From Stutzerimonas azotifigens (GTDB lineage: Bacteria; Pseudomonadota; Gammaproteobacteria; Pseudomonadales; Pseudomonadaceae): DNA of 64,000 bases. The notes below the pieces were generated by a model that was not told the DNA's origin, searched no databases, and worked only from the letters and a program-made list of their open reading frames with translations. This document shows, in pieces, positions 1-64,000 of the stretch. Each line of letters begins with the position of its first letter. The first letter of the stretch is position 1. The stretch covers positions 124,001 through 188,000 of the forward strand of contig NZ_JAAMRF010000008.1 of the NCBI RefSeq assembly GCF_013522725.1. Direction: 5' to 3'. The position numbers were made by a program, and so were the translations under genes.

Positions 1-457
1 GCAGCGCGCTCAGGCGGATCAACTCGATGCCGAACAGGTGGCTGAAGTACGCGCGCCAGATCACCACGCCGCTGACCAGCAGCACCAGCATCGTGACGAC
101 CAAGACCCAGAACAGCAGCTTCTGCCCGGGGTTGTACTTGCCGATCGGCGGTACGCCTTCTTCCTCGTTGCGCAGCACCTTGTTCAGGCTGCCCAGCCAC
201 TTGCGGTCGTTGCCGCTGAAGTAGTTGGAGCGCCAGAAACGCACCATCAGCCCGAGGAACAGGACGAACATCGCCACACCCAGGAACGGATGCAGGATGC
301 GTGTCCAGGGACCGCCGCCGAACAGGTTGCTCAACCAGAACAGTGCCGGGTGGAACAAGGCCAGTCCGGAGAGCCCGGCGAGGATGAACAGGATCGCCAC
401 CGCCCAGTGGTTGCTGCGCTCGTTGGCGTTGTAACGCTGGATATCGTCTTTTCTCAT
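1..457 (-). CDS. fdoI: Formate dehydrogenase gamma subunit (cytochrome b556), partial
   Basis: The 3' end of this gene lies beyond the left edge; 152 codons are visible from the ATG at 457. The family is the di-heme b membrane anchor of formate dehydrogenase N/O, which carries electrons from the iron-sulfur subunit to quinone. The visible protein has a hydrophilic start followed by hydrophobic segments at about residues 18-40, 55-72 and 118-135. His17 (in SNHW) and His56 (in ILHPF) sit where the family places heme-b ligands. The gene follows the beta subunit by 48 bases on the same strand, completing an fdoGHI operon. Whether it is the aerobic (Fdo) or nitrate-linked (Fdn) type cannot be decided from sequence alone. 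Confidence 0.93.
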   Translation of the reverse strand, partial: MRKDDIQRYNANERSNHWAVAILFILAGLSGLALFHPALFWLSNLFGGGPWTRILHPFLGVAMFVLFLGLMVRFWRSNYFSGNDRKWLGSLNKVLRNEEEGVPPIGKYNPGQKLLFWVLVVTMLVLLVSGVVIWRAYFSHLFGIELIRLSAL

Positions 458-505
458 GATTGCCGCTCCTGTGCGCGCCGCCCGGTCAAGGGCGGCGCAC
501 ACGCC

Positions 506-1435
506 TCAAGGCTGCCTGGGGTCGAAGGTGTGTACTGCCGGGTCCTGTTTCTTGACGACAGGCTCGGCAGGGGCCTCGTGCTCCTCTTCCTCCTCCACGC
601 GCTGGGGTCCGACCCGCACGTAGTGGAAGAAGCCGGCAAGTACCGCGGCGCCCATGGCCAGCAGCGCGAGCGGCTTGGTGACCCCCTTCCACAGGCTGAC
701 CATCGGGCTGATGGCCGGCTCGTTGGGCAGGTCGGCATAGAGCGACGGCTTGTCCGCGTGGTGCAGTACGTACATGACATGGGTGCCGCCAACGCCCGCC
801 GGGTCATACAGACCGGCGTTCTCGAAGCCGCGGGACTTGAGGTCCTCGATGCGTTCTTCGGCGTGGTGCTTCATGTCGTCCTTGCTGCCGAAGACGATCG
901 CCCCGGTGGGGCAGGTCTTCACGCAGGCCGGTTCCAGCCCGACGCTCACGCGGTCGTTGCACAGCGTGCACTTGTACGCCTTCTTGTCCTTCTCCGAGAT
1001 ACGCGGAATGTCGAACGGGCAACCGGTGACACAGTAGCCGCAGCCGATGCACTTGTCCTGGTTGAAGTCGACGATGCCGTTGGCGTACTGCACGATCGCA
1101 CCCGGGCTCGGGCACGCCGTGAGGCAGCCGGGCTCGGCGCAATGCATGCAGCCGTCCTTGCGGATCAGCCATTCCAGATCACCGGCGGTGTTCTCGTGCT
1201 CGGTGAAGCGCATCAGCGTCCAGGATTCGGCCGTCAGGTCCGCCGGGTTGTCGTAGGTGCCATGGGTGTGGCCGACCTCGTCGCGCAGCTCGTTCCATTC
1301 CGAGCAGGCGACCTGGCAGGCCTTGCAGCCGATGCACTTGGACACGTCGATCAGCTTGGCAACCTCGTCGACCTGGCGGATCGACGGCGGGGTGGTGGTC
1401 GTCGCGGAGCGGGCAATGATGTTTTGCGTAGCCAT
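506..1435 (-). CDS. fdoH: Formate dehydrogenase beta subunit, four [4Fe-4S] clusters
   Basis: A 309-residue iron-sulfur subunit that wires the molybdenum/tungsten site of the alpha subunit to the membrane cytochrome b. Four cysteine groups are visible: [11 protein letters not shown] at 34-44, CMHCAEPGC to TACP at 96-108, [11 protein letters not shown] at 129-139, and CTLC to CVKTCP at 156-175. This is the four-cluster pattern of FdnH/FdoH. A single transmembrane helix at about 255-273 and an acidic tail (EEEEEHE) close the protein, as expected for a periplasm-facing subunit anchored by its C-terminus. The start codon directly abuts the stop of the alpha-subunit gene (TAAATG), which suggests translational coupling. 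Confidence 0.96.
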
Positions 1436-4400
1436 TTATGCCTTCTCCAGGTTGACCAGGAACGACTTCGATTCCGGCGTCTGGGTGTTGCCGTCGCCGA
1501 GGTAAGGCACCAGCGTGTTGGCCAAAAAGCCCGGACGCGCGACGCCGGTGAAGCCCCAGTGAATCGGAATACCGACGTGGTGGACCGTCTGGTTGTTCAC
1601 CTGCAGCGGACGGATCCGCTTGGTCACCACCGCGACGCATTCGATGTAGCCCCGCTTGGAGGTCACCCGGACGCGATCGCCCGCGACGATGCCCTTTTCC
1701 TTGGCCAGCGCTTCGCCGATCTCGACGAACTGCTCGGGCTGAACGACGGCGTTCAGGCGGCAGTGCTTGGTCCAGAAGTGGAAGTGCTCGGTCAGGCGGT
1801 AGGTCGTCGCCGCATAGGGGTAGTCCTTCGCCTCACCGAGGCTGTCCCACACCGAATCGAAGATCCGCGCAGCCGGGCTGCTGATGACCTTCTTGTTGTT
1901 CGGATGCAGCGGGTTGACCCCGATCGGCGTCTCGAACGGCTCGTAGTGCTCGGGGAAGGGACCTTCGGCCATCTTGTCGACCGCGAAGAAGCGCGCAACG
2001 CCTTCGGGGTTCATGATGAACGGGTTCACCCCGGCTTCCGGCGCCACGGTCGGACCGTAGTCGGGCACGTCGGTACCTGTCCAGGTGCTGCCGTTCCACC
2101 ACACCGCCTTCTTGTTCGCCGCCCAGGGCTTGCCTGCCGGGTCCGCCGAAGCGCGGTTGTAAAGGATGCGGCGGTTCATCGGCCACGCCCAGGCCCAGCC
2201 CAGGTGCTGCTTCATGTGGTGCGGGTCGCTGTTGTCGCGGCGCGCCATCTGGTTACCCTGTTCGGTCCAGCTGCCGCAGAAGATCCAGCAGCCCGAGGCG
2301 GTGCTGCCGTCGTCCTTGAGCTGACCGAAGCCGGACAGCTGCTGGCCGGCCTTGACCACCGCGCCGCTGGCATCGGTGACGTCGGTGACCGCGTAGCCGT
2401 TGAATTCCTTGGCGATTTCCTCGGGCGACGGTTCGTGGGCGACCTTGTAGGGCCAATGCAGGTTCAGGATCGGATCGGCATAGGCGCCGCCTTCCTTGCG
2501 ATAGCGCTCGCGCAAGCGCAGGAACAGCCCGGACATGATCTCGATGTCGGTACGCGCTTCGCCGGGGGCATCGGCAGCCTTCCAGTGCCACTGCAGCCAG
2601 CGGGTGCTGTTGACCAGCGAGCCGTCTTCTTCGGCGAAGCAGGTGGTCGGCAGGCGGAACACTTCGGTCTCGACCGAGGCGGTATCGATGTCGTTGAACT
2701 CGCCGGCGTTGCGCCAGAACTCGGCCGTTTCGGTCGCCAGCGGGTCCATCACCACCAGCCACTTGAGCTTGGCCAGCGATTTGAGCACGCGGTTCTTGTC
2801 CGGCAGCGAGGCGATCGGGTTGAAGCCCTGGCAGAAATAGCCGTGGACTTCGCCGCGCGACATCATGTCGAACATGCGCAGTACGTCGTAGCCGGCACCG
2901 CCGAAGTCGAGCTTGGGCAGGTAGTCGTAGCACCAGTCGTTTTCGGCGGTGGCGGCCTTGCCGTACCAGGCCTTCATCAGGCTGACGTGGAACTTGCCGT
3001 AGTTCTGCCAGTAGGACGTCTGGCCCGGACGTAGCGGCTTGAGAGCGCGTTTGTCGATATAGGTGCTGAAGTCCTGCTCGGCATCGCCGGCCAGGGTCAT
3101 GTAGCCCGGCAGCAGGTTCGAGAGCAGGCCCAGGTCGGTCAGACCCTGGATGTTGGAGTGACCGCGTAGCGCGTTCACGCCACCGCCCGGCATGCCGACG
3201 TTGCCCAGCAGCAGCTGGACCATGGCCGCACTGCGGATGATCTGCGCGCCGATCGAGTGCTGTGTCCAGCCCAGGGCGTAGAGGATCGTCATGGTCTTGC
3301 CCGGTGCCGAGCAGGTGGCGATCTCTTCCCAGACGGTCAGCATCTTGTCCTGCGGCATGCCGCAGATCTGGCTGGCGAGTTCAGGCGTGTAGCGGCTGTA
3401 GTGCTGCTTCATCAACTGGAACACGCAACGTGGATGCTCGAGCGTTTTGTCGACCTTGGCGAAGCCTTGTTCGTCGAGCTCATAGCCCCAGGACGACTTG
3501 TCCGAGTAGGTGCGCTTGTCCGCGTCGTAGCCGCTGAACAGACCGTCCTCGAAGCCGAAGCCTTCCTTCACGATGAAGGACACGTCGGTGTAGTTGCGCA
3601 CGTATTCGTGCTGAATCTTGTCGTTGCTGATCAGGTAATTGATCAGACCGCCCATGAAGGCGATGTCGGTACCCGTGCGGATGGGCGCGTAGTAGTCCGA
3701 CACGGCGGCCGTACGCGTATAGCGCGGATCGACGACGATCAGGCGCGCCTTGTTGTGGGCCTTCGCTTCGGTTACCCATTTGAAGCCGCAGGGATGGGCT
3801 TCAGCTGCGTTGCCACCCATTACCAGAACCAGATCGGCGTTGCCGATGTCGGTCCAGGTGTTGGTCATGGCGCCACGGCCGTACGTCGGGGCAAGACTTG
3901 CCACCGTCGGGCCGTGTCAGACACGTGCTTGGTTATCGAATCCCACTATGCCGAGGTTGCGAACGACCTTGTGCGTCAGATATCCGGCTTCGTTGGAAGA
4001 AGCGGAAGCGGCGAGGAAGCCGACCGAGGTCCAGCGGTTAACCGTCTGGCCCTGGGCGTTCTGGGCGATGAAGTTGGCGTCGCGGTCTTCCTTCATCAGG
4101 GCGGCGATGCGGTCGAGCGCCTCGTCCCAGGAAATGCGCGTCCACTCGTTGGAACCCGGCTTGCGCACCTCAGGGTACTTGAGGCGGTTCGGGCTCTTGA
4201 CGAAGTCCAGCAGGCCGGCGCCCTTCGGGCACAGGGTGCCGCGGTTGACCGGATGGTCGGCGTCGCCTTCGATGTGGATGATGTTCTGCGCGACGTTCTT
4301 GCCACCGTCACCCTGACTGTACAGGATCAGGCCACAACCGACGGAGCAGTAAGGGCAGGTGTTGCGCGTCTCTTTGGTGTGGGTCAGTTTGAACTGACGC

Positions 4401-4507
4401 ACCTGCTCGGCGAAGGCTGGCTCAGGCGCCATGCCTAGTGCCGCAAGGCTGGATCCTCCAAGGCCGACGGCGGCGACCTTGAAGAATTGTCGACGGTTCA
4501 TGTCCAT
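1436..4507 (-). CDS. fdoG: Formate dehydrogenase alpha subunit, selenoprotein (Sec197)
   Basis: This 1023-residue reading frame contains one in-frame TGA at 3917-3919 that is read as selenocysteine; it is not a nonsense mutation. The residues around it, ARV-U-HGPTVASLAPT, match the Sec site of FdnG/FdoG, and codon 197 is where that family carries it. The protein oxidises formate at a bis-molybdopterin guanine dinucleotide metal. A twin-arginine signal (NRRQFFK, residues 4-10) sends the folded enzyme to the periplasm. An N-terminal [4Fe-4S] motif (Cys51, Cys54, Cys58, Cys93) follows. A stem-loop resembling a bacterial SECIS starts directly after the TGA. Automatic gene callers would split this gene into a 196-residue and an 822-residue piece. 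No selA, selB or selC gene lies in the window, so those must be elsewhere. Confidence 0.96.
3874..3919 (-). promoter_or_regulatory. Selenocysteine TGA with SECIS-like hairpin
   Basis: On the minus strand the TGA (3919-3917) is followed at once by CACGGCC (3916-3910), which pairs perfectly with GGCCGTG (3880-3874). Inside lies a second short stem, GGCA with TGCC, closing an AGTCT loop. The apical loop keeps the G-T/bulged-T character of E. coli fdhF and fdnG SECIS elements. The identification is from pairing by eye plus the known position of bSECIS elements; no folding energy was computed. Confidence 0.8.
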
Positions 4508-4732
4508 CGAATACTCCTATCGGGCTAAAGGTCGCCGATGCTTTGCCGGCGCCAGAGTGCCATCTTAGCCAATCGCGACAATCGAGTGCGCTAAAAATTC
4601 CAAGATGAGAGCAATTCCCGGATAGACAAAAGCAAGGCTTAACGCCTTGAAATAGGGTGTTTTTTCCACGAAAAGCCTATTTCCGGCACGCCACGCGACG
4701 AGCGGTTAAGACTAAAGTCTAAAGGCGCGCAT

Positions 4733-4760
4733 AAAAAAACCCGGGCATGGCCCGGGTTCT
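4733..4760 (-). terminator. Rho-independent terminator of the Tim44-domain gene
   Basis: A GC-rich perfect hairpin, AACCCGGGC with GCCCGGGTT around a short AT loop, is followed on the minus strand by a run of seven T. It lies 16 bases beyond the stop of the gene ending at 4776. Confidence 0.85.
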
Positions 4761-4775
4761 TGAAGCGTGGACGGA

Positions 4776-5603
4776 TCAGCCGTTCTGACGGATGCCCGCC
4801 ACCAGCCAGGGCTGGTTCTCGCCCTGGGCGCGCTCCATCCGCCAGCTTTCGCTGAAGGGCTCGCCCTGGTCGAAGCGCGAGGACTTGGATACGCCGATGA
4901 AGGTCAGCGTCGCGATGGTCTTGTCGGCCTGATCATCGACACCGTCGAGCTGGATCTGCAGGTCATCGATATAGGTCGACTGGTAGCCTTCGCCCAGCTC
5001 CGCACGCTCGCGCTTGAGGAAGTCGAGCAGCTGCGGGGTGACGAACTCGGAGATCTTGTCCATCTCGTTGGCATCCCAATGCTGCTGCAGCGAAAGGAAA
5101 TGCTCGCGGGCCGCGGCAACGAAGTTCTGTTCGTTGAACCAGCTCGGCGCATTGATCACCGGCGCTGGAGCCACGCTGCTGGCGCTGCCGCCAAAGATCG
5201 ACTGCTGCGGCATTTCACGCTGCATCGGCGCATGGCCGGCCATGGCAGGCTGCTGCTGGCGACGGCGTGCGGCGAGGAAGCGGAACAGCAGGAAGCCGAT
5301 GACGGCGAAGATCAGGATGTCCATGAAGTTGATGCCTTCGAAGCCACCCCCCATGAACAGCGCGGCGAGCAGGCCACCGGCGGCCAGTGCGCCCAGCATG
5401 CCGAGACCACGGCTGGCGGCCGACGGTTGCTGGCGGCCGGCCTGAGCGCTGTCGGTGCGCTGGGTTTGCGGTTGCGCCTGACGTGATTGGTGGCTCGGCG
5501 CGGCGCCGAAGCTCTTGCCGCCACCGAAGCGCTTGGCGTTGGCGTCGAGACTGAGGGTCAGGCCGATACACAGCGCCATGAAAAGGCTAAGCACACGTTG
5601 CAT
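4776..5603 (-). CDS. Tim44-like domain membrane protein
   Basis: The start at 5603 was chosen because it begins a clear signal peptide (MQRVLSLFMALCIGLTLSLDANA); an upstream extension of the same frame has no such character. The 275-residue product has a glycine-rich, low-complexity stretch (about 25-90), one transmembrane helix at 92-111 followed by basic residues, and a C-terminal half (about 140-275) that fits the Tim44-like/MBA1 fold found in many proteobacterial envelope proteins. The bacterial function is unknown. A strong terminator follows the gene, so it is probably monocistronic. Confidence 0.8.
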   Translation of the reverse strand: MQRVLSLFMALCIGLTLSLDANAKRFGGGKSFGAAPSHQSRQAQPQTQRTDSAQAGRQQPSAASRGLGMLGALAAGGLLAALFMGGGFEGINFMDILIFAVIGFLLFRFLAARRRQQQPAMAGHAPMQREMPQQSIFGGSASSVAPAPVINAPSWFNEQNFVAAAREHFLSLQQHWDANEMDKISEFVTPQLLDFLKRERAELGEGYQSTYIDDLQIQLDGVDDQADKTIATLTFIGVSKSSRFDQGEPFSESWRMERAQGENQPWLVAGIRQNG

Positions 5604-5784
5604 TCTGTATTCCCACTGCTGACTAAAAAGGGCTTTACGTATGTCATCCTGCCCAGGCGGCCAGACATTTGACCAGAGGGAGTATGTTACCGGCTTTTGC
5701 CTCTCACTCCGCCGGGTCACTCGAGAGCGCCTATTACGCGCTCTGCGCCCCTCGTCGGCGGGCAAGACGACTACGCGTTGAAAA

Positions 5785-5812
5785 TGAAACGGAGCCCTTG
5801 GGCTCCGTTTCT
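5785..5812 (-). terminator. Terminator of the orphan TRAP receptor gene
   Basis: The inverted repeat AACGGAGCCC / GGGCTCCGTT with a two-base loop is followed on the minus strand by TTTCATTTT. It lies just beyond the stop of the gene ending at 5824. Confidence 0.75.
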
Positions 5813-5823
5813 CTACAGCAGGC

Positions 5824-6924
5824 TCAACGCCAGTTGTAGAGCTCTTTCTCGGTGATTTCCTGCATTGGCTTGGCCTGCTCCTGGAACGCCTTCATCGACG
5901 CCCAGATGCGCCCGTTCAGTTCGCTCTGGCCGGCCAGAGCGCCCAGCACCTGCTCGGATTGCTCGTACATGGCGTCGAGCACCTCGTCGGGGAAGCGCTT
6001 GAGCTGTACACCCTGCTGCTTCAGCTCCTGCAGGGCAATGGCGTTGTGATAAACGTAATCGTCGGCCATGTCCTGGTTACCGGCGCGCGCCGCCTCGGTG
6101 ACGATCGCCTGCAGATCCGCCGGCAGGCTGTCGAAGGCCTTCTGGTTGATCAGCATCTCGATCACCGCCTGCGGCTCCTGCCAGCCCGGGTAGTAGTAGT
6201 ACTTGGCAGCCTTGTGCAGGCCGAACGCCAGGTCGTTGTAGGGGCTGACCCAGTCGGTGGCGTCGATGGCGCCGGTCTGCAGGGCAGTGAACACTTCGCC
6301 GCCGGGCAGGTTGACGGTGGTCGCGCCGAGGCGACTGAGCACTTCACCCCCCAGCCCCGGCATGCGGACCTTCAAGCCCTTGAGGTCGGCCAGGGAGTTG
6401 ATCTCCTTGTTGTACCAGCCACCCATCTGCATGGTGGAGTTGCCTGCCGCAAGCGGCTTGACGCCGTAGGGGGCATAGGCCTCTTCCCAGAACTTCAGAC
6501 CGCCGCCCTTGTTCAGCCAAGCGTTCATTTCAATCGTCGAGAGCCCGAAGGGCACCGAGGTGAAGAATTGCGCGGTAGGAACCTTGCCGCGCCAGTAATA
6601 GGCGGCGCCATGGCCGATTTCGGCGGTGCCGCGCGAAACCGAGTCGAAAACCTCGAGCGCTGGAACCAGCTCGCCGGCGGCGTAGACGCGGATGGTCAGA
6701 CGCCCGCCGCTCATGGCGTTGATGCGTTCGGCCAGGCGCTCGGCGGAGGTGCCGAGGCCGGGATAGTTCTTCGGCCAGGCAGTGACCATTTTCCAGTTGT
6801 AGGTCTTGGCTTTGGCTTCGGCCTGGGTATCGCTGGCCGGGCCGGGTTTGTCGTCATTGCAGCCGGCGAGGCCGAAGGCGGCGAGCAGGGCAGCGGCAGC
6901 GCCGAACAGGTGGCGGCGTTTCAT
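5824..6924 (-). CDS. TRAP transporter solute-binding lipoprotein (DctP/TakP type), orphan
   Basis: A 366-residue periplasmic substrate-binding protein of the TRAP family. The start at 6924 is supported by GGAG nine bases upstream (CCGGAGACACC-ATG) and by a lipoprotein signal peptide ending in LAGC (Cys about residue 22). The family core is recognisable: KTYNWKMVTAWPKN, MSGGRL, AAGELVPALEVFD, LKGLKVRMPGLGG and the NLPGGEVFTALQTGAIDA block. TakP-type relatives bind 2-oxo acids or other carboxylates, but the ligand here is unknown. No DctQ or DctM gene is adjacent, and a terminator follows. The receptor at 54615-55709 is a clear paralogue, but it carries a twin-arginine signal instead of a lipobox. 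Confidence 0.9.
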   Translation of the reverse strand: MKRRHLFGAAAALLAAFGLAGCNDDKPGPASDTQAEAKAKTYNWKMVTAWPKNYPGLGTSAERLAERINAMSGGRLTIRVYAAGELVPALEVFDSVSRGTAEIGHGAAYYWRGKVPTAQFFTSVPFGLSTIEMNAWLNKGGGLKFWEEAYAPYGVKPLAAGNSTMQMGGWYNKEINSLADLKGLKVRMPGLGGEVLSRLGATTVNLPGGEVFTALQTGAIDATDWVSPYNDLAFGLHKAAKYYYYPGWQEPQAVIEMLINQKAFDSLPADLQAIVTEAARAGNQDMADDYVYHNAIALQELKQQGVQLKRFPDEVLDAMYEQSEQVLGALAGQSELNGRIWASMKAFQEQAKPMQEITEKELYNWR

Positions 6925-7143
6925 GGTGTCTCCGGTAATGTCGTGTAGGACTTTATTGTCTCGTTCGATGTTGGGCGGACCGGCCAGGTATGCAGCCATG
7001 CTCCTCGGTACGGCGGCACGGGTCGCCACCGTCTCACTGTCCCTCGCTTCTTGTGGAAGTCGGCGGGCTGCCACCGGAGCGTTCCGGCGGCGTTCCGGCA
7101 TGCCGGACAATTCGTTGCGGCCCTGGAGCCGCGCAATCTGTAC

Positions 7144-9324
7144 TTACAGCGCTTCGAGCTTGGCGTAGCTGAGCATCAGCCACTTGCTGCCTTCATCCTC
7201 GAAATTGACCTGCACCCGCGCCTGGGCGCCGGAGCCTTCGAAGTTGAGGATCGTGCCTTCGCCGAACAGCGAATGGCGTACGCGTTGGCCCAGGCTGAAG
7301 GGAGTTTCCGGCACGCCAGCTCCGGCGAAGATCGAAGAACTGCGCGTATCGAAAGAGCGGCTGACCGTATTGTTCAGGCGCACCTCGCTGATCAGCGCAG
7401 GCGGTATCTCGCGGACGAAGCGCGAGATCTTGTTGTAGGTCTCGCTGCCGTAGAGCCTTCGGGTTTCGGCGTAGGTCACGTAGAGGTGCTGCATCGCACG
7501 GGTGACGCCGACATAGGCCAGACGGCGCTCTTCTTCCAGGCGTCCGGCTTCTTCCAGGCTCATCTTGTGCGGGAACAGGCCTTCTTCCATGCCGACCAGG
7601 AACACCACGGGAAACTCCAGGCCCTTGGCACTGTGCAACGTCATCAGCTGGACGCTGTCTTCGTGGTCGCCGGCCTGCTGCTCGCCGGCCTCCAGCGAGG
7701 CGTGGTCGAGGAAGGCGGCCAACGGCGTCTGCTCGTCGTCGACGTCATCGCTGTAGTGGTCGAAGGCGCGGGCGGCCGAGACCAGTTCCTCAAGGTTTTC
7801 CACCCGCGCCTGGGCCTTCTCGCCCTTTTCGTCGCGGTGGTAGGCCAGCAGGCCGGACTGCTCGATCACCAGCTGCGCCATGTTGTGCAGCTGCATGCCC
7901 TCGACCTTCAGCGCGAGGGTGTCGACCAGCTCGACGAACGCGTTCAGCGCGCTGGCCGCGCGGCCGGACACCACCTTGGTGCCGACCGCCTGATGCACGG
8001 CCGCCCACATGGAGATATCTTCGTTGCGCGCCAGCTGCCGCAGGCATTCGACGGTCTTCTCGCCGATGCCGCGTGCCGGCACGTTGATCACCCGCTCCAG
8101 CGCCGCATCGTTGTGACGGGTCTGGATCAGGCGCAGGTAAGCCATCGCGTTCTTGATCTCGGCGCGCTCGAAGAAGCGCTGACCGCCGTAGATGCGATAG
8201 GGGATGCGCTCACGCAGCAGCGCTTCTTCGAGCACCCGCGACTGGGCGTTGGAGCGGTAGAGGATGGCGATTTCGCTGCGCGTCAGGCCGGTCTTGAGTG
8301 TCGACTCGATGGTTTCCACCACGTAGCGCGCTTCGTCATGTTCGTTGAACGCGGCGTAGAGGCTGATCGGCTCGCCTTCGCAGCCTTCGGTCCACAGCTC
8401 CTTGCCCAGACGGCCCTGGTTGTTGGCGATCAGCGCGTTGGCGGCCTTGAGGATGCAGGCCGTGGAGCGGTAGTTCTGTTCCAGGCGGATGGTTTCGGCA
8501 TCCGGGAAGTCCTGGCTGAACTGGTGCAGGTTCTCGATCCGAGCGCCGCGCCAGCCATAGATCGACTGGTCGTCGTCGCCGACCACCATCAGGCTCTCGC
8601 CGCCCTTGGCAAGCAGCCGCAGCCAGGCGTACTGCACGGCGTTGGTGTCCTGGAACTCATCGACCAGGATGTGGCGGAAACGGCGCTGGTAGTGCTCCAG
8701 CAAGCCCGGATTGTCACGCCACAGGTCCAGTGCACGCAGCAGCAGTTCGGAGAAATCGATGACGCCGGCGCGGGCGCAGGCCGTTTCGTAGGCTTCGTAG
8801 ATCTTCACCATGGTGGCGAGGAACAGGTCGCCGCCCGCCTGAATATGTTGCGGTCGCAGGCCCTCGTCCTTTTGGCCGTTGATCCACCACTGGGCCTGGC
8901 GCGCCGGCCAGCGCTGTTCGTCGAGGCCAAGCTCGCGGATCACCCGCTTGACCAGGCGCTGCTGGTCATCGGAATCGAGGATCTGGAAGTTCTCGGCCAG
9001 CTTGGCCTCGCGCCAGTGCGCGCGCAGCAGGCGGTGGGCCAGGCCGTGGAAGGTGCCGACCCACATGCCCTGCGGGTTGACCTTCAGCAGTTGCTCGATG
9101 CGGTGGCGCATCTCGGCGGCGGCCTTGTTGGTGAAGGTGACCGACAACACCGAATGCAGCGAGGCGCGTTCGACCTGGTGCAGCCAGGCGATGCGGTGCA
9201 CCAGCACCCGGGTCTTGCCCGAGCCGGCACCGGCCAGTACCAGTTGACGGCCCAGCGGCGCGGCCACGGCCTGGCGCTGGGCATCGTTCAGGGAATTCAG
9301 GAGGAGAGAGAGATCGTCATGCAT
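7144..9324 (-). CDS. uvrD: DNA helicase II (UvrD/Rep superfamily 1)
   Basis: A 726-residue ATP-dependent 3'-5' helicase acting in nucleotide excision repair and methyl-directed mismatch repair. Walker A (AGAGSGKT) is at 31-38, motif Ia near SVTFTNKAA at 61-69, Walker B/motif II (VDEFQDTN) at 221-228 and motif III (GDDDQSIYGWRG) at 249-260. Full length and the C-terminal tail (LMLSYAKLEAL) match UvrD of pseudomonads. The gene stands between unrelated genes on the same strand and is probably transcribed on its own. Confidence 0.97.
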   Translation of the reverse strand: MHDDLSLLLNSLNDAQRQAVAAPLGRQLVLAGAGSGKTRVLVHRIAWLHQVERASLHSVLSVTFTNKAAAEMRHRIEQLLKVNPQGMWVGTFHGLAHRLLRAHWREAKLAENFQILDSDDQQRLVKRVIRELGLDEQRWPARQAQWWINGQKDEGLRPQHIQAGGDLFLATMVKIYEAYETACARAGVIDFSELLLRALDLWRDNPGLLEHYQRRFRHILVDEFQDTNAVQYAWLRLLAKGGESLMVVGDDDQSIYGWRGARIENLHQFSQDFPDAETIRLEQNYRSTACILKAANALIANNQGRLGKELWTEGCEGEPISLYAAFNEHDEARYVVETIESTLKTGLTRSEIAILYRSNAQSRVLEEALLRERIPYRIYGGQRFFERAEIKNAMAYLRLIQTRHNDAALERVINVPARGIGEKTVECLRQLARNEDISMWAAVHQAVGTKVVSGRAASALNAFVELVDTLALKVEGMQLHNMAQLVIEQSGLLAYHRDEKGEKAQARVENLEELVSAARAFDHYSDDVDDEQTPLAAFLDHASLEAGEQQAGDHEDSVQLMTLHSAKGLEFPVVFLVGMEEGLFPHKMSLEEAGRLEEERRLAYVGVTRAMQHLYVTYAETRRLYGSETYNKISRFVREIPPALISEVRLNNTVSRSFDTRSSSIFAGAGVPETPFSLGQRVRHSLFGEGTILNFEGSGAQARVQVNFEDEGSKWLMLSYAKLEAL

Positions 9325-9389
9325 CGCGGCATTCTAACAGGGCGGCGCCTCGCCTGCCGACGCCATTCGCCGGCGTCTCTCCTCTGGTC

Positions 9390-10097
9390 TCAACGGTCGC
9401 CGACGGTGATTTCCAGCGTGCCGATGCCCTGTACGCCGCCGCTCAGCCGGTCGCCGGGTTCAACCGGGCCGACGCCGGCCGGGGTGCCGGTCATGATGAG
9501 GTCGCCGGGCTCGAGGACGAACAGCCGCGACAGGTAGGCGATCACTTCCGGCACGCTCCAGATCTGCGAGGCGAGGTCGCCTTCCTGACGTGTGTCGCCG
9601 TTGATGTTGAGCCAGATGCGGCCTTCTGTGGGGTGGCCGATCATCTGCGCCGGTACCAGCGCCGAGCAGGGGGCGGCGTGGTCGAAACCCTTGGCCACGG
9701 CCCACGGGCGGCCCATTTTCTTCGCTTCGGCCTGCAGGTCGCGGCGGGTCATGTCCAGGCCCACGGCGTAGCCGTAGACGTGCTCAAGCGCCTGCTCGAC
9801 CGGAATGTCTGAGCCGCCGCGGCCGATCGCCACGACCAGTTCGATCTCGTGGTGGACGCTTTCGGTGGCCGGCGGGTAGGGGAATTCACTGCCGTCGGGC
9901 AGCAGGCTGTCGGGGTGCTTGGTGAAGAAGAAGGGCGGCTCGCGGTCCGGGTCGTGGCCCATTTCCCGGGCGTGGTCGGCGTAGTTGCGCCCAACGCAGT
10001 AGATGCGCCGCACCGGAAAGCGCTGGCCGCTGTTTGCGATGGCGAGGCTGGGGATGCTGGGGGTAAAGAGGTAGTCGCTCTGCTCGGACGAACTCAT
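9390..10097 (-). CDS. Fumarylacetoacetate hydrolase (FAH) family protein
   Basis: The chosen start (10097) lies seven bases downstream of GGAG and gives a 235-residue protein of the short FAH class (fumarylpyruvate/acylpyruvate hydrolase or oxaloacetate decarboxylase type). Family features include [13 protein letters not shown], the metal-site region [11 protein letters not shown], the DMTRRDLQ stretch and the closing [16 protein letters not shown] signature. Such enzymes cleave or decarboxylate 2-oxo or diketo acids with a divalent metal. It lies 67 bases behind the IlvD/Edd dehydratase on the same strand. In this context it probably hydrolyses a 2,4-diketo or related intermediate of sugar-acid breakdown; that role is inferred. 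Confidence 0.9.
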
Positions 10098-10164
10098 CGG
10101 GTGCTCCATGATTGACGGGTTGCTCGGAGCCGCCCCGCCACAGGCAGGGCGGCAAGGAAGGTGT

Positions 10165-11916
10165 TCAGCGCTGCTGCGGGATGCTGCCGTGCTCGTTGAG
10201 GCTGCGCAGGAAGTCAAAATCGCAGCCGTTGTCTGCCTGGGTGACGGTGTCCAAGAACAGTTTGCGATACCCGCGCCCATCCCCTTCGCGCGGCGCCGGC
10301 AGGCTGAGGGCATCGCGCCGACGGGCCAGCTCCTCGTCGCTGACCAGCAGTTCCAGGGCGCGCTCGCGCACGCTCAGACGCAGCCGATCACCACTTTCGA
10401 TGAGCGCGAGCGGGCCGCCGACGGCCGCCTCCGGGGTCACGTGCAGAATGATGGTGCCGCCTGCCGTGCCGCTCATGCGGCCGTCGGAGATGCGCACCAT
10501 GTCCTTCACCCCGGCGCGCGCCAGCTTGCGTGGGATCGGGATATAACCGGCTTCCGGCATGCCTGGCGCGCCCTTGGGGCCGATGTTCTTGAGCACCAGG
10601 ATGTCGTCGGCGTTAACGTCGAGGTCCGGGGCGTCGATGCGCTGTGCCAGGTCTTCCAGGCCGTCGAACACCACCACGCGGCCCTCGTGCTCCATCAGCT
10701 CGGCACTGGCCGCCGATTGCTTGATGATCGCCCCGTCCGGCGCGAGGTTGCCGCGCAGGAAGGCGATGCCGCCTTGCGGGTAGATCGGGTTGTCCAGCGG
10801 GCGCACCACGTCCTGCGGGAAGGCCGCGACCGCATCGAGCTCCTCGCCCAGTGTGCGTCCGGTGACCGTCAGCGCGTCCAGGTGCAGGAACGGCCGCAGT
10901 TCGCGTAGCACGGGCGCCAGCCCGCCGGCCCTGTGCAGGTCTTCCATGTAATGCGTGCCGGACGGCTTGAGGTCGACCAGCACCGGAATGTTGCGGCCGA
11001 GCGCGTCGACCTCGTCCATGTCGATGCGGATGCCGCAACGGCCGGCGATCGCCGCCAGGTGCACGATGCCGTTGGTGGAGCCGCCAATGGCGAGCAACAC
11101 CATCAGGGCGTTCTCGAACGCTTTTTTGGTGAGAATCCGATCAGGCGTCATGCCGGCCTGGATCATGGCCACCGCCTGGGTGCCGGTGCGCTCGGCGATA
11201 CGGATGCGATCGGCGGTGACCGCCGGTGGCGTGGCGCCGCCGGGGAGCATCATGCCCAGCGCTTCGGTGACGCAGGCCATGGTACTGGCGGTGCCCATGA
11301 CCGAGCAGGTTCCAACGCTGGCGACCAGCTGGTCGTTGACCTCGGCGATTTCCTGGGCGTCGATCTCGTCGCCGCGGTACATGCCCCAGAAGCGTCGGCA
11401 GTCGGTGCAGGCGCCTACGCGCACGCCGCGGTGCGAGCCGGTCAGCATCGAACCGCTGACCAGCTGGATGGCCGGCACGCCGGCGCTGGCGGCGCCCATC
11501 AGCTGCGCCGGGACGGTCTTGTCGCAGCCGCCGATGAGCACCACGGCATCGATCGGCAGGGCGCGGATCATCTCCTCGGTGTCCATCGACATCAGGTTGC
11601 GCAGGAACATGCTGTTGGGGTGGGCGAAGCTCTCGTGGATCGAGATGGTGGGGAAATCCACCGGCAGGCCGCCGGCGAGCATCACCCCGCGCTTGACCGC
11701 TTCGATCAGCTGCGGCGCGTTGCCGTGGCAAGGATTGAAGCCGCTGCCGGTGTTGGTGATGCCGACGATTGGCCGTTCCAGCGCATCGTCCGAATAGCCC
11801 GCGCCCTTGATGAAGGCCTTGCGCAGGAACAGCGAGAATTCCGCATCGCCATAGTTGGTCAGGCCCTTGCGCATGCCGCGGGCAGGGTTGTTGCCGGGGT
11901 TCTGGTCGTCGTTCAC
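10165..11916 (-). CDS. IlvD/Edd family sugar-acid dehydratase
   Basis: A 583-residue dehydratase of the IlvD/Edd family that removes water from an aldonic-type acid to give a 2-keto-3-deoxy acid. Three cysteines placed as in the [2Fe-2S] pentonate dehydratases are visible: Cys63 (NPCHGN), Cys131 (GGCDKT) and Cys204 (GTCSVMGTA). The length and divergence from IlvD, together with the sugar-acid neighbours, favour an arabonate/xylonate/galactonate-type dehydratase over branched-chain amino-acid synthesis. It is the first enzyme gene after the LacI regulator on the minus arm and is followed by the FAH-family gene. The exact substrate cannot be read from sequence. Confidence 0.9.
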
Positions 11917-11986
11917 GGGGTGTACCTCTCGATTGTTGTTGTATGCCGAGGCGTACGGCAGGCGAGGTCTGGCCGGGCGGGAAGCC

Positions 11987-13033
11987 TTAGCCGGTGGGTT
12001 TGGGGGCCGGTCCCGAGCTGCTGCGCACCACCAGCTCGGTGCTGACCTCGATGGGGCCGCTGTGCGATTTGCCGGCCAGCGCTTCGAGCAGGCAGGCGCC
12101 GGCGCGTGCGCCGATCTGTTCGAGTTCGACGCGAATGGTGGTCAGTGGCGGCGACATGTGACGGGCATAGTCGAAGTCGTTGAAGCCGACCACCGAAATG
12201 TCCTCGGGGACGCGCACGCCGAATTCCCTGGCCGCCAGCAGGGCGCCGAAGGCCAAGAGATCGTTGGCGCAGATCACCGCGGTAGGACGCGTCGGGCCCT
12301 GCAAAAGGCGACGCATGGCGGCGATGCCGTCTTCCAGGGTCAGGTTGGTTTCCATCCGCCAGTGCTCGGGCAGTTCAAGGCCGACTTCGGTCAGGCGTGC
12401 GTGGGTACCGATGATCCGGTCGCCGACGCGGTCGTTGAATGCGGGTTCGCCGACGATCGTTGCAAATCGCTGGTGCCCGAGGGCGAGCAGGTGGTCGACC
12501 ATTTGTCGCGCGACGGTGACGTTGTCGAAGCCGACGCTCGGACGCCTATGGTCCTGGGTCCAGGCCTGCACGCAGGGAATGCCCTTGCGCTCGATCAGCT
12601 CCCACATCTTCGGGTCATGGGTGCGGCCGACCACCATCAGCGCATCTACGCCATGCTCGAGCATGGTCTGCACTTCCTGAAGCTCGACCTGGGGGTCGAA
12701 ACCGAAGCTGGCCACCAGCAGCGTGTAGCCGGCCTTGTGTACGGTCTGCTGGAAGGCCGCGAGCGGTCGCGAGAAGGTCTCGGTGGCGAGCGTCGGCACT
12801 ACAGCGCCGATGGTCATGCTGCGCCGCGAGGAGAGGGTGCGGGCGGCGGCGTTGAGCACATAACCCAGCTCGTCGCAGGCGAGCTGCACGGCCTGCCGCT
12901 TGTCGTCGCTGACCGCGGCGCTGCCGTTCAGCACGCGCGACACGGTGGCGGTCGAAACCCCGGCGAGACGGGCAACGTCACGCAGGCCAGCGCCGGAAAG
13001 CAGGGAGGGAGTCGGACGGGCGGGTGAGCTCAT
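11987..13033 (-). CDS. LacI-family regulator of the sugar-acid genes
   Basis: A 348-residue LacI/GalR regulator. The helix-turn-helix and hinge start at [21 protein letters not shown] (17-37), followed by a periplasmic-binding-protein-like effector domain ([17 protein letters not shown] onward). It is divergent from the dehydratase/TctCBA operon and 70 bases upstream of the IlvD/Edd gene. Two near-identical palindromes of LacI-operator type lie in the divergent region, so it probably represses both arms and itself until a sugar acid or keto-acid inducer binds. Confidence 0.94.
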
Positions 13034-13100
13034 TGGGCATCTTCGACAGGCACCGATCTGAATCGGCTGTTGACATTAGGAAAAACCGAAACTAGGTTTT

Positions 13101-13114
13101 TGTAAACGGTTACA
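13101..13114. promoter_or_regulatory. LacI-family operator 1
   Basis: TGTAAACGGTTACA has perfect 5-bp arms (TGTAA/TTACA) around ACGG. It lies 68 bases upstream of the lacI start, in the region shared with the divergent operon. It differs by one base from operator 2. Confidence 0.8.
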
Positions 13115-13131
13115 TCGCATTTTTGTGCAAA

Positions 13132-13145
13132 TGTAAGCGGTTACA
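13132..13145. promoter_or_regulatory. LacI-family operator 2
   Basis: TGTAAGCGGTTACA has its centre exactly 31 bases from operator 1, close to three helical turns, so two repressor dimers would face the same side of the DNA. A weaker third site, TGAAACCGGTTGCA, with a perfect AACCGGTT core, lies at 13209-13222 nearer the plus-strand gene. Confidence 0.8.
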
Positions 13146-13269
13146 GAGAAGTCTCAAGGGAATCACCTGCTGCCTTCGAGGGCTCTGGAACCTGCTTTCC
13201 AGTGATGATGAAACCGGTTGCATCAGGCGCTTGCGTCCCTGTTCCACCGCCGAAAACAAGGAAAACAAG

Positions 13270-14421
13270 ATGGCTGTCATTCGCTCCATTTCCGTCTGCG
13301 CGGCGCGCGTGCCGCTCGACCGCGTCACCTCATTCTCCAACCGCACCGTATCCGCACGTGACTACGGCCTGGTCAAGGTCACCTCCGAGGACGGCGTGAC
13401 CGGCGTCGGCTTCTGCTACGTCGGCAGCGCCGGTGGCGAGCTGCTGCCGATCGCCGTGGAAAAGCTGCTGGCGCCGGTGCTGCTCGGCCGCGATTCGCTG
13501 GACGTCGAGGCACTGTGGCGGGAGATGTACCAGGAAGCCCTGCTGCAGGGCCGCGCAGGCGTCGTCATGCGCGCCATCAGCATCCTCGACACGGCCCTCT
13601 GGGACCTCAACGCGCGCAGCGCCGGCCTGCCGTTGCACCGTTATCTCGGTGCGGCCAGCGCCGACCGCGTGCCGGCCTACGCCAGTGGCGGTTACTACCT
13701 CGACGGCAAGACCCCCGAACTGCTCGGTGAGGAAATGGCTCACTACGTGTCGCTCGGCTTCAAGGCGGTGAAGATGAAGACCGGACGCCTCTCGCCCAAG
13801 GAAGAGGAGGCGCGGGTGGCGGCGGCGCGCGAGGCCATTGGCCCGGACGTCGAGTTGATGCTCGACGTCAACAACGGCTGGAGCGATGTCACCGAGGCGC
13901 TGCAGTACGTGCGCCGCTTCGAACGCTACAACCCGGCCTTCGTCGAGGAGCCGTTCCTGGTCGACGACATCGACAGCCACGCGCGCCTGGCCCGGGCCAC
14001 GCCGATTCCGGTGGCTACCGGCGAGGTGGAGGTCGGCCGCTGGCGCCACAAGGAGCTGCTCGACAAGGGCGGCGCAGCCATTCTGCAGACCGATGCGGTG
14101 GTCTGCGGCGGCATCACCGAATGGCGCCGTATCGCGGCGATGGCCGCCGGTTACGGCGTGCCGATGTACCCGCACTGGTTCCACGACGTGCACGCGCCGC
14201 TGGTGGCCGCCACGCCGAACGCGCGTTACGTGGAGTTCTTCTGGGATGACCAGGTGCTCAACTTCCGCCGGCTGATCGACCGTCAGCTGGAGCAGGAGGA
14301 CGGCTACATCAAGCTGCACCAGAGCCCAGGCCTGGGCTTCGATTTCGACGAGCAGGCCGTGGCGCGCTATTCGATCGCCGCCTCTGGCGGCCCGTGGCAG
14401 ACCCTGCAGAAAAACCGCTGA
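13270..14421 (+). CDS. Mandelate racemase/muconate lactonizing enzyme family dehydratase
   Basis: A 383-residue enolase-superfamily enzyme. The start at 13270 follows AAGGAA by eight bases; a longer frame runs back through operator 2 and is unlikely to be translated. The catalytic KxK pair is Lys168/Lys170 (KAVKMK). Metal ligands are Asp199 (LDVNN), Glu226 (VEEP) and Glu252 (ATGEVEVG). A His302 (YPHWFHD) plus Asp275 dyad completes the barrel. The layout fits acid-sugar dehydratases such as galactarate, galactonate or rhamnonate dehydratase. It is the first gene of the plus-strand operon and a second, unrelated dehydratase next to the IlvD/Edd enzyme. Confidence 0.9.
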   Translation: MAVIRSISVCAARVPLDRVTSFSNRTVSARDYGLVKVTSEDGVTGVGFCYVGSAGGELLPIAVEKLLAPVLLGRDSLDVEALWREMYQEALLQGRAGVVMRAISILDTALWDLNARSAGLPLHRYLGAASADRVPAYASGGYYLDGKTPELLGEEMAHYVSLGFKAVKMKTGRLSPKEEEARVAAAREAIGPDVELMLDVNNGWSDVTEALQYVRRFERYNPAFVEEPFLVDDIDSHARLARATPIPVATGEVEVGRWRHKELLDKGGAAILQTDAVVCGGITEWRRIAAMAAGYGVPMYPHWFHDVHAPLVAATPNARYVEFFWDDQVLNFRRLIDRQLEQEDGYIKLHQSPGLGFDFDEQAVARYSIAASGGPWQTLQKNR

Positions 14422-14544
14422 GGGCGAAAAAAAGCTGTACCCGCTGAAGGGGTTCGCGGCGCTTGCGTCGCAGCCCTCTCGACACGTCCGGGTCGATTCG
14501 TGCCGGACGCCATAAATCCAACAAGAATGTGTGGAGTGAGCGAA

Positions 14545-15522
14545 ATGAAGATCAACAAAAAAATATCCGCTGCCATCCTGACCGCCGCAACGGCGGTGTC
14601 CCTGTCCTTCTCCGTCCAGGCCGAATACGTTGCTGGCGAGGACGTCGCCGTGCTGCAGGGCTTCAAGCCCGGCGGTGGCAGCGACGTGCTGGCGCAGCTG
14701 GTGCAGCCTTACATCAGCAAGACGCTCGGCGTGAATTTCGTCAACGAATACATCCCGGGTGCCACCGGCGCGATCGCCTGGACCCGCCTGGCCAAGCAGT
14801 CGAAGAAGGATGGTTCGGTGATCAGCGTCACCAACACGCCGATGCTGATGACCAACTACATCATGAACGACGCGATCACCTACAACATCAAGGACCTGAC
14901 CCCGATCGCCAACGTGGTCACCGACCCGGGCATCGCCGTGGTCGCCAAGGACAGCCCCATCAACACCCTCGAAGACCTGATCGCCGCGGCCAAGGAGAAG
15001 CCCGGCCGCATCACCGTCGGCAACTCCGGCATGGGCGGCGACGACTACTTCACCACCCTGATGGTGGAGAAGGCCACCGGCCTGTCGTTCAAGAAGGTGC
15101 CGTTCCAGGGCGACGGTCCCTCTGCCACCGCCGCCATGGGTAACAAGATCGACGTCAGCTTCAACAACGTCGGCACCGTCTACAGCCAGGTGCAGAGCGG
15201 CAACCTCAAGGCCCTCGCAGTGTTTTCCGAGAAGCGCATCGACAGCATGCCGGACGTGCCGACGCTCAAGGAGAAGGGCATCGATGTGGTGGCCGGTTCC
15301 TCGCGCGGCTACAGCGCACCGGCCGGCATTCCGGACGAGGCTCGCGATCAGCTCATCGCCGCATTCGAGGCGCTCAAAACCGACCAGGCATTCCTCGAAG
15401 ACGCGAAGAAGCGGGCGCTGAGTATCGATATCGTCACCGGCGAAGCCTACGGCGAGATGTTCCAGCGCATGGAGAAGGAATTCCAGGGCATCTGGGAAGA
15501 AGTCAGCGCCAAGCAACAGTAA
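14545..15522 (+). CDS. tctC: Tripartite tricarboxylate transporter receptor (TctC/Bug family)
   Basis: A 325-residue periplasmic binding protein. The start follows GGAG by ten bases, and an N-terminal signal peptide of about 26 residues ends at VQA. Bug-family landmarks include FKPGGGSDVLAQLV, the FVNEYIPGATGAIAW block and VGNSGMGGDDYFT. Together with TctB and TctA directly downstream it forms a cation-coupled tripartite importer. Bug receptors bind small carboxylates. Given the neighbouring dehydratases, the ligand is probably a sugar acid or aldarate and not citrate; this is inference. Confidence 0.92.
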   Translation: MKINKKISAAILTAATAVSLSFSVQAEYVAGEDVAVLQGFKPGGGSDVLAQLVQPYISKTLGVNFVNEYIPGATGAIAWTRLAKQSKKDGSVISVTNTPMLMTNYIMNDAITYNIKDLTPIANVVTDPGIAVVAKDSPINTLEDLIAAAKEKPGRITVGNSGMGGDDYFTTLMVEKATGLSFKKVPFQGDGPSATAAMGNKIDVSFNNVGTVYSQVQSGNLKALAVFSEKRIDSMPDVPTLKEKGIDVVAGSSRGYSAPAGIPDEARDQLIAAFEALKTDQAFLEDAKKRALSIDIVTGEAYGEMFQRMEKEFQGIWEEVSAKQQ

Positions 15523-15552
15523 AGCGACCGCAAATGCTCCGGGAGGCGCCCC

Positions 15553-16026
15553 ATGAATATCAACAGGTTGGTACTCGGACTCTTCGGCATTGGCATTGCC
15601 GCAGTGTTCTTCGTCAATGCCCAGGGCTATCCGAAGGCGGCGGCCGAGATGCCACTGATCTACTCGGTGACAGTAGCCCTGCTGTCCGCGGCCATGGTGT
15701 GCTCGGAGCTGCTGCGCTGGCGGGCCGCCAGCCGGCAGGCCATCGGCGAGAGCGAGGGCGAGGCTGTCGCCGAGCCGACGCTCAGGCCGCGCTATGGCGC
15801 GGCGGCTGTGGTCTTCGCACTCGCCTGCGGCTACGTCTTCGCCATCACCACACTTGGCTATCTGCTGTCGACGGCGCTGTTCATGGGGTTGGCGTTGGCG
15901 ATGATCCGCACCGTATCGGTTCGCTTCGCCGTGATCGCGACGGTGGTGCTGGTGGCGATGGTCTGCGTGGTGTTCGTCCAGTTCCTCGGACTCCCCGTGC
16001 CGCTACTCCCCTTGGCGATCTCCTGA
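15553..16026 (+). CDS. tctB: TctB-family small membrane subunit
   Basis: A 157-residue protein with four predicted membrane segments at about residues 4-24, 36-53, 82-105 and 128-150, separated by a charged loop (RASRQAIGESEGEAVAEP). That is the architecture of TctB, the poorly conserved small permease subunit of tripartite tricarboxylate transporters. The start follows GGGAGG by eight bases. It sits between tctC and tctA, which makes the assignment firm despite little sequence conservation. Confidence 0.9.
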   Translation: MNINRLVLGLFGIGIAAVFFVNAQGYPKAAAEMPLIYSVTVALLSAAMVCSELLRWRAASRQAIGESEGEAVAEPTLRPRYGAAAVVFALACGYVFAITTLGYLLSTALFMGLALAMIRTVSVRFAVIATVVLVAMVCVVFVQFLGLPVPLLPLAIS

Positions 16027-16062
16027 TTGCCTCATTTCTTATGATTCGGCGAGGCCTTTCCA

Positions 16063-17571
16063 GTGGATAGTTCAATCGTCATGACAGGGCTGACCAATGT
16101 GTTCACCCTGTACAACATCGCCGCGATTCTCGGCGGCACGCTTCTCGGCCTGTTCGTCGGCGCCATGCCGGGCCTGTCGGCCACCATGGCGCTGGCGCTG
16201 CTGTTGCCACTGACCTTCAGCATGGATACCGCGACCGGCCTGAGCATGCTCGCCTCGCTCTATGTCGGCGCTTCCTACGGCGGTTCGATCGCCGCCATCC
16301 TGTTGCGCACGCCGGGTACGCCTTCAGCCGCCGCGACGGTGCTCGACGGCTTCCCGATGGCGCAGCAGGGCCAGGCGGGCAAGGCGCTGGGGATATCCCT
16401 GTTCGCTTCCTTCATCGGCGGTAGCATTAGCGGCATCGCGTTGCTGATGGCGGCACCGCTGCTTGGCAGCATCGTGGTCGAGTTCGGGCCCATCGAGCTG
16501 TTCGCCATCGCCTTGCTCGGTATCACCATCATCGGCTCGCTGGCCCAGGGCTCGGTGGTCAACGGACTGTTTTCCGGCGGTGTCGGGCTGCTGATCAGTA
16601 CCGTGGGCATGGACCTGACCACCGGCACGCCGCGGATGGCCTTCGGCAACATCAACCTGTTCTCCGGCATCAGTTTCACGGTGGCGTTGATCGGGCTGTT
16701 CTCGATTCCCCAGGCGCTGTCGCTGATCGAAAACTCCAATGCTCCCGCCAAGGTCGCCAGTCGCATCACCGACCGGCTGATTCCGAAGTTTTCCGAGTTG
16801 AAGGCGCTGATGCCGAACATTCTGCGTTCCAGCGGTATCGGCGTCATCGTCGGGCTGATCCCGGGCACGGGCGGGGACACCGCCAGCTGGTTCGCCTACA
16901 ACGAGGCCAAGCGTTTCGCCAAGGACAAGAGTCGTTTTGGCCAGGGCGATCCCGCCGGGGTCGCCGCGCCGGAGGCGGCGAACAACGCGGTGGTCGGCGG
17001 TGCGTTGATCCCTACCATCGCGCTGGGGATTCCCGGCAGCTCGGCCACCGCGATCCTGCTCGGTGCGCTGATGGTGCAGGGCATCCTGCCGGGGCCGAAC
17101 CTGCTGACCGACTATGGCGACGTGACCTACACGCTGATTTGGGCGGTGATCTTCGCCAACGTCGGGCTGCTCGCCGTTGGCCTGATGTTCACCAAGGCCA
17201 GCGTGGCGGTCACTCGCATCCCGGACGGCTTCATCGCCTGCGCGATCATCGCGCTGTGCATTATCGGCGCCTACGCGATCAACAACAGCCTGTTCGAGGT
17301 GGGCCTGATGCTCGGCTTCGGGCTGTTCGGCTATTGGCTGGCCAAGGCCGGTGTGTCGCCAGCGCCAATGGTCATCGGGCTGATCCTCGGACCGGTGATG
17401 GAGAACAGCTTCCATCAGTCGATGCTGATCGGCAATGACGACTACCGCATCTTCCTGTCCAGCCCGATTGCGGTAGTGCTGCTGTGCATCGCCGCCTTCT
17501 CGATACTGCAGGCAACGCCGGTGTTCCGCTGGCTGCTGGCGCCTTTGCGTCGCGGCACCCAGCCGACCTGA
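16063..17571 (+). CDS. tctA: TctA-family large permease subunit
   Basis: A 502-residue integral membrane protein with about eleven to twelve hydrophobic segments. TctA family signatures are visible near the start (LGGTLLGLFVGAMPGLSATM) and in the middle (GVIVGLIPGTGGDTASWFAY, and IPTIALGIPGSSATAILLGA). It begins with GTG at 16063. It forms the translocation channel of the tripartite importer with TctB and the TctC receptor. The length is typical of the family. Confidence 0.95.
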   Translation: MDSSIVMTGLTNVFTLYNIAAILGGTLLGLFVGAMPGLSATMALALLLPLTFSMDTATGLSMLASLYVGASYGGSIAAILLRTPGTPSAAATVLDGFPMAQQGQAGKALGISLFASFIGGSISGIALLMAAPLLGSIVVEFGPIELFAIALLGITIIGSLAQGSVVNGLFSGGVGLLISTVGMDLTTGTPRMAFGNINLFSGISFTVALIGLFSIPQALSLIENSNAPAKVASRITDRLIPKFSELKALMPNILRSSGIGVIVGLIPGTGGDTASWFAYNEAKRFAKDKSRFGQGDPAGVAAPEAANNAVVGGALIPTIALGIPGSSATAILLGALMVQGILPGPNLLTDYGDVTYTLIWAVIFANVGLLAVGLMFTKASVAVTRIPDGFIACAIIALCIIGAYAINNSLFEVGLMLGFGLFGYWLAKAGVSPAPMVIGLILGPVMENSFHQSMLIGNDDYRIFLSSPIAVVLLCIAAFSILQATPVFRWLLAPLRRGTQPT

Positions 17572-17627
17572 AATCACGACCCGGCGGCCTCTGACGGCGG
17601 CCGGATAACCGAAAAAAGGAGAGAAAC

Positions 17628-18548
17628 ATGAGTCATGCCACGGGTCGCGTCTGGTCCCCGGTGATCACCCCCTTCACCGCGGAACTCGCGCCGGACAGGG
17701 AACGCTTTGTGGCGCAGTGCCGCTGGCTGCTGGACAACGACGTCGGGCTCGCCGTGTTCGGTACCAACTCCGAAGCCAACTCGCTGTCGGTGGAGGAAAA
17801 GAGCCAGCTGCTCGACGCGCTGATCGAGGGTGGCATTCCGGCCGCGCGGCTGATGCCGGGCACCGGTGCCAGCGCCCTGCCCGATGCGGTGGCGCTGACC
17901 CGCCACGCGGTCGCCCAGGGCGTGGAAGGCGTGCTCATGCTGCCGCCGTTCTACTACAAGGGCGTCTCCGACGAAGGGTTGTTCCGCTACTTCTCCGAGG
18001 TGATCGAGCGGGTCGGGGATGCGCGCCTGCGTATCTACCTCTACCACATCCCGCCGGTGTCGCAGGTGCCGCTGTCGCTGGCCCTGATCGAGCGCCTGCT
18101 CAAGGCCTATCCGAAGAACGTGGTCGGAGTGAAGGACAGCTCCGGCGACTGGAGCAACACCCAGGCGATGATCGACAACTTCGCCGCCGACGGCTTCCAG
18201 GTCTACGCCGGCAGTGAGCACTTCCTGCTGCAGACCCTGCGCGCTGGCGGTGCCGGCTGCATCAGCGCCACCGCCAACGTCAATCCGGGTCCGATCTCTG
18301 CCCTGGCGAAAGCCTGGCAAGGGGCCGATGCCGACGCCCAGCAGGCTGCGCTGACCAACACCCGCAAGCTGTTCGAGCGCTTCCCGATGATCCCCGCGCT
18401 GAAGGCCGCCGCTGCCCGTTACAGCGGCATCGAGGAGTGGGCGCAGGTGCGTCCGCCGTTGGTGGAGCTGAACGAACAGCAGCGTCAGGACCTGTTCGCC
18501 ATCCTCGATGAGGCCAGCTTCGACATGCCTGGCCTGAAAGACGGCTGA
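17628..18548 (+). CDS. Dihydrodipicolinate synthase (DapA) family lyase/dehydratase
   Basis: A 306-residue class I aldolase-fold enzyme. The Schiff-base lysine is Lys169 (VVGVKDSSGDW) and the partner tyrosine is Tyr139 (YLYHIPP). The N-terminal GTNSEANSLS segment (45-54) occupies the position of the DapA carboxylate-binding loop but is not the DapA sequence. In the setting of two sugar-acid dehydratases this is more likely a 2-keto-3-deoxy sugar-acid aldolase or dehydratase (KdgD/AraD-like) than a lysine-biosynthesis enzyme. Translation start has an excellent AAGGAGAG signal. It follows tctA by 56 bases in the same operon. Confidence 0.88.
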   Translation: MSHATGRVWSPVITPFTAELAPDRERFVAQCRWLLDNDVGLAVFGTNSEANSLSVEEKSQLLDALIEGGIPAARLMPGTGASALPDAVALTRHAVAQGVEGVLMLPPFYYKGVSDEGLFRYFSEVIERVGDARLRIYLYHIPPVSQVPLSLALIERLLKAYPKNVVGVKDSSGDWSNTQAMIDNFAADGFQVYAGSEHFLLQTLRAGGAGCISATANVNPGPISALAKAWQGADADAQQAALTNTRKLFERFPMIPALKAAAARYSGIEEWAQVRPPLVELNEQQRQDLFAILDEASFDMPGLKDG

Positions 18549-18562
18549 AAGGAGGCGTACCG

Positions 18563-19558
18563 ATGGAGAGGAAACGGATCGTCGCCCTGCGACGCCTGAA
18601 GGAGCCGCAGCTTCAGCGCTTGCGCGAACAGTTCGAGGTCGAGTATTTCGAGGAGCCCGAGCAGCATGCCGAGGCGGTCGCCGCCGCCCTGCGCCAGGCG
18701 CACGGGCTGATCGGCGGCAAGCTGCAGGTCACCCCGGCGATGCTCGACGAGGCGCCAGGGTTGGAAGCCATCGCCACCATTTCGGTGGGTTACGACAACT
18801 TCCCGGTGGCTGAACTCAGCCGCCGCGGCATCCTGCTGACCAACACCCCGGACGTGCTTACCGAGACCACTGCCGACACCGGCTTCATGCTGATCATGGC
18901 CAGCGCCCGGCGGCTGGTGGAGCTGGCGACCATGGTGCGCGAGGGCCGCTGGACCCAGCACGTCGGCGAGTCGCACTTCGGCAGCAACGTGCACGGCAAG
19001 ACCCTCGGCCTGGTCGGGCTTGGGCGCATCGGCCGGGCCATCGCCCGTCGCGCGCTGGGCTTCAACATGCGCGTCCTTTACAGCAACGCCTCGCCCAAGC
19101 CCGAGCTGGAGACCGAGTGGGGCCTCCAGCGGCGCAGCTTCGAAGCGCTGCTGGCCGAGTCCGACTTCGTCTGCCTCACCGTGCCGCTGACCGAAGAGAC
19201 CGAGCACCTGGTCGGCTACGAGCAGTGCCGGGCGATGAAGCGTTCGGCCTTCCTGGTGAACATTGCGCGGGGCAAGGTGGTCGACGAGGCCGGGCTGATC
19301 CGCGCGCTGGAAGAAGGCCTGATCGCCGGCGCCGGGCTCGACGTGTTCGAGCAGGAGCCGGTTTCGCCCGACTCGCCGCTGCTGCGCATGGACAACGTGG
19401 TGACCCTGCCGCACATCGGCTCGGCCACCCACGAGACCCGCGAAGCGATGGCCAGCTGCGCGGTGGAAAACATCTGTCAGGCCTTGCAGGGCGAACGCCC
19501 GCGCGACCTGGTCAATCCCGAGGCCTGGGCGATCCGCCAACCCCATCATCTGCAGTAG
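18563..19558 (+). CDS. D-isomer-specific 2-hydroxyacid dehydrogenase (GhrB/TkrA-like)
   Basis: A 331-residue NAD(P)-dependent oxidoreductase of the glyoxylate/hydroxypyruvate/2-ketogluconate reductase group. The Rossmann motif GLVGLGRIGRA is at 149-159, and the catalytic triad is Arg236 (NIARG), Glu265 (EQEP) and His284 (LPHIGSA). The start lies eight bases after AAAGGAGG. It probably interconverts a 2-oxo acid and a D-2-hydroxy acid produced in the pathway, for example tartronate semialdehyde, glyoxylate or a keto-sugar acid. The gene is 14 bases behind the DapA-family gene. Confidence 0.92.
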   Translation: MERKRIVALRRLKEPQLQRLREQFEVEYFEEPEQHAEAVAAALRQAHGLIGGKLQVTPAMLDEAPGLEAIATISVGYDNFPVAELSRRGILLTNTPDVLTETTADTGFMLIMASARRLVELATMVREGRWTQHVGESHFGSNVHGKTLGLVGLGRIGRAIARRALGFNMRVLYSNASPKPELETEWGLQRRSFEALLAESDFVCLTVPLTEETEHLVGYEQCRAMKRSAFLVNIARGKVVDEAGLIRALEEGLIAGAGLDVFEQEPVSPDSPLLRMDNVVTLPHIGSATHETREAMASCAVENICQALQGERPRDLVNPEAWAIRQPHHLQ

Positions 19559-19569
19559 GACAAACGGAC

Positions 19570-20736
19570 ATGCCGGGTAAGTATTCGCGACGCTTGGCGT
19601 CGATCTTGAACCTGCACGATCTCGATCGTGCAGCCAAACGCCTTCTGCCACGCCCCCTCTACGGATACATCGCCAACGTGGCCGAAGACGGTCACACCGC
19701 CCGCGCCAACCGCAGCGCCTTCGACGATTACGCCTTCCTGCCGCGTGCGCTGGTCGACGTGTCTAAGGTCTCGCTCCAAACCGAGCTGTTCGGCCAGCGC
19801 TACGCATTGCCCATCGGCATTGCGCCGATGGGCATCAGTGCGCTGTCGGCCTACCGCGGCGACCTGGTGCAGGCGCAGGCGGCAGCCAAGGCCGGCATCC
19901 CGATGATCCTCAGCGGCAGCTCGCTGATCCGCATGGAAGACGTGCTCAACCAGGGCCAGACCGACTGGTTCCAGGCCTACCTGCCGGGCGATCACGCCGG
20001 GATCGAGGCGCTGATCGAGCGGGTGCGCAACGCCGGCTTCGACAAGCTGGTGATCACCGTCGACTACCCGGTGCCGCCGAACAGCGACAACAACACCCGC
20101 TCGGGCTTCTATTCGCCGCTGCGCCCCAGCCTGCGCCTGGCCTGGGATGGCCTGATACGACCGCGCTGGCTGTTCGGTACCTTCCTGCGCACTTTGGTCA
20201 ACCATGGCCTGCCGCACTTCGAGAACAACTACGCGACGCGTGGCATCGCGGTGATCTCGCGCAACGTCAAGCGCGACTTCTCCGGTCGCAGCCACCTGAA
20301 CTGGAGCTACCTGGAGCTGGTGCGCCGGTTGTGGCCCGGCAAGCTGGTGGTCAAGGGCATCCTCCACCCCGACGATGCACGCAAGGCACGCGACATCGGT
20401 GCCGATGCGCTGATCGTATCCAACCATGGCGGCCGCCAGCTCGACAGTACCGTCTCCGCGCTGCGCGCACTGCCGGGCGTGGTGGCGGCGGTCGGCGATC
20501 TGCCGGTGATGGTGGACAGTGGCTTCCGCCGCGGAACCGACGTGCTCAAGGCGCTGGCACTGGGCGCGCGCATGGTGTTCATCGGCCGGCCGTTCAACTA
20601 CGCCGCGGCCTACGCCGGCGAAGCGGGGGTGAGCCATGCCATCGGCCTGCTCGCCGGCGAGCTGCAACGGGACATGGCGCTGCTCGGCGTTACCCGGGTC
20701 GAGGAGATCACCGAGCAGTGCCTGGTGCGCAACTGA
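19570..20736 (+). CDS. FMN-dependent alpha-hydroxyacid dehydrogenase (LldD family)
   Basis: A 388-residue flavoenzyme of the L-lactate dehydrogenase/glycolate oxidase family. It shows IGIAPMGISAL (FMN site) at about 82-92, Lys262 in VVKGILHPDDA, and the catalytic histidine-arginine pair His286/Arg289 in SNHGGRQLD. Such enzymes oxidise an L-2-hydroxyacid to the 2-oxo acid and pass electrons to quinone. It is the last gene of the plus-strand operon, starting 12 bases after the previous stop. It might oxidise L-lactate or glycolate released by sugar-acid cleavage; the substrate is not decided by the sequence. Confidence 0.92.
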   Translation: MPGKYSRRLASILNLHDLDRAAKRLLPRPLYGYIANVAEDGHTARANRSAFDDYAFLPRALVDVSKVSLQTELFGQRYALPIGIAPMGISALSAYRGDLVQAQAAAKAGIPMILSGSSLIRMEDVLNQGQTDWFQAYLPGDHAGIEALIERVRNAGFDKLVITVDYPVPPNSDNNTRSGFYSPLRPSLRLAWDGLIRPRWLFGTFLRTLVNHGLPHFENNYATRGIAVISRNVKRDFSGRSHLNWSYLELVRRLWPGKLVVKGILHPDDARKARDIGADALIVSNHGGRQLDSTVSALRALPGVVAAVGDLPVMVDSGFRRGTDVLKALALGARMVFIGRPFNYAAAYAGEAGVSHAIGLLAGELQRDMALLGVTRVEEITEQCLVRN

Positions 20737-21106
20737 CCTGGCGCTAGAGCACGATGTGCAGCGCCCGTGAAGCGGGGTCTACACCAGGACCGTTCGAATC
20801 GTCCGCGCGAAACTGAAGCGCTGCTACGCGCGGCGCGCCGAGGCCGAGCGCAACGCCTGGCCGGCGGTTGACATCGAAGGGATTGCCCTGAGCCTGATCG
20901 CCTTGACGGCAGCCCGCCAGCGATCCGTCCTTTGGGCCTGCCCTGCGGATCGGGGCTCTGGTTGCCATCCGGCGGTGAGCCCCGGAGCCTTCAGGTCGAG
21001 GGCACCGTGTGCGGGGCCGTCGGCGCGGGTGTGCCGGTGGTCGGCAGCCAGGCGGTGCTTGCTCTAGCGGTAACGATGGGCTTTATTGAGTTAGGGGGCT
21101 AGCGTC
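20737..21106. other. 370-bp gap, no convincing gene
   Basis: This stretch between the FMN dehydrogenase and the GGDEF/EAL gene holds no reading frame with a start signal or recognisable product. A short frame on the plus strand around 20830-20990 has coding-like composition and could be a worn-down gene remnant, but nothing was recognised. AGGGGG at 21093-21098 serves as ribosome binding site for the next gene. No terminator hairpin with a T-run was seen behind the sugar-acid operon. Confidence 0.5.
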
Positions 21107-24001
21107 ATGCCATCATGTGCTGATGCCCCTGCCGCTTCGTGGCTGTCGGCACTGACGATAAGAACAATGGCCCAGATGACAGATCCGGTAATCGTTTCCC
21201 CGACGCGTTCGGACACCTTCGGCGAGCTGCCCCACACGGCCCTTGCACGGGACGCCGAGCGCACCCGCCTGCTGTTCAGGGGCGCGCGGGTGCCCGCCCT
21301 GCTGATGATCTTCACCGGCCTCGGCTGCGTGGTACTGCTCTGGGGCGTGTCGCCGGCTTCGCAGCTGTTCTACTGGCTGCTGTGGATCGTCGTGCTCGCC
21401 GGTCTGCGGCTGCACCAGGGACGACAGATCGAACAGGCGCCCACCGGCCGCCAGGCCGCGCCCTACTGGCGCCGTCATTTCATGCTCAACAGTATCGCCT
21501 CGGCGCTCGCCCTGGCCTATGCCTGCGTCTGGCTGGTTCCGCCGGGCGGCTTCTTCACCCAGGTGATGGTCTACGGGCTGATCGGCTCGGTGGTGCTGGC
21601 CGCGAGCATCGCTTATGCCGTCAGCCTGCCGGCCTTCTTCAGCTTTGCCGTGCCCTGCCTGCTGCCGAGCGGCTTGCTCCTGATCGCCAGCGACGTGCCG
21701 CAGCTGCGCGGCTGGGGCATGCTGGCGCTGATCGTCCTGGCGACCCTCAGCCTCATTGCCTGGCAGGTCAACCGGCTGTTCGGCGACGGGCTCGAACAGC
21801 GCCTGCAGAATGCCCAGCTGATCGATCGCCTGCGCCAGGCGGGCCGCGACGCCGAGGCGCTCAACCGGGAGCTCGGGCGAGAGGTGGAACAGCGTAGCCG
21901 GGCCGAAGCCGAGTTGCGCCAGGCATACGACGGTCTCGAACAGCGGGTCGCCGAACGCACGGCCGAGCTGGCGCAGAGCGAGGCACGGCTGAATCTGGCG
22001 CTGGAGGCCAGCGACCTCGGTCTGTGGGACTGGGACCTGGAGAAGCATGAGGTACACCGCTCGCGGCTGGGGATGATATTCGGCTTCGACCATCGTGACG
22101 CGGCGTCCGGCCTGGTTCGGCCGGAGGTCCACGTCGACGATCTCGAGCTGGTGCGCGAGGCACTAGTCGCCCATCTCAAGGGCTACACCGACATCTACGT
22201 CGTGCAGTACCGCGCACGGGGCGCCGACGGTCGCTGGCTGTGGCTCGAGGACCGCGGCCAGGCCATCGAGCGGGGGCAGGACGGGCGCGTCAGGCGGATG
22301 ATCGGTACGCGCAGGGACGTCACCGCGCTGCGCCAGCAGGTCGAGCAGCAGAAGCTCGCCGCCACCGTGTTCGAGGCCGCCGGCGAGGGTATCGTCATCC
22401 TCGACGCCAGCTACCGCGTGCTGGCGGTGAACCAGGCCTGCTGCACGCTGTCGGGCTATCGCCGTGAAGAGCTGCTCGGACGCAGCGTGGCGCGGCTGGC
22501 CAGCTCCGAGACGTCGCAGCGGCAATACGCGGCGGTGCGCGAGGCGCTGGAATCCCATGACCGCTGGGAGGGCGAACTGATCGAGACACGGCGCAACGGC
22601 GAGGTCTATCCGCAGTGGGTGCAGCTACAGGTGGTGCGCAACGAGCAGGGACGCGTCGCCCATGTGGTCGGCTTCATCTCCGACCTGAGCTTGCGGCACA
22701 AGGTGGAGGAGCGGCTGCGCTACCTGACCTTCTACGACGATCTGACGGGGCTTGCCAATCGCAGCCTGCTCAAGGTGCGCCTGCAGGAGGCCTGCCAGCG
22801 GGTGCGTCAGAACGGGCGCAACCTGGCGGTGCTGTACATCGATCTCGATCGTTTCAATCTGCTCAATGAAAGCCTCGGCCACGAGATTGCCGACGAGTTG
22901 CTGGTCGAGGTTTCGCGGCGCCTGGCGCACAGCCTGTCTGAGGCCGATACCCTGGCGCGGCTGTCGGGTGACGAGTTCGTCGTATTGCTCGATACCTACG
23001 CCAGCCTGTCGAGCCTTGCCCGGCTCGGCAGCCGACTGCTGTCGCGCATCCGCAAGCCGATTACCGTGGGTGGCCATGAGCTGGTGGTCAGCGCCTCGAT
23101 CGGCGTCAGTCTGATGCCGGACAACGCTCGCGAAGGCAGCGCGCTGCTGCGCCAGGCGAACATGGCCGTTCAGCATGCCAAGCATCTGGGCGGCAACACG
23201 TTGCAGTTCTTCACCGAGCGCTTGCGGGCTTCCAGCCTGGAAAGCCTGCAACTGGAGAATCAGCTGCGCAAGGCGCTCGACGAGGGGCAACTGGAATTGT
23301 TCTACCAGCCTCGGTTGTGCCTCGCCAACGACCGGCTGGAGGCGGCGGAGGCGCTGGTGCGTTGGCGTCACCCGCAACAGGGACTGATCGGCCCGGCCCA
23401 GTTCATCCCGCTGGCCGAAGCCACCGGATTGATCATCCCGCTGGGCGAGTTCGTCCTGCGCCAGGCCTGCGCCCAGGCGCGGCGCTGGCAGCAGCAGGGG
23501 CTGGCGGAACTGCGCATTTCGGTGAATCTGTCGGTCAAGCAGCTGCGCCAGGGCAATCTCGTCAGTCTGGTGCGCCAGGTGCTCGAGGAGACCGGCCTGC
23601 CCCCCGGGCTGCTGGAGCTCGAGCTCACCGAAAGCCAGATGCTCGACGACATCGAGAACGCCATCGACACCTGTCGGCTGCTGCGTGCCCTGGGCGTGAG
23701 CCTGGCGATCGACGATTTCGGCACTGGCTATTCCTCGCTCAGCTATCTCAAGCGCTTCCCGGTAGATTACGTGAAGATCGACAAATCGTTCATCGCCGAA
23801 CTCGAGCAATCCGGCGAAGACGCCGCGATCATCCGGGCGATCATCGCCATGGCCCACAACCTGGAGCTGAAGGTTGTGGCCGAGGGCGTCGAGACTCAGG
23901 GGCAGATGGACTTTCTCAAGGCGCATGGGTGCGACGAGATCCAGGGCTATCTGTTGAGCCCGCCGGTGGAGCCCGAACGTTTCGTCGAGATGCTGACGTG
24001 A
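21107..24001 (+). CDS. Membrane PAS-GGDEF-EAL protein, likely c-di-GMP phosphodiesterase
   Basis: A 964-residue sensor. The start is placed at 21107, eight bases after AGGGGG; a later ATG at 21176 is possible. About six membrane segments occupy residues 60-225, followed by a coiled linker (residues 230-285). Two PAS domains come next (about 285-410, containing LGLWDWDLEK, and 418-535, containing IVILDASYRVLAVN). The GGDEF domain (about 537-705) has SGDEF at about 622-626 in place of GGDEF. The EAL domain (about 715-964) keeps EALVRWRH, the ELTES metal motif, IDDFGTGYSSL, KIDKSF and VVAEGVET. The EAL half therefore looks catalytically complete while the cyclase half is doubtful. The signal sensed is unknown. 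Confidence 0.93.
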   Translation: MPSCADAPAASWLSALTIRTMAQMTDPVIVSPTRSDTFGELPHTALARDAERTRLLFRGARVPALLMIFTGLGCVVLLWGVSPASQLFYWLLWIVVLAGLRLHQGRQIEQAPTGRQAAPYWRRHFMLNSIASALALAYACVWLVPPGGFFTQVMVYGLIGSVVLAASIAYAVSLPAFFSFAVPCLLPSGLLLIASDVPQLRGWGMLALIVLATLSLIAWQVNRLFGDGLEQRLQNAQLIDRLRQAGRDAEALNRELGREVEQRSRAEAELRQAYDGLEQRVAERTAELAQSEARLNLALEASDLGLWDWDLEKHEVHRSRLGMIFGFDHRDAASGLVRPEVHVDDLELVREALVAHLKGYTDIYVVQYRARGADGRWLWLEDRGQAIERGQDGRVRRMIGTRRDVTALRQQVEQQKLAATVFEAAGEGIVILDASYRVLAVNQACCTLSGYRREELLGRSVARLASSETSQRQYAAVREALESHDRWEGELIETRRNGEVYPQWVQLQVVRNEQGRVAHVVGFISDLSLRHKVEERLRYLTFYDDLTGLANRSLLKVRLQEACQRVRQNGRNLAVLYIDLDRFNLLNESLGHEIADELLVEVSRRLAHSLSEADTLARLSGDEFVVLLDTYASLSSLARLGSRLLSRIRKPITVGGHELVVSASIGVSLMPDNAREGSALLRQANMAVQHAKHLGGNTLQFFTERLRASSLESLQLENQLRKALDEGQLELFYQPRLCLANDRLEAAEALVRWRHPQQGLIGPAQFIPLAEATGLIIPLGEFVLRQACAQARRWQQQGLAELRISVNLSVKQLRQGNLVSLVRQVLEETGLPPGLLELELTESQMLDDIENAIDTCRLLRALGVSLAIDDFGTGYSSLSYLKRFPVDYVKIDKSFIAELEQSGEDAAIIRAIIAMAHNLELKVVAEGVETQGQMDFLKAHGCDEIQGYLLSPPVEPERFVEMLT

Positions 24002-24002
24002 T

Positions 24003-25361
24003 TCAGCCGCGCGTGGTGGCGCCGTCGAGCTCGCGCATCAGCAGGCCGTAGCGCAGGTCCACGCCCTTGGGTACCGGCAGGTAAAGCACGTGGCCATCGC
24101 CGGGCGCAACGTCGGTGCGCTCGCCGCTCTTCTTCTGCAGGCGGTCGAGGGTGAAGTTGAGGTTGCCCTGGGGCGTCATCAGCTCCAGGCGGTCGCCGAC
24201 GGCGAAGCGGTTCTTGACGATCACCTCGGCGAGGCCGTCGCGGCGCTCGCCGGTCAGCTCGCCGACGAACTGCTGGCGCTCGGAGAGCGAGAAGCCGCGT
24301 TCGTAGTTCTGGTATTCGTCGTGTACGTGGCGACGCAGGAAGCCCTCGGTGTAGCCGCGGTGGGCGAGGGATTCGAGGGTGTCCATCAGCGATCGGTCGA
24401 ACGGCCGGCCGGCCACCGCGTCGTCGATGGCCTTGCGGTAGACCTGGGCGGTGCGCGCCACGTAGTAGTGGCTCTTGGTGCGGCCTTCGATCTTCAGCGA
24501 ATGCACGCCCATTTGCACCAGCCGCTCAACGTGCTGGATGGCGCGCAGGTCCTTGGAGTTCATGATGTAGGTGCCGTGCTCGTCCTCGCTGACCTCCATG
24601 AGTTCGTCGGGGCGGCTGACGTCTTCGAGCAGGAATAGCGCGTCGGTCGGCGCGCCGACGCCCAGGGTCGGTTTGGCCGGTTGTACCACGATGGGTTCAT
24701 AGCGCTGCACGGCGTTGCCCAGTTCGTCTTCCTTCGCCTCGTGGGTCTTGTATTTCCAGCGGCAGGCGTTGGTGCAGGTGCCCTGGTTGGGGTCGCGTCG
24801 GTTGATGTAGCCCGACAGCAGGCAGCGCCCGGAGTAGGCCATGCACAGCGCGCCGTGGACGAACACCTCCAGCTCCATGCTCGGTACCTGCTCGCGAATC
24901 TGGCCGATCTCCTCCAGCGACAACTCGCGCGAAAGGATCACCCGGCTCACGCCCTGGGCCTGCCAGAACTTCACCGTCGCCCAGTTCACCGCATTGGCCT
25001 GGACCGAGAGGTGGATGGTCATTTCCGGGAAATGCTCGCGCACCAGCATGATGAGGCCTGGGTCGGACATGATCAGCGCGTCCGGACCCATGGCCACCAC
25101 TGGCTCCAGGTCCTTGAGGAAGGTCCTGAGCTTGGCGTTGTGCGGCGCGATATTCACCACCACATAGAACTGCCTGCCCTGGGCATGGGCCTCGTCAATG
25201 CCCAGGCGCAGGTTGGCATGGTCGAATTCGTTGTTACGCACCCGCAGGCTGTATCGCGGCTGGCCGGCATAGACGGCATCGGCGCCATAGGCGAAGGCGT
25301 AGCGCATGGATTTGAGGGTGCCGGCGGGGGACAGGAGTTCGGTGCGTGGTAGGGATGACAT
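24003..25361 (-). CDS. trhP: tRNA 5-hydroxyuridine synthesis protein, peptidase U32 family (YegQ/TrhP)
   Basis: A 452-residue U32-family protein. The signature FVHGALCMAYSGRC at 167-180 and further cysteines at 196 and 200 (GTCTNACRW) provide Cys173, Cys180, Cys196 and Cys200, which can bind an iron-sulfur cluster. E. coli TrhP (YegQ) is needed with prephenate for hydroxylation of uridine 34 in certain tRNAs. The N-terminus ELLSPAGTLKSMRYAFAYGADAVY is typical. The gene ends one base from the end of the convergent GGDEF/EAL gene. Old annotations as a collagenase-like protease should be treated with caution. Confidence 0.9.
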   Translation of the reverse strand: MSSLPRTELLSPAGTLKSMRYAFAYGADAVYAGQPRYSLRVRNNEFDHANLRLGIDEAHAQGRQFYVVVNIAPHNAKLRTFLKDLEPVVAMGPDALIMSDPGLIMLVREHFPEMTIHLSVQANAVNWATVKFWQAQGVSRVILSRELSLEEIGQIREQVPSMELEVFVHGALCMAYSGRCLLSGYINRRDPNQGTCTNACRWKYKTHEAKEDELGNAVQRYEPIVVQPAKPTLGVGAPTDALFLLEDVSRPDELMEVSEDEHGTYIMNSKDLRAIQHVERLVQMGVHSLKIEGRTKSHYYVARTAQVYRKAIDDAVAGRPFDRSLMDTLESLAHRGYTEGFLRRHVHDEYQNYERGFSLSERQQFVGELTGERRDGLAEVIVKNRFAVGDRLELMTPQGNLNFTLDRLQKKSGERTDVAPGDGHVLYLPVPKGVDLRYGLLMRELDGATTRG

Positions 25362-25547
25362 GCTGCGGGCTCAAAGGCTTGTAAAAAGTGTGGGATTGTA
25401 CGCTACGGTCGTGTTGCTGCTCCCGATGGCGAGTCGTTTCGAGGGTTTCGGGACTGTGGGGAATTGCCGCAGGACGCACCGGTCTCTTATTAGACGAGGG
25501 CTGCGCCTCACCGGGAGGTGCAGCCGAGAGCGAAACAGGAGGTCAGC

Positions 25548-25742
25548 ATGCCGGACCGAGTCGTCGCCAGTGCCAACGGGTATTACGTGTTCGAGTGCCG
25601 CACCGGCGTTGCGGGCGATACACAGGTTCACTACGAGGCGCGGCAAGGAGCCCGTTGCGTCGAGCGCTTCGAGCGACTCGACGATGCCCAGCGGTACATC
25701 GAAACCGTCCATATGCGCGAAGAGGACAATTACCGCGAGTAA
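25548..25742 (+). CDS. Small hypothetical protein, 64 residues
   Basis: The start was chosen for its near-perfect ribosome binding site (AGGAGGT five bases before the ATG). The product (MPDRVVASANGYYVFEC...) is a small, mixed-charge soluble protein ending in an acidic tail (MREEDNYRE). It has no signal peptide or membrane segment. I recognise no family. The strong translation signal and pseudomonad-like codon use argue that it is real. It is followed by a REP cluster that probably closes the transcript. Confidence 0.6.
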   Translation: MPDRVVASANGYYVFECRTGVAGDTQVHYEARQGARCVERFERLDDAQRYIETVHMREEDNYRE

Positions 25743-25802
25743 TTCGATCCGGCCGCTAGCCATGGCTCCGGTGGTGCAGCCGAGCTTCTCGGCGCCGAGC
25801 CG

Positions 25803-25930
25803 TTCGCGGTCGAGACCGCTCCCACAGGCACGCAGCCGATCGTCATAGCGCCTCACTCCTGGGAGCGGCGTTGCCGCGAATACGAACGGGAATGTCCCAC
25901 GCCACCGTGGGAGCGGTCGGGGACGCCCAG
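25803..25930. repeat. REP cluster, three GGGAGCGG units
   Basis: Three Pseudomonas-type repetitive extragenic palindromes: unit 1 at 25803-25827 (inverted, TTCGCGGT to CTCCCACAG), unit 2 at 25859-25880 (CTGGGAGCGG to CCGCGAA) and unit 3 at 25907-25928 (GTGGGAGCGG). Units 1 and 2 are head to head, as in a BIME. The rest of the 367-bp gap between the small hypothetical gene and lemA shows no gene. Confidence 0.75.
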
Positions 25931-26109
25931 TCTTGACCGCTAATAATCTTCGGTCTTTCTGCAAGTCCAGCCACCGTGCGCCGGCCATTCGGCTCCCGAG
26001 GTGATCAGGCGGGCCGATGTGCGTCGAGCATCGGCAACGGATCACAGCGCGCCCCGTGGTTTTCGTTACTATCGCGGGCTCTCTTCTCTGCTCCGATAAG
26101 GACATCGAC

Positions 26110-26703
26110 ATGCTTTCGACCCTCATCTTCCTGGCCATCCTGGCCGTGGTGGTTTTCTACGTCATCGGCATCTACAACAAGCTGGTGAGCCTGCATAACC
26201 GCTACCAGAATGCCTTCGCCCAGATCGAAGTGCAGCTCAAGCGCCGCTACGACCTGATCCCCAATCTGGTGGAAACCGCCAAGGCCTACATGGCACACGA
26301 GCGCGAGACTCTCGAGGCGGTGATCGCTGCGCGCAACGGCGCAGTGGCTGGGCTCCAGGCCGCCGCGGCGCAGCCGGGCAATGCCCAGAGCATGGCTCAG
26401 CTGGCCGGCGCCGAAGGCCTGTTGCAGAACGCCCTGGGTCGCCTGAACGTGACGCTCGAGGCGTACCCGGATCTCAAGGCCTCGCAGAACATGCAGCAGG
26501 TCAGCGAAGAGCTCAGCAGCACCGAGAACAAGGTGGCTTTCGCCCGGCAGGCCTTCAATGACGCGGTGATGGACTACAACACCTACAAGCAGAGCTTCCC
26601 GCCGGTAGTCCTGGCGCCAACCTTCGGCCATGGGCAGGATGCCAGCCTGCTTGAGTTCGCCGACAGCGAGGTGATCCAGGCCGCACCCAAGGTCTCGTTC
26701 TAA
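26110..26703 (+). CDS. lemA: LemA family protein
   Basis: A 197-residue membrane-tethered coiled-coil protein. An N-terminal transmembrane helix (about 4-22) is followed by YNKLVSLHNRYQNAFAQIEVQLKRRYDLIPNLVET, the family hallmark, then long helices. The start at 26110 has AAGGAC seven bases upstream. The next gene, 20 bases downstream, encodes an M48 metalloprotease; this pairing recurs in many bacteria and points to a joint envelope function. The molecular role of LemA is not established. Confidence 0.92.
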   Translation: MLSTLIFLAILAVVVFYVIGIYNKLVSLHNRYQNAFAQIEVQLKRRYDLIPNLVETAKAYMAHERETLEAVIAARNGAVAGLQAAAAQPGNAQSMAQLAGAEGLLQNALGRLNVTLEAYPDLKASQNMQQVSEELSSTENKVAFARQAFNDAVMDYNTYKQSFPPVVLAPTFGHGQDASLLEFADSEVIQAAPKVSF

Positions 26704-26723
26704 CGTCTCTGCGCACGGATGCC

Positions 26724-28628
26724 ATGATGAATTTCTTCGAACAGCAGGCACGTGCCAAGCGCAACAGCGGCCGCCTGATCATGCTACTGGCGCTGGCGGT
26801 GGTGGGTCTGATCGCCCTGACCAGCGTGGCCCTGGGATTCGCGCTGCGTCTGCTTGGCCAGTACGACAGCTATGCCCTGAGTCAGGGCGTCGGCATCGAC
26901 TGGCAGTTGATCGGTCTGGTCAGCGTGGTGGTAATCGGCGTGGTGCTCTTGGGCAGCCTGTTCAAATCGGTACAGCTGAGCCGCGGCGGCAAGGCGGTGG
27001 CCGAACGCCTGGGCGGGCGGCTGATCAATCTGGAGCCCCAGGGCTTCGAGGAGCGCCGGTTGCTCAACGTGGTCGAGGAGATGGCCATCGCTTCTGGCAC
27101 GCCGGTGCCGCCGATCTATGTGCTGGACGATTCGGCCATCAATGCCTTCGCCGCCGGGCTGACGCCCCAGGACGCGGTGATCGGCATCACCCGTGGCGCC
27201 ATCACGCTGCTGACCCGCGAGGAGCTGCAGGGCGTGATCGCCCACGAGTTCAGCCACATCTTCCATGGCGACATGCGCCTGAACACCCGGCTGGTCTCGG
27301 TGCTGCATGGCATTCTGCTGCTGGGGCTGATCGGTGAGTTCGTGCTGCGCAGCGGCGGACGTTCGAGCCGCAGCCGCAGCAACCGCGGCAATGGCGTGGC
27401 CGCCGTGCTCGCCATCGGCGGCACCCTGATGGTGATCGGCTATGCCGGTACCTTCTTCGGCAACCTGATCAAGGCAGCGGTCAGTCGACAGCGGGAGTTT
27501 CTCGCCGATGCCGCGGCGGTGCAGTTCACCCGCGATCCGTCGGGCATTGCCGGTGCGTTGAAGAAGATCGGCGGGCATCTTGGCGGTTCACGGCTGCAGT
27601 CAGCCAACGCCGCCGAATTCAGCCACATGTATTTCGGCCAGGGCGTCTCGGCCGGGATCGCCGGGCTGATGGCCACCCATCCGCCTCTGCCGGAGCGGAT
27701 TCGCCGCGTCGAACCCGGCTGGGACGGGCAGTTTCCCTATGTCGATCCGAGTGTGACGGGGTCACCGTTCAGACCTGATCCCGCCGTTGCCGGCCTCGCT
27801 GCGGGCGGCTCGGCGGCCGAGGTGTACGCCCAGGCGGATGCCGAGCAGGCGATCGCCACCATCGGCGATCCGCAGCCGGCCCATCTGCAGGCCGCCCGCG
27901 ATACCCTCGACCGCCTGCCGCCGATGCTGGTCGACGCGGCGCACCGTTGCCATGGGGCCGAGGCGCTGGTCTACGGCCTGCTGATCGACGCCGACCCGGC
28001 CGTGCGGGGCCGTCAGATCGATCTGCTGGAGACGGCGCCGAGCGATGTCCGCCAGGTCATGGCTCAGTTACAGTCGGCGCTGGATCGGATACGTGAAGGC
28101 CAGCGGCTGGCACTGCTGGAGCTGGCCATCCCGGCACTCAAGCAACTCGAGCGCGAGGCCTTGATCAGGCTCAAGCAGAACCTCGGTGCGCTGATCCTCT
28201 CCGACCGGCAGGTGAGCCTGATGGAATGGAGCCTGCTGCGCATCGTCGAGCGCAACATCGCCGGTCCGCGGCGGATCGATGCCCGCTATTCGCTCGAGGC
28301 GGTCAAGGACGAGGTGGCGGTGCTGCTGTCGGCGCTGGCGCTGGCCGGACATGATGAGCTGGACGAAGCACGTCAGGCCTTCGACGCGGCGCAGGTGGAG
28401 CTGCCATTCACGCTGACGATGCGCGAAGGTGAGGCCGCAGGTCTCAAGGCACTAGACGCGGCGCTCAAGCGCCTGGTGTCGCTCAAACCGTTGCAGAAAC
28501 CGCGTCTGCTCAAGGCCATGGCGCGCTGCATCGGGCACGACGGACGCATCAGTGCCACCGAGGCCGAGCTGATGCGGGCCGTGGCCGATAGCCTCGACTG
28601 CCCGATGCCGCCGCTGCTGGCGCCCTGA
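26724..28628 (+). CDS. M48 family zinc metalloprotease (HtpX-like) with C-terminal TerB-like extension
   Basis: A 634-residue membrane protease, roughly twice the size of HtpX. Membrane segments lie at about 17-41 and 61-81, with more at 190-206 and 226-250. The zinc motif HEFSH is at 174-178, with the third ligand probably in REFLADAAA near 257. The C-terminal half (about 330-634) is predominantly helical. Its last 80 residues, with LLKAMARCIGHDGRISATEAELMRAVAD, resemble a TerB/tellurite-resistance-type helical domain. It is translated with LemA. It probably acts in membrane protein quality control; substrates are unknown. Confidence 0.88.
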   Translation: MMNFFEQQARAKRNSGRLIMLLALAVVGLIALTSVALGFALRLLGQYDSYALSQGVGIDWQLIGLVSVVVIGVVLLGSLFKSVQLSRGGKAVAERLGGRLINLEPQGFEERRLLNVVEEMAIASGTPVPPIYVLDDSAINAFAAGLTPQDAVIGITRGAITLLTREELQGVIAHEFSHIFHGDMRLNTRLVSVLHGILLLGLIGEFVLRSGGRSSRSRSNRGNGVAAVLAIGGTLMVIGYAGTFFGNLIKAAVSRQREFLADAAAVQFTRDPSGIAGALKKIGGHLGGSRLQSANAAEFSHMYFGQGVSAGIAGLMATHPPLPERIRRVEPGWDGQFPYVDPSVTGSPFRPDPAVAGLAAGGSAAEVYAQADAEQAIATIGDPQPAHLQAARDTLDRLPPMLVDAAHRCHGAEALVYGLLIDADPAVRGRQIDLLETAPSDVRQVMAQLQSALDRIREGQRLALLELAIPALKQLEREALIRLKQNLGALILSDRQVSLMEWSLLRIVERNIAGPRRIDARYSLEAVKDEVAVLLSALALAGHDELDEARQAFDAAQVELPFTLTMREGEAAGLKALDAALKRLVSLKPLQKPRLLKAMARCIGHDGRISATEAELMRAVADSLDCPMPPLLAP

Positions 28629-28710
28629 GCCGGCGCGGGCCGCCGAGCGGCGGCGAACCGGCAATACCCGTCGGCGGTCACTTGGACTCCAGTGTCACGT
28701 GGAGTCGACC

Positions 28711-29181
28711 ATGGCCGAGCCGCCTGCTTCCAACCTCGCGTTGCCGCGCCGCTCGCTGCTTGCGGCACTGCTCATCGGTATCGGCCTGATGGCCGCGGTG
28801 GACGAGATCCTCTTCCACCAAATTCTCGCTTGGCACCATTTCTTCGATCGCTCCACGTCTGCCGTCGGGCTGCTCTCCGACGGTTTGTTGCATGCCGCTG
28901 AAGTGATCCTGCTGGTCGCAGGCTTCTTTCTCTATGCCGACCTGCAGCGCAGCGGCCAACTGGTGCGTGGCCATGCGTGGGCGGGCCTGTTCCTCGGCAT
29001 GGGCGGCTTCCAGCTGTTCGACGGATTGGTCAACCACAAGGTGCTGCGCCTGCATCAGGTGCGCTATGTGGACCCATTGCTGCTTTACGACCTCGCCTGG
29101 AACGGCGCGGCGTTGCTGCTGCTGGCGATCGGTCTGGTGCTGCTGCGTCGTGCGCGCCTTACGTCAGGGGCGCGGGGCTAA
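28711..29181 (+). CDS. DUF2243 membrane protein
   Basis: A 156-residue protein with four membrane helices (about 13-34, 52-72, 86-104 and 128-148). The segments AVDEILFHQILAWHH and FDGLVNHKVLRLHQVR carry the conserved histidine pattern of DUF2243. The start at 28711 follows GGAG by eight bases. It abuts the CtaG-like gene (TAA immediately followed by ATG), so the two proteins are likely to be made together. The conserved histidines and the partner suggest a metal or heme-oxidase related role, which is inference. Confidence 0.85.
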   Translation: MAEPPASNLALPRRSLLAALLIGIGLMAAVDEILFHQILAWHHFFDRSTSAVGLLSDGLLHAAEVILLVAGFFLYADLQRSGQLVRGHAWAGLFLGMGGFQLFDGLVNHKVLRLHQVRYVDPLLLYDLAWNGAALLLLAIGLVLLRRARLTSGARG

Positions 29182-29952
29182 ATGTTGCACACCTTCGCCT
29201 GGCTGTTGCCGACGCTCCTGCTCGGCACCTACCTGACTGGGGTCGTCGTGCGGCTGCGCGCCGGCGGCGAGTGGGACGGGCTCCGGCTGGGGAGTTTCGT
29301 CGTCGGTTGTGCGTTGCTGGTGCTGGCCTTGTTGCCGCCGCTGATGGCGTGGGCGCACGCCGACCCGCGCGGGCACATGCTCCAGCATCTGCTGCTGGGA
29401 ATGTTCGCGCCGCTCGCTTTGATGCTCGGCCGGCCGCTCAGCCTGCTGTTGCGCACCCTGCCGCAGCGCCATGCACGGCAAGCGGTGCTAGTACTCGGCT
29501 CGGCGCCCATGCTGGCGCTGACCCACCCGGTGACGGCGCTGCTGCTGGATGTCGGCGGGCTCTATCTGCTCTACCTGACGCCGCTGTTCGCCGCCAGCCT
29601 GGAGGACGCGCTGCTGGGCGGCTGGCTGCATCTGCATTTCCTGCTGGCCGGCTACCTGTTCGCCTGGTCGATCGCCGGCCCCGATCCGGCGCCGGCCCGT
29701 CCAGGTTTCGGGTTGCGGCTGGGCGTATTGTTCGTCGCCATCGCCGCCCACGGCATCCTCGCCAAGCTGATGTATGGCTACGGATTTCCTCGCGGCACGG
29801 CGTTCATGCCCGAGCAGCTGGAGGCGGCTGCCCGCCTGATGTACTACGGCGGCAGCCTGGCCGAACTATTGCTGGTAGCGTTGCTGTTCGCCGGTCGGCA
29901 GGGCAGGCGCTGGCGCGCCGGTGTACTTGCACCACAAGGCCTGTCGCGCTGA
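29182..29952 (+). CDS. ctaG: Cytochrome c oxidase assembly factor, caa3_CtaG family
   Basis: A 256-residue integral membrane protein with about seven helices. Conserved family histidines are in HADPRGHMLQHLLLGM (about 55-70), LTHPVTALLL, WLHLHFLLAGYLFAW and AAHGILAKLMYG. The Bacillus-type CtaG family is needed for copper-dependent caa3 oxidase assembly and is unrelated to the Cox11 protein also named CtaG. No oxidase structural gene is adjacent. Its stop codon abuts that of the convergent aspartokinase gene. Confidence 0.88.
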   Translation: MLHTFAWLLPTLLLGTYLTGVVVRLRAGGEWDGLRLGSFVVGCALLVLALLPPLMAWAHADPRGHMLQHLLLGMFAPLALMLGRPLSLLLRTLPQRHARQAVLVLGSAPMLALTHPVTALLLDVGGLYLLYLTPLFAASLEDALLGGWLHLHFLLAGYLFAWSIAGPDPAPARPGFGLRLGVLFVAIAAHGILAKLMYGYGFPRGTAFMPEQLEAAARLMYYGGSLAELLLVALLFAGRQGRRWRAGVLAPQGLSR

Positions 29953-31383
29953 TCAGGCCGCGGCGATCACATCGCCGTGGTTCTCCGGCTCGATCAGCGC
30001 TTGATGCAGCGCGGCGACGGCGGCGGCGTAGTCTTCCTCGCGCACCACGCATTGCATTTCCACCTGGCGGATCGACTGGTGCACCGCCTGCACGCTGATG
30101 CCGGCGGCGGCGAGCGCCGCGACGGTTCGGGCGAGGATGCCGTTGACCTTCATGTCCGAGCCGATCGCCGAGACGATGGCCAGCTTGTGCACCCGCACCT
30201 CGGCGGCCGGGTAGCGCTCCTCGATCAGCCGGGTGGCGCGGTTGATCAGCTTGCGCGAGCCATCGGCATAGTAGGTGATGCTGTTGGCGTCCGAATCCTT
30301 GTTCACCACGTAGAGCTTGAGCTGCTTGAGCAGGCGGCTGATCTCCATGTCGTAGCCGACGTCACCGAGCATCTCCTGATCGAACACCTCGATGCCGAAC
30401 ACGTCGTTGCGCCCGGCGATGATTTCGACGCAGGGCCGCTCGCTCTTGTAATCCTGGCTGATCAGCGTGCCGCCGTGCTCGGGTTCGAAGGCGTTCTTGA
30501 TTCTCAACTCCACGCCGGCCCGCCGCAGGGTACGCGCCGCCTTCGGGTGGATGGCCTCCATGCCGAGATTGGACAACTGGTCGGCGACGTCATAGTTGGT
30601 CCGGCCGATGGTCACCACGCGGTCGGCACCGACCAGGTTCGGATCGGCGCTGGAAAGGTGGAACTCCTTGTGGATGATCGCCTCTCGCGCACCGGTGGCG
30701 GCGGCGATCTGGGCGAAGGTGATCTCGCTGTAGCCGCGGTCGAAGGTATTCATCAACCCTTCGCTGCAATGGGTGTAACCGGTGGCCACCGCCAGCTCGC
30801 TGGCCAGGTCGATGCCCTCGAAGCTCTCGCGGATCATCTGCTCGAACGGTTGCGGCGACTCCAGGTGCCAGCCGGTGAGGTCCACCAGCCGAGCACGGAC
30901 GCCGCGCCCCTTGAGGGCGAGCACGGTGTTGAAGGCGCTGTGCGCCTCACCGAGCGAGGCGAGCATCTCGCGGACCTTCATCAGGTGTTCGCTGAGCTGG
31001 AAGTGGCCGTAGCTGCACAGCTGCTGCAGGCTTTGCATGCAGGCGCGTACGTCGTCGATGCGGGCGTTGATGAAGGCATTGGCCGACTGGCGTTCGAACT
31101 GGCCGCCGAACAACTCGGCGTTGCGTGCGAGCATGCGCAGGCGCACGCCTTCGAGCGCATCGAGCCAGGCCCCCTCGCTGTGGGCGTCGGCGAAGCGCTG
31201 GTAGACGCCCGGCTCGCCGGTCTTCTTGTGTTCGAGCAGCAGGTTGGTCATGCCGGCGTAAGCCGAGACCACGAACACCCGCTGATAGAGCGCGCTGCCC
31301 TGGCGTCCGCCGACGAGGATGTTGTCGAGGACTTCTTCGAAGCGGCTCATGGAGGTGCCGCCGATCTTTTCTACGGTGTGCAT
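29953..31383 (-). CDS. ask_ect: Ectoine-pathway aspartokinase
   Basis: A 476-residue aspartate kinase. The N-terminus VEKIGGTSMSRF carries the KxGGTS nucleotide site, and two ACT-type segments lie near the C-terminus (IEVFDQEMLGDVGYD and VSAIGSDMKVNGILARTVAAL). The start at 31383 is preceded by GGGA. It is the last gene of the ectoine cluster and supplies aspartyl phosphate for aspartate semialdehyde, the ectoine precursor. Specialised Ask_Ect enzymes are held to be less inhibited by lysine and threonine, letting the cell make ectoine in bulk; this property is known for the family and not shown here. Confidence 0.94.
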   Translation of the reverse strand: MHTVEKIGGTSMSRFEEVLDNILVGGRQGSALYQRVFVVSAYAGMTNLLLEHKKTGEPGVYQRFADAHSEGAWLDALEGVRLRMLARNAELFGGQFERQSANAFINARIDDVRACMQSLQQLCSYGHFQLSEHLMKVREMLASLGEAHSAFNTVLALKGRGVRARLVDLTGWHLESPQPFEQMIRESFEGIDLASELAVATGYTHCSEGLMNTFDRGYSEITFAQIAAATGAREAIIHKEFHLSSADPNLVGADRVVTIGRTNYDVADQLSNLGMEAIHPKAARTLRRAGVELRIKNAFEPEHGGTLISQDYKSERPCVEIIAGRNDVFGIEVFDQEMLGDVGYDMEISRLLKQLKLYVVNKDSDANSITYYADGSRKLINRATRLIEERYPAAEVRVHKLAIVSAIGSDMKVNGILARTVAALAAAGISVQAVHQSIRQVEMQCVVREEDYAAAVAALHQALIEPENHGDVIAAA

Positions 31384-31508
31384 GGTGTTCCCATTGTTCA
31401 GGCCTTCGCCGACCCTGTCGGGGTGCTGGGCGGAGGCGCTCGATGAATTCGTCCTCCCGGCAGGCAGCGGCCGGGCAGGCGGTGCGGGCGCCATGCCCGC
31501 CAGCGTCT

Positions 31509-32426
31509 TCAGCGGTAGCGTTGCGGTGCGATGGCGAGCGGTGCGAAATCGTCGCGCTCGGCGACGAAGTCAGGGCGTGGACTGCGTCCGCAGAAGGGCG
31601 CCCGCACAGCGTTGTCGACCGCGTTGTAGACGTAGAACAGGTTGCTGCGCGCGCTCGGGGTGATGTTGCCGTTGGAGCCGTGCATGGTGTTGCAATCGAA
31701 GAACACCACGCTGCCGGCCGGGCCGGTGGCGGTGTCGATGCCGTAACGGTTCGCCAGCTCGGTGAGGCTGTTGTCGTCCGGCACGCCGATTTCCTGCTTG
31801 CGCAGGGAGTTTTCGTAGTGATTCTCCGGCGTTTCGCCAACGCAGCGGATGTAGTGCCGGTGCGAGCCGGGAATCAGCATCAGCGGGCCGTTATGCGGCT
31901 CGTTGTCGGTCAGCAGGATCGAGCAGGACAAGGCGCGCATGCGCGGCATGCCGTCTTCGGTGTGCCAGGTCTCGAAATCCGAGTGCCAGTAGAACTCCTT
32001 GCCGTTGAAGCCGGGTTTGAAGTTCATCCGCGACTGATGCACGTAGAGCTCGCCGCCGAGGATGAAGTGGGCGATGCCGGCGGTGCGCTCGTCCCGGGCG
32101 ATGCGGGCGAACAGCGGGTTGTCGCTGTGGATGTCGAATACCGAACGGATGGCGCCGCTGCCGGGCTCCTTGATGGTCTTGCCGGAGTCGGCGACGGCCG
32201 AGTCCTGGCGCATGCGGTCGAGCTCCTGGCGAAACAGCGTGACTTCTTCGGCGCTGAACAGGTTCGGTATCACGAGGTAGCCGTCGCGCTCGAAGCGCTC
32301 GATCTGCTCGGGCGAAATCGGCGCGTTTTCCAGGTCGTTGCGATAGACCACCGGGTCCAGACGCTCCTGCCAGCTCGGCTGGGGCTGCTGGCGCGAGGGG
32401 TAGAGGTCTGCTTGCACGGGATTCAC
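31509..32426 (-). CDS. ectD: Ectoine 5-hydroxylase
   Basis: A Fe(II)/2-oxoglutarate dioxygenase that converts ectoine to 5-hydroxyectoine. Iron ligands are visible as His148/Asp150 in FYWHSDFETWHTEDG and His249 in DCNTMHGSNGN; Arg near the C-terminus would bind 2-oxoglutarate. The start GTG at 32426 has AAGGAG eight bases upstream. A second GTG three codons later (32417) would give the 302 residues I recall for P. stutzeri EctD but has a poorly placed ribosome site. A 69-bp inverted-repeat element lies between ectC and this gene. Confidence 0.95.
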   Translation of the reverse strand: MNPVQADLYPSRQQPQPSWQERLDPVVYRNDLENAPISPEQIERFERDGYLVIPNLFSAEEVTLFRQELDRMRQDSAVADSGKTIKEPGSGAIRSVFDIHSDNPLFARIARDERTAGIAHFILGGELYVHQSRMNFKPGFNGKEFYWHSDFETWHTEDGMPRMRALSCSILLTDNEPHNGPLMLIPGSHRHYIRCVGETPENHYENSLRKQEIGVPDDNSLTELANRYGIDTATGPAGSVVFFDCNTMHGSNGNITPSARSNLFYVYNAVDNAVRAPFCGRSPRPDFVAERDDFAPLAIAPQRYR

Positions 32427-32456
32427 TTCAAGTTCTCCTTGGATTCCTTCGGATCT

Positions 32457-32525
32457 GTAGGGCGGGTGCAACCCGCCGCAGCGATACCTGGGTGGTTCCG
32501 TGCTGGCGGGTTTCACCCTCCCTAC
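32457..32525. repeat. 69-bp double-hairpin repeat between ectC and ectD
   Basis: Two inward-facing copies of a GTAGGG-GGCGGGTTxxACCCGCC type palindrome. The left copy is GTAGGGCGGGTGCAACCCGCC broken over two hairpin arms (GGCGGGT/ACCCGCC). The right copy reads GGCGGGTTTCACCCTCC and ends in CCCTAC. The ends GTAGGG/CCCTAC are perfect inverts. It looks like a BIME-type paired REP and sits inside the ectoine operon. Confidence 0.7.
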
Positions 32526-32554
32526 GCTCTGGCACGCAATGGGCGAACCCGTTA

Positions 32555-32953
32555 TCAGGCGACGGTTTCGGCTTCCAGCGGGTAGACGCCGGTCTCGTCG
32601 TGCACTTCCTTGCCGTTAAGTGGCGGGTTGAAGACGCAGGCCAGCTTCATCTCTTCGCTGCCGCCGCGCAGCAGGTGCTCGTCGTGCTTGTCGAGGACGT
32701 ACAGGGTGCCGGGCTCGATCGTGTAGATCTTGCCATCGGCAATGGTCTCGATTTCGCCGTTGCCGCTGATGCAGTACACCGACTCCAGATGGTTCTGGTA
32801 GTGGATATGCGTCTCGGTGTTGGCGTAGATCGTGGTGATGTGGAAGGAGAACCCCATCTTGTCGTCCTTGAGCAGCATGCGGGTGCTGTCCCAGGTTTCG
32901 GTGACGATCTTGCGGTCCGAGTTTTCGCACTCAGCGAGGGTACGTACGATCAT
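32555..32953 (-). CDS. ectC: L-ectoine synthase
   Basis: A 132-residue cupin enzyme that closes N-gamma-acetyl-diaminobutyrate to ectoine. The cupin stretch [19 protein letters not shown] and the second motif [18 protein letters not shown] are clear, and the [23 protein letters not shown] start is typical. The ATG at 32953 has AAGGAG eight bases upstream. It follows ectB by 16 bases and is about 130 bases before ectD on the same strand. Confidence 0.97.
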
Positions 32954-32969
32954 GTTCTGTTCTCCTTTT

Positions 32970-34247
32970 TTAAGACGCTTGGTTGGCGGCCTGCTCACCC
33001 ATCACCGCGGCGAACGCGCGATCCAGGATGCCGAGTGCCTTGTCGATCTGCTCGTCGCTGATGATCAGCGGGCAGAGGCACTTGACCACTTCGCTGTGGG
33101 CGCCGCTGGTTTCGATCACCAGGCCGTTCTCGAAGGCGTGGCGGCAGACCGCGGCGGCGGTATCGCCGTCCGGGCAGCCGATGCCGAGCATCATTCCGCG
33201 CCCCTTCAGATGCAGGGAATCTGGGCCATGGCGGCGGACGATGCGTTGCATGCCATCGGCGATGCGCTTGCCCTTGGCGCGCACGCTGGCGGCGAACTGA
33301 TCGTCCTGCCAGAAATGCTCGATGGCCGCAGCGGCAGTGACGAAGGCGTGGTTGTTGCCGCGGAAGGTGCCGTTGTGCTCGCCCGGCTTCCACTGATCCA
33401 GCTCCTTGCGCAGCAACAGCATGGCGAACGGCAGGCCGAAGCCCGACAGCGACTTGGACAGGGTGATCATGTCCGGCTTGATGCCCATCTCTTCGAAGCT
33501 GAAGAAGGTTCCGGTGCGGCCACAGCCGGCCTGGATGTCATCGATGATCAGCAGCATGTCGTGCTTGCGGCAGAGCTTTTCCAGCTTGCGAACCCAGTCG
33601 GCCGAGGCGGCGTTCAGCCCGCCTTCGCCCTGGACCACCTCGACGATCACCGCGGCGGGCTTGTCGATGCCGCTGGAAGGGTCGGACAGCAGTTTGTCCA
33701 TCATCGCGACCGTGCTGACCTTCTCGCCGAAGTAGTTGGCGTAGGGCATGCGGCTCACGTCGCTCAGCGCGACGCCAGCAGCGCCTCGATGGTGGCCGTT
33801 ACCGGTCGCTGCCAGGGCGCCGATGCTGCAGCCGTGGAAACCGTTGGTGAAGCTGATGACGTTGTTGCGGCCGGTGACCTTGCGCGCCAGCTTCAGCGCC
33901 GCCTCGACCGCGTTGGTCCCGGTCGGGCCGGTGAACTGCATCAGGTAGCCGTCCATGCCGCGTGGCGTGAGAATCAGTCGGCTGAAGGTTTCGAGGAAGC
34001 GCTCCTTGGCGTCCGAATACATGTCCAGGCCGTGGGTGATGCCGTCGGCGCTGATGTAGTCGATCAGTGCCTGCTTGAGCACCGGATGGTTGTGGCCGTA
34101 GTTGAGCGTGCCGGCGCCAGCGAGGAAGTCGATGTAGCGCTTGCCTTCGCGGGTCACCAGCTCGGCGCCCTGCGCCTGCTTGAACACCACCGGGAAGGAG
34201 CGGCAATAGCTGCGGACGGATGATTCGTGCAGTTCGAAAATGTTCAT
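32970..34247 (-). CDS. ectB: Diaminobutyrate--2-oxoglutarate transaminase
   Basis: A 425-residue class III PLP aminotransferase that converts aspartate semialdehyde to 2,4-diaminobutyrate, the first committed ectoine step. The family core is visible: [48 protein letters not shown], and the Schiff-base lysine in [11 protein letters not shown]. The ATG at 34247 (MNIFELHES) has a strong AGAGGAG site six bases upstream, so independent initiation is expected. Unusually, no stop codon separates it from ectA: the upstream acetyltransferase frame runs straight into this gene in frame. Confidence 0.96.
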
Positions 34248-34838
34248 GGAGTCTCCTCTCGTTGTTCTTCTGGGGATGTCGCTTTCACCCGTGGCCGGCT
34301 GCAGCGGACCTGCTCGATAGAGGACTTCGTCCTCGTGGCGGCCGGCGAAATGCTCGGCGCGGGAAAATAGCGTGCGGATGCTGTGCTGCACGCCCAGACG
34401 GGCAAAGGCGCGTTTGAACAGCGCTTGCGAGGCGCCGTTGTCCGGCGAGATGGTGGTTTCGAGAAAGCGCACGCCCTGGGCGGCGACCCGCTCGGTCAGC
34501 GTCAGCAGCATGCGCAGGGCCAGGCCCTGACCGCGCATCGACGCATCGACCGCGACCTGCCAGACGAACAGGGTGTCCGGGCGCGAAGGGGGGCGGTATC
34601 CGGAAATGAAGCCCACCAGTTCGCCCTGGGCGTTTTCCGCGGCGATGGCGGTGTCGGCGAAATCGGAGCACTGCAGCAGGTTGCAGTAGACCGAATTGGT
34701 GTCCAGCGGCTGGCAGCGAGCTACCAGTGAATGAAGGTCGTGGCCGTCGCCGTCGGTAGGGCGACGGAGGGTGACGGGTACAGAAATCAAAACAAGTTCC
34801 TTGGTTTTAGTTATCGAATCCTTTTTAAGGTTAAACAC
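34248..34838 (-). CDS. ectA: Diaminobutyrate acetyltransferase, no stop codon, runs in frame into ectB
   Basis: A GNAT-fold acetyltransferase (about 175 residues of recognisable domain) that acetylates 2,4-diaminobutyrate. The acetyl-CoA signature VDASMRGQGLALRML and the substrate-side segment PLDTNSVYCNLLQCSDFADT are clear. The start is taken as GTG at 34838; a TTG at 34790 that follows AAGGAA is an alternative. After LYRAGPLQ, where the family normally ends, the frame continues for about 20 residues and enters ectB at its ATG, giving a possible 622-residue EctA-EctB protein. In the other two frames a stop would occur just here (GGG-TGA, or CCA-TGA overlapping the ectB start), so a small indel may have removed the original stop. 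Confidence 0.9.
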
Positions 34839-35444
34839 ATCGAAGCGATTATCTCAACCCAAGGACTGCTATCGCCTGCTGATATCCAGTAGTTCATTGG
34901 CTTGAATTAACGCGGCGCGGTTAATTGATTGCGCGTTCAATATGCGCGTTGCGTTGCGATAAATAATGGCGCAGCGGACAAGAGCCTGTTCAGTCATTGT
35001 CGCGCAGAAACAGTTCAGCTTTTGTGGCCCATGGTCACGGCGGATTTTCCCGGTCTTTCGCTCTGTAGGCGTTGATTTTACTGGGCTGCTGCCGTTCGTC
35101 GATCCGGCTGGTACAGTCGGGTAGTTCGCAATGGAGCGCACGCGGATATAGGCCCGGAAACTACCGTGGCGGTGCGCTTGATAGTCGGCTCTGCTAACGG
35201 CCTGATCTGAGCGAGAGATATCGGCTGAACTAAGCGTTCTCTCAGGAAGTTCACCTTCGCTGCGCGAGGAGTAAATAAAGCTGTAACCGAATCTTGTCAG
35301 CGGTGCGTATAGATAGTTGTTTATGGCGATCGAACGGCCAATGAAAATATCCAGTTTGAAACAGTGCATGAACGGGCCGCAGCCCGCATGAGCGCGGGCT
35401 ATCGGCGATGCAGGGCAGGCGGCTTTTTCAGACGGCGGTACCGC
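34839..35444. other. AT-richer gap between zwf and the ectoine operon
   Basis: About 600 bases with visibly lower GC than the flanking genes. A 166-codon open frame on the minus strand (34869-35369) has codon use unlike its neighbours, no good ribosome site and no recognisable family, so it is not called as a gene. The ectoine promoter must lie here; several AT-rich hexamers are present but none forms a convincing -35/-10 pair. A perfect hairpin (AGCCCGC/GCGGGCT, 35381-35400) without a T-run lies 45 bases beyond zwf and may help end its transcript. Confidence 0.5.
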
Positions 35445-36887
35445 TCATTGCCACCAGCGAAAGCCCTTGCGCTCCAGTAGCTGGTGCGCCTGCTCGGGGC
35501 CGTCGCTGCCGGCAGGATAAGGTCGCGGTTTGCGGTAATGTTCCTGCCAGCCCTTGAGGATCGGGTCTACCCAGCGCCAGGCCGCTTCGACTTCGTCGCG
35601 GCGCATGAACAGTGTGGAGTCGCCTTCGATGACGTCCAGTAGCAACCGCTCGTAGGCTTCCCAGCGGCGGGTCTGGCGAAACGCCTGGGCCAGGTTGAGG
35701 TCGAGCTCGACGGGTTCGAGTTGCATCCCTTTGCCGGGCGCCTTGGCCATCAGCTGCAGGCTGATGCTTTCTTCCGGTTGCAGACGGATGACCAGGCGAT
35801 TGACCTGGCCGTTCTGGAACAGCATGTGCGGCACCGGCTTGAAGGTCACCACGATCTCCGAGCTCTTCTTCGCCAGGCGCTTGCCGGTACGCAGATAGAA
35901 GGGCACACCGGCCCAGCGCCAGTTGTCGACTCCAGCCTGAACGGCGACGAAGGTTTCGGTATCGCTGTCGTTGTCGACATTTTTTTCGAAGTAGTAGGCC
36001 GGCACGTCATGTCCGCCGATGCGTCCGGCGGTGTATTGGCCGCGTACGGTCTTGTCCATCACGTCCATGCCGGTGATCGGCTTGAGCGCTTCGAGCACCT
36101 TGACTTTCTCGCCGCGCACCGACTTGGCATCGAAGCGCACCGGGGCCTCCATCGCCACCAGGCACAGCAGCTGCAACAGGTGGTTCTGCAGCATGTCGCG
36201 CATCGCACCGGCGTGGTCGTAGTAACCGCCGCGATTCTCGACGCCCAGGGTTTCCGACACGCTGATCTGCACGTGCTCGATATGGCCGGCGCGCCAGATG
36301 GGCTCGAACAGGGCGTTGGCGAACCGCAGCGCCATGAGGTTCTGCACGGTCTCCTTGCCCAGGTAATGATCGATCCGGTAGATCCGCGACTCGGCGAACA
36401 CCTCGCCAATGGCCTCGTTGATTTCCAACGCCGAGTCCAGAGAATGGCCGATGGGCTTCTCCAGCACGATGCGCGACGCCTGACCGGCAAGGCCCGCGCT
36501 TTCCAGATGCGAGGCGATGTCGCGGAACAGGCGTGGTGCGGTGGCCAGGTAGTAGACGCGGATCCGTCCGTCCTGCTGCCCGAGGTGGTGGGCCAGGCGA
36601 ACGAACTCGCCCCGCTGGGTGGCGTCGAGCGTGAAGTAATCGAGGCGCTGGGCGAAATCCAGCCAGGTTTCGGGCTGAAAGTCGGCCTGGGCCACCTGAG
36701 CGCGGCAATGGCGCTCGGCCAGGGCCAGGTAGGCGTCGCGGTCGAGTTCCTGGCGCGCCAAGGCGAGGATGCGCACACCATCATTGAGCCGCTTGTCGCG
36801 GTGCAGGTGATAGAGCGCGGGAATCAGCTTGTGCAGGGCCAGATCGCCGGTGCCGCCAAACACGAGCATGTCACAGGATGTGGACAT
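35445..36887 (-). CDS. zwf: Glucose-6-phosphate 1-dehydrogenase
   Basis: A 480-residue NADP-linked dehydrogenase that opens the Entner-Doudoroff and pentose-phosphate routes by oxidising glucose-6-phosphate to 6-phosphogluconolactone. The dinucleotide motif GGTGDLALHKLIPALY is at 11-26 and the substrate-site signature RIDHYLGKE at about 174-182. The gene is divergent from hexR across a perfect HexR operator. In many pseudomonads zwf is followed by pgl and eda; here nothing of that kind follows, and an AT-rich gap leads to the ectoine cluster. Confidence 0.97.
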   Translation of the reverse strand: MSTSCDMLVFGGTGDLALHKLIPALYHLHRDKRLNDGVRILALARQELDRDAYLALAERHCRAQVAQADFQPETWLDFAQRLDYFTLDATQRGEFVRLAHHLGQQDGRIRVYYLATAPRLFRDIASHLESAGLAGQASRIVLEKPIGHSLDSALEINEAIGEVFAESRIYRIDHYLGKETVQNLMALRFANALFEPIWRAGHIEHVQISVSETLGVENRGGYYDHAGAMRDMLQNHLLQLLCLVAMEAPVRFDAKSVRGEKVKVLEALKPITGMDVMDKTVRGQYTAGRIGGHDVPAYYFEKNVDNDSDTETFVAVQAGVDNWRWAGVPFYLRTGKRLAKKSSEIVVTFKPVPHMLFQNGQVNRLVIRLQPEESISLQLMAKAPGKGMQLEPVELDLNLAQAFRQTRRWEAYERLLLDVIEGDSTLFMRRDEVEAAWRWVDPILKGWQEHYRKPRPYPAGSDGPEQAHQLLERKGFRWWQ

Positions 36888-36930
36888 CGAATGCTTCCCC
36901 CGGAAGGTTGGGTGGGCGCTGGCCGCCAGC

Positions 36931-36947
36931 TTGTAGTATAACTACAA
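36931..36947. promoter_or_regulatory. HexR operator between zwf and hexR
   Basis: TTGTAGTATAACTACAA is a perfect palindrome around a central base and matches the established HexR consensus (TGTARTWWWAYTACA). It is 44 bases upstream of zwf and 89 bases upstream of hexR. KDPG is the known ligand that lifts HexR repression. Confidence 0.93.
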
Positions 36948-37035
36948 GCCCACTACACCCAGCCGGCAGCTATTGGCGTACGTTACAGCCCGTGTCGCCC
37001 CGTCTGCCAGCCGTCGAGCATAGCGAGACCGCACC

Positions 37036-37902
37036 GTGAATCTGCTGCAACACATCGCTCAATCGAGAAATCTGCTGCGCAAGTCGGAACTCAAGGTAGC
37101 CGATCACGTGCTGCTCGATCCGGCTGCGGTGATGCACAGTTCGATGGCCGACCTGGCCCAGGCGGTAGGGGTCAGCGAGCCGACCATCGTGCGCTTCTGC
37201 CGCGCCATCGGTTGCGTCGGCTTTCAGGACCTCAAGCTCAAGCTTGCACAGAGTCTGGCCGCCGGGGCCAGCTTTGGCCAGTTCGCCATCAGCGAGAACG
37301 ACTCGGTCGCCGACTTCAGCATGAAGATCTTCGACACCACGCTGCACACCCTGATCGAAATCCGCGAAAAGCTCGATCCGGTGGCGCTGGAGAAGGCCAT
37401 CGGCCTGTGCTCCAAGGCACAGCGCATCGAGTTCTACGGTTTCGGCGCCTCCGGGGCGGTGGCCGCCGATGCCCAGCACAAGTTCTTCCGCCTGCTGCTC
37501 AACGCCGCGGCCTACTCCGACCCGCACATGCAGGCGATGTCGGCCATCACCCTCAAGCCGTCGGACGTTGCCGTCTGCATTTCCCAGTCCGGGCGTTCCA
37601 AGGACCTGCTGATCACCGCCAACGTGGTGCGTGAAGCCGGTGCATCGCTGATCGCCCTGTGCCCGGGGCAGACGCCACTGGCCGACCTGGCCACGGTGAA
37701 CCTGGCGATCGACGTGCAGGAAGACACCGAGATCTACACCCCGCTGACCTCGCGTATCGCCCATCTGGTGGTGATCGACGTGCTGGCCATGGGCGTGGCG
37801 ATGGCGCGCGGCCCGAGCCTGGTGAACCACCTCAAGAGCGTCAAACGCAGTCTGCGTAGCCTGCGTCTGTCGCCCAAGACGATAAAGCCCCAGGAAGACT
37901 GA
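37036..37902 (+). CDS. hexR: HexR, RpiR-family repressor of glucose catabolism
   Basis: A 288-residue RpiR/MurR-type regulator. The N-terminal helix-turn-helix covers about residues 1-77 (MADLAQAVGVSEPTIVRFCRAIG), and a SIS sugar-phosphate domain starts near 125 (RIEFYGFGASGAVAADAQHKF, VCISQSGRSKDLL). It represses zwf and other Entner-Doudoroff genes and responds to 2-keto-3-deoxy-6-phosphogluconate. The divergent placement from zwf and the operator between them are the standard pseudomonad arrangement. Confidence 0.96.
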   Translation: MNLLQHIAQSRNLLRKSELKVADHVLLDPAAVMHSSMADLAQAVGVSEPTIVRFCRAIGCVGFQDLKLKLAQSLAAGASFGQFAISENDSVADFSMKIFDTTLHTLIEIREKLDPVALEKAIGLCSKAQRIEFYGFGASGAVAADAQHKFFRLLLNAAAYSDPHMQAMSAITLKPSDVAVCISQSGRSKDLLITANVVREAGASLIALCPGQTPLADLATVNLAIDVQEDTEIYTPLTSRIAHLVVIDVLAMGVAMARGPSLVNHLKSVKRSLRSLRLSPKTIKPQED

Positions 37903-38010
37903 ACGCAACGCCGCACGGCAGCTGTCATCGCAGCGTCATGGCGGCGTCCTCGCCCTGTCATTTCAAGCTCCGATGCTGAGACTCCCACAACCGCTTCCGG
38001 GAGAATTGGC

Positions 38011-38193
38011 ATGCATTCCTCGAACGATTACACCGCCACGCTCGATTCCAAGGGCCGTCGCAAGTTGCAGGACGAGCGCCGCATGCGCTATCGCCGGGCC
38101 ATCGAGCTTTACGCCGAGCAGCGCCGCTTGCAGGCCGAGCTGGTGGATGACCTGGACGAGCTGCTTGCCGGCCATGGTCGCCGCGTCGCCTGA
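38011..38193 (+). CDS. Small basic hypothetical protein, 60 residues
   Basis: A short gene with GGGAG nine bases before the ATG. The product is strongly charged and probably all helical: DSKGRRKLQDERRMRYRRAI in the middle, then AELVDDLDELLAGHG. Arginine-rich proteins of this sort occur as conserved small hypotheticals in pseudomonads. No function can be assigned. A run of nine T follows the stop at 38200-38208, but no stable stem precedes it. It lies between hexR and the efflux operon with gaps of about 110 and 230 bases. Confidence 0.65.
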   Translation: MHSSNDYTATLDSKGRRKLQDERRMRYRRAIELYAEQRRLQAELVDDLDELLAGHGRRVA

Positions 38194-38422
38194 GAATCTT
38201 TTTTTTTGCGGGATGCAACAGCCGAGCGGCGTCGGGCCCCCTGTCGCAGGGGGTTACGGGCCTTGCCGGATTTTCAACGGCAATCAATTTGTAAAGAAGT
38301 TCAGTGGCTAACCCCGCCGAACCACAAAATCGGGTACAAACGCTTCTTCCGTATCCCATGAATTGACGAACAGGCGGCCTGTCTACCGCGCCTGCTCGCC
38401 GAGAACGAGAAGAAAGAAAGGC

Positions 38423-39550
38423 ATGGCAGCCACGCGTGTTATCCCCATCGTTGCGCTACTTGGTGTGCTCGCTGGCGGCGCCTATTGGTGGTTGTCGCGC
38501 CCGGCGCCAGCTCCTGTGGTGACCTCTGGTGCCATTCCGGTGACCCTGGCCCCCGTGACCCGCGGCGATGTTCCGGTGCTGTTGCGCGGCCTCGGCCGGG
38601 TACGCGCACTGCGCAGCATCGAAGTTCGCCCGCAGGTGGACGGCACGCTCGTCGAACTGCCGGTTGCCGAAGGGCAACGAGTGCGCAAGGGCGACCTGCT
38701 GGCGCGGATCGACGATCGCAGCATCGCCGCCGCGCTGCGCCAGGCCGAAGCCGAGCGTGATGTCACCCGCGCCGAACTGGACATCGCTCGCATCGACCTG
38801 CGCCGCTACCAGAACCTGGTCAAGGAGCGCGCCGCACCGGCGCAGACCCTCGACCAGCAGAAGGCCCTCGTGGCGCGTCTGCAGGCGACCCTCGGCACCC
38901 GCGAGGCGGCCGTCGCGGCGGCCCGGGTGCAACTGAGCTACACCCGCATCCATTCACCCACCGATGGCCGCGTCGGCATTCGCAACGTCGACGAGGGTGC
39001 GCTGGTGCGCAGCGGCGATGCCCCGGGTCTGTTCTCGGTGGTGCAGACCGACCCGATCCACGTTGAGGCGACCCTGCCGCAGGCGCGGTTGCCAGAGCTG
39101 CAGCGCATTCTCGCGCAGACCCCCGACGCGCCGGTGGTGGCCTACCGCGAGGATGGTGGCGAGGCGATCGCCGAAGGCCGCCTGGAGCTGATCGATAACC
39201 GTGTGGCGCTGGAGTCCGGCACCATTCGCGTCAAGGCGCGGTTCGACAATGCCGACGAGCGCCTGTGGCCGGACCAGTCGGTGGTGATGAGCCTGCAGGC
39301 GCGTCTGCTCGAAGGGGTGCTGAGCATCCCGCTGCGGGCGATACGCCAGGGCGCCGAGGGCACCTTCGTCTGGCGTGTCGTCGAGGGCCAGGCGCAGCCG
39401 GTGCCGGTGCGGGTGGTCTACCAGACCGCCGACGAGGCCGTGGTCGAGGGGCTCGAGGTTGGCGAACAGGTAGTTACCGACGGACAATCGCGGCTGCGTC
39501 CGGGCATCGCCGTACGCGAGGCCGACGAGCCGATCGCGGGGGCGCACTGA
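38423..39550 (+). CDS. RND efflux periplasmic adaptor subunit (HlyD/MFP family)
   Basis: A 375-residue membrane fusion protein. The N-terminal helix (about 5-23) anchors or exports it. The biotinyl-lipoyl halves are VDGTLVELPVAEGQRVRKGDLLARIDD (about 75-101) and YTRIHSPTDGRVGIRNVDEGALV; the helical hairpin lies between them (about 105-165). It joins the inner-membrane pump to the outer-membrane channel. The start at 38423 follows AAAGG. The stop overlaps the start of the pump gene (TGATG), indicating coupled translation. Confidence 0.93.
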   Translation: MAATRVIPIVALLGVLAGGAYWWLSRPAPAPVVTSGAIPVTLAPVTRGDVPVLLRGLGRVRALRSIEVRPQVDGTLVELPVAEGQRVRKGDLLARIDDRSIAAALRQAEAERDVTRAELDIARIDLRRYQNLVKERAAPAQTLDQQKALVARLQATLGTREAAVAAARVQLSYTRIHSPTDGRVGIRNVDEGALVRSGDAPGLFSVVQTDPIHVEATLPQARLPELQRILAQTPDAPVVAYREDGGEAIAEGRLELIDNRVALESGTIRVKARFDNADERLWPDQSVVMSLQARLLEGVLSIPLRAIRQGAEGTFVWRVVEGQAQPVPVRVVYQTADEAVVEGLEVGEQVVTDGQSRLRPGIAVREADEPIAGAH

Positions 39551-42500
39551 TGCAATCGCGCGGTTTCTACGCGCTGTGCATCGGCCATCCAATCGGTATC
39601 GTGTTGCTGGCCGTGGCGCTGCTGCTGTGCGGGGTGATCGCCTTCACGCGGCTGCCATTGGCGCCGTTGCCGGAGGTGGACGCGCCGACCATCGAGGTCA
39701 CCGCGCAGATGCCTGGCGCCAGCGCTGACACCATGGCCTCGTCGGTGGCGACGCCTCTGGAGGTGCAGTTCAGCGCCATCCCCGGCATCGAAGACATGAC
39801 TTCCACCAGCTCGCTGGGCCGGGTCGAGCTGATTCTGCAGTTCAACCTCGACAAGGACATCGATGCCGCCGCCCAGGAAGTTCAGGCGGCCATCAACGCG
39901 GCGTCCTCCCGGCTACCGGCGGACCTGCCCGAGCTGCCGGTGTGGCGCAAGATCAACCCGGCCGACACGCCGATCATCATCCTCGCGGTCAGCTCGCAGA
40001 CCTTGTCGCCTTATGAAGTGAGCGACCTGGCCGAGTCGGCTATCGCCCGCCAGTTGAGCCAGATCCAGGGCGTCGGCATGATCCGCCTCAACGGTCTGCA
40101 GCGCCCGGCGATCCGCATCCAGGCGCGGCCCGAGCGGCTGGTCGCGGCGGGCATCACCCTTGCCGAGATTCGCAGCGCGGTGCAGGGTACCAGCGGCAAC
40201 CGGCCGACCGGCGCGCTGGTCGGCGAGTACCGGCTTTCCACCCTGAACAGCAACGGCCAGCTGTTCGAAGCCTCCGACTATGCTGACCTCATCGTCGCCT
40301 ACCGCGGCGGCGCGCCCGTTCGCCTCGGCGACGTGGCGAGCGTCAGCCTCGGCTCCGAGAATGCTTACACCCAAGCCACGCCCAATGGCATTCCTGGCGT
40401 CGCGGTGGTGATCCGACGCCAGCCCGGCGCCAACATCGTCGCGACCGCCGAGGCGGTGATCGCCGCGCTGCCGGAGCTCACCGCCGAGCTGCCGGCGGAC
40501 TTGCAGGTGGAGGTGCTCAACGACCGTACCCGCACCATTCGCGCCTCGCTGCACGAGGCCGAGCTGACCCTGCTGATCGCCGTGGTGCTGGTGGTCGGCA
40601 TCATGGCGCTGTTCCTGCGCCAATGGTCGGCGACGCTGGTGGTCTTCTCGGTGCTCGCCACCTCGGTGGTGGGCGCCTGCGCGGCGATGTATCTCTTCGG
40701 CCTGTCGCTGAACAACCTGACGCTGGTGGCGATCATCATCGCCGTGGGCTTCATCGTCGACGATGCCATCGTCGTGGTGGAAAACATCCATCGGCACCTC
40801 GAGCGCGGCGTCGGGCGAGTGCAGGCGGCCCTCGAGGGCATTCAGGAGATCGGTTTCACGGTGGTCTCCATCAGCCTGTCACTGGTCGCGGTGTTTATCC
40901 CGTTGTTCTTCATGAGCGGCTACATCGGCCGGCTGTTTCGTGAGTTCGCCCTGGCCGCGACTTCGGCGATCCTGATTTCGGTGGTCATCTGCCTGACCCT
41001 GGCACCGGCGCTGGCGGCGCTGTTCATGCAACCGCTGCCGCCGGGGCATGGCCGTGGCGGGCTGATGGACCGGGTGATCGGCCGCTATGATCGGGCGCTG
41101 ATCTGGGCGCTCGACCATCAGCGCATCACCCTCTCGGCGTTCGGCCTGTGCGTGCTGCTCAGCGTCGGCGGGTTCGTGCTCATGCCCAAGGGCTTCTTTC
41201 CGCTGCAGGACACCGGCTTCATGAACGGCACGGTGCAGGCGTCGGCCGACATTTCCTACGAGGCGATGCAGGTCAAGAGTCGCCAGGTGGTACAGATCCT
41301 GCGCAATGATCCGGACGTGATCGCCTTCAACGCCGACATCGGCAACGACGGCACCTACAGCGTGGGCGGCCTGGCGGTGGTGCTCAGCGACCCCGACGAC
41401 CGTGACGCGACGGTGGAGCAGATCATCGACCGGCTGCGGCCACAGTTCGCCGCGATACCGGATTTGCGGGTGACGCTGCGCGCGGCGCAGGACATCAACC
41501 TCGGCTCCCGGGCGTCGCGCGCGCAGTACCAGTACGTGCTGCGCAGCCGTTCGCTGGACGAGCTGGCGGTATGGACGCCGCGCCTGACCGAACGGCTGCA
41601 GGAGCACCCGCTGTTTCGCGACGTCAACACCGACCTGCAGTTCGACGCCGCGGTGACACCGGTGCGCATCGACCGCGAGGCCGCGGCGCGCTACGGATTT
41701 TCCGCCAGCGACGTGGACAACGCGCTCTACGACGCCTTCGGCCAGCGCCGCATCAATGAAATCCAGACGGAGGCCAACCAGTACCGCGTGGTGCTCGAAC
41801 TCAGCCGCAGCCAGCGACAGCAGGTCCAGAGCCTGGATCTGTTCCAGCTGCGCTCGCCGACCACCGGCCAGCTGGTGCCGCTGGGCACCTTCGCCAGCGT
41901 CCAGCCGCAGCACGCGGCACCGGTGAGCATCAACCACAGCGGCCTGCTGCCGTCGGCCAACATTTCCTTCAACCTTGCCGCGGGCGTCGCGTTGGGCGAT
42001 GCGGTGGCCGTGCTGCGCCAGATCGAGCAGGACCTCGGCATGCCGGCCACCATTGGTGGGCGCTTCAGTGGCGCAGCCCAAGCCTTCCAGCAGACCCTGG
42101 CTTCGCAGCCGCTGCTGATCCTGGCGGCGCTGGTGGCGGTGTACATCATCCTCGGGGTGCTCTATGAGAGCTTTATCCACCCGCTGACCATTCTCTCGAC
42201 CATCCCCTCGGCTGGCCTCGGCGCGCTGCTGCTGCTGTGGCTGTGGGGCCTGGATTTTTCCATCATGGCGCTGATCGGGTTGATCCTGCTGATCGGTATC
42301 GTCAAGAAGAACGGCATCCTCCTGATCGACTTCGCGCTGCAGGCGCAACGCCAGGGAATGGCCCCGCGCGATGCGATCCACCAGGCCTGTCTGACGCGCT
42401 TCCGGCCGATTCTGATGACCACCCTGGCGGCGATGTTCGGGGCGTTTCCGCTGATGCTCGCCTTCGGTACCGGCGCCGAGCTGCGCGAGCCGCTGGGCGT

Positions 42501-42639
42501 GGCGGTGGTCGGCGGGCTGATGCTCAGCCAGGTGCTGACCCTGCTCACCACGCCGGTCATCTACCTGATGATGGATCGCCATTTCCTCGCCGGACGCCGC
42601 GAGGCGCAGGCCCGCGCCGCCGCCGGAGAAAGCGCATGA
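39550..42639 (+). CDS. RND multidrug efflux pump, HAE1 family
   Basis: A 1029-residue proton-driven inner-membrane transporter with the twelve-helix, two-large-loop plan of AcrB/MdtB/MexF relatives. Key proton-relay aspartates are visible in helix 4 (GFIVDDAIVVVENI), and the partner lysine is in the second half near GIVKKNGILLIDFA. Signature segments include IVLLAVALLLCGVIAFTRLP at the start and GRFSGAAQAFQ in the second half. Substrates cannot be predicted. The operon order adaptor-pump-channel is complete; no dedicated regulator is adjacent, since the neighbouring LysR gene belongs to pyruvate carboxylase. Confidence 0.95.
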   Translation: MQSRGFYALCIGHPIGIVLLAVALLLCGVIAFTRLPLAPLPEVDAPTIEVTAQMPGASADTMASSVATPLEVQFSAIPGIEDMTSTSSLGRVELILQFNLDKDIDAAAQEVQAAINAASSRLPADLPELPVWRKINPADTPIIILAVSSQTLSPYEVSDLAESAIARQLSQIQGVGMIRLNGLQRPAIRIQARPERLVAAGITLAEIRSAVQGTSGNRPTGALVGEYRLSTLNSNGQLFEASDYADLIVAYRGGAPVRLGDVASVSLGSENAYTQATPNGIPGVAVVIRRQPGANIVATAEAVIAALPELTAELPADLQVEVLNDRTRTIRASLHEAELTLLIAVVLVVGIMALFLRQWSATLVVFSVLATSVVGACAAMYLFGLSLNNLTLVAIIIAVGFIVDDAIVVVENIHRHLERGVGRVQAALEGIQEIGFTVVSISLSLVAVFIPLFFMSGYIGRLFREFALAATSAILISVVICLTLAPALAALFMQPLPPGHGRGGLMDRVIGRYDRALIWALDHQRITLSAFGLCVLLSVGGFVLMPKGFFPLQDTGFMNGTVQASADISYEAMQVKSRQVVQILRNDPDVIAFNADIGNDGTYSVGGLAVVLSDPDDRDATVEQIIDRLRPQFAAIPDLRVTLRAAQDINLGSRASRAQYQYVLRSRSLDELAVWTPRLTERLQEHPLFRDVNTDLQFDAAVTPVRIDREAAARYGFSASDVDNALYDAFGQRRINEIQTEANQYRVVLELSRSQRQQVQSLDLFQLRSPTTGQLVPLGTFASVQPQHAAPVSINHSGLLPSANISFNLAAGVALGDAVAVLRQIEQDLGMPATIGGRFSGAAQAFQQTLASQPLLILAALVAVYIILGVLYESFIHPLTILSTIPSAGLGALLLLWLWGLDFSIMALIGLILLIGIVKKNGILLIDFALQAQRQGMAPRDAIHQACLTRFRPILMTTLAAMFGAFPLMLAFGTGAELREPLGVAVVGGLMLSQVLTLLTTPVIYLMMDRHFLAGRREAQARAAAGESA

Positions 42640-43961
42640 GAATGCTTGCCATGCTGTGCCTGGCGCTGCTGGTGGGCTGTGCGGCGCGTCAGGATCAGAA
42701 ACCACCGCCGCCAGTGGACGAAGCCCTGGTCGCGCTGCCGCTGCAGTGGTGGGACGGACTCGGCGATCCGGCACTGGCGCGGCTGGTGGAGCTGGCGCTG
42801 CAGGACAACCTCGACCTGGCCGTCGCCAGCCAGCGCATCCGCGAGCAGCGCGCACTGCGCCGACAGACCACGGGCGCACTGTTTCCCGGTCTCTACGGCA
42901 CCGGTCGGCACGAGAAGGGACGAGGTACCAACGGCCACGACGAATCGTATTTCTACGGGCTGGAGCTGGCCTGGGAGCTCGACCTGTTCGGCCGTCTGCG
43001 GGCGCTGGATCGCGCCGCGCAAGCCGACTTGCAGGCTGCGCGCGCCGATTACCAAGCGCTGCGCCTGAGCCTGATCAGCGAGGTCGCGACGACCTATCTG
43101 CAATACCGGCTGGCCCTGGCGCAGGCGCAGATCGCCGAGCAGGCTGCCGACAGTCAGGCCCAGGTGGCGCGCATCACCCGGGTCCGCTTCGATCAGGGCA
43201 CCGCCAGCGGGCTGGATGTCGAGCGGTTCGACACCCAAGTCGCCATTACCCGTGCCGCGGTGCCCCGGGCGCGGGAGCAGGCCGCTGCAGCGCGCTATGC
43301 CCTGGGCTATCTGCTCAATCGCGATCAGGCCGAGATCGACGCGCTGCTGGGTACGGCCACCGAACTGCCGGCGACCCCCGACGATTCCCAGCTGCTGGCC
43401 CTGTTCGAACTGCCGGCCAGCAGCCTGCGCGGGCGGCCCGATGTGCGTGCTGCCGAGCTGCGGATGCAGGTTGCTGACGCCACGCTCGAGGCCACCCGTG
43501 CGCTGCGCTTTCCACAGCTGAGTCTGGGTGCCCTGGTAGGCGTCGAGCAGGGTGTTTCGGGTGCCAGCTGGTCGCTCGGCGGCCAGGTGTTGCAGCCGAT
43601 CTTCGACTTCGGCCTGATTCGCGCGCAGATCGAAGCCAGCGATGCGCGGCGCGAGCAGGCGCTGCTCGGCTATCAGGCTACCGTCGGCCAGGCGCTGCGC
43701 GAAACCCGTAGCGCGATCGCCGCGTATTCCGAAGGGCTGGCCCGCCAGCGCCTGCTGGACGCCGCGATCCGCGCCTCGGCCAATGCCACCGATCTGGCGC
43801 GGCGCCAGTACGACGCCGGTACCGTCTCGCTGATCGAAGTGCTCGATGCCGAACGCACCCAGTTCGAGGCCCAGCTCGACCAGGTGCAGGCCGCCGCCGA
43901 TGTCGCGCTGCGCTGGGTGGAGATCTACCGCACCCTCGGGCTGGCGCCTCCGTTGCCCTGA
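42636..43961 (+). CDS. Outer-membrane efflux lipoprotein (OprM/NodT family)
   Basis: A 441-residue outer membrane factor. The signal ends in the lipobox LVGC (Cys15). The repeated family segments LNLxxASxRI-like (DNLDLAVASQRIREQRA) and YDAGTVSLIEVLDAER mark the two halves of the trimeric alpha-barrel. The ATG overlaps the pump stop codon (ATGA) and has GGAG seven bases upstream. It forms the exit duct of the tripartite pump. Confidence 0.93.
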   Translation: MRMLAMLCLALLVGCAARQDQKPPPPVDEALVALPLQWWDGLGDPALARLVELALQDNLDLAVASQRIREQRALRRQTTGALFPGLYGTGRHEKGRGTNGHDESYFYGLELAWELDLFGRLRALDRAAQADLQAARADYQALRLSLISEVATTYLQYRLALAQAQIAEQAADSQAQVARITRVRFDQGTASGLDVERFDTQVAITRAAVPRAREQAAAARYALGYLLNRDQAEIDALLGTATELPATPDDSQLLALFELPASSLRGRPDVRAAELRMQVADATLEATRALRFPQLSLGALVGVEQGVSGASWSLGGQVLQPIFDFGLIRAQIEASDARREQALLGYQATVGQALRETRSAIAAYSEGLARQRLLDAAIRASANATDLARRQYDAGTVSLIEVLDAERTQFEAQLDQVQAAADVALRWVEIYRTLGLAPPLP

Positions 43962-43968
43962 GGTGGGA

Positions 43969-44925
43969 TCACATCTCCTCGGGTGTACGCCCGGGCTCCA
44001 GCGCCCGGCTGACGGCATTGATCGCCGCGCGCTCGCTCTGCACGAAGCGAAAGAAGGTCTGCGCCACCGGTGAGAGGTGCTTGCCGCGCGGATAGGCCAG
44101 GCACCAGCTGCGCACCAGCGGCAACTCCTCCACCGGCAATTCCACCAGCACGCCAGCCTGCAGTTCGTGGCGCACCGCGTGGCGCGGCAACAGCGCGATG
44201 CCCATGCCTGCCAGTACGCCTTCCTTCTGCGCTTCGAACGATGCCAGCTCCTCGGTAAGGGGGAAATGCGCGCGCTTCTGATGGCAGTACTCTTCACAGG
44301 CCTTGCGTGTCCCGGAGCCCTGCTCGCGCACCAGCAGCGGCCAGGCGGTGAGTTCCTGCAGCATCAGCGATGCGCGTTTGGTTGCCGGATGCCCAATCCG
44401 GGCCACCGCGACGATGGCGTTGTCCAGGAAGGGCAGGAATTCCAGCGCCAGGTCGGAAGGAATCTGGGTCATCACCAGCAGGTCGTCGCGGTTGGCGGTG
44501 ATGCGCTTGACCGCCTCGGCATGATTGACCACCACCAATTGCAGGCTGACTTCCGGATAACGGTCGCGAAAAGCGGCGAACAGGTGCGGCAGGAAATACT
44601 TGGCGCTCGACTCGATGGCCAGGCGCAGCTGGCCTTGCAGCGAGCCCTGCAGGTCGGACAGCTGCATGTCGAGGCTCTCGAGCCGACCGAAGATATCGCT
44701 GCTGGCGCGTCGTAATGCCTCGGCGGCTTCGGTCAGGTAGAGCTTCTTGCCGACGTAATCGAACAGCGGCTGGCCCACCAATTCCTCGAGCTGGCGAATC
44801 TGCAGGCTCACCGCCGGCTGGGTCAGCGACATTTCCAGGGCGGCGCGGCTGTAGGAGCGACTGTCACAGACCGCGCGAAAGACCTGAAGCTGGCGCAAGG
44901 TGAGGCGCAGCAGCGATTTGCGCAC
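43969..44925 (-). CDS. pycR: LysR-family regulator next to pyruvate carboxylase
   Basis: A 318-residue LysR regulator. The winged helix-turn-helix is near the start (LTLRQLQVFRAVCDSRSYSRAALEMSLTQPAVS), with the effector domain from about residue 95. The GTG at 44925 is favoured by GAGGA eight bases upstream. It is divergent from pycA, the same arrangement as PycR in P. aeruginosa, and the symbol is assigned on that synteny. A perfect palindrome lies in the divergent region. It probably activates or tunes the pyruvate carboxylase genes. Confidence 0.88.
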   Translation of the reverse strand: MRKSLLRLTLRQLQVFRAVCDSRSYSRAALEMSLTQPAVSLQIRQLEELVGQPLFDYVGKKLYLTEAAEALRRASSDIFGRLESLDMQLSDLQGSLQGQLRLAIESSAKYFLPHLFAAFRDRYPEVSLQLVVVNHAEAVKRITANRDDLLVMTQIPSDLALEFLPFLDNAIVAVARIGHPATKRASLMLQELTAWPLLVREQGSGTRKACEEYCHQKRAHFPLTEELASFEAQKEGVLAGMGIALLPRHAVRHELQAGVLVELPVEELPLVRSWCLAYPRGKHLSPVAQTFFRFVQSERAAINAVSRALEPGRTPEEM

Positions 44926-44962
44926 GGTATCGGTCCTCGAAAAAGGTGCTTGTGGGAGCTGT

Positions 44963-44978
44963 ATAAGTAAATACTTAT
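44963..44978. promoter_or_regulatory. Putative PycR-binding palindrome
   Basis: ATAAGTA-AA-TACTTAT is a perfect inverted repeat containing the T-N11-A core typical of LysR boxes. It lies 38 bases upstream of pycR and about 120 upstream of pycA. A second weaker repeat, TGATT/AATCA, is at 44997-45012. No footprint evidence is available from sequence alone. Confidence 0.55.
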
Positions 44979-45099
44979 GCATAGCCAAACAATTATTGAT
45001 TTTCTTTAATCATCGGTAAAGGCGTAGTTTAAAACGCGACCCCGTCTCTGATTGTGGTCACACAGCGACCCGAAATAACAACGATCCGAGGGCTTTCGC

Positions 45100-46515
45100 G
45101 TGATCAAAAAGCTACTGATCGCCAACCGTGGCGAGATCGCCGTGCGCATCGTGCGCGCTTGCGCCGAGATGGGCATTCGCTCGGTGGCGGTCTACTCCGA
45201 GGCCGACCGCATGGCGCTGCACGTCAAACGTGCGGACGAGGCCTATCGCGTCGGCGAAGACCCGCTGGCCGGCTACCTCAACCCGCGCAAGCTGGTGAAC
45301 CTCGCGGTGGAGACCGGCTGCGACGCGCTCCATCCCGGTTATGGGTTCCTCTCCGAAAACGCCGAGCTGGCGGAAATCTGCGCCGAGCGCGGGATTCGCT
45401 TCGTCGGTCCCAGCGCCGAAGTGATTCGCCGCATGGGCGACAAGACCGAGGCGCGGCGCAGCATGATCAAGGCCGGCGTGCCGGTCACGCCCGGTACCGA
45501 GGGCAATGTCGGGGATCTGGCCGAGGCGCTGGCCGAGGGCGACCGCATTGGCTATCCGGTGATGCTCAAGGCGACTTCAGGCGGCGGCGGGCGCGGCATT
45601 CGCCGCTGCAACTCGCGCGCCGAGCTGGAGCAGAACTTCCCGCGGGTGATCTCCGAGGCGACCAAGGCATTCGGCAGCGCGGAAGTCTTCCTGGAAAAAT
45701 GCATCGTCAATCCCAAGCACATCGAGGCGCAGATCCTCGCCGACGGCCACGGCAACACGGTGCACCTGTTCGAGCGCGACTGCTCGATCCAGCGGCGCAA
45801 CCAGAAGCTGATCGAGATCGCCCCGAGCCCGCAGCTCACCCCCGAGCAGCGCGCCTACATCGGCGATCTGGCGGTGCGCGCCGCCCAGGCGGTGGGTTAC
45901 GAGAACGCTGGCACCGTGGAGTTCCTGCTCGCCGATGGCGAGGTGTACTTCATGGAGATGAACACCCGGGTGCAGGTCGAACACACCATCACCGAAGAGA
46001 TCACCGGGATCGACATCGTCCGCGAGCAGATTCGCATCGCCTCCGGCCTGCCGCTTTCGTTCAAGCAGGAGGACATCCAGTACCGCGGCTACGCGCTGCA
46101 GTTCCGGATCAACGCCGAGGACCCGCGCAACGGCTTCCTGCCCAGCTTCGGCAAGATCACCCGCTATTACGCGCCCGGCGGCCCCGGCGTGCGCACCGAC
46201 ACGGCGATCTACACCGGTTACACCATCCCGCCGTATTACGACTCCATGTGCCTGAAGCTGATCGTCTGGGCGCTGACCTGGGAAGAAGCCCTGGCCCGCG
46301 GCTCGCGCGCGCTGGACGACATGCGCGTGCAGGGCGTGAAGACCACCGCGACCTACTACCAGCAGATCCTCGCCGATCCGGACTTTCGCAGCGGTCGCTT
46401 CAACACCAGCTTCGTCGACGAACACCCGCAGCTGTTGAACTACTCGATCAAGCGCAAGCCCGGTGAATTGGCCCTGGCCATCGCCGCCGCCATCGCCGCC
46501 CATGCCGGCCTGTAG
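45100..46515 (+). CDS. pycA: Pyruvate carboxylase subunit A (biotin carboxylase)
   Basis: A 471-residue biotin carboxylase that uses ATP and bicarbonate to make carboxybiotin. ATP-grasp features are visible: KATSGGGGRGIRRC (glycine-rich loop), HIEAQILADGHGN, the metal site EFLLADGEVYFMEMNTRVQVEH and the bicarbonate-site arginine within it. It begins with GTG at 45100, preceded by GAGGG. The downstream gene carries the carboxyltransferase and biotinyl domains, so the two subunits form a two-piece pyruvate carboxylase that replenishes oxaloacetate. Confidence 0.95.
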   Translation: MIKKLLIANRGEIAVRIVRACAEMGIRSVAVYSEADRMALHVKRADEAYRVGEDPLAGYLNPRKLVNLAVETGCDALHPGYGFLSENAELAEICAERGIRFVGPSAEVIRRMGDKTEARRSMIKAGVPVTPGTEGNVGDLAEALAEGDRIGYPVMLKATSGGGGRGIRRCNSRAELEQNFPRVISEATKAFGSAEVFLEKCIVNPKHIEAQILADGHGNTVHLFERDCSIQRRNQKLIEIAPSPQLTPEQRAYIGDLAVRAAQAVGYENAGTVEFLLADGEVYFMEMNTRVQVEHTITEEITGIDIVREQIRIASGLPLSFKQEDIQYRGYALQFRINAEDPRNGFLPSFGKITRYYAPGGPGVRTDTAIYTGYTIPPYYDSMCLKLIVWALTWEEALARGSRALDDMRVQGVKTTATYYQQILADPDFRSGRFNTSFVDEHPQLLNYSIKRKPGELALAIAAAIAAHAGL

Positions 46516-46542
46516 CTTCCGGCCGATGAAGGAGCAGAACCC

Positions 46543-48351
46543 ATGAACAAGAAAATCACGGTCACCGACACCATCCTGCGCGACGCCCACCAGTCGCTGC
46601 TGGCCACCCGCATGCGCACCGAGGACATGTTGCCGATCTGCGAGAAGCTCGACCGCGTCGGCTACTGGTCGCTGGAAGTCTGGGGTGGCGCCACCTTCGA
46701 TACCTGTGTGCGCTTTCTCAAGGAAGACCCCTGGGAGCGCCTGCGCCAGCTCAAGGCGGCGCTGCCCAACACGCGTCTGCAGATGCTATTGCGCGGGCAG
46801 AACCTGCTCGGTTACCGGCACTACAGCGACGACGTGGTCGAGGCCTTCTGCGCCCGTGCGGCGGATAATGGCATCGACGTGTTCCGCATTTTCGATGCGA
46901 TGAACGACGTGCGAAACCTCGAAACCGCCATTCGCGCGGTGAAGAAGACCGGCAAGCATGCCCAGGGCACCATCGCCTATACCACGAGCCCCGTGCATAC
47001 CACCGAGGCGTTCGTCGAGCAGGCGCGAACGATGGCGGCGATGGGCGTCGACTCGATCGCAATCAAGGACATGGCCGGTCTGCTGACCCCTTACGCCACC
47101 GGCGACCTGGTCAAGGCGCTCAAGAGTGCGCTGCCGGAAATGGATGTGGTGGTGCATTCCCACGACACCGCGGGCGTGGCCAGCATGTGCCAGCTCAAGG
47201 CGCTGGAAAACGGCGCCGATCGCATCGACACCGCCATCTCCAGCATGGCCTGGGGCACCAGCCATCCGGGCACCGAGTCGATGGTCGCTGCGCTGCGCGG
47301 CACGCCCTACGACACCGGCCTGGACCTGGAGCTGCTGCAGGACATCGGTCTGTACTTCCATGCGGTGCGCAAGAAGTACCACCAGTTCGAGAGTGAATTC
47401 ACTGGCGTCGACACCCGGGTGCAGGTCAACCAGGTGCCCGGCGGGATGATTTCCAACCTCGCCAACCAGCTCAAGGAGCAGGGCGCGCTGAACCGCATGA
47501 ACGAGGTGCTGGCGGAGATCCCGCGGGTGCGCGAAGACCTCGGCTTCCCGCCGCTGGTCACGCCGACGTCGCAGATCGTCGGCACCCAGGCGTTCTTCAA
47601 CGTGCTGGCCGGCGAGCGCTACAAGACCATCACCAATGAAGTGAAACTCTACCTGCAGGGCCGCTACGGCAAGGCACCCGGCGCGGTGAACGAGACGCTG
47701 CGTCGTCAGGCTATCGGCAGTGAGGAGCTGATCGAGTGTCGCCCGGCCGATCTGCTCAAGCCTGAACTCGATCGCCTGCGTGCCGAGGTCGGCGCACTGG
47801 CGAGCAGCGAGGAGGACGTGCTGACCTACGCCATGTTCCCGGATATCGGCCGCAAGTTCCTCGAGGAGCGTGAGGCCGGCACGCTGCAACCCGAAGTGTT
47901 GTTGCCGATTCCCGACGGCAGTGCGACCGCCGCGAGCGCCGGTGGAGTGCCGACCGAGTTCGTCATCGACGTGCATGGCGAAAGCTACCGCGTCGACATC
48001 ACCGGGGTCGGCGTCAGGGGCGAGGGCAAGCGGCACTTCTACCTGTCGATCGACGGCATGCCCGAGGAGGTGGTGTTCGAGCCGCTCAACAGCTATGTCG
48101 CGGGTTCCGATGGTGGGCGCAAACAGGCCAGCGGGCCGGGCGACGTCAGCACCAACATGCCGGGCAACATCGTCGAGGTGCTGGTGGCCGAAGGCGATAC
48201 GGTCAAGCCGGGTCAGGCCCTGCTGATCGCCGAGGCGATGAAGATGGAAACCGAAGTGCAGGCGCCCATCGCCGGTACGGTGAAGGCGATCCACGTGACC
48301 AAGGGCGACCGGGTCAACCCTGGCGAGACGCTGGTGGAAATCGTCGCCTGA
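46543..48351 (+). CDS. pycB: Pyruvate carboxylase subunit B (carboxyltransferase plus biotinyl domain)
   Basis: A 602-residue protein. The N-terminal TIM barrel transfers carboxyl to pyruvate (TDTILRDAHQSLLATRMRT with the metal-binding aspartate; KDMAGLLTPY; the VVVHSHDTAGVA metal histidines). The C-terminal biotinyl domain ends with the EAMKMETEV motif about 35 residues from the end. The same family includes oxaloacetate decarboxylase alpha, but no OadB/OadG genes are nearby and a biotin carboxylase is, so the anaplerotic role is preferred. It follows pycA by 27 bases, and a strong terminator comes next. Confidence 0.95.
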   Translation: MNKKITVTDTILRDAHQSLLATRMRTEDMLPICEKLDRVGYWSLEVWGGATFDTCVRFLKEDPWERLRQLKAALPNTRLQMLLRGQNLLGYRHYSDDVVEAFCARAADNGIDVFRIFDAMNDVRNLETAIRAVKKTGKHAQGTIAYTTSPVHTTEAFVEQARTMAAMGVDSIAIKDMAGLLTPYATGDLVKALKSALPEMDVVVHSHDTAGVASMCQLKALENGADRIDTAISSMAWGTSHPGTESMVAALRGTPYDTGLDLELLQDIGLYFHAVRKKYHQFESEFTGVDTRVQVNQVPGGMISNLANQLKEQGALNRMNEVLAEIPRVREDLGFPPLVTPTSQIVGTQAFFNVLAGERYKTITNEVKLYLQGRYGKAPGAVNETLRRQAIGSEELIECRPADLLKPELDRLRAEVGALASSEEDVLTYAMFPDIGRKFLEEREAGTLQPEVLLPIPDGSATAASAGGVPTEFVIDVHGESYRVDITGVGVRGEGKRHFYLSIDGMPEEVVFEPLNSYVAGSDGGRKQASGPGDVSTNMPGNIVEVLVAEGDTVKPGQALLIAEAMKMETEVQAPIAGTVKAIHVTKGDRVNPGETLVEIVA

Positions 48352-48367
48352 TCGAGCAGTCCCCCCT

Positions 48368-48393
48368 GGGAGCCGCAAGGCTCCCTTTTTTTT
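48368..48393 (+). terminator. Terminator after pycAB
   Basis: GGGAGCC/GGCTCCC stem with a GCAA loop followed by eight T, 17 bases after the pycB stop. It separates pycAB from the bicarbonate-transporter genes, though some read-through is possible. Confidence 0.92.
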
Positions 48394-48475
48394 ACGACGA
48401 AACGTACGTGCTTCGCCCGCCGCGGGCGTCGTCTAGCCTTGCAGCTGAACGATCATCAACGAACCGGAGGTATCG

Positions 48476-49417
48476 ATGGGGCTGGACCCTGTAGTGCTGT
48501 TCTTTCTGTTCGGCCTGTTCGCCGGGCTGGTCAAAAGCGAGCTGAAATTGCCGCCCGCGCTGTACGACACCCTCTCGATCCTGTTGCTGCTCGCCATTGG
48601 CCTGCACGGCGGCGTCGAGCTCGCCGAACAGGCCAGCGCCGCGCTGCTCGGCCAGTCGGCGCTGGTATTGTTGCTCGGCTGCTGCCTGCCGCTGCTGGCC
48701 TTCCCGCTGCTCAGGGCGCTCGGTTTCTCGCGGGTCGATTCGGCCGGCGTCGCGGCCCACTACGGTTCGGTCAGCGCCGGTACCTTCGCGGTGGTGGTGG
48801 CGTTCCTGCTGGCCAAGAACATCGACTTCGAAAGCTACATGCCGCTGTTCGTGGCGATCTTGGAGATCCCGGCGATCCTGGTTGGCATCGTGCTGGCCAA
48901 GGGCATCAGTCGTGATACGAACTGGCGCGAGCTGGGCCGCGAGATTTTCCTCGGCAAGAGCATCATGCTGCTGCTCGGCGGACTGATCATCGGGGCGATC
49001 GCCGGCAAGGAGGGCATCAAGCCGCTGGAGCCGTTCTACACCAGCATGTTCAAGCCGGTGCTGGCGCTTTTTCTGCTGGAGATGGGCCTGATCGCCTCGG
49101 GTCAGCTCGGCTCGCTCAAACGCTACGGGCTGCGGCTGGCGGCGTTCGGTCTGGGCATGCCGCTGATCGGTGCGCTGGTCGGTGCCGTGCTGGCACGGCT
49201 GATGGGGCTGTCGCTGGGTGGCACGGCGATGCTCGCCACGCTTTCGGCGAGCGCGTCCTACATTGCCGTGCCGGCCGCCTTGCGCCTGGCGGTGCCCGAA
49301 GCCAACCCGTCGCTGTCGCTGACGGCGTCGCTGGGTATCACCTTTCCGTTCAACATCCTGATCGGCATCCCGCTGTACCTGGCGCTGGCCGAACAACTGA
49401 TCGCCTGGGGGTTCTGA
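48476..49417 (+). CDS. sbtA: SbtA-family sodium-dependent bicarbonate transporter
   Basis: A 313-residue membrane protein with about ten helices arranged as two five-helix inverted repeats. Family segments include SELKLPPALYDTLSILLLLAIGLHGGVEL in the first repeat, AAHYGSVSAGTFAVV (substrate-site motif), and SASASYIAVPAALRLAVPEANPSLSL in the second. SbtA imports bicarbonate with sodium in cyanobacteria; heterotroph members exist, but their physiology is poorly known. The following gene is an SbtB-like PII protein one base downstream. The preceding pyruvate carboxylase consumes bicarbonate, which suggests that the transporter feeds it. Confidence 0.9.
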   Translation: MGLDPVVLFFLFGLFAGLVKSELKLPPALYDTLSILLLLAIGLHGGVELAEQASAALLGQSALVLLLGCCLPLLAFPLLRALGFSRVDSAGVAAHYGSVSAGTFAVVVAFLLAKNIDFESYMPLFVAILEIPAILVGIVLAKGISRDTNWRELGREIFLGKSIMLLLGGLIIGAIAGKEGIKPLEPFYTSMFKPVLALFLLEMGLIASGQLGSLKRYGLRLAAFGLGMPLIGALVGAVLARLMGLSLGGTAMLATLSASASYIAVPAALRLAVPEANPSLSLTASLGITFPFNILIGIPLYLALAEQLIAWGF

Positions 49418-49418
49418 C

Positions 49419-49721
49419 ATGACCGAGCACATCCGCACCTTGCTCACCGTGATCTGCGAGTCGGCGCTGGAGTCCAGGCTGGTCGCCGACCTCAAGCAGC
49501 TCGGGGCGCCGGGCTGGACGCTGTCCGACGCGCGCGGCTCGGGCAGCCGTGGCGTGCGCAGCGCTGAATGGAACACCGAGGGCAACATCCGCCTGGAAGT
49601 GATCTGCAGCCGCGACATTGCCGAGCGCATCGCACGGCACTTGCAGACGCGCTATTACGACCATTTCGCGATGGTCTGTTACCTCGCTCAGGTCGAGGTG
49701 CTGCGCCCGGCCAAGTTCTAG
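49419..49721 (+). CDS. sbtB: SbtB-like PII signal protein
   Basis: A 100-residue protein with the PII ferredoxin-like pattern: a beta-strand (TLLTVICESALE), a helix (SRLVADLKQLGA), a strand (GWTLSDARGSGSRG) leading into a T-loop (SAEWNTEGN), then a strand (IRLEVICSRDIAERIARHL) and the closing YYDHFAMVCYLAQVEVLRP. It lacks the CGPxGC C-terminal loop of some cyanobacterial SbtB proteins. Its placement one base after sbtA implies that it gates the transporter in response to an adenyl nucleotide; ligand and binding mode are inferred from the family. Its stop overlaps that of the convergent GNAT gene. Confidence 0.85.
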   Translation: MTEHIRTLLTVICESALESRLVADLKQLGAPGWTLSDARGSGSRGVRSAEWNTEGNIRLEVICSRDIAERIARHLQTRYYDHFAMVCYLAQVEVLRPAKF

Positions 49722-50209
49722 GGCTGCTCGCGTTCGCTCCGGGCGAAGCGCTGCAGGTCGTCCTGGCGGTACTGGACGAAGCCCGAGCGTTCGGCGATGC
49801 GCTCGTACAGACGCATCGCCGTGGTGTTGGTCTCATGGGTCAGCCAGTACACCCGCGCGCAGCCAGCGCGCTGCGCCTCGGCGTAGACGTGCTCGATCAG
49901 GCGCCGGCCGACGCCGCTTTCGCGCACCGCCTTGCCGACGAACAGATCCTGCAGGTAGCAGGAGTCTCCAGTGGTCCAGCAGGAGCGGTGGTAGATCCAG
50001 TGCACCAGGCCGATCGCCTCGCCTTCGTGCCAGGCCAGGGCGGCATGCATCGGCTCGCCCGCATCGAGGAACCGCTGCCAGGTGCGCTCGGTGGTTTCGG
50101 CGGGGATGTTGGTCATGTAGAAGCGCTGGTAGGCCTGCCACAGCGGCATCCAGGCATCATGGTCGGCGGCGCTGGCGGGTCGGATCTCGACGGAAATGGC
50201 GGTGGGCAT
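49718..50209 (-). CDS. GNAT family N-acetyltransferase
   Basis: A 163-residue acetyltransferase. The acetyl-CoA loop is recognisable in DLFVGKAVRESGVGRRLIEHV (about 95-115), followed by YWLTHETNTTAMRLYERIAERSGFVQY. The ATG at 50209 follows GGAG by nine bases. The substrate is unknown. It is tail-to-tail with sbtB and upstream of it the gamma-glutamyltransferase gene ends, so it could be read through from that operon, but a 116-base gap makes this uncertain. Confidence 0.88.
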   Translation of the reverse strand: MPTAISVEIRPASAADHDAWMPLWQAYQRFYMTNIPAETTERTWQRFLDAGEPMHAALAWHEGEAIGLVHWIYHRSCWTTGDSCYLQDLFVGKAVRESGVGRRLIEHVYAEAQRAGCARVYWLTHETNTTAMRLYERIAERSGFVQYRQDDLQRFARSEREQP

Positions 50210-50325
50210 GGCAGGGCTCCTCTGATCGCAAGCTTCCATCCTGCGAGGCTTCGCGCCGTGCCGCAAGCATCCGGATATGGGCGAGGCGTCCCGCCGCCTG
50301 CCAGGCGACGGGACGGAGGCAACGG

Positions 50326-51909
50326 TCAGAGCCCGCAGACGCTGCCGTCGCTGCGTGGGTCCGCCGCGCCTTCGATCACTCCGCTGGGGTGGCGCAGCAG
50401 CGCACCGGCATGACCCATGGTGTCGCTGAAGGCCTCGTCGAGCACATCGACCACGTGCCCGGCGGCGCGCAGCTGCGCGACCAGCTCCGCAGGGAAGCGG
50501 CTTTCGAGCTTGAGACTGGTGCTGACGTCGCCCCAGGTGCGCCCCAGCAGCCAGCGCGGCGCGGTGATCGCGGCCTGCAGATCGCTGCCCAGACGGTAGC
50601 GACTGAACACCGCTGCCTGGGTCTGCGGCTGGCCTTCGCCGCCCATGGTGCCGTAACTCAGGGTGCGCCCGTCATCGAACAGCGCCAGCGCCGGATTGAG
50701 GGTGTGGAACGGCTTGCGGCCCGGCTCCAGCGCCTGCACCGCAGTCGGGTCCAGGGAAAAGCTGATGCCGCGGTTCTGCCAGTTCACCCCAGTGCTGCGC
50801 AACACCACGCCGGAGCCGAACTCCCAATAGACGCTCTGGATGAAACTGACCGCGCGACCTTCGCTGTCGATGCAGCCCATCCAGATGGTGTCGCCGGGTG
50901 CGGCCGGGCGCGGCCAGGGCAGTGCCTGCTCGGGATCCACCGCGGCGGCCAGTTCGTCGAGCTGCGTCGGGTCGAGAAAGCCCTGCGGGTCGGATGGCAC
51001 CCGGCCGGGGTCGGTGACCACCCGATCACGAATCATGAAGGCCTGCTTGGTCGACTCCACCAGACCGTGGACGTGGGCGAAGCCTTCGGCCTCGGCGACC
51101 CTCAGGCGCTCGAAGATGCCGAGGATCAGCAGCGAGGCCAGGCCCTGGGTGGGCGGCGGCATGTTGTAGAGCGTGGCGTCGCCCAGGCGCAGCTGCAGCG
51201 GCGTCACCACCTGGGCGCGGTAGCCTTGAAGGTCGGCCAGGCGCAGCGGACTGCCGAGCTGTTCGAGTTCGGCGGCCATCGCGGTGGCCAGCTCGCCGCG
51301 GTAGAAATCGTCCAGCCCGGCGCTGGCGAGGCGCTCGAGGGTAGCTGCCAGGGCGGGCAGGCGCAGCAGGCTGCCTTCGTCTGGTACCTGGCCATCGACC
51401 AGAAAGGTCTCGGCAAAGCCCGGCACATCACGCAGCTCCTGCAGCTTGACGCGTTTGAGGTGCGCCTGGCTGCGACTCACCACAATGCCGCTGCGGGCGC
51501 GGCCGATGGCATCGGCCAGCAGGTCGGCCAGCGGCAACGCCTTGCCCCAGGGCGCCGCGACCTCCAGCGCCTTGGCCCAGCCGCCGATGGTGCCGGCGAC
51601 AGTCAGCGCGGCCAGCGGGCCGCGCGAGGGAATCTGTTCGTGACCGGCGTAGAAATCGCGGCTGGCCAGGGCGGCGCTCGGCCCGCAGGCGTCGATGGCC
51701 ACCGGAGTCTTGCTCGGTTCATGGATGAGCCAGAAACCGTCGCCGCCGATGGCGTTCATGTGTGGGTAGACCACGGCGATGGTGGCGGCGGCGGCGACCA
51801 TCGCCTCCACCGCGTTGCCGCCGGCCTTGAGCACGTCACGACCGGCTTGCGCGGCCAGATGATGGGGCGCCACGAACAGGCCGTTGGTGGCATGGGTAGT
51901 CTTGAGCAT
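50326..51909 (-). CDS. Gamma-glutamyltransferase family hydrolase (cytoplasmic type)
   Basis: A 527-residue Ntn-hydrolase. Family landmarks are AAQAGRDVLKAGGNAVEAMVAA near the start, MNAIGGDGFWLIH (about 51-63), and a candidate nucleophile Thr341 in GDTIWMGCIDSEG, at the position where the precursor is cut into large and small subunits. Later GTMGGEGQPQ forms the glycine-rich loop. There is no signal peptide, unlike classical periplasmic GGT, so it would act inside the cell on something imported. It follows the TauE/SafE gene by nine bases and is the last gene of the sigma-54-driven TRAP operon. Confidence 0.88.
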   Translation of the reverse strand: MLKTTHATNGLFVAPHHLAAQAGRDVLKAGGNAVEAMVAAAATIAVVYPHMNAIGGDGFWLIHEPSKTPVAIDACGPSAALASRDFYAGHEQIPSRGPLAALTVAGTIGGWAKALEVAAPWGKALPLADLLADAIGRARSGIVVSRSQAHLKRVKLQELRDVPGFAETFLVDGQVPDEGSLLRLPALAATLERLASAGLDDFYRGELATAMAAELEQLGSPLRLADLQGYRAQVVTPLQLRLGDATLYNMPPPTQGLASLLILGIFERLRVAEAEGFAHVHGLVESTKQAFMIRDRVVTDPGRVPSDPQGFLDPTQLDELAAAVDPEQALPWPRPAAPGDTIWMGCIDSEGRAVSFIQSVYWEFGSGVVLRSTGVNWQNRGISFSLDPTAVQALEPGRKPFHTLNPALALFDDGRTLSYGTMGGEGQPQTQAAVFSRYRLGSDLQAAITAPRWLLGRTWGDVSTSLKLESRFPAELVAQLRAAGHVVDVLDEAFSDTMGHAGALLRHPSGVIEGAADPRSDGSVCGL

Positions 51910-51918
51910 GGTCGCTTC

Positions 51919-52755
51919 TCAGTTCGAAAAGGCGCCGATCAGCATGCGCGCGGCAGTGATGGCGAGGAACAGCGCGAACAGGCGCTTGAGCAGCTGGGCG
52001 TTGATCGCATGGGCGATGCGTGCGCCCAGCGGCGCGGTGAGCATGGTCATCGGCACGATCAGCGCCAGGCCCAGCAGGTTGACGTAGCCCAGCGAGGCGG
52101 GCGGGCGCGCTGGCACGCCGAGACCGTTGATGAGGTACGCCAGCGCCCCCGGGATGGAGATCACCACGCCGAGCGCGGCACCGGTGCCCACCGCGATGTG
52201 CATGGGCGTGCGGAAGGCGCTCAGGGCCGGCACGCTAAGGGTGCCGCCGCCGATACCCATCAGCGTCGAGACGGCGCCGATGAACAGGCCCAGCATGCCG
52301 GTGCCGAAGCGTCCCGGCAGGCCGTCGCGCAGGTCGAAGGTGCGCGGCAGGGCCATGTTCAGCGACACCAGCACGGCCACCACGCCGAAGATCACCGCCA
52401 GCGTCTGGCCGCTGAACACGCCGCTGAGCAGGCTGCCGATCAGCACGCCGACCAGGGTCGAGGGAATCAGCGGTTTGAGCAGTTCGGGCTTGAGCCCGCC
52501 GCGCTTGTAGTGCGCCCGCGCCGAAATGATCGAGGTGGGGATGATCGCCGCCAGCGAGGTGCCGACTGCGACGTGCATGCGCACGTCCGCGTCGATGCCG
52601 AGCAGCGTGAACAGGTGATAGAGCACCGGGACGATGACGATCCCGCCGCCGACGCCGAGCAACCCGGCGAGAATCCCGGCGACGGCACCGGTGACCAGCA
52701 ACGCGACGACCAGTCCGGCCAGCCAGGCCGGACTGTAGGCAGACAAAAATTCCAT
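51919..52755 (-). CDS. TauE/SafE (TSUP) family sulfite/organosulfonate exporter
   Basis: A 278-residue membrane protein with about eight helices in two repeats; the family repeat appears twice as AGLLGVGGGIVIVPVLY and VSTLMGIGGGTLSVPAL. The ATG at 52755 follows AGAGG. Members move sulfite, sulfoacetate or related anions. It is placed between a TRAP permease and a gamma-glutamyltransferase-like enzyme on the same strand, which suggests that a sulfur-containing substrate or its waste product is handled; this is inference. Confidence 0.9.
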   Translation of the reverse strand: MEFLSAYSPAWLAGLVVALLVTGAVAGILAGLLGVGGGIVIVPVLYHLFTLLGIDADVRMHVAVGTSLAAIIPTSIISARAHYKRGGLKPELLKPLIPSTLVGVLIGSLLSGVFSGQTLAVIFGVVAVLVSLNMALPRTFDLRDGLPGRFGTGMLGLFIGAVSTLMGIGGGTLSVPALSAFRTPMHIAVGTGAALGVVISIPGALAYLINGLGVPARPPASLGYVNLLGLALIVPMTMLTAPLGARIAHAINAQLLKRLFALFLAITAARMLIGAFSN

Positions 52756-52771
52756 AGCGCCTCTCTTGTTA

Positions 52772-54097
52772 TTACCAGCCGATGGCCTTCGGTAGCCAGG
52801 TGGCAAGGGTGGGGAAGAAGAATACCAGCGCGACCGCGATCATCTGCAGCCCGACGAAGGGCAGCGCGCCGACGTAGATGTCGCGGGTGCGCACACCCGG
52901 CGGCGCGACGCCCTTGAGAAAGAACAGCGCCCAGCCGAACGGTGGCGTGAGGAATGACATCTGCAGGTTCAGCGCCACCAGTATGGCCAGCCAGACCATG
53001 TCCGTGTCGTAGCCGATGAACACCGGCAGGAACATCGGCAACGCGATGTAGGAGATCTCGATCCATTCGAGGAAGAACCCCAGCACGAACAGCAGTGCCA
53101 TCAGGAACAGGATCGCCCCCAGCTCGCCGCCGGGCAGCAGGCCGAACAGGTCATGCACCAGCGCCTCGCCGCCCAGCCCGCGGAAGGCCAGGGAAAACGG
53201 CTGCGAGCAGAACAGGATCAGGAAGATCATCGCGCTGATGGTCAGCGTGCCGTGCAAGGTCTGCTTGAGCGTTACCCGGTTCAGCCGTCCGGCGCAGGCG
53301 GCGATCACCAGCGCGCCGAGGGCGCCCATCGATGCCGCCTCGGTGGGCGCGGCGATGCCACCGATGATCGCGCCCAGCACCGCGATCACCAGCGCCAGCG
53401 GCGGCAGCACGGTGCGCGCCAGGTCCTTGAGCAGCTGCTTGCGACTGATCGCGGCGCGCTCTTCGGCGGGGATCGCCGGCACCCATTCAGGGCGCAGCCA
53501 GCCGAGCAGCAGCATGTAAATGATGTACACGCTGGCCAGCACCAGACTCGGGATGAACGCGGCGGCGAAGATCGAACCGACCGACTGGCCGAGGATGTCC
53601 GCCAGCAGGATCAATACCAGGCTCGGTGGGATCACCTGGCCCAGGGTGCCCGAGGCGCAGATGGTGCCGCAGGCGACGCTCGGCTTGTAACCGCGGCGCA
53701 GCAGAGCCGGCAGCGTCAGCAGGCCGACCGTGACCACGGTGGCCCCGACGATGCCGGTCGAGGCACCGAGCAGCACGCCGACCAGCACGATCGCCAGGCC
53801 CATGCCGCCGTTGAGCCCGCCCATGGCCTTGCCGATGGTCTCGAGCATGTCTTCGGCGACCCGTGATTTCTCCAGCATCACCCCCATGAAGGTGAACAGC
53901 GGAATCGCCAGCAGCGTGTAGTTGCTGGCCACGCCGAACATCCGCGCCGGCAACAGGCTGAACAGCATCGGGCCGAAGCCCAGCAGCCCGGCGGCGAAGC
54001 CGGAGACGGCCAGCGAGATCGCCACCGGCACCCCGATCATCATCATGCCGAAGAAGGCGAACACCATCAGGATCGCCAGCCATTCGTTGGGGCTCAT
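52772..54097 (-). CDS. dctM: TRAP transporter large permease (DctM)
   Basis: A 441-residue protein with twelve to thirteen membrane segments. DctM family motifs include VPVAISLAVSGFAAGLLGFG near the start, LLAIPLFTFMGVMLEKSRVAEDML (about 60-85) and ALFVLGFFLEWIEISYIALPMF late. It forms the sodium-coupled channel of the TRAP importer with the small DctQ subunit, whose gene overlaps it by four bases, and with the receptor at 54615-55709. Confidence 0.95.
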   Translation of the reverse strand: MSPNEWLAILMVFAFFGMMMIGVPVAISLAVSGFAAGLLGFGPMLFSLLPARMFGVASNYTLLAIPLFTFMGVMLEKSRVAEDMLETIGKAMGGLNGGMGLAIVLVGVLLGASTGIVGATVVTVGLLTLPALLRRGYKPSVACGTICASGTLGQVIPPSLVLILLADILGQSVGSIFAAAFIPSLVLASVYIIYMLLLGWLRPEWVPAIPAEERAAISRKQLLKDLARTVLPPLALVIAVLGAIIGGIAAPTEAASMGALGALVIAACAGRLNRVTLKQTLHGTLTISAMIFLILFCSQPFSLAFRGLGGEALVHDLFGLLPGGELGAILFLMALLFVLGFFLEWIEISYIALPMFLPVFIGYDTDMVWLAILVALNLQMSFLTPPFGWALFFLKGVAPPGVRTRDIYVGALPFVGLQMIAVALVFFFPTLATWLPKAIGW

Positions 54098-54612
54098 GGC
54101 CGCACCTCCCCGAGACCGTTGGTGCCGATCAGGCCGTGCAGGGCACGCAGGGTGTCGGCGATGCCCTGCAGGCCGAGCAGGGCGAAGCCCAGCGGCAGGA
54201 AGGCCTTGATCAGGAACCGGTGCGGCAGGCCACCCGGGTCCGGTGAGCCTTCACCCATGTGATAGGACTGCATCACGTAGCCCCACGCGACCCAGGCGAT
54301 GAACAGCCCGATCGCGCAGGTGGCGATGCCGCTGAACAGGTCGATGGCGGCGCGAAGCCGCAGCCCGAAGCGCTCGTAGAGAAAGTCCACGCGCACGTCG
54401 GCGCGGTGCTTGAGGGTGTAGGAAATGCCCAGCAGGGCGATCGGCGAGATCAGGTACCACTCCAGTTCCTGCAGCGCCACCGGGCTGATGTCCAGCAGGT
54501 AGCGCATCAGCACGTTGCCGGAGACCAGCAGCACCAGCAGCAGCACGCACAGGCGCGCCACCGCGCCGATCGCCTCGACCAGACCTTCCAGGCGATTGAT
54601 GACCGACAGCAA
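54094..54612 (-). CDS. dctQ: TRAP transporter small permease (DctQ)
   Basis: A 172-residue protein with four membrane helices at about 15-35, 50-70, 92-115 and 130-150, the layout of DctQ. The segment LQELEWYLISPIALLGISYTLKHRADVRVDFLYER is the conserved DctQ centre. It starts with TTG at 54612, preceded by GGGGG, two bases after the receptor stop. It associates tightly with DctM. Confidence 0.92.
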   Translation of the reverse strand: MLSVINRLEGLVEAIGAVARLCVLLLVLLVSGNVLMRYLLDISPVALQELEWYLISPIALLGISYTLKHRADVRVDFLYERFGLRLRAAIDLFSGIATCAIGLFIAWVAWGYVMQSYHMGEGSPDPGGLPHRFLIKAFLPLGFALLGLQGIADTLRALHGLIGTNGLGEVRP

Positions 54613-54614
54613 GG

Positions 54615-55709
54615 TTATACCCCCAGATCCATGAAGCCTTTTTCACCGGTCCCCGACCAGGAGCTGTACTTGCCGCGGAAGGCCATGAAATGGTCGTGCA
54701 CCTTGCGTGTCGCCGGGTCGGCCGCGGCCATGCTGGCCAGGGTGTCGGCGGTCACTTCGCGCAGGCGGGTGATGATTTCACCGGGCAAGGGCTTTGCGAT
54801 CACGCCCTCGTTGCTGACCAGGTCCTCGAGCGCGTCGGCATTGACCGCGTCGGACCAGGCCCAGCTCTCGTTGTTGCAGGCCTGGGCGCAGATGCGCACG
54901 ATCGCCTGCAGGTCTTCGGGCAGGCTGTCCCAGGCCTTCTTGTTGATGATCAGCTCGGTGACGTTGGTCGGCTCGTGCCAACCGGTGGTGTAGTAGTTCT
55001 TCGCGGCCTTGTGCAGGCCCATGCGGCGGTCCTGGTAGGGACCGACGAACTCGGCAGCGTCGATCACCCCGCGCTCCAGCGCCGGGAAGATCTCGCCGCC
55101 GGGCAGCAGGCGCACGGCCACGCCGAGCTCGCTGTAGACCTTGCCGGCAAGGCCCGGGATGCGCATTTTCAGGCCCTTGAGGTCGCCGACGCTTTCGAGC
55201 GGCTTGCGGAACCAGCCGGTCATCTGGGTGCCGGTGTTGCCCATCGGCATCGGTACCAGGCCGTGGGGTTCGTAGAGCTCTTCCCAGAGCTTCAGGCCGC
55301 CGCCGTTGTAGAGCCAGGCGTTCATGCCCTGGGTGTTCATGCCGAAGGGTACGGCGGTGAAGTACTGCGCGGCGGGGATCTTGCCGGCCCAGAAGAAGGC
55401 GTTGGCCGCGTTCATTTCCACCAGGCCGCTGGAGACCGCGTCGAAGCCTTCCAGGGCGGGGATCAGCTCGCCGGCGGCGAAGTGCTGGATCTTCAGGCGG
55501 CCACCGGACATCGCCTCGACGCGCTTGCAGAAGTCAGTGGGGCTGCCCGGGCCCTGCACGTAGAACGGCGAGCCCGGAGCGTAGGCATTGGTCATCTTCC
55601 AGTTGAAAGTCTTGCCTTCGGCGGCGCTGACGATGGTCGGGGCGCCGAGGGCCAGGCCCGCGCTGGCGGCGGCTCCGGCGCCGAGGAATTTACGTCGGTT
55701 GAGGCTCAT
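54615..55709 (-). CDS. dctP: TRAP transporter receptor (DctP/TakP type) with Tat signal
   Basis: A 364-residue solute-binding protein. A twin-arginine signal (LNRRKFLGAG, residues 3-12) indicates export of the folded protein. The core is homologous to the orphan receptor at 5824-6924: FNWKMTNAYAPGS, MSGGRLKI, AAGELIPALEGFD, LKGLKMRIPGLAG and RLLPGGEIFPALERGVIDAAE. The ATG at 55709 has GGGAGA eight bases upstream. It is the first gene of an operon with dctQ, dctM, the TauE/SafE exporter and the gamma-glutamyltransferase-like gene, and a sigma-54 promoter lies 74 bases upstream. The ligand is unknown. Confidence 0.94.
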   Translation of the reverse strand: MSLNRRKFLGAGAAASAGLALGAPTIVSAAEGKTFNWKMTNAYAPGSPFYVQGPGSPTDFCKRVEAMSGGRLKIQHFAAGELIPALEGFDAVSSGLVEMNAANAFFWAGKIPAAQYFTAVPFGMNTQGMNAWLYNGGGLKLWEELYEPHGLVPMPMGNTGTQMTGWFRKPLESVGDLKGLKMRIPGLAGKVYSELGVAVRLLPGGEIFPALERGVIDAAEFVGPYQDRRMGLHKAAKNYYTTGWHEPTNVTELIINKKAWDSLPEDLQAIVRICAQACNNESWAWSDAVNADALEDLVSNEGVIAKPLPGEIITRLREVTADTLASMAAADPATRKVHDHFMAFRGKYSSWSGTGEKGFMDLGV

Positions 55710-55782
55710 GCTGATCTCCCTGTGCACTTATGCGTCGAAAAGCGCGTTGGCTGTCGGTTGTAAAGTCGTGCGCAAGGGCCTG

Positions 55783-55799
55783 AGCAACCGCCATGCCAG
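55783..55799 (-). promoter_or_regulatory. Sigma-54 promoter of the TRAP operon
   Basis: Minus-strand CTGGCATGGCGGTTGCT matches the RpoN consensus (YTGGCACG-N4-TTGCW) at all key positions: GG of the -24 element and GC of the -12 element are ten bases apart. An AT-rich stretch upstream (55811-55840) could take IHF. Activation would need an NtrC-type protein; none is encoded in this window. Confidence 0.85.
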
Positions 55800-56061
55800 C
55801 TGGGGGATAGCAATAACTTATTGAAATATAAGGGTTAATCAGGCGTGGTCGAATGAGCGAGGTGCCCTCGTTTCGCGCGTTGGGTGCCGCCGGGATGGTG
55901 TCGGGGCGTGACGAAAAGTAAAAAAAGCAGGCGCTTTTCTTACATCTGTCAGCTGCGGTGACCTAACCGCGTTCATTCGTCCGGCTGGCAGGTGCATCCG
56001 GTGCAGATGTCATACCTGCACCATTGCGTACCGCCGTGGCACGGATAAGAGGCGCTGCGCT
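55800..56061. other. Gap upstream of the sigma-54 promoter
   Basis: No gene is visible between the TRAP promoter and the Lrp-family gene. The AT-rich patch near 55811-55840 and a perfect 7-bp inverted repeat, GGTGCAG/CTGCACC with nine bases between arms (56000-56022), are candidate activator or Lrp sites. A weak AAAAGC/GCTTTT hairpin near 55921-55941 with a T-run on the minus strand could end the lrp-type transcript. Confidence 0.45.
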
Positions 56062-56508
56062 TCACAGGCGTGCGCCGCCGCGGCGATGCTTGACCCGCGT
56101 CATCAGGGTCTTGCAGTCGACGCTGAGGATCTCCGGGTGGTTGAAGATGTGCTCGCGTACGAAGGCGTCGAAGGTCTCGTAGCTATCGGTCAGGGTGTGG
56201 ATGTGCAGGCTTCGGAGGTCGCTCATGATGTACAGACTGACCACCTCGAGCGTCGAAGCCAGGCGCTGCGCAACCGCCTCGATGGCGCTGGGCGCGACGG
56301 TCAGGTCGATGAAGGTGGAGATGCCCTTGCCGAGCTTCTCCGGATCCACCACGGCGGTGAATCGCTCGATCACGCCGCTGCCCACCAGGGCCTGGACGCG
56401 GGTGCGGGCGTGGGCCCGAGAGATGTTCAGTTGCCGGGCGATTTCGGCGAACGAGGTGCGCGAATCCTTGATCAGGATGTTCAGCAGGGCATTGTCGAGC
56501 TTGTTCAT
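56062..56508 (-). CDS. Lrp/AsnC family transcriptional regulator
   Basis: A 148-residue regulator. The helix-turn-helix is MNKLDNALLNILIKDSRTSFAEIARQLNISRAHARTRVQAL (1-41), followed by an RAM/ligand-binding half (GISTFIDLTVAPSAIEAVAQRL onward). The ATG at 56508 follows GGAAGG by six bases. It sits between the sigma-54 TRAP operon and an asparaginase gene on the same strand. It probably responds to an amino acid and controls one of these neighbours; which one is not shown. Confidence 0.92.
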   Translation of the reverse strand: MNKLDNALLNILIKDSRTSFAEIARQLNISRAHARTRVQALVGSGVIERFTAVVDPEKLGKGISTFIDLTVAPSAIEAVAQRLASTLEVVSLYIMSDLRSLHIHTLTDSYETFDAFVREHIFNHPEILSVDCKTLMTRVKHRRGGARL

Positions 56509-56585
56509 GGGGACCTTCCGGATGCAGATCCCCAAGGGATGCGCAGGGCATGCCAACTTGCCCCCGCATCCGGACGCGGCCTGTT

Positions 56586-57578
56586 TCAGTCGCGCATTTC
56601 ACCGCACAGATCGCGGGTCATCCAGTGCTCGGCCTCGCCCTGGGAAAGCCCCGCGCCGAGCAGGGCGAACAGCTTGCCCAGCGCCGCCTCGCGGGTCATT
56701 CCACCGGCCGAAACCAGACCGGTCTGGAGCAGCCGGCTGCCGGCGGCATAGACGCCGAACTCGATATGGCCCTGGGGGCACTGGCTGATCGCGGCCAGCA
56801 CCACACCGCGGGCGTGGGCCTCTTCGAGTACAGCGAGCAACTGTGCATCGCTGGACGGCCCGGTGCCGCTGCCGTAGCACTCGAGCAACAACCCCTGCAC
56901 GCCACAATCCAGCAGGGCGCGCAGGTGCGCGGCCCGCAGGCCCGGATAGAAGGGCTGCAGCGCGATATTCACCGGCTGGCGCGGGTGGCGGTAATCCAGC
57001 GTGGGCGGCAGCGCTTCGGCCCGTTCGGCCTGGCGCAGGCGCGGCAGTACCTGGAACGCATCGAAGGCGTCGCTGCGCAGCTTGGAGCAGCGCGCGCCGT
57101 GCATCAGTTGCCCATCGAAAAACAGGTGGACGCCCGGCGCGACGCCCGCCTGCAGCGCCTGCATGGCGCCGAACAGGTTCGGCCAGGCATCGCCACCGGG
57201 CACGCCGGCCGGCTGCATCGAGCCGGTCAGCACCACCGGCACCGGCAGGCCGAGCAGCAGAAAGCTCAGGGCGGCGGCGCTGTAGGCCAGGGTGTCGGTG
57301 CCGTGCAGCACCAGCACGGCATCGCAGCCGTCCTGCTCGACGGCCGCAACGATGGCGTCGCGCTGGGCCAGCGAGTGCTGCTGGGTGAGGTCGGCGCTGT
57401 CGATCAGCGGCAGCAGTTCGCGAAAGGCCCAGGGCGGTAGCCGCAGGGCCGGCTCCTCGGCCTGGCGGGCCCGCAGGCGCGCCTCGAAGCCGGACGCCGG
57501 CGCCAGGCCGGACGCGCTCATCTGCATGCCAATGGTGCCGCCGGTGTAGAGCACCAGCAGTTTTTCAGGTGCGGCCAT
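56586..57578 (-). CDS. ansA: L-asparaginase (type I-like, cytoplasmic)
   Basis: A 330-residue amidohydrolase that turns asparagine into aspartate and ammonia. Catalytic threonines lie in LYTGGTIGMQ (about 10-19) and the HGTDTLAYSA block (about 93-102). There is no signal peptide, so it is cytoplasmic, and it lacks obvious features of the periplasmic high-affinity type. It is near aspartase and a dicarboxylate symporter, fitting a cluster for aspartate/asparagine use. A long inverted-repeat element lies in the gap upstream. Confidence 0.92.
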   Translation of the reverse strand: MAAPEKLLVLYTGGTIGMQMSASGLAPASGFEARLRARQAEEPALRLPPWAFRELLPLIDSADLTQQHSLAQRDAIVAAVEQDGCDAVLVLHGTDTLAYSAAALSFLLLGLPVPVVLTGSMQPAGVPGGDAWPNLFGAMQALQAGVAPGVHLFFDGQLMHGARCSKLRSDAFDAFQVLPRLRQAERAEALPPTLDYRHPRQPVNIALQPFYPGLRAAHLRALLDCGVQGLLLECYGSGTGPSSDAQLLAVLEEAHARGVVLAAISQCPQGHIEFGVYAAGSRLLQTGLVSAGGMTREAALGKLFALLGAGLSQGEAEHWMTRDLCGEMRD

Positions 57579-57620
57579 ACGGGACTCCGTCGACGGTCGG
57601 GCGAGAAAAAGGACGCTTGC

Positions 57621-57759
57621 CAGACTGTGTGGAAACTACTGCGCTCGGTGAGGCTGCGTTAAAAACAGGCTCAAAATGCTCATTTACGACTCGTAAACTG
57701 CGATTTTTCGCCTGTTTTTGCATTGCCTGTACTTTGCTCGCTACGTTTCACACAGCCTG
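57621..57759. repeat. 139-bp long inverted repeat with nested palindromes
   Basis: The element is symmetric about base 57690. Outer arms CAGACTGTGTGGAAAC and GTTTCACACAGCCTG match almost throughout. A middle pair AAAAACAGGC (57661-57670) / GCCTGTTTTT (57710-57719) is perfect, and the centre TTTACGA-C-TCGTAAA (57683-57697) is perfect. It fills the gap between the AGCS symporter and asparaginase genes. It may be a MITE-like or intergenic repeat family member; no second copy was seen in the window. Confidence 0.8.
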
Positions 57760-57787
57760 TTGCGCCCCCTTCGTTACCGATGGGCGA

Positions 57788-59221
57788 TCAGCGCTGCTGC
57801 GCCTGGGCGTCGAGCTCGGACGGCGGGGCAGCCTTGGCGTTGGGCCATACCGACGCGTCGAGATCAAGGTCGGAGAAGTTGCTGGCGTCGAAGACCGGCG
57901 ACTTCACGCCGGCCTTCACCTGGCCGTCGTAGTCGCGCATCAGGCGTAGCCCGACCTTGAACAGCAACGCCAGGGCGATCAGGTTGGCGATCGCCAGCAG
58001 GCCCATGGTGACGTCGGCGAAGGCGAACACCGTGCCCAGGTCCTGCACCGAGCCCCACAGCACGAGAAGGATCACCAGGATGCGATAGACCACGACCGGA
58101 CCACGCTTCTGGCTGAAGAAGCCCAGGGCGTTCTCGCCGAGGTAGTAGTTGTAGATCAGGGTGGTGAAGACGAACAGCAGCAGCGCCAGGCTGACGAACA
58201 CGCGGCCCCATTCGCCGACCACGCTGGCCACGGCGGTCTGGGTCAGCACCACGCCGGCGACGTCCATGCCCGGCTGGTAGACACCGGCGAGGAGGATGAT
58301 CAGGGCGGTGCAGGTGCACAGGATGAGGGTGTCGATGAACACGCTGAGCGACTGCACGATGCCCTGTGCCACCGGGTGCTTGACCTCGGCCACGGCGGCG
58401 ACGTTCGGCGCGCTGCCGAGGCCTGCTTCGTTGGAGAACAGGCCGCGCTTGACGCCCATGATGATCGCCGCGCCAATGCCGCCAGCGAAGGCCGGCTCCA
58501 GGCCGAAGGCGCTCTTGACGATCAGCGCCAGGGTCGCGGGTACCTCGGTCAGGTTCATGCCGATCACCAGCATCGCCAGACCGATGTAGGCGAAGGCCAT
58601 CAGTGGCACCAGTACGTCGGCGAAGCTGGCGATGCGCTTGATGCCGCCAAAGATGATCACGCCGATCACGGCCATCAGGACCACGCCGCTGGCCAGGGTC
58701 GGTACGCCGAAGGTGTCGTGCAGCGAGCTCGCCACGGTGTAGGACTGCACTGCGTTGAAGCCGAAACCGAAGGTCACCAGCAGCAGGATCGACACCACGA
58801 TGCCCAGCCAGCGCTGGCCGAGGCCGTGCTGGATGTAGAAGGCCGGGCCGCCGCGGTAGCCGCCATCGGGCTCGCGGCGCTTGTAGAGCTGTGCCAGCGA
58901 GCACTCGAAATAGCTGGTGGCCATGCCGACGAGGGCCACGACCCACATCCAGAACACCGCACCGGGGCCCCCGAGCATGATCGCCACCGAGACCCCGGCG
59001 ATGTTGCCGGCGCCGACGCGCCCGGCCACCGAGAGCATCAGGGCCTGGAACGAGCTCAGCTGGCCCGGCTGGCGCTGGAAGGCTTCGCCGAAGATGCGGA
59101 ACATGCTGGCGAAATAGCGGAACTGGACAAAGCGCGAGGCGAGGGTGAAGAACAGGCCGAGGCCTATCAGCATCACGATCAGCAGCTTGCTCCAGATGAG
59201 GTCGTTGAGAAGATCGAGCAT
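57788..59221 (-). CDS. Alanine/glycine:cation symporter (AGCS family)
   Basis: A 477-residue sodium- or proton-coupled amino acid transporter with about eleven helices. Family motifs are visible: AGRVGAGNIAGVSVAIMLGGPGAVFWMW (about 65-92), MATSYFECSLAQLYKRREPDGGYRGGPAFYI, and MGVKRGLFSNEAGLGSAPNVAAVAE. The polar C-terminus is longer than usual. An XRE-type regulator gene is divergent 158 bases away and is the likely controller. No glycine riboswitch was recognised in the leader. Confidence 0.94.
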   Translation of the reverse strand: MLDLLNDLIWSKLLIVMLIGLGLFFTLASRFVQFRYFASMFRIFGEAFQRQPGQLSSFQALMLSVAGRVGAGNIAGVSVAIMLGGPGAVFWMWVVALVGMATSYFECSLAQLYKRREPDGGYRGGPAFYIQHGLGQRWLGIVVSILLLVTFGFGFNAVQSYTVASSLHDTFGVPTLASGVVLMAVIGVIIFGGIKRIASFADVLVPLMAFAYIGLAMLVIGMNLTEVPATLALIVKSAFGLEPAFAGGIGAAIIMGVKRGLFSNEAGLGSAPNVAAVAEVKHPVAQGIVQSLSVFIDTLILCTCTALIILLAGVYQPGMDVAGVVLTQTAVASVVGEWGRVFVSLALLLFVFTTLIYNYYLGENALGFFSQKRGPVVVYRILVILLVLWGSVQDLGTVFAFADVTMGLLAIANLIALALLFKVGLRLMRDYDGQVKAGVKSPVFDASNFSDLDLDASVWPNAKAAPPSELDAQAQQR

Positions 59222-59327
59222 GAGGTCGTTCTCTTGTTGTTCTGGTGGATGGCGGGCGCCGCCGCGCGGCGGGCCACATGGTTGGCGAAGGCGGCGGTCC
59301 GGTGCAATTTCGCAGGTCGCATCGAGC

Positions 59328-59365
59328 TGATGCGAGTTGATGCTAGAATCGCGTCACTCGCATCA
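59328..59365. promoter_or_regulatory. Inverted repeat flanking the XRE regulator -10 region
   Basis: Perfect 10-bp arms TGATGCGAGT (59328-59337) and ACTCGCATCA (59356-59365) bracket TAGAAT (59344-59349), a good -10 hexamer for the plus-strand gene that starts at 59380. Such a site would let the regulator block its own promoter. Confidence 0.6.
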
Positions 59366-59379
59366 TTCTGGACGACCAC

Positions 59380-60192
59380 GTGTCCGATTCGCTGGGCCCC
59401 AACCTCAAGCTCCTCTGCAGTCATTACCGCTCGATCGCCGAGGTCTGCCGCAAGCTGGCGCTCAATCGCGCCCAGTTCAACCGCTACCTGGCCGGGCAAA
59501 GCAGACCCACCGCGCACAACCTCAAGCGTATCTGCGATTTCTTCGGCGTCGAGCCGCATGAGCTCGGTCTGCCGAACGAGCAGTTCGCCCGTCTGATCGG
59601 CGCGCGGGGCAGCGACACGCAGTTGCCGTCCGGCGCGGACCCGCTGCTGGATCTGTTCGCCCCGCTGCGTGAACACGCCAGCTCGCTGGAGCGCTACTGC
59701 GGCTATTACTTCGAATATTCCAACTGCCTGTCGGTCCCAGGTCAGGTGCTGCTGTCGCTGGTGCACCTGCGCGAGGAGCGCGGCGGTTTTGTCTTCGAGC
59801 GACAGGAACGCCAGGAGCGGCCACGTGACGGCACCGCCGAGGACTGGGTGCGCTGCCGTTACCTGGGCGCCGCCTTCTACTTGCAGGACCGGCTGTTTCT
59901 CGTCGACTACGAGTCGCTGACCGGCAACGAGATGAGCCAGACCATCCTCATTCCCAGCTTCAAGAGCCGCATCACCCGGCTCAACGGGCTCAAGTCCGGT
60001 GTTTCCAGCGGCGACCGCCGCACGCCGGCTTGCACCCGGGTGGTCTGGGAATACCTGGGCCGGGAGATCAATCGGGTCAACGCCTACCGCCAGGTGATGC
60101 TCTACGCCCCGGACGATCCCCGCCTGGACGACGATATCCGCCAGCGCCTCGGCGGTGCCGTGCTGCGCAACGGGCTGTTCGAGATCGAGTGA
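59380..60192 (+). CDS. XRE/Cro-type helix-turn-helix regulator
   Basis: A 270-residue regulator. The N-terminal 60 residues form an XRE-like helix-turn-helix (SIAEVCRKLALNRAQFNRYLAGQSRPTAHNLKRICDFFGV). The remaining 200 residues form a domain I do not recognise by name, with FEYSNCLSVPGQVLLSLVHL and CTRVVWEYLGREINRVNAY. It starts with GTG at 59380 with only a weak ribosome site. It is divergent from the AGCS symporter gene, which suggests control of amino-acid uptake, and an inverted repeat surrounds its presumed -10 box. Confidence 0.85.
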   Translation: MSDSLGPNLKLLCSHYRSIAEVCRKLALNRAQFNRYLAGQSRPTAHNLKRICDFFGVEPHELGLPNEQFARLIGARGSDTQLPSGADPLLDLFAPLREHASSLERYCGYYFEYSNCLSVPGQVLLSLVHLREERGGFVFERQERQERPRDGTAEDWVRCRYLGAAFYLQDRLFLVDYESLTGNEMSQTILIPSFKSRITRLNGLKSGVSSGDRRTPACTRVVWEYLGREINRVNAYRQVMLYAPDDPRLDDDIRQRLGGAVLRNGLFEIE

Positions 60193-60241
60193 GGCGCCTC
60201 CGAGGGCGAGCGCCAGGTGCAGTCTCGCCCGCAGAGCGGGC

Positions 60242-60874
60242 TCAGTCGAGCAGGCTCATCTGCTCGGCGAGCTCGCGGTCACGCGGGTTCGCGGAGGCGG
60301 CCAGCCCGTCGCGGACACCGGCACGGTCGGCGGCGTCGCGGTTCTGGCCGAGCTTCCATTTGCCTTCCAGGTGGGCGATCGGCAGGGCGAAGCCAACGAT
60401 GGCGCGCAGCATGGCATCGAGGTAATCGCGGGGCGCGTCGTTGACCGACCAGGGGTTGGCCTGCGCCGCCTCGTGGCGCTCGCTTAGGCGGCTCACCAGC
60501 TGCAGCAGGCGCTCGGGATCGGTGAACACCTCGGTCTGGCCCCGTGCATGCACGGCGATGTAGTTCCAGGTCGGCACCACCTTGCCGTGCTCGGCCTTGG
60601 ACGGATACCAGCCAGGATGCACGTACGCGTCAGGGCCGCTGAACACCGCCAGCGCCTCGCTTCCCTCGGCCAGGTCCCGCCAGTGCGGGTTGGCGCGGGC
60701 GAAGTGGCCATAGAGCGTGCCGAATTCCCCTTCATCGGGTACCAGCAGCAGCGGCAAGTGGCTGGCTATCAGCCCCTGGCTGCCGCTGCTGGTGAGCAGG
60801 GCCAGGCCGGTGCTGTCGATCAGGTTATGGAGCTGGGCGAGGTCGGTCTGGCGAAAGGCGGAGGGTAGGTACAT
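60242..60874 (-). CDS. FMN-binding negative regulator, PaiB family
   Basis: A 210-residue protein with the PaiB fold. Family landmarks are MYLPSAFRQTDLAQLHNLID at the start, LPLLLVPDEGEFGTLYGHFARANPHW, AVFSGPDAYVHPGWYPSK and VVPTWNYIAVHARG, the last two near the flavin site. Bacillus PaiB affects sporulation and protease genes, but most members are uncharacterised flavin-binding proteins. The ATG at 60874 follows AGGAGA by six bases. It converges with the XRE regulator gene. Confidence 0.9.
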   Translation of the reverse strand: MYLPSAFRQTDLAQLHNLIDSTGLALLTSSGSQGLIASHLPLLLVPDEGEFGTLYGHFARANPHWRDLAEGSEALAVFSGPDAYVHPGWYPSKAEHGKVVPTWNYIAVHARGQTEVFTDPERLLQLVSRLSERHEAAQANPWSVNDAPRDYLDAMLRAIVGFALPIAHLEGKWKLGQNRDAADRAGVRDGLAASANPRDRELAEQMSLLD

Positions 60875-61014
60875 GGGCTTCTCCTGAGGGTGGCCCATCC
60901 TAGGCAAAGCGTCGGCTGCTTGTAAGGGCCGTCTTCAGCCAACACCCTGAGTGTGATCGAGCCCACCATTCGCTTCGGGAGCGGCCTGGGACTCGTCGCA
61001 GCCTGGCCCTGACA

Positions 61015-61050
61015 GCAAAACGCCCCGCGGACCGAGGTCGCACGGGGCGT
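61015..61050 (-). terminator. Terminator of the dicarboxylate symporter gene
   Basis: CGCCCCG (61021-61027) pairs with CGGGGCG (61043-61049); on the minus strand the stem is followed by TTTTG. It lies 19 bases beyond the symporter stop. Confidence 0.75.
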
Positions 61051-61068
61051 CGGGACAACGCTAAAGCG

Positions 61069-62328
61069 TCACGGCTTGTTGACGCTGTTGTAGATGTCGC
61101 TGTCGATTTCGTTCTCGCTGCGTCCGATCAGGGTGGCGGTCATCAGGTCGCCGGCGACGTTGACCGTGGTACGGGCCATGTCGAGGATGCGGTCGATACC
61201 GGCGATCAGCGCCACGCCTTCGATCGGCAGGCCGACGGAGGTCAGCACCAGGCTCAGCATGATCAGGCCGGCGCCGGGAATGCCGGCGGTGCCCACCGAG
61301 GCGAGGGTGGCGGTGAGGATGATCATCAGGTACTGGCCGGCGTTGAGGTCGACGCCGAAGGCCTGGGCGATGAACAGCGCCAGCACGCCCTGGTAGATCG
61401 CCGTGCCGTCCATGTTGATGGTCGTACCGACCGGCAACACGAAGCCGGCCACGCCTTGGGACACGCCGAGGTTCTTGCGCGCGCATTCGATCGAGACCGG
61501 CAGGGTGCCCGAGCTGCTCGAGGTGCTGAAGGCCACCGCCAGCGCCGGCGCGATGCCGCGGAAGAAACGCAGCGGGCTCAGCCGTGCCAGCAGCGCGAGC
61601 AGGCCGCCATAGACGAAGAGCACATGAACGATGCTGGCGAGGTAGATCACCCCGATGACACCGGCCAGAGGCAGCAGCACTTCGGCACCGTGGCTACCGA
61701 CGACACCGGCGGTCAGGGCGAAGACGCCGAACGGCGCGAAGCGCATCACCAAGTCGGTGAGCTTGTAGAAGGCTTCGGCGAGGCCGTCGAACAGCCGGGT
61801 AACCGGAGCGGCCTTCTCGCCGACCAGGTTGAGGCTCACGCCCAGGGCGATGGCGAAGACGATGATCTGCAGGATGTTGCCTTCGGCGAAGGCGGTGACC
61901 GGATTGGTTGGTACCAGCCCGACCAGGATACTGATCAGCGAGGGCGCCTGCTTGGCCTCGGCCGCCCCGCTGGCAACCATGTTCATGCCCTCCCCAGGGG
62001 CGAACAGCGCGCCGAATAGCAGGCCGATGGTCACTGCGAAGGCTGTGGTCACCAAGTAAATGAGGATGGTCTTGATGCTGATCCGGCCGAGTTTGGCGCT
62101 GTCCTGCATGGAGGTGATGCCGGCCACCAGCGAGACGAATACCAGCGGCACGATGAGCATCTTGATCGCATTGAGGAACAGCGTACCGATCGGCGCCAGG
62201 ACCAGTGCATCGTCTTTGAAGATGATGCCGACGCCAATGCCTAGCGCAAGGCCGATGAGGATCTGCTGCCACAGGGCCAGGCGTCCGAGCAGGCGCAGCG
62301 GAGCGGAAAGGGAGGTGCTCTGAGTCAT
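61069..62328 (-). CDS. Dicarboxylate/amino acid:cation symporter (DAACS, GltP/GltT-like)
   Basis: A 419-residue transporter of the glutamate/aspartate family with eight helices and two re-entrant loops. The loop 1 motif AFSTSSSSGTLPVSIE and the sodium/substrate motif LPVGTTINMDGTAIYQG are intact. It probably imports aspartate, glutamate or C4-dicarboxylates. The aspartase gene lies 92 bases upstream on the same strand, so uptake of aspartate and its deamination to fumarate would be expressed together. Confidence 0.94.
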   Translation of the reverse strand: MTQSTSLSAPLRLLGRLALWQQILIGLALGIGVGIIFKDDALVLAPIGTLFLNAIKMLIVPLVFVSLVAGITSMQDSAKLGRISIKTILIYLVTTAFAVTIGLLFGALFAPGEGMNMVASGAAEAKQAPSLISILVGLVPTNPVTAFAEGNILQIIVFAIALGVSLNLVGEKAAPVTRLFDGLAEAFYKLTDLVMRFAPFGVFALTAGVVGSHGAEVLLPLAGVIGVIYLASIVHVLFVYGGLLALLARLSPLRFFRGIAPALAVAFSTSSSSGTLPVSIECARKNLGVSQGVAGFVLPVGTTINMDGTAIYQGVLALFIAQAFGVDLNAGQYLMIILTATLASVGTAGIPGAGLIMLSLVLTSVGLPIEGVALIAGIDRILDMARTTVNVAGDLMTATLIGRSENEIDSDIYNSVNKP

Positions 62329-62420
62329 GGTCGTTCCAGGTTGTTGTTTTTGTTGAAGCGGGCCGCTTCATGCAGCCCTTTGTTACGCGCCCGGCAGACC
62401 GGACGCGGTGTTGGGTGCAC

Positions 62421-63845
<1,425 letters not shown>

Positions 63846-64000
63846 GAGATGTCTCATCCTGAGGGAAGCGGGAGATGCCGCGATGGGGCGCTAGAATAGG
63901 GCTCGCAGCCTGTTTCCGACCAATGCCGTTGCGCGCTGGGTCATGCACAATCGGCATAATGTCGGCGTGACCTAGTACGAACGTCCAGCGTATGCAGGTC
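63846..64000. promoter_or_regulatory. Upstream region of aspA at the right edge
   Basis: No complete gene is visible. A plus-strand ATG at 63992 could begin the next gene, and GGCATAAT at 63953-63960 resembles its -10 box. CTAGAATAGG at 63891-63900 is another possible -10 region. Neither has a clear -35 partner. Confidence 0.35.

Follow-up and report, generated by a model that had tools for sequence, protein, structure and literature searches.

The closest described counterparts of the system considered here are the SbtA–SbtB pairs of cyanobacteria (e.g., slr1512–slr1513 of Synechocystis and the pair of Cyanobium 7001), among which the SbtA of Synechocystis is a Na+ symporter working in uptake (PMC8352866). 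A second point of reference is TTHA0516 of Thermus thermophilus (2cz4), a solved protein that the PDB names a 'hypothetical' PII-like protein. On the heterotroph side, Shewanella oneidensis codes for an Sbt_1 protein, SO_3758, whose pocket residues match those of the SbtA described below (PMC12093963). In a different Shewanella strain, we found a LysR gene upstream of sbtA, with neither sbtB nor any of the tested HCO3- genes detected in the flanks. The MpsAB proteins of Staphylococcus aureus, which we take to be unrelated to SbtA and SbtB, present a further parallel. They likewise supply bicarbonate/CO2 to a non-autotroph (PMC6689103). The component parts are already known; as to their wiring to a carboxylase, we found no description in the open-access literature searched, a scope that mostly excludes subscription papers.

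The locus at hand lies in a window of 64,000 nucleotides (the whole stretch of DNA that was analysed) from Stutzerimonas azotifigens and shares with the cyanobacterial systems the sbtA–sbtB order, the predicted SbtA fold, the PII fold and the RxxR at the base of the T-loop. In contrast to them, it belongs to a genome without a RuBisCO match, its PII protein has a shorter T-loop and no CGPxGC redox loop (R-loop), and its neighbor is a pyruvate carboxylase, with carbonic anhydrase (CA), purEK or tsaC also found near sbtA in relatives. We propose that it probably codes for a bicarbonate importer and an SbtB-like, adenylate-sensing gate that would together serve bicarbonate-dependent biosynthesis rather than autotrophy.

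The locus and its gene neighborhoods

The plus strand carries, in order, pycA (45100-46515, with a GTG start), pycB (46543-48351), sbtA (48476-49417) and, one base later, the gene for the SbtB-like PII protein (49419-49721). A LysR-family regulator gene (Pfam HTH_1 and LysR_substrate) lies upstream of pycA and divergent from it on the minus strand (43969-44988), its real start probably falling inside this TTG-started ORF; it also adjoins pycA in the relatives read with long flanks. ORF coordinates and Pfam domains bear out the original prediction for all five genes. PycA (Biotin_carb_N/C and CPSase_L_D2; 972 bits against NCBIfam PRK07178, cut-off 768) is, judging by these matches, the biotin carboxylase subunit of a two-subunit pyruvate carboxylase, a user of HCO3- and ATP. 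PycB (PYC_OADA, HMGL-like and Biotin_lipoyl) is its carboxyltransferase and biotin carrier subunit: the best PDB match is 5ks8_C, the beta subunit of a two-subunit pyruvate carboxylase (809 bits), and the NCBIfam oadA cut-off is also exceeded (849 vs 756.5). The biotin carboxylase and the carboxyltransferase–biotin carrier are on separate chains, as in two-subunit enzymes. Across 43900-50600, no Rfam match reached the gathering thresholds, i.e., no RNA regulator was found near the locus. RuBisCO (PF00016), which a cyanobacterial-type CO2-concentrating mechanism calls for, has no match in the window genome or in seven other family members tested, which fits the original impression of a heterotroph.

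Among the Pseudomonadaceae genomes read with this type of SbtA, pycB lies just upstream of sbtA on the same strand in 79 of 83 and sbtB downstream of it in all 83, with the pycB–sbtA–sbtB order spanning six genera (left out of this reading were G228, where SbtA is split over two contigs, and a second copy in G004). The synteny expected of relatives is conserved, and the link is no accident of one genome. The pycB–sbtA gaps measure 18-598 bp, or 799 bp where an anhydrase sits in the gap, and the range of 18-598 bp implies turnover around a kept gene order. The four genomes without pyc have purE–purK near sbtA (three) or tsaC 1-2 kb off (one). In a sister genus, purE–purK follow sbtAB on the same strand in 13/13 genomes read, and 10 of the 13 have pycB, sbtAB and purEK in one row; CA stands among them in three, two reading LysR<-pycA-pycB-CA-sbtA-sbtB-purE-purK and one pycB-sbtA-sbtB-CA-purE-purK.

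A hairpin with a T-run on the plus strand between pycB and sbtA (48368-48393) had raised the caution that a terminator separates the pairs and that their linkage may be positional. The hairpin is present; the terminator scan returned three sites in 6 kb, where chance would give 3.4, and by itself proves nothing. However, a hairpin with a T-run, mostly of the GGGAGCC kind, was flagged in every distinct pycB–sbtA gap examined in the same genus. The caution holds for this genus. In the sister genus, the scan flagged none of the pycB–sbtA gaps, those without an anhydrase are 18-137 bp long and the arrangement looks operonic, although one gap has a long hairpin with no T-run.

In 33/36 congeners, sbtA has a beta-carbonic anhydrase no more than 6 kb away; the window's own genome has no adjacent CA, the nearest being 171 kb from the locus. 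No Sbt_1 match was obtained in 20 of the 56 congeners, and 15 of these 20 have a CA at most 3 kb from pycB, the lower-scoring PF02436 match being taken as pycB and its identity checked in 15; the other five (G023, G036, G037, G039 and G048) have no locus reading. PF00484 is present in 56/56 congeners, which rules out SbtA as a substitute for a missing carbonic anhydrase. The vicinity of CA to pyc/sbt in relatives and the lack of a RuBisCO match support a supply of bicarbonate to a carboxylase.

Beyond the family, we compared the 73 best-matching named loci with a less selected, class-wide sample of 57 loci (53 genomes), the tested neighbor genes having been chosen partly after neighbors had been seen. 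One of purE(K), tsaC or CA lies within 3.2 kb in 27/73 named loci versus 3/57 class loci. The former comprise purE in 17 (15 of them also with purK), tsaC in five others and CA in another five, one representative of each kind being identified by Pfam; the latter comprise purEK in three, with tsaC, CA and pyc in none. The thinner links are a partial tsaC match (30%) and CA matches of 26-34%, taken without a Pfam check, in Polaromonas and Verrucomicrobiaceae; two of the loci (L206 and L207) have an identical SbtA protein. None of the tested genes was near 44 of the 73, eight of which end at a contig edge. In a Meiothermus relative, sbtA–sbtB occur together and purE lies on the opposite strand at a distance of 2.5 kb.

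When all neighboring ORFs were clustered, PurK (14 of 80 loci) and PurE (13) outranked every other enzyme, and LysR genes were recurrent. Some of the recurring clusters look antisense, two representatives having no Pfam match; such clusters were left uncounted. On an SbtA tree, built by a quick method that gave long-branch warnings, 14 changes of the purE(K) label are required, 13 of them forced by well-supported branches; hence, the link arose or was kept repeatedly. A uniform-placement chance model gives 0.15 purE-near loci of 73 versus 17 seen but ignores kinship, so that the tree count is the better guard. RuBisCO within 3.2 kb of sbtA (6/57 class loci and 2/73 named loci) is ruled out as its usual neighbor. 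The bicarbonate-gene link occurs in 22/52 RuBisCO-less versus 5/21 RuBisCO-bearing genomes, a trend that is not significant (Fisher p 0.11; p 0.067 for purE alone), with RuBisCO-bearing defined by a match of at least 400 bits, plus one genome with fragments (L251), and weaker RuBisCO-like matches taken as absent; for the class sample, a threshold of 200 bits applied.

These neighborhoods also lend themselves to another account, in which sbtAB is functionally tied to purEK, or more broadly to the supply of bicarbonate, and its place beside pyc is a by-product: an ancestor had sbtAB next to purEK, and pycAB happens to occupy that chromosomal region in Pseudomonadaceae. It can draw on Pseudohongiella, whose SbtA falls within the family clade on the tree and whose locus reads sbtA-sbtB-purE-purK with no pyc within 8 kb, on the constancy of purEK after sbtAB in the sister genus, and on the purE of the window genome, 17 kb downstream of the locus on the same strand; of the two links, that to pyc may even be the more recent. 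However, the 69 genomes outside the sister genus (79 less 10) keep pycB–sbtA with purEK not seen near sbtAB, a count limited by 44 of the 98 near-type family loci having been read with less than 3.2 kb downstream, and the turnover of the gaps around this kept order likewise argues against a by-product. We consider this account possible, though somewhat doubtful.

The PII protein and the transporter

The PII protein (100 residues; 77 bits against Pfam P-II, cut-off 25) has TTHA0516 as its best PDB match (90 bits), followed by cyanobacterial SbtB-type chains (44-49 bits). Sequence profiles give the same ranking (2cz4, 105; SbtB-type chains, 67-70; CPII, 29-30; other PII proteins, at most 26), as does the fold search, and among the branches of the PII family it stands closest to SbtB. 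The SbtB motif R43xxR46 provides phosphate-binding arginines (PMC10117731); their counterparts here are R44 and R47, kept in 71% and 95% of aligned rows, respectively. The T-loop, as read from the printed alignment and PDB stretches, is four residues shorter than that of SbtB7001 and similar to the short T-loop of TTHA0516, with which it shares a W; residues 42-50 form a low-confidence loop in the predicted structure. The CGPxGC R-loop is absent, the C-terminus being ...VLRPAKF. The SbtB chain of Cyanobium stops at the same point, and conservation of the motif is reported for some homologues of SbtB (PMC8352866), indicating that it marks a subset of SbtBs. With the nucleotide-site arginines kept but the T-loop shortened and the R-loop missing, the gating of uptake by energy state that the original prediction assigned to this protein is a putative function. 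The short T-loop and the missing R-loop could also befit a PII protein acting on another target, e.g., pyruvate carboxylase, and at eight purEK-linked loci that carry sbtA, sbtB was not detected. Yet sbtB follows sbtA in every family genome read and, whichever the neighbor, at the majority of the 80 named loci, making this alternative unlikely.

SbtA matches Pfam Sbt_1 (PF05982) at 374 bits (cut-off 27) over positions 1-307 of the 308 in the profile, as befits a homologue of Na+-dependent bicarbonate transporters, and its best PDB relative by sequence is Synechocystis SbtA (7cye, E 5e-24); at 313 residues, it lacks the middle segment of that 374-residue protein. The AlphaFold2 model (mean pLDDT 86) predicts two broken crossover helices, with breaks at 98-100 and 259-263, and its top five fold matches in the PDB are all SbtA (TM 0.90 to 8zor_A and 0.81 to 7egl, an HCO3--bound entry). 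In the pocket, V99, S100, S261 and I263 align with V113, S114, S324 and I326 of Synechocystis SbtA and are invariant in 17/17 aligned SbtAs, the window's included (positions from PMC12093963 and PMC8352866, with V113 and I326 assigned by our own transfer). Of the four residues around docked HCO3- in Synechocystis SbtA, two are changed (Y140 to V126 and S327 to A264), as might be expected were another small anion, e.g., formate, the main substrate; further, formate tolerance results from a point mutation in SO_3758, and Zymomonas benefits from the wild-type protein (PMC12093963). However, that paper gives the substrate and direction of SO_3758 as not known, and the neighbors PycA, PurK, TsaC and CA have HCO3-, not formate, as substrate or product; we regard a formate-type carrier as quite improbable. 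Least probable is that SbtA exports HCO3-, or exchanges it for pH/Na+ balance, with the carboxylases merely in the same CO2/HCO3- regulon: the authors' modelling of SO_3758 is more consistent with efflux (PMC12093963) and LysR genes recur near SbtA, but Synechocystis SbtA works in uptake (PMC8352866) and exporting HCO3- next to enzymes limited by it would be a waste.

A proposed bicarbonate supply to biosynthesis

What we establish here are the gene identities, the predicted folds and the conserved but varied neighborhoods; the substrate, direction, need and gating we infer from them. Comparison with relatives suggests that pairs of importer and nucleotide-sensing switch are often found beside bicarbonate-consuming enzymes. 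We propose the following mechanism. The sbtA product would be a Na+-coupled HCO3- importer and the sbtB product its PII-type, adenylate-binding partner. In this non-autotroph, import would increase the cytosolic HCO3- level or hold it steady for ATP-using biosynthetic enzymes that depend on bicarbonate: here, pyruvate carboxylase, for oxaloacetate replenishment, and presumably PurK (purines) and TsaC (tRNA threonylcarbamoylation) where these lie near sbtA in relatives. TsaC uses HCO3-. The same holds for PurK and pyruvate carboxylase (PMC10880623). The beta-carbonic anhydrase that most congeners have near the locus may act as a second source by converting metabolic CO2 to HCO3-. The T-loop of SbtB would dock on SbtA and probably shut it according to the bound nucleotide.

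The original prediction was of a regulated bicarbonate supply for oxaloacetate replenishment with PycA as partner; the kept pycB link, the nearby CA and the missing RuBisCO favor the supply, whereas the exclusive partnership gives way, given that relatives place sbtA, with or without sbtB, near purE–purK, tsaC or CA and that in the sister genus pyc and purEK flank the pair. SbtA in E. coli raises HCO3- uptake, and succinate falls with the transporter alone and rises with transporter plus PPC or PCK (PMC4667291). As a counterpoint, a cytosolic CA next to an HCO3- importer could leak CO2 away. More tentatively, SbtA may be, in organisms that are not autotrophs and whether or not SbtB accompanies it, a general HCO3- feeder wired to CA and to the ATP-driven HCO3- users pyruvate carboxylase, PurK and TsaC, with the SbtB-like protein reading adenylate charge so that entry tracks energy.

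If this is true, a role would fall to the SbtA homologues that have been noted in many heterotrophs and a likely function to the solved PII protein 2cz4, and succinate- or aspartate-type production could draw on natural transporter–carboxylase pairs. In heterotrophs that respire, the availability of bicarbonate is usually not questioned. On the proposed reading, bicarbonate can limit anaplerotic and purine carboxylation, probably when the pH is high or CO2 is low, and ordinary heterotrophs would actively control its supply to anaplerosis and purine synthesis.

The locus and its conservation in the Pseudomonadaceae

The single-strand row of pyruvate carboxylase, SbtA and PII genes noted in the sequence is borne out by coordinates and clear family assignments. 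On the forward strand, pycA (45100–46515; biotin carboxylase domains) and pycB (46543–48351; a PYC_OADA domain, with a two-subunit pyruvate carboxylase as the closest PDB entry) are followed by sbtA (48476–49417; Sbt_1, 374 bits) and, one base beyond it, by the gene for a 100-residue PII protein (49419–49721; P-II, 77 bits); a LysR gene on the reverse strand (43969–44988) diverges upstream of pycA. The Sbt_1 gene is the only one in this genome, in which no RuBisCO match was found. Beside the locus, on the reverse strand (50326–54097), lie ORFs that by eye resemble a gamma-glutamyltransferase, a TauE/SafE-type permease and a TRAP large permease.

Sbt_1 is present in 36 of 56 congeners and in 91 of 398 Pseudomonadaceae genomes, spread over 7 of 19 genera; loci were examined for 90 of the 91, leaving out G228. 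The gene order proved to be kept across the family: among the 83 genomes with SbtA of the window's type (near-type), pycB lies directly upstream of sbtA in 79 and sbtB, the SbtB-like PII gene, downstream of it in all 83. The pycB–sbtA gap measures 18–598 bp, or 799 bp where a carbonic anhydrase gene fills it; loci taken with 1.5 kb flanks reveal pycB, not pycA. Three of the four near-type genomes lacking pyc (G192, G216 and G218) have purE-purK after sbtAB, and the fourth (G383) has tsaC about 1–2 kb from both its sbtA copies. TsaC, too, is connected with bicarbonate through its biochemistry. Thus, in all 83 genomes a bicarbonate-using enzyme is encoded no more than 3.2 kb from an SbtA gene. 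G307 also carries two sbtA copies, one pyc-linked and one tsaC-linked. The other 7 of the 90 genomes have a distant SbtA (41–46% identity), in whose vicinity neither sbtB nor any tested bicarbonate gene was detected. One distant SbtA copy (G167, contig C45, 86104–87270) has five internal in-frame stops and is possibly a decayed gene.

The caution that a terminator parts pyc from sbtAB holds for the window's genus: since every distinct pycB–sbtA gap examined from it has a hairpin with a T-run, sbtAB probably forms a unit of its own in that genus or is reached by read-through. Of the 36 congeners with sbtA, 33 encode a beta-carbonic anhydrase (PF00484) no more than 6 kb from that gene; among the 20 lacking sbtA, 15 have one no more than 3 kb from pycB (pycB identity was checked in 15 of the 20). 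The window's genome is an exception, with anhydrases 171 kb from sbtA and on another contig; the remaining two are G013, closely related to the window's genome, and G018, a fragmentary genome. In two congener loci a glutaminase gene lies between sbtB and the anhydrase: L093 (about 9493–10401, reverse complement) and L095 (8759–9724), the glutaminase-like identity (PF04960) coming from Pfam for L095 only.

The SbtA and PII proteins

The predicted SbtA model (mean pLDDT 86) has SbtA entries as its top structural matches, with TM scores of 0.90 to 8zor and 0.81 to 7egl, an HCO3−-bound complex. Four pocket residues taken or transferred from published work on SbtA are kept (V99, S100, S261 and I263), with no variation among the 17 aligned SbtAs; the positions of Y140 and S327 (Synechocystis numbering) carry V126 and A264. 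The PII model first matches 2cz4 (TTHA0516 of Thermus) and SbtB, and profile scores with this protein reach 67–70 bits for SbtB-type chains, as against 29–30 for CPII and at most 26 for other PII proteins. RxxR is retained at the T-loop base; the T-loop spans 8 residues between R47 and N56, as opposed to 12 in the SbtB of Cyanobium 7001, and the CGPxGC loop is missing.

Bicarbonate genes around sbtA in relatives and beyond

The most telling genus for the sbtAB neighborhood is g5, a sister genus within the family. In all 13 near-type genomes examined, purE-purK come after sbtAB in the same orientation, with pycB also present upstream in 10. In G144 (on one contig) and G156, a single strand carries pycA-pycB-carbonic anhydrase-sbtA-sbtB-purE-purK with a divergent LysR gene; in G222 the order is pycB-sbtA-sbtB-carbonic anhydrase-purE-purK. 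Gaps between pycB and sbtA without an intervening anhydrase measure 18 to 137 bp in g5, and a terminator scan of the pycB–sbtA gaps flagged none; that of L101 has a long hairpin lacking a T-run.

Querying named genomes with 17 SbtA sequences gave 579 confirmed loci; when the neighboring ORFs of the best 80 were clustered without prior choice of genes, the commonest clusters were SbtA, SbtB, LysR and SbtA-antisense, followed by PurK (14/80) and PurE (13/80). Pfam confirmed the PurE, PurK, Sua5/TsaC and anhydrase assignments for a single representative of each. Within 3.2 kb of sbtA, the 73 non-Pseudomonadaceae loci among these best 80 of 579 have purE and purK in 15, purE alone in 2, tsaC alone in 5, carbonic anhydrase alone in 5 and RuBisCO alone in 2; in 44, eight of which end at a contig end, no tested gene was found. 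Linked loci among the best 80 include those of Pseudohongiella, Neptuniibacter, Aeromonas, Kangiella, Microbulbifer, Marinobacter, Luteimonas, Wenzhouxiangella and Polaromonas. Some links are thin: the tsaC match in L211 is partial at 30% identity, and the anhydrase matches of Polaromonas and Verrucomicrobiaceae reach 26–34%. Another thin case is that of L206 (a record named Luteimonas) and L207 (Azoarcus), which share an identical SbtA sequence and equal tsaC spacing, perhaps through a recent transfer or because an assembly is mixed. In a tree built from 157 SbtA proteins, 22 rows bear the pur label, which requires 14 changes, 13 of them forced by starred branches. In eight loci (L217, L224, L230, L231, L232, L243, L247 and L256) purE-purK closely follows sbtA with sbtB undetected, offering a natural comparison for SbtB's contribution. 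In the Nitrosomonas-type loci L233, L234, L244, L251 and L254, sbtA is followed by a divergent PII-like gene aligning poorly with the window's SbtB.

A class-wide sample unranked by similarity (57 loci in 53 genomes, 5 loci ending at a contig end) has purEK near 3 loci, RuBisCO near 6 and neither near 48. A clear RuBisCO match is present in 37 of the 53 genomes; links occur in 2 of the 16 without RuBisCO versus 1 of the 37 with it. The corresponding figures for the named set, drawn from the best 80 of 579 loci, are 22 of 52 RuBisCO-less versus 5 of 21 RuBisCO-bearing genomes (p 0.11). As both sets leave many loci unlinked, the tie of sbtA to bicarbonate genes is strong in and near the Pseudomonadaceae and recurs elsewhere without being universal. 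The purEK link may be older than the pyc link, because the Pseudohongiella SbtA, within the family's clade on the SbtA tree, has purEK nearby with no pyc found within 8 kb, and in the window's genome purE lies 17 kb downstream.

A proposed role in bicarbonate supply

In the literature searched, as far as available, no description was found of SbtA beside pyc, purEK or tsaC. PMC10880623 names HCO3− as the form used by both pyruvate carboxylase and PurK and notes that heterotrophs carry DIC toolkit genes; neither "SbtB" nor "adjacent" appears in its text. PMC10117731 records SbtA-like proteins in numerous heterotrophs, and PMC4667291 describes a gain in succinate production from a transporter only when combined with a carboxylation enzyme. 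The tendency of transporter and cytosolic anhydrase to be alternatives in some groups, noted in PMC10880623, counts against the pairing of SbtA with an anhydrase here.

An NhaA-like Na+/H+ antiporter ORF cluster, recognized by eye, recurs within 8 kb of sbtA in L193, L220 and L232, and could be a source of the Na+ gradient. We propose that SbtA would import HCO3− together with Na+, and that SbtB would bind adenylates and may close SbtA, as cyanobacterial SbtB does, with carbonic anhydrase as a putative second HCO3− source. The imported HCO3− would then feed carboxylations, namely that by pyruvate carboxylase in this organism and those involving PurK and TsaC in its relatives.
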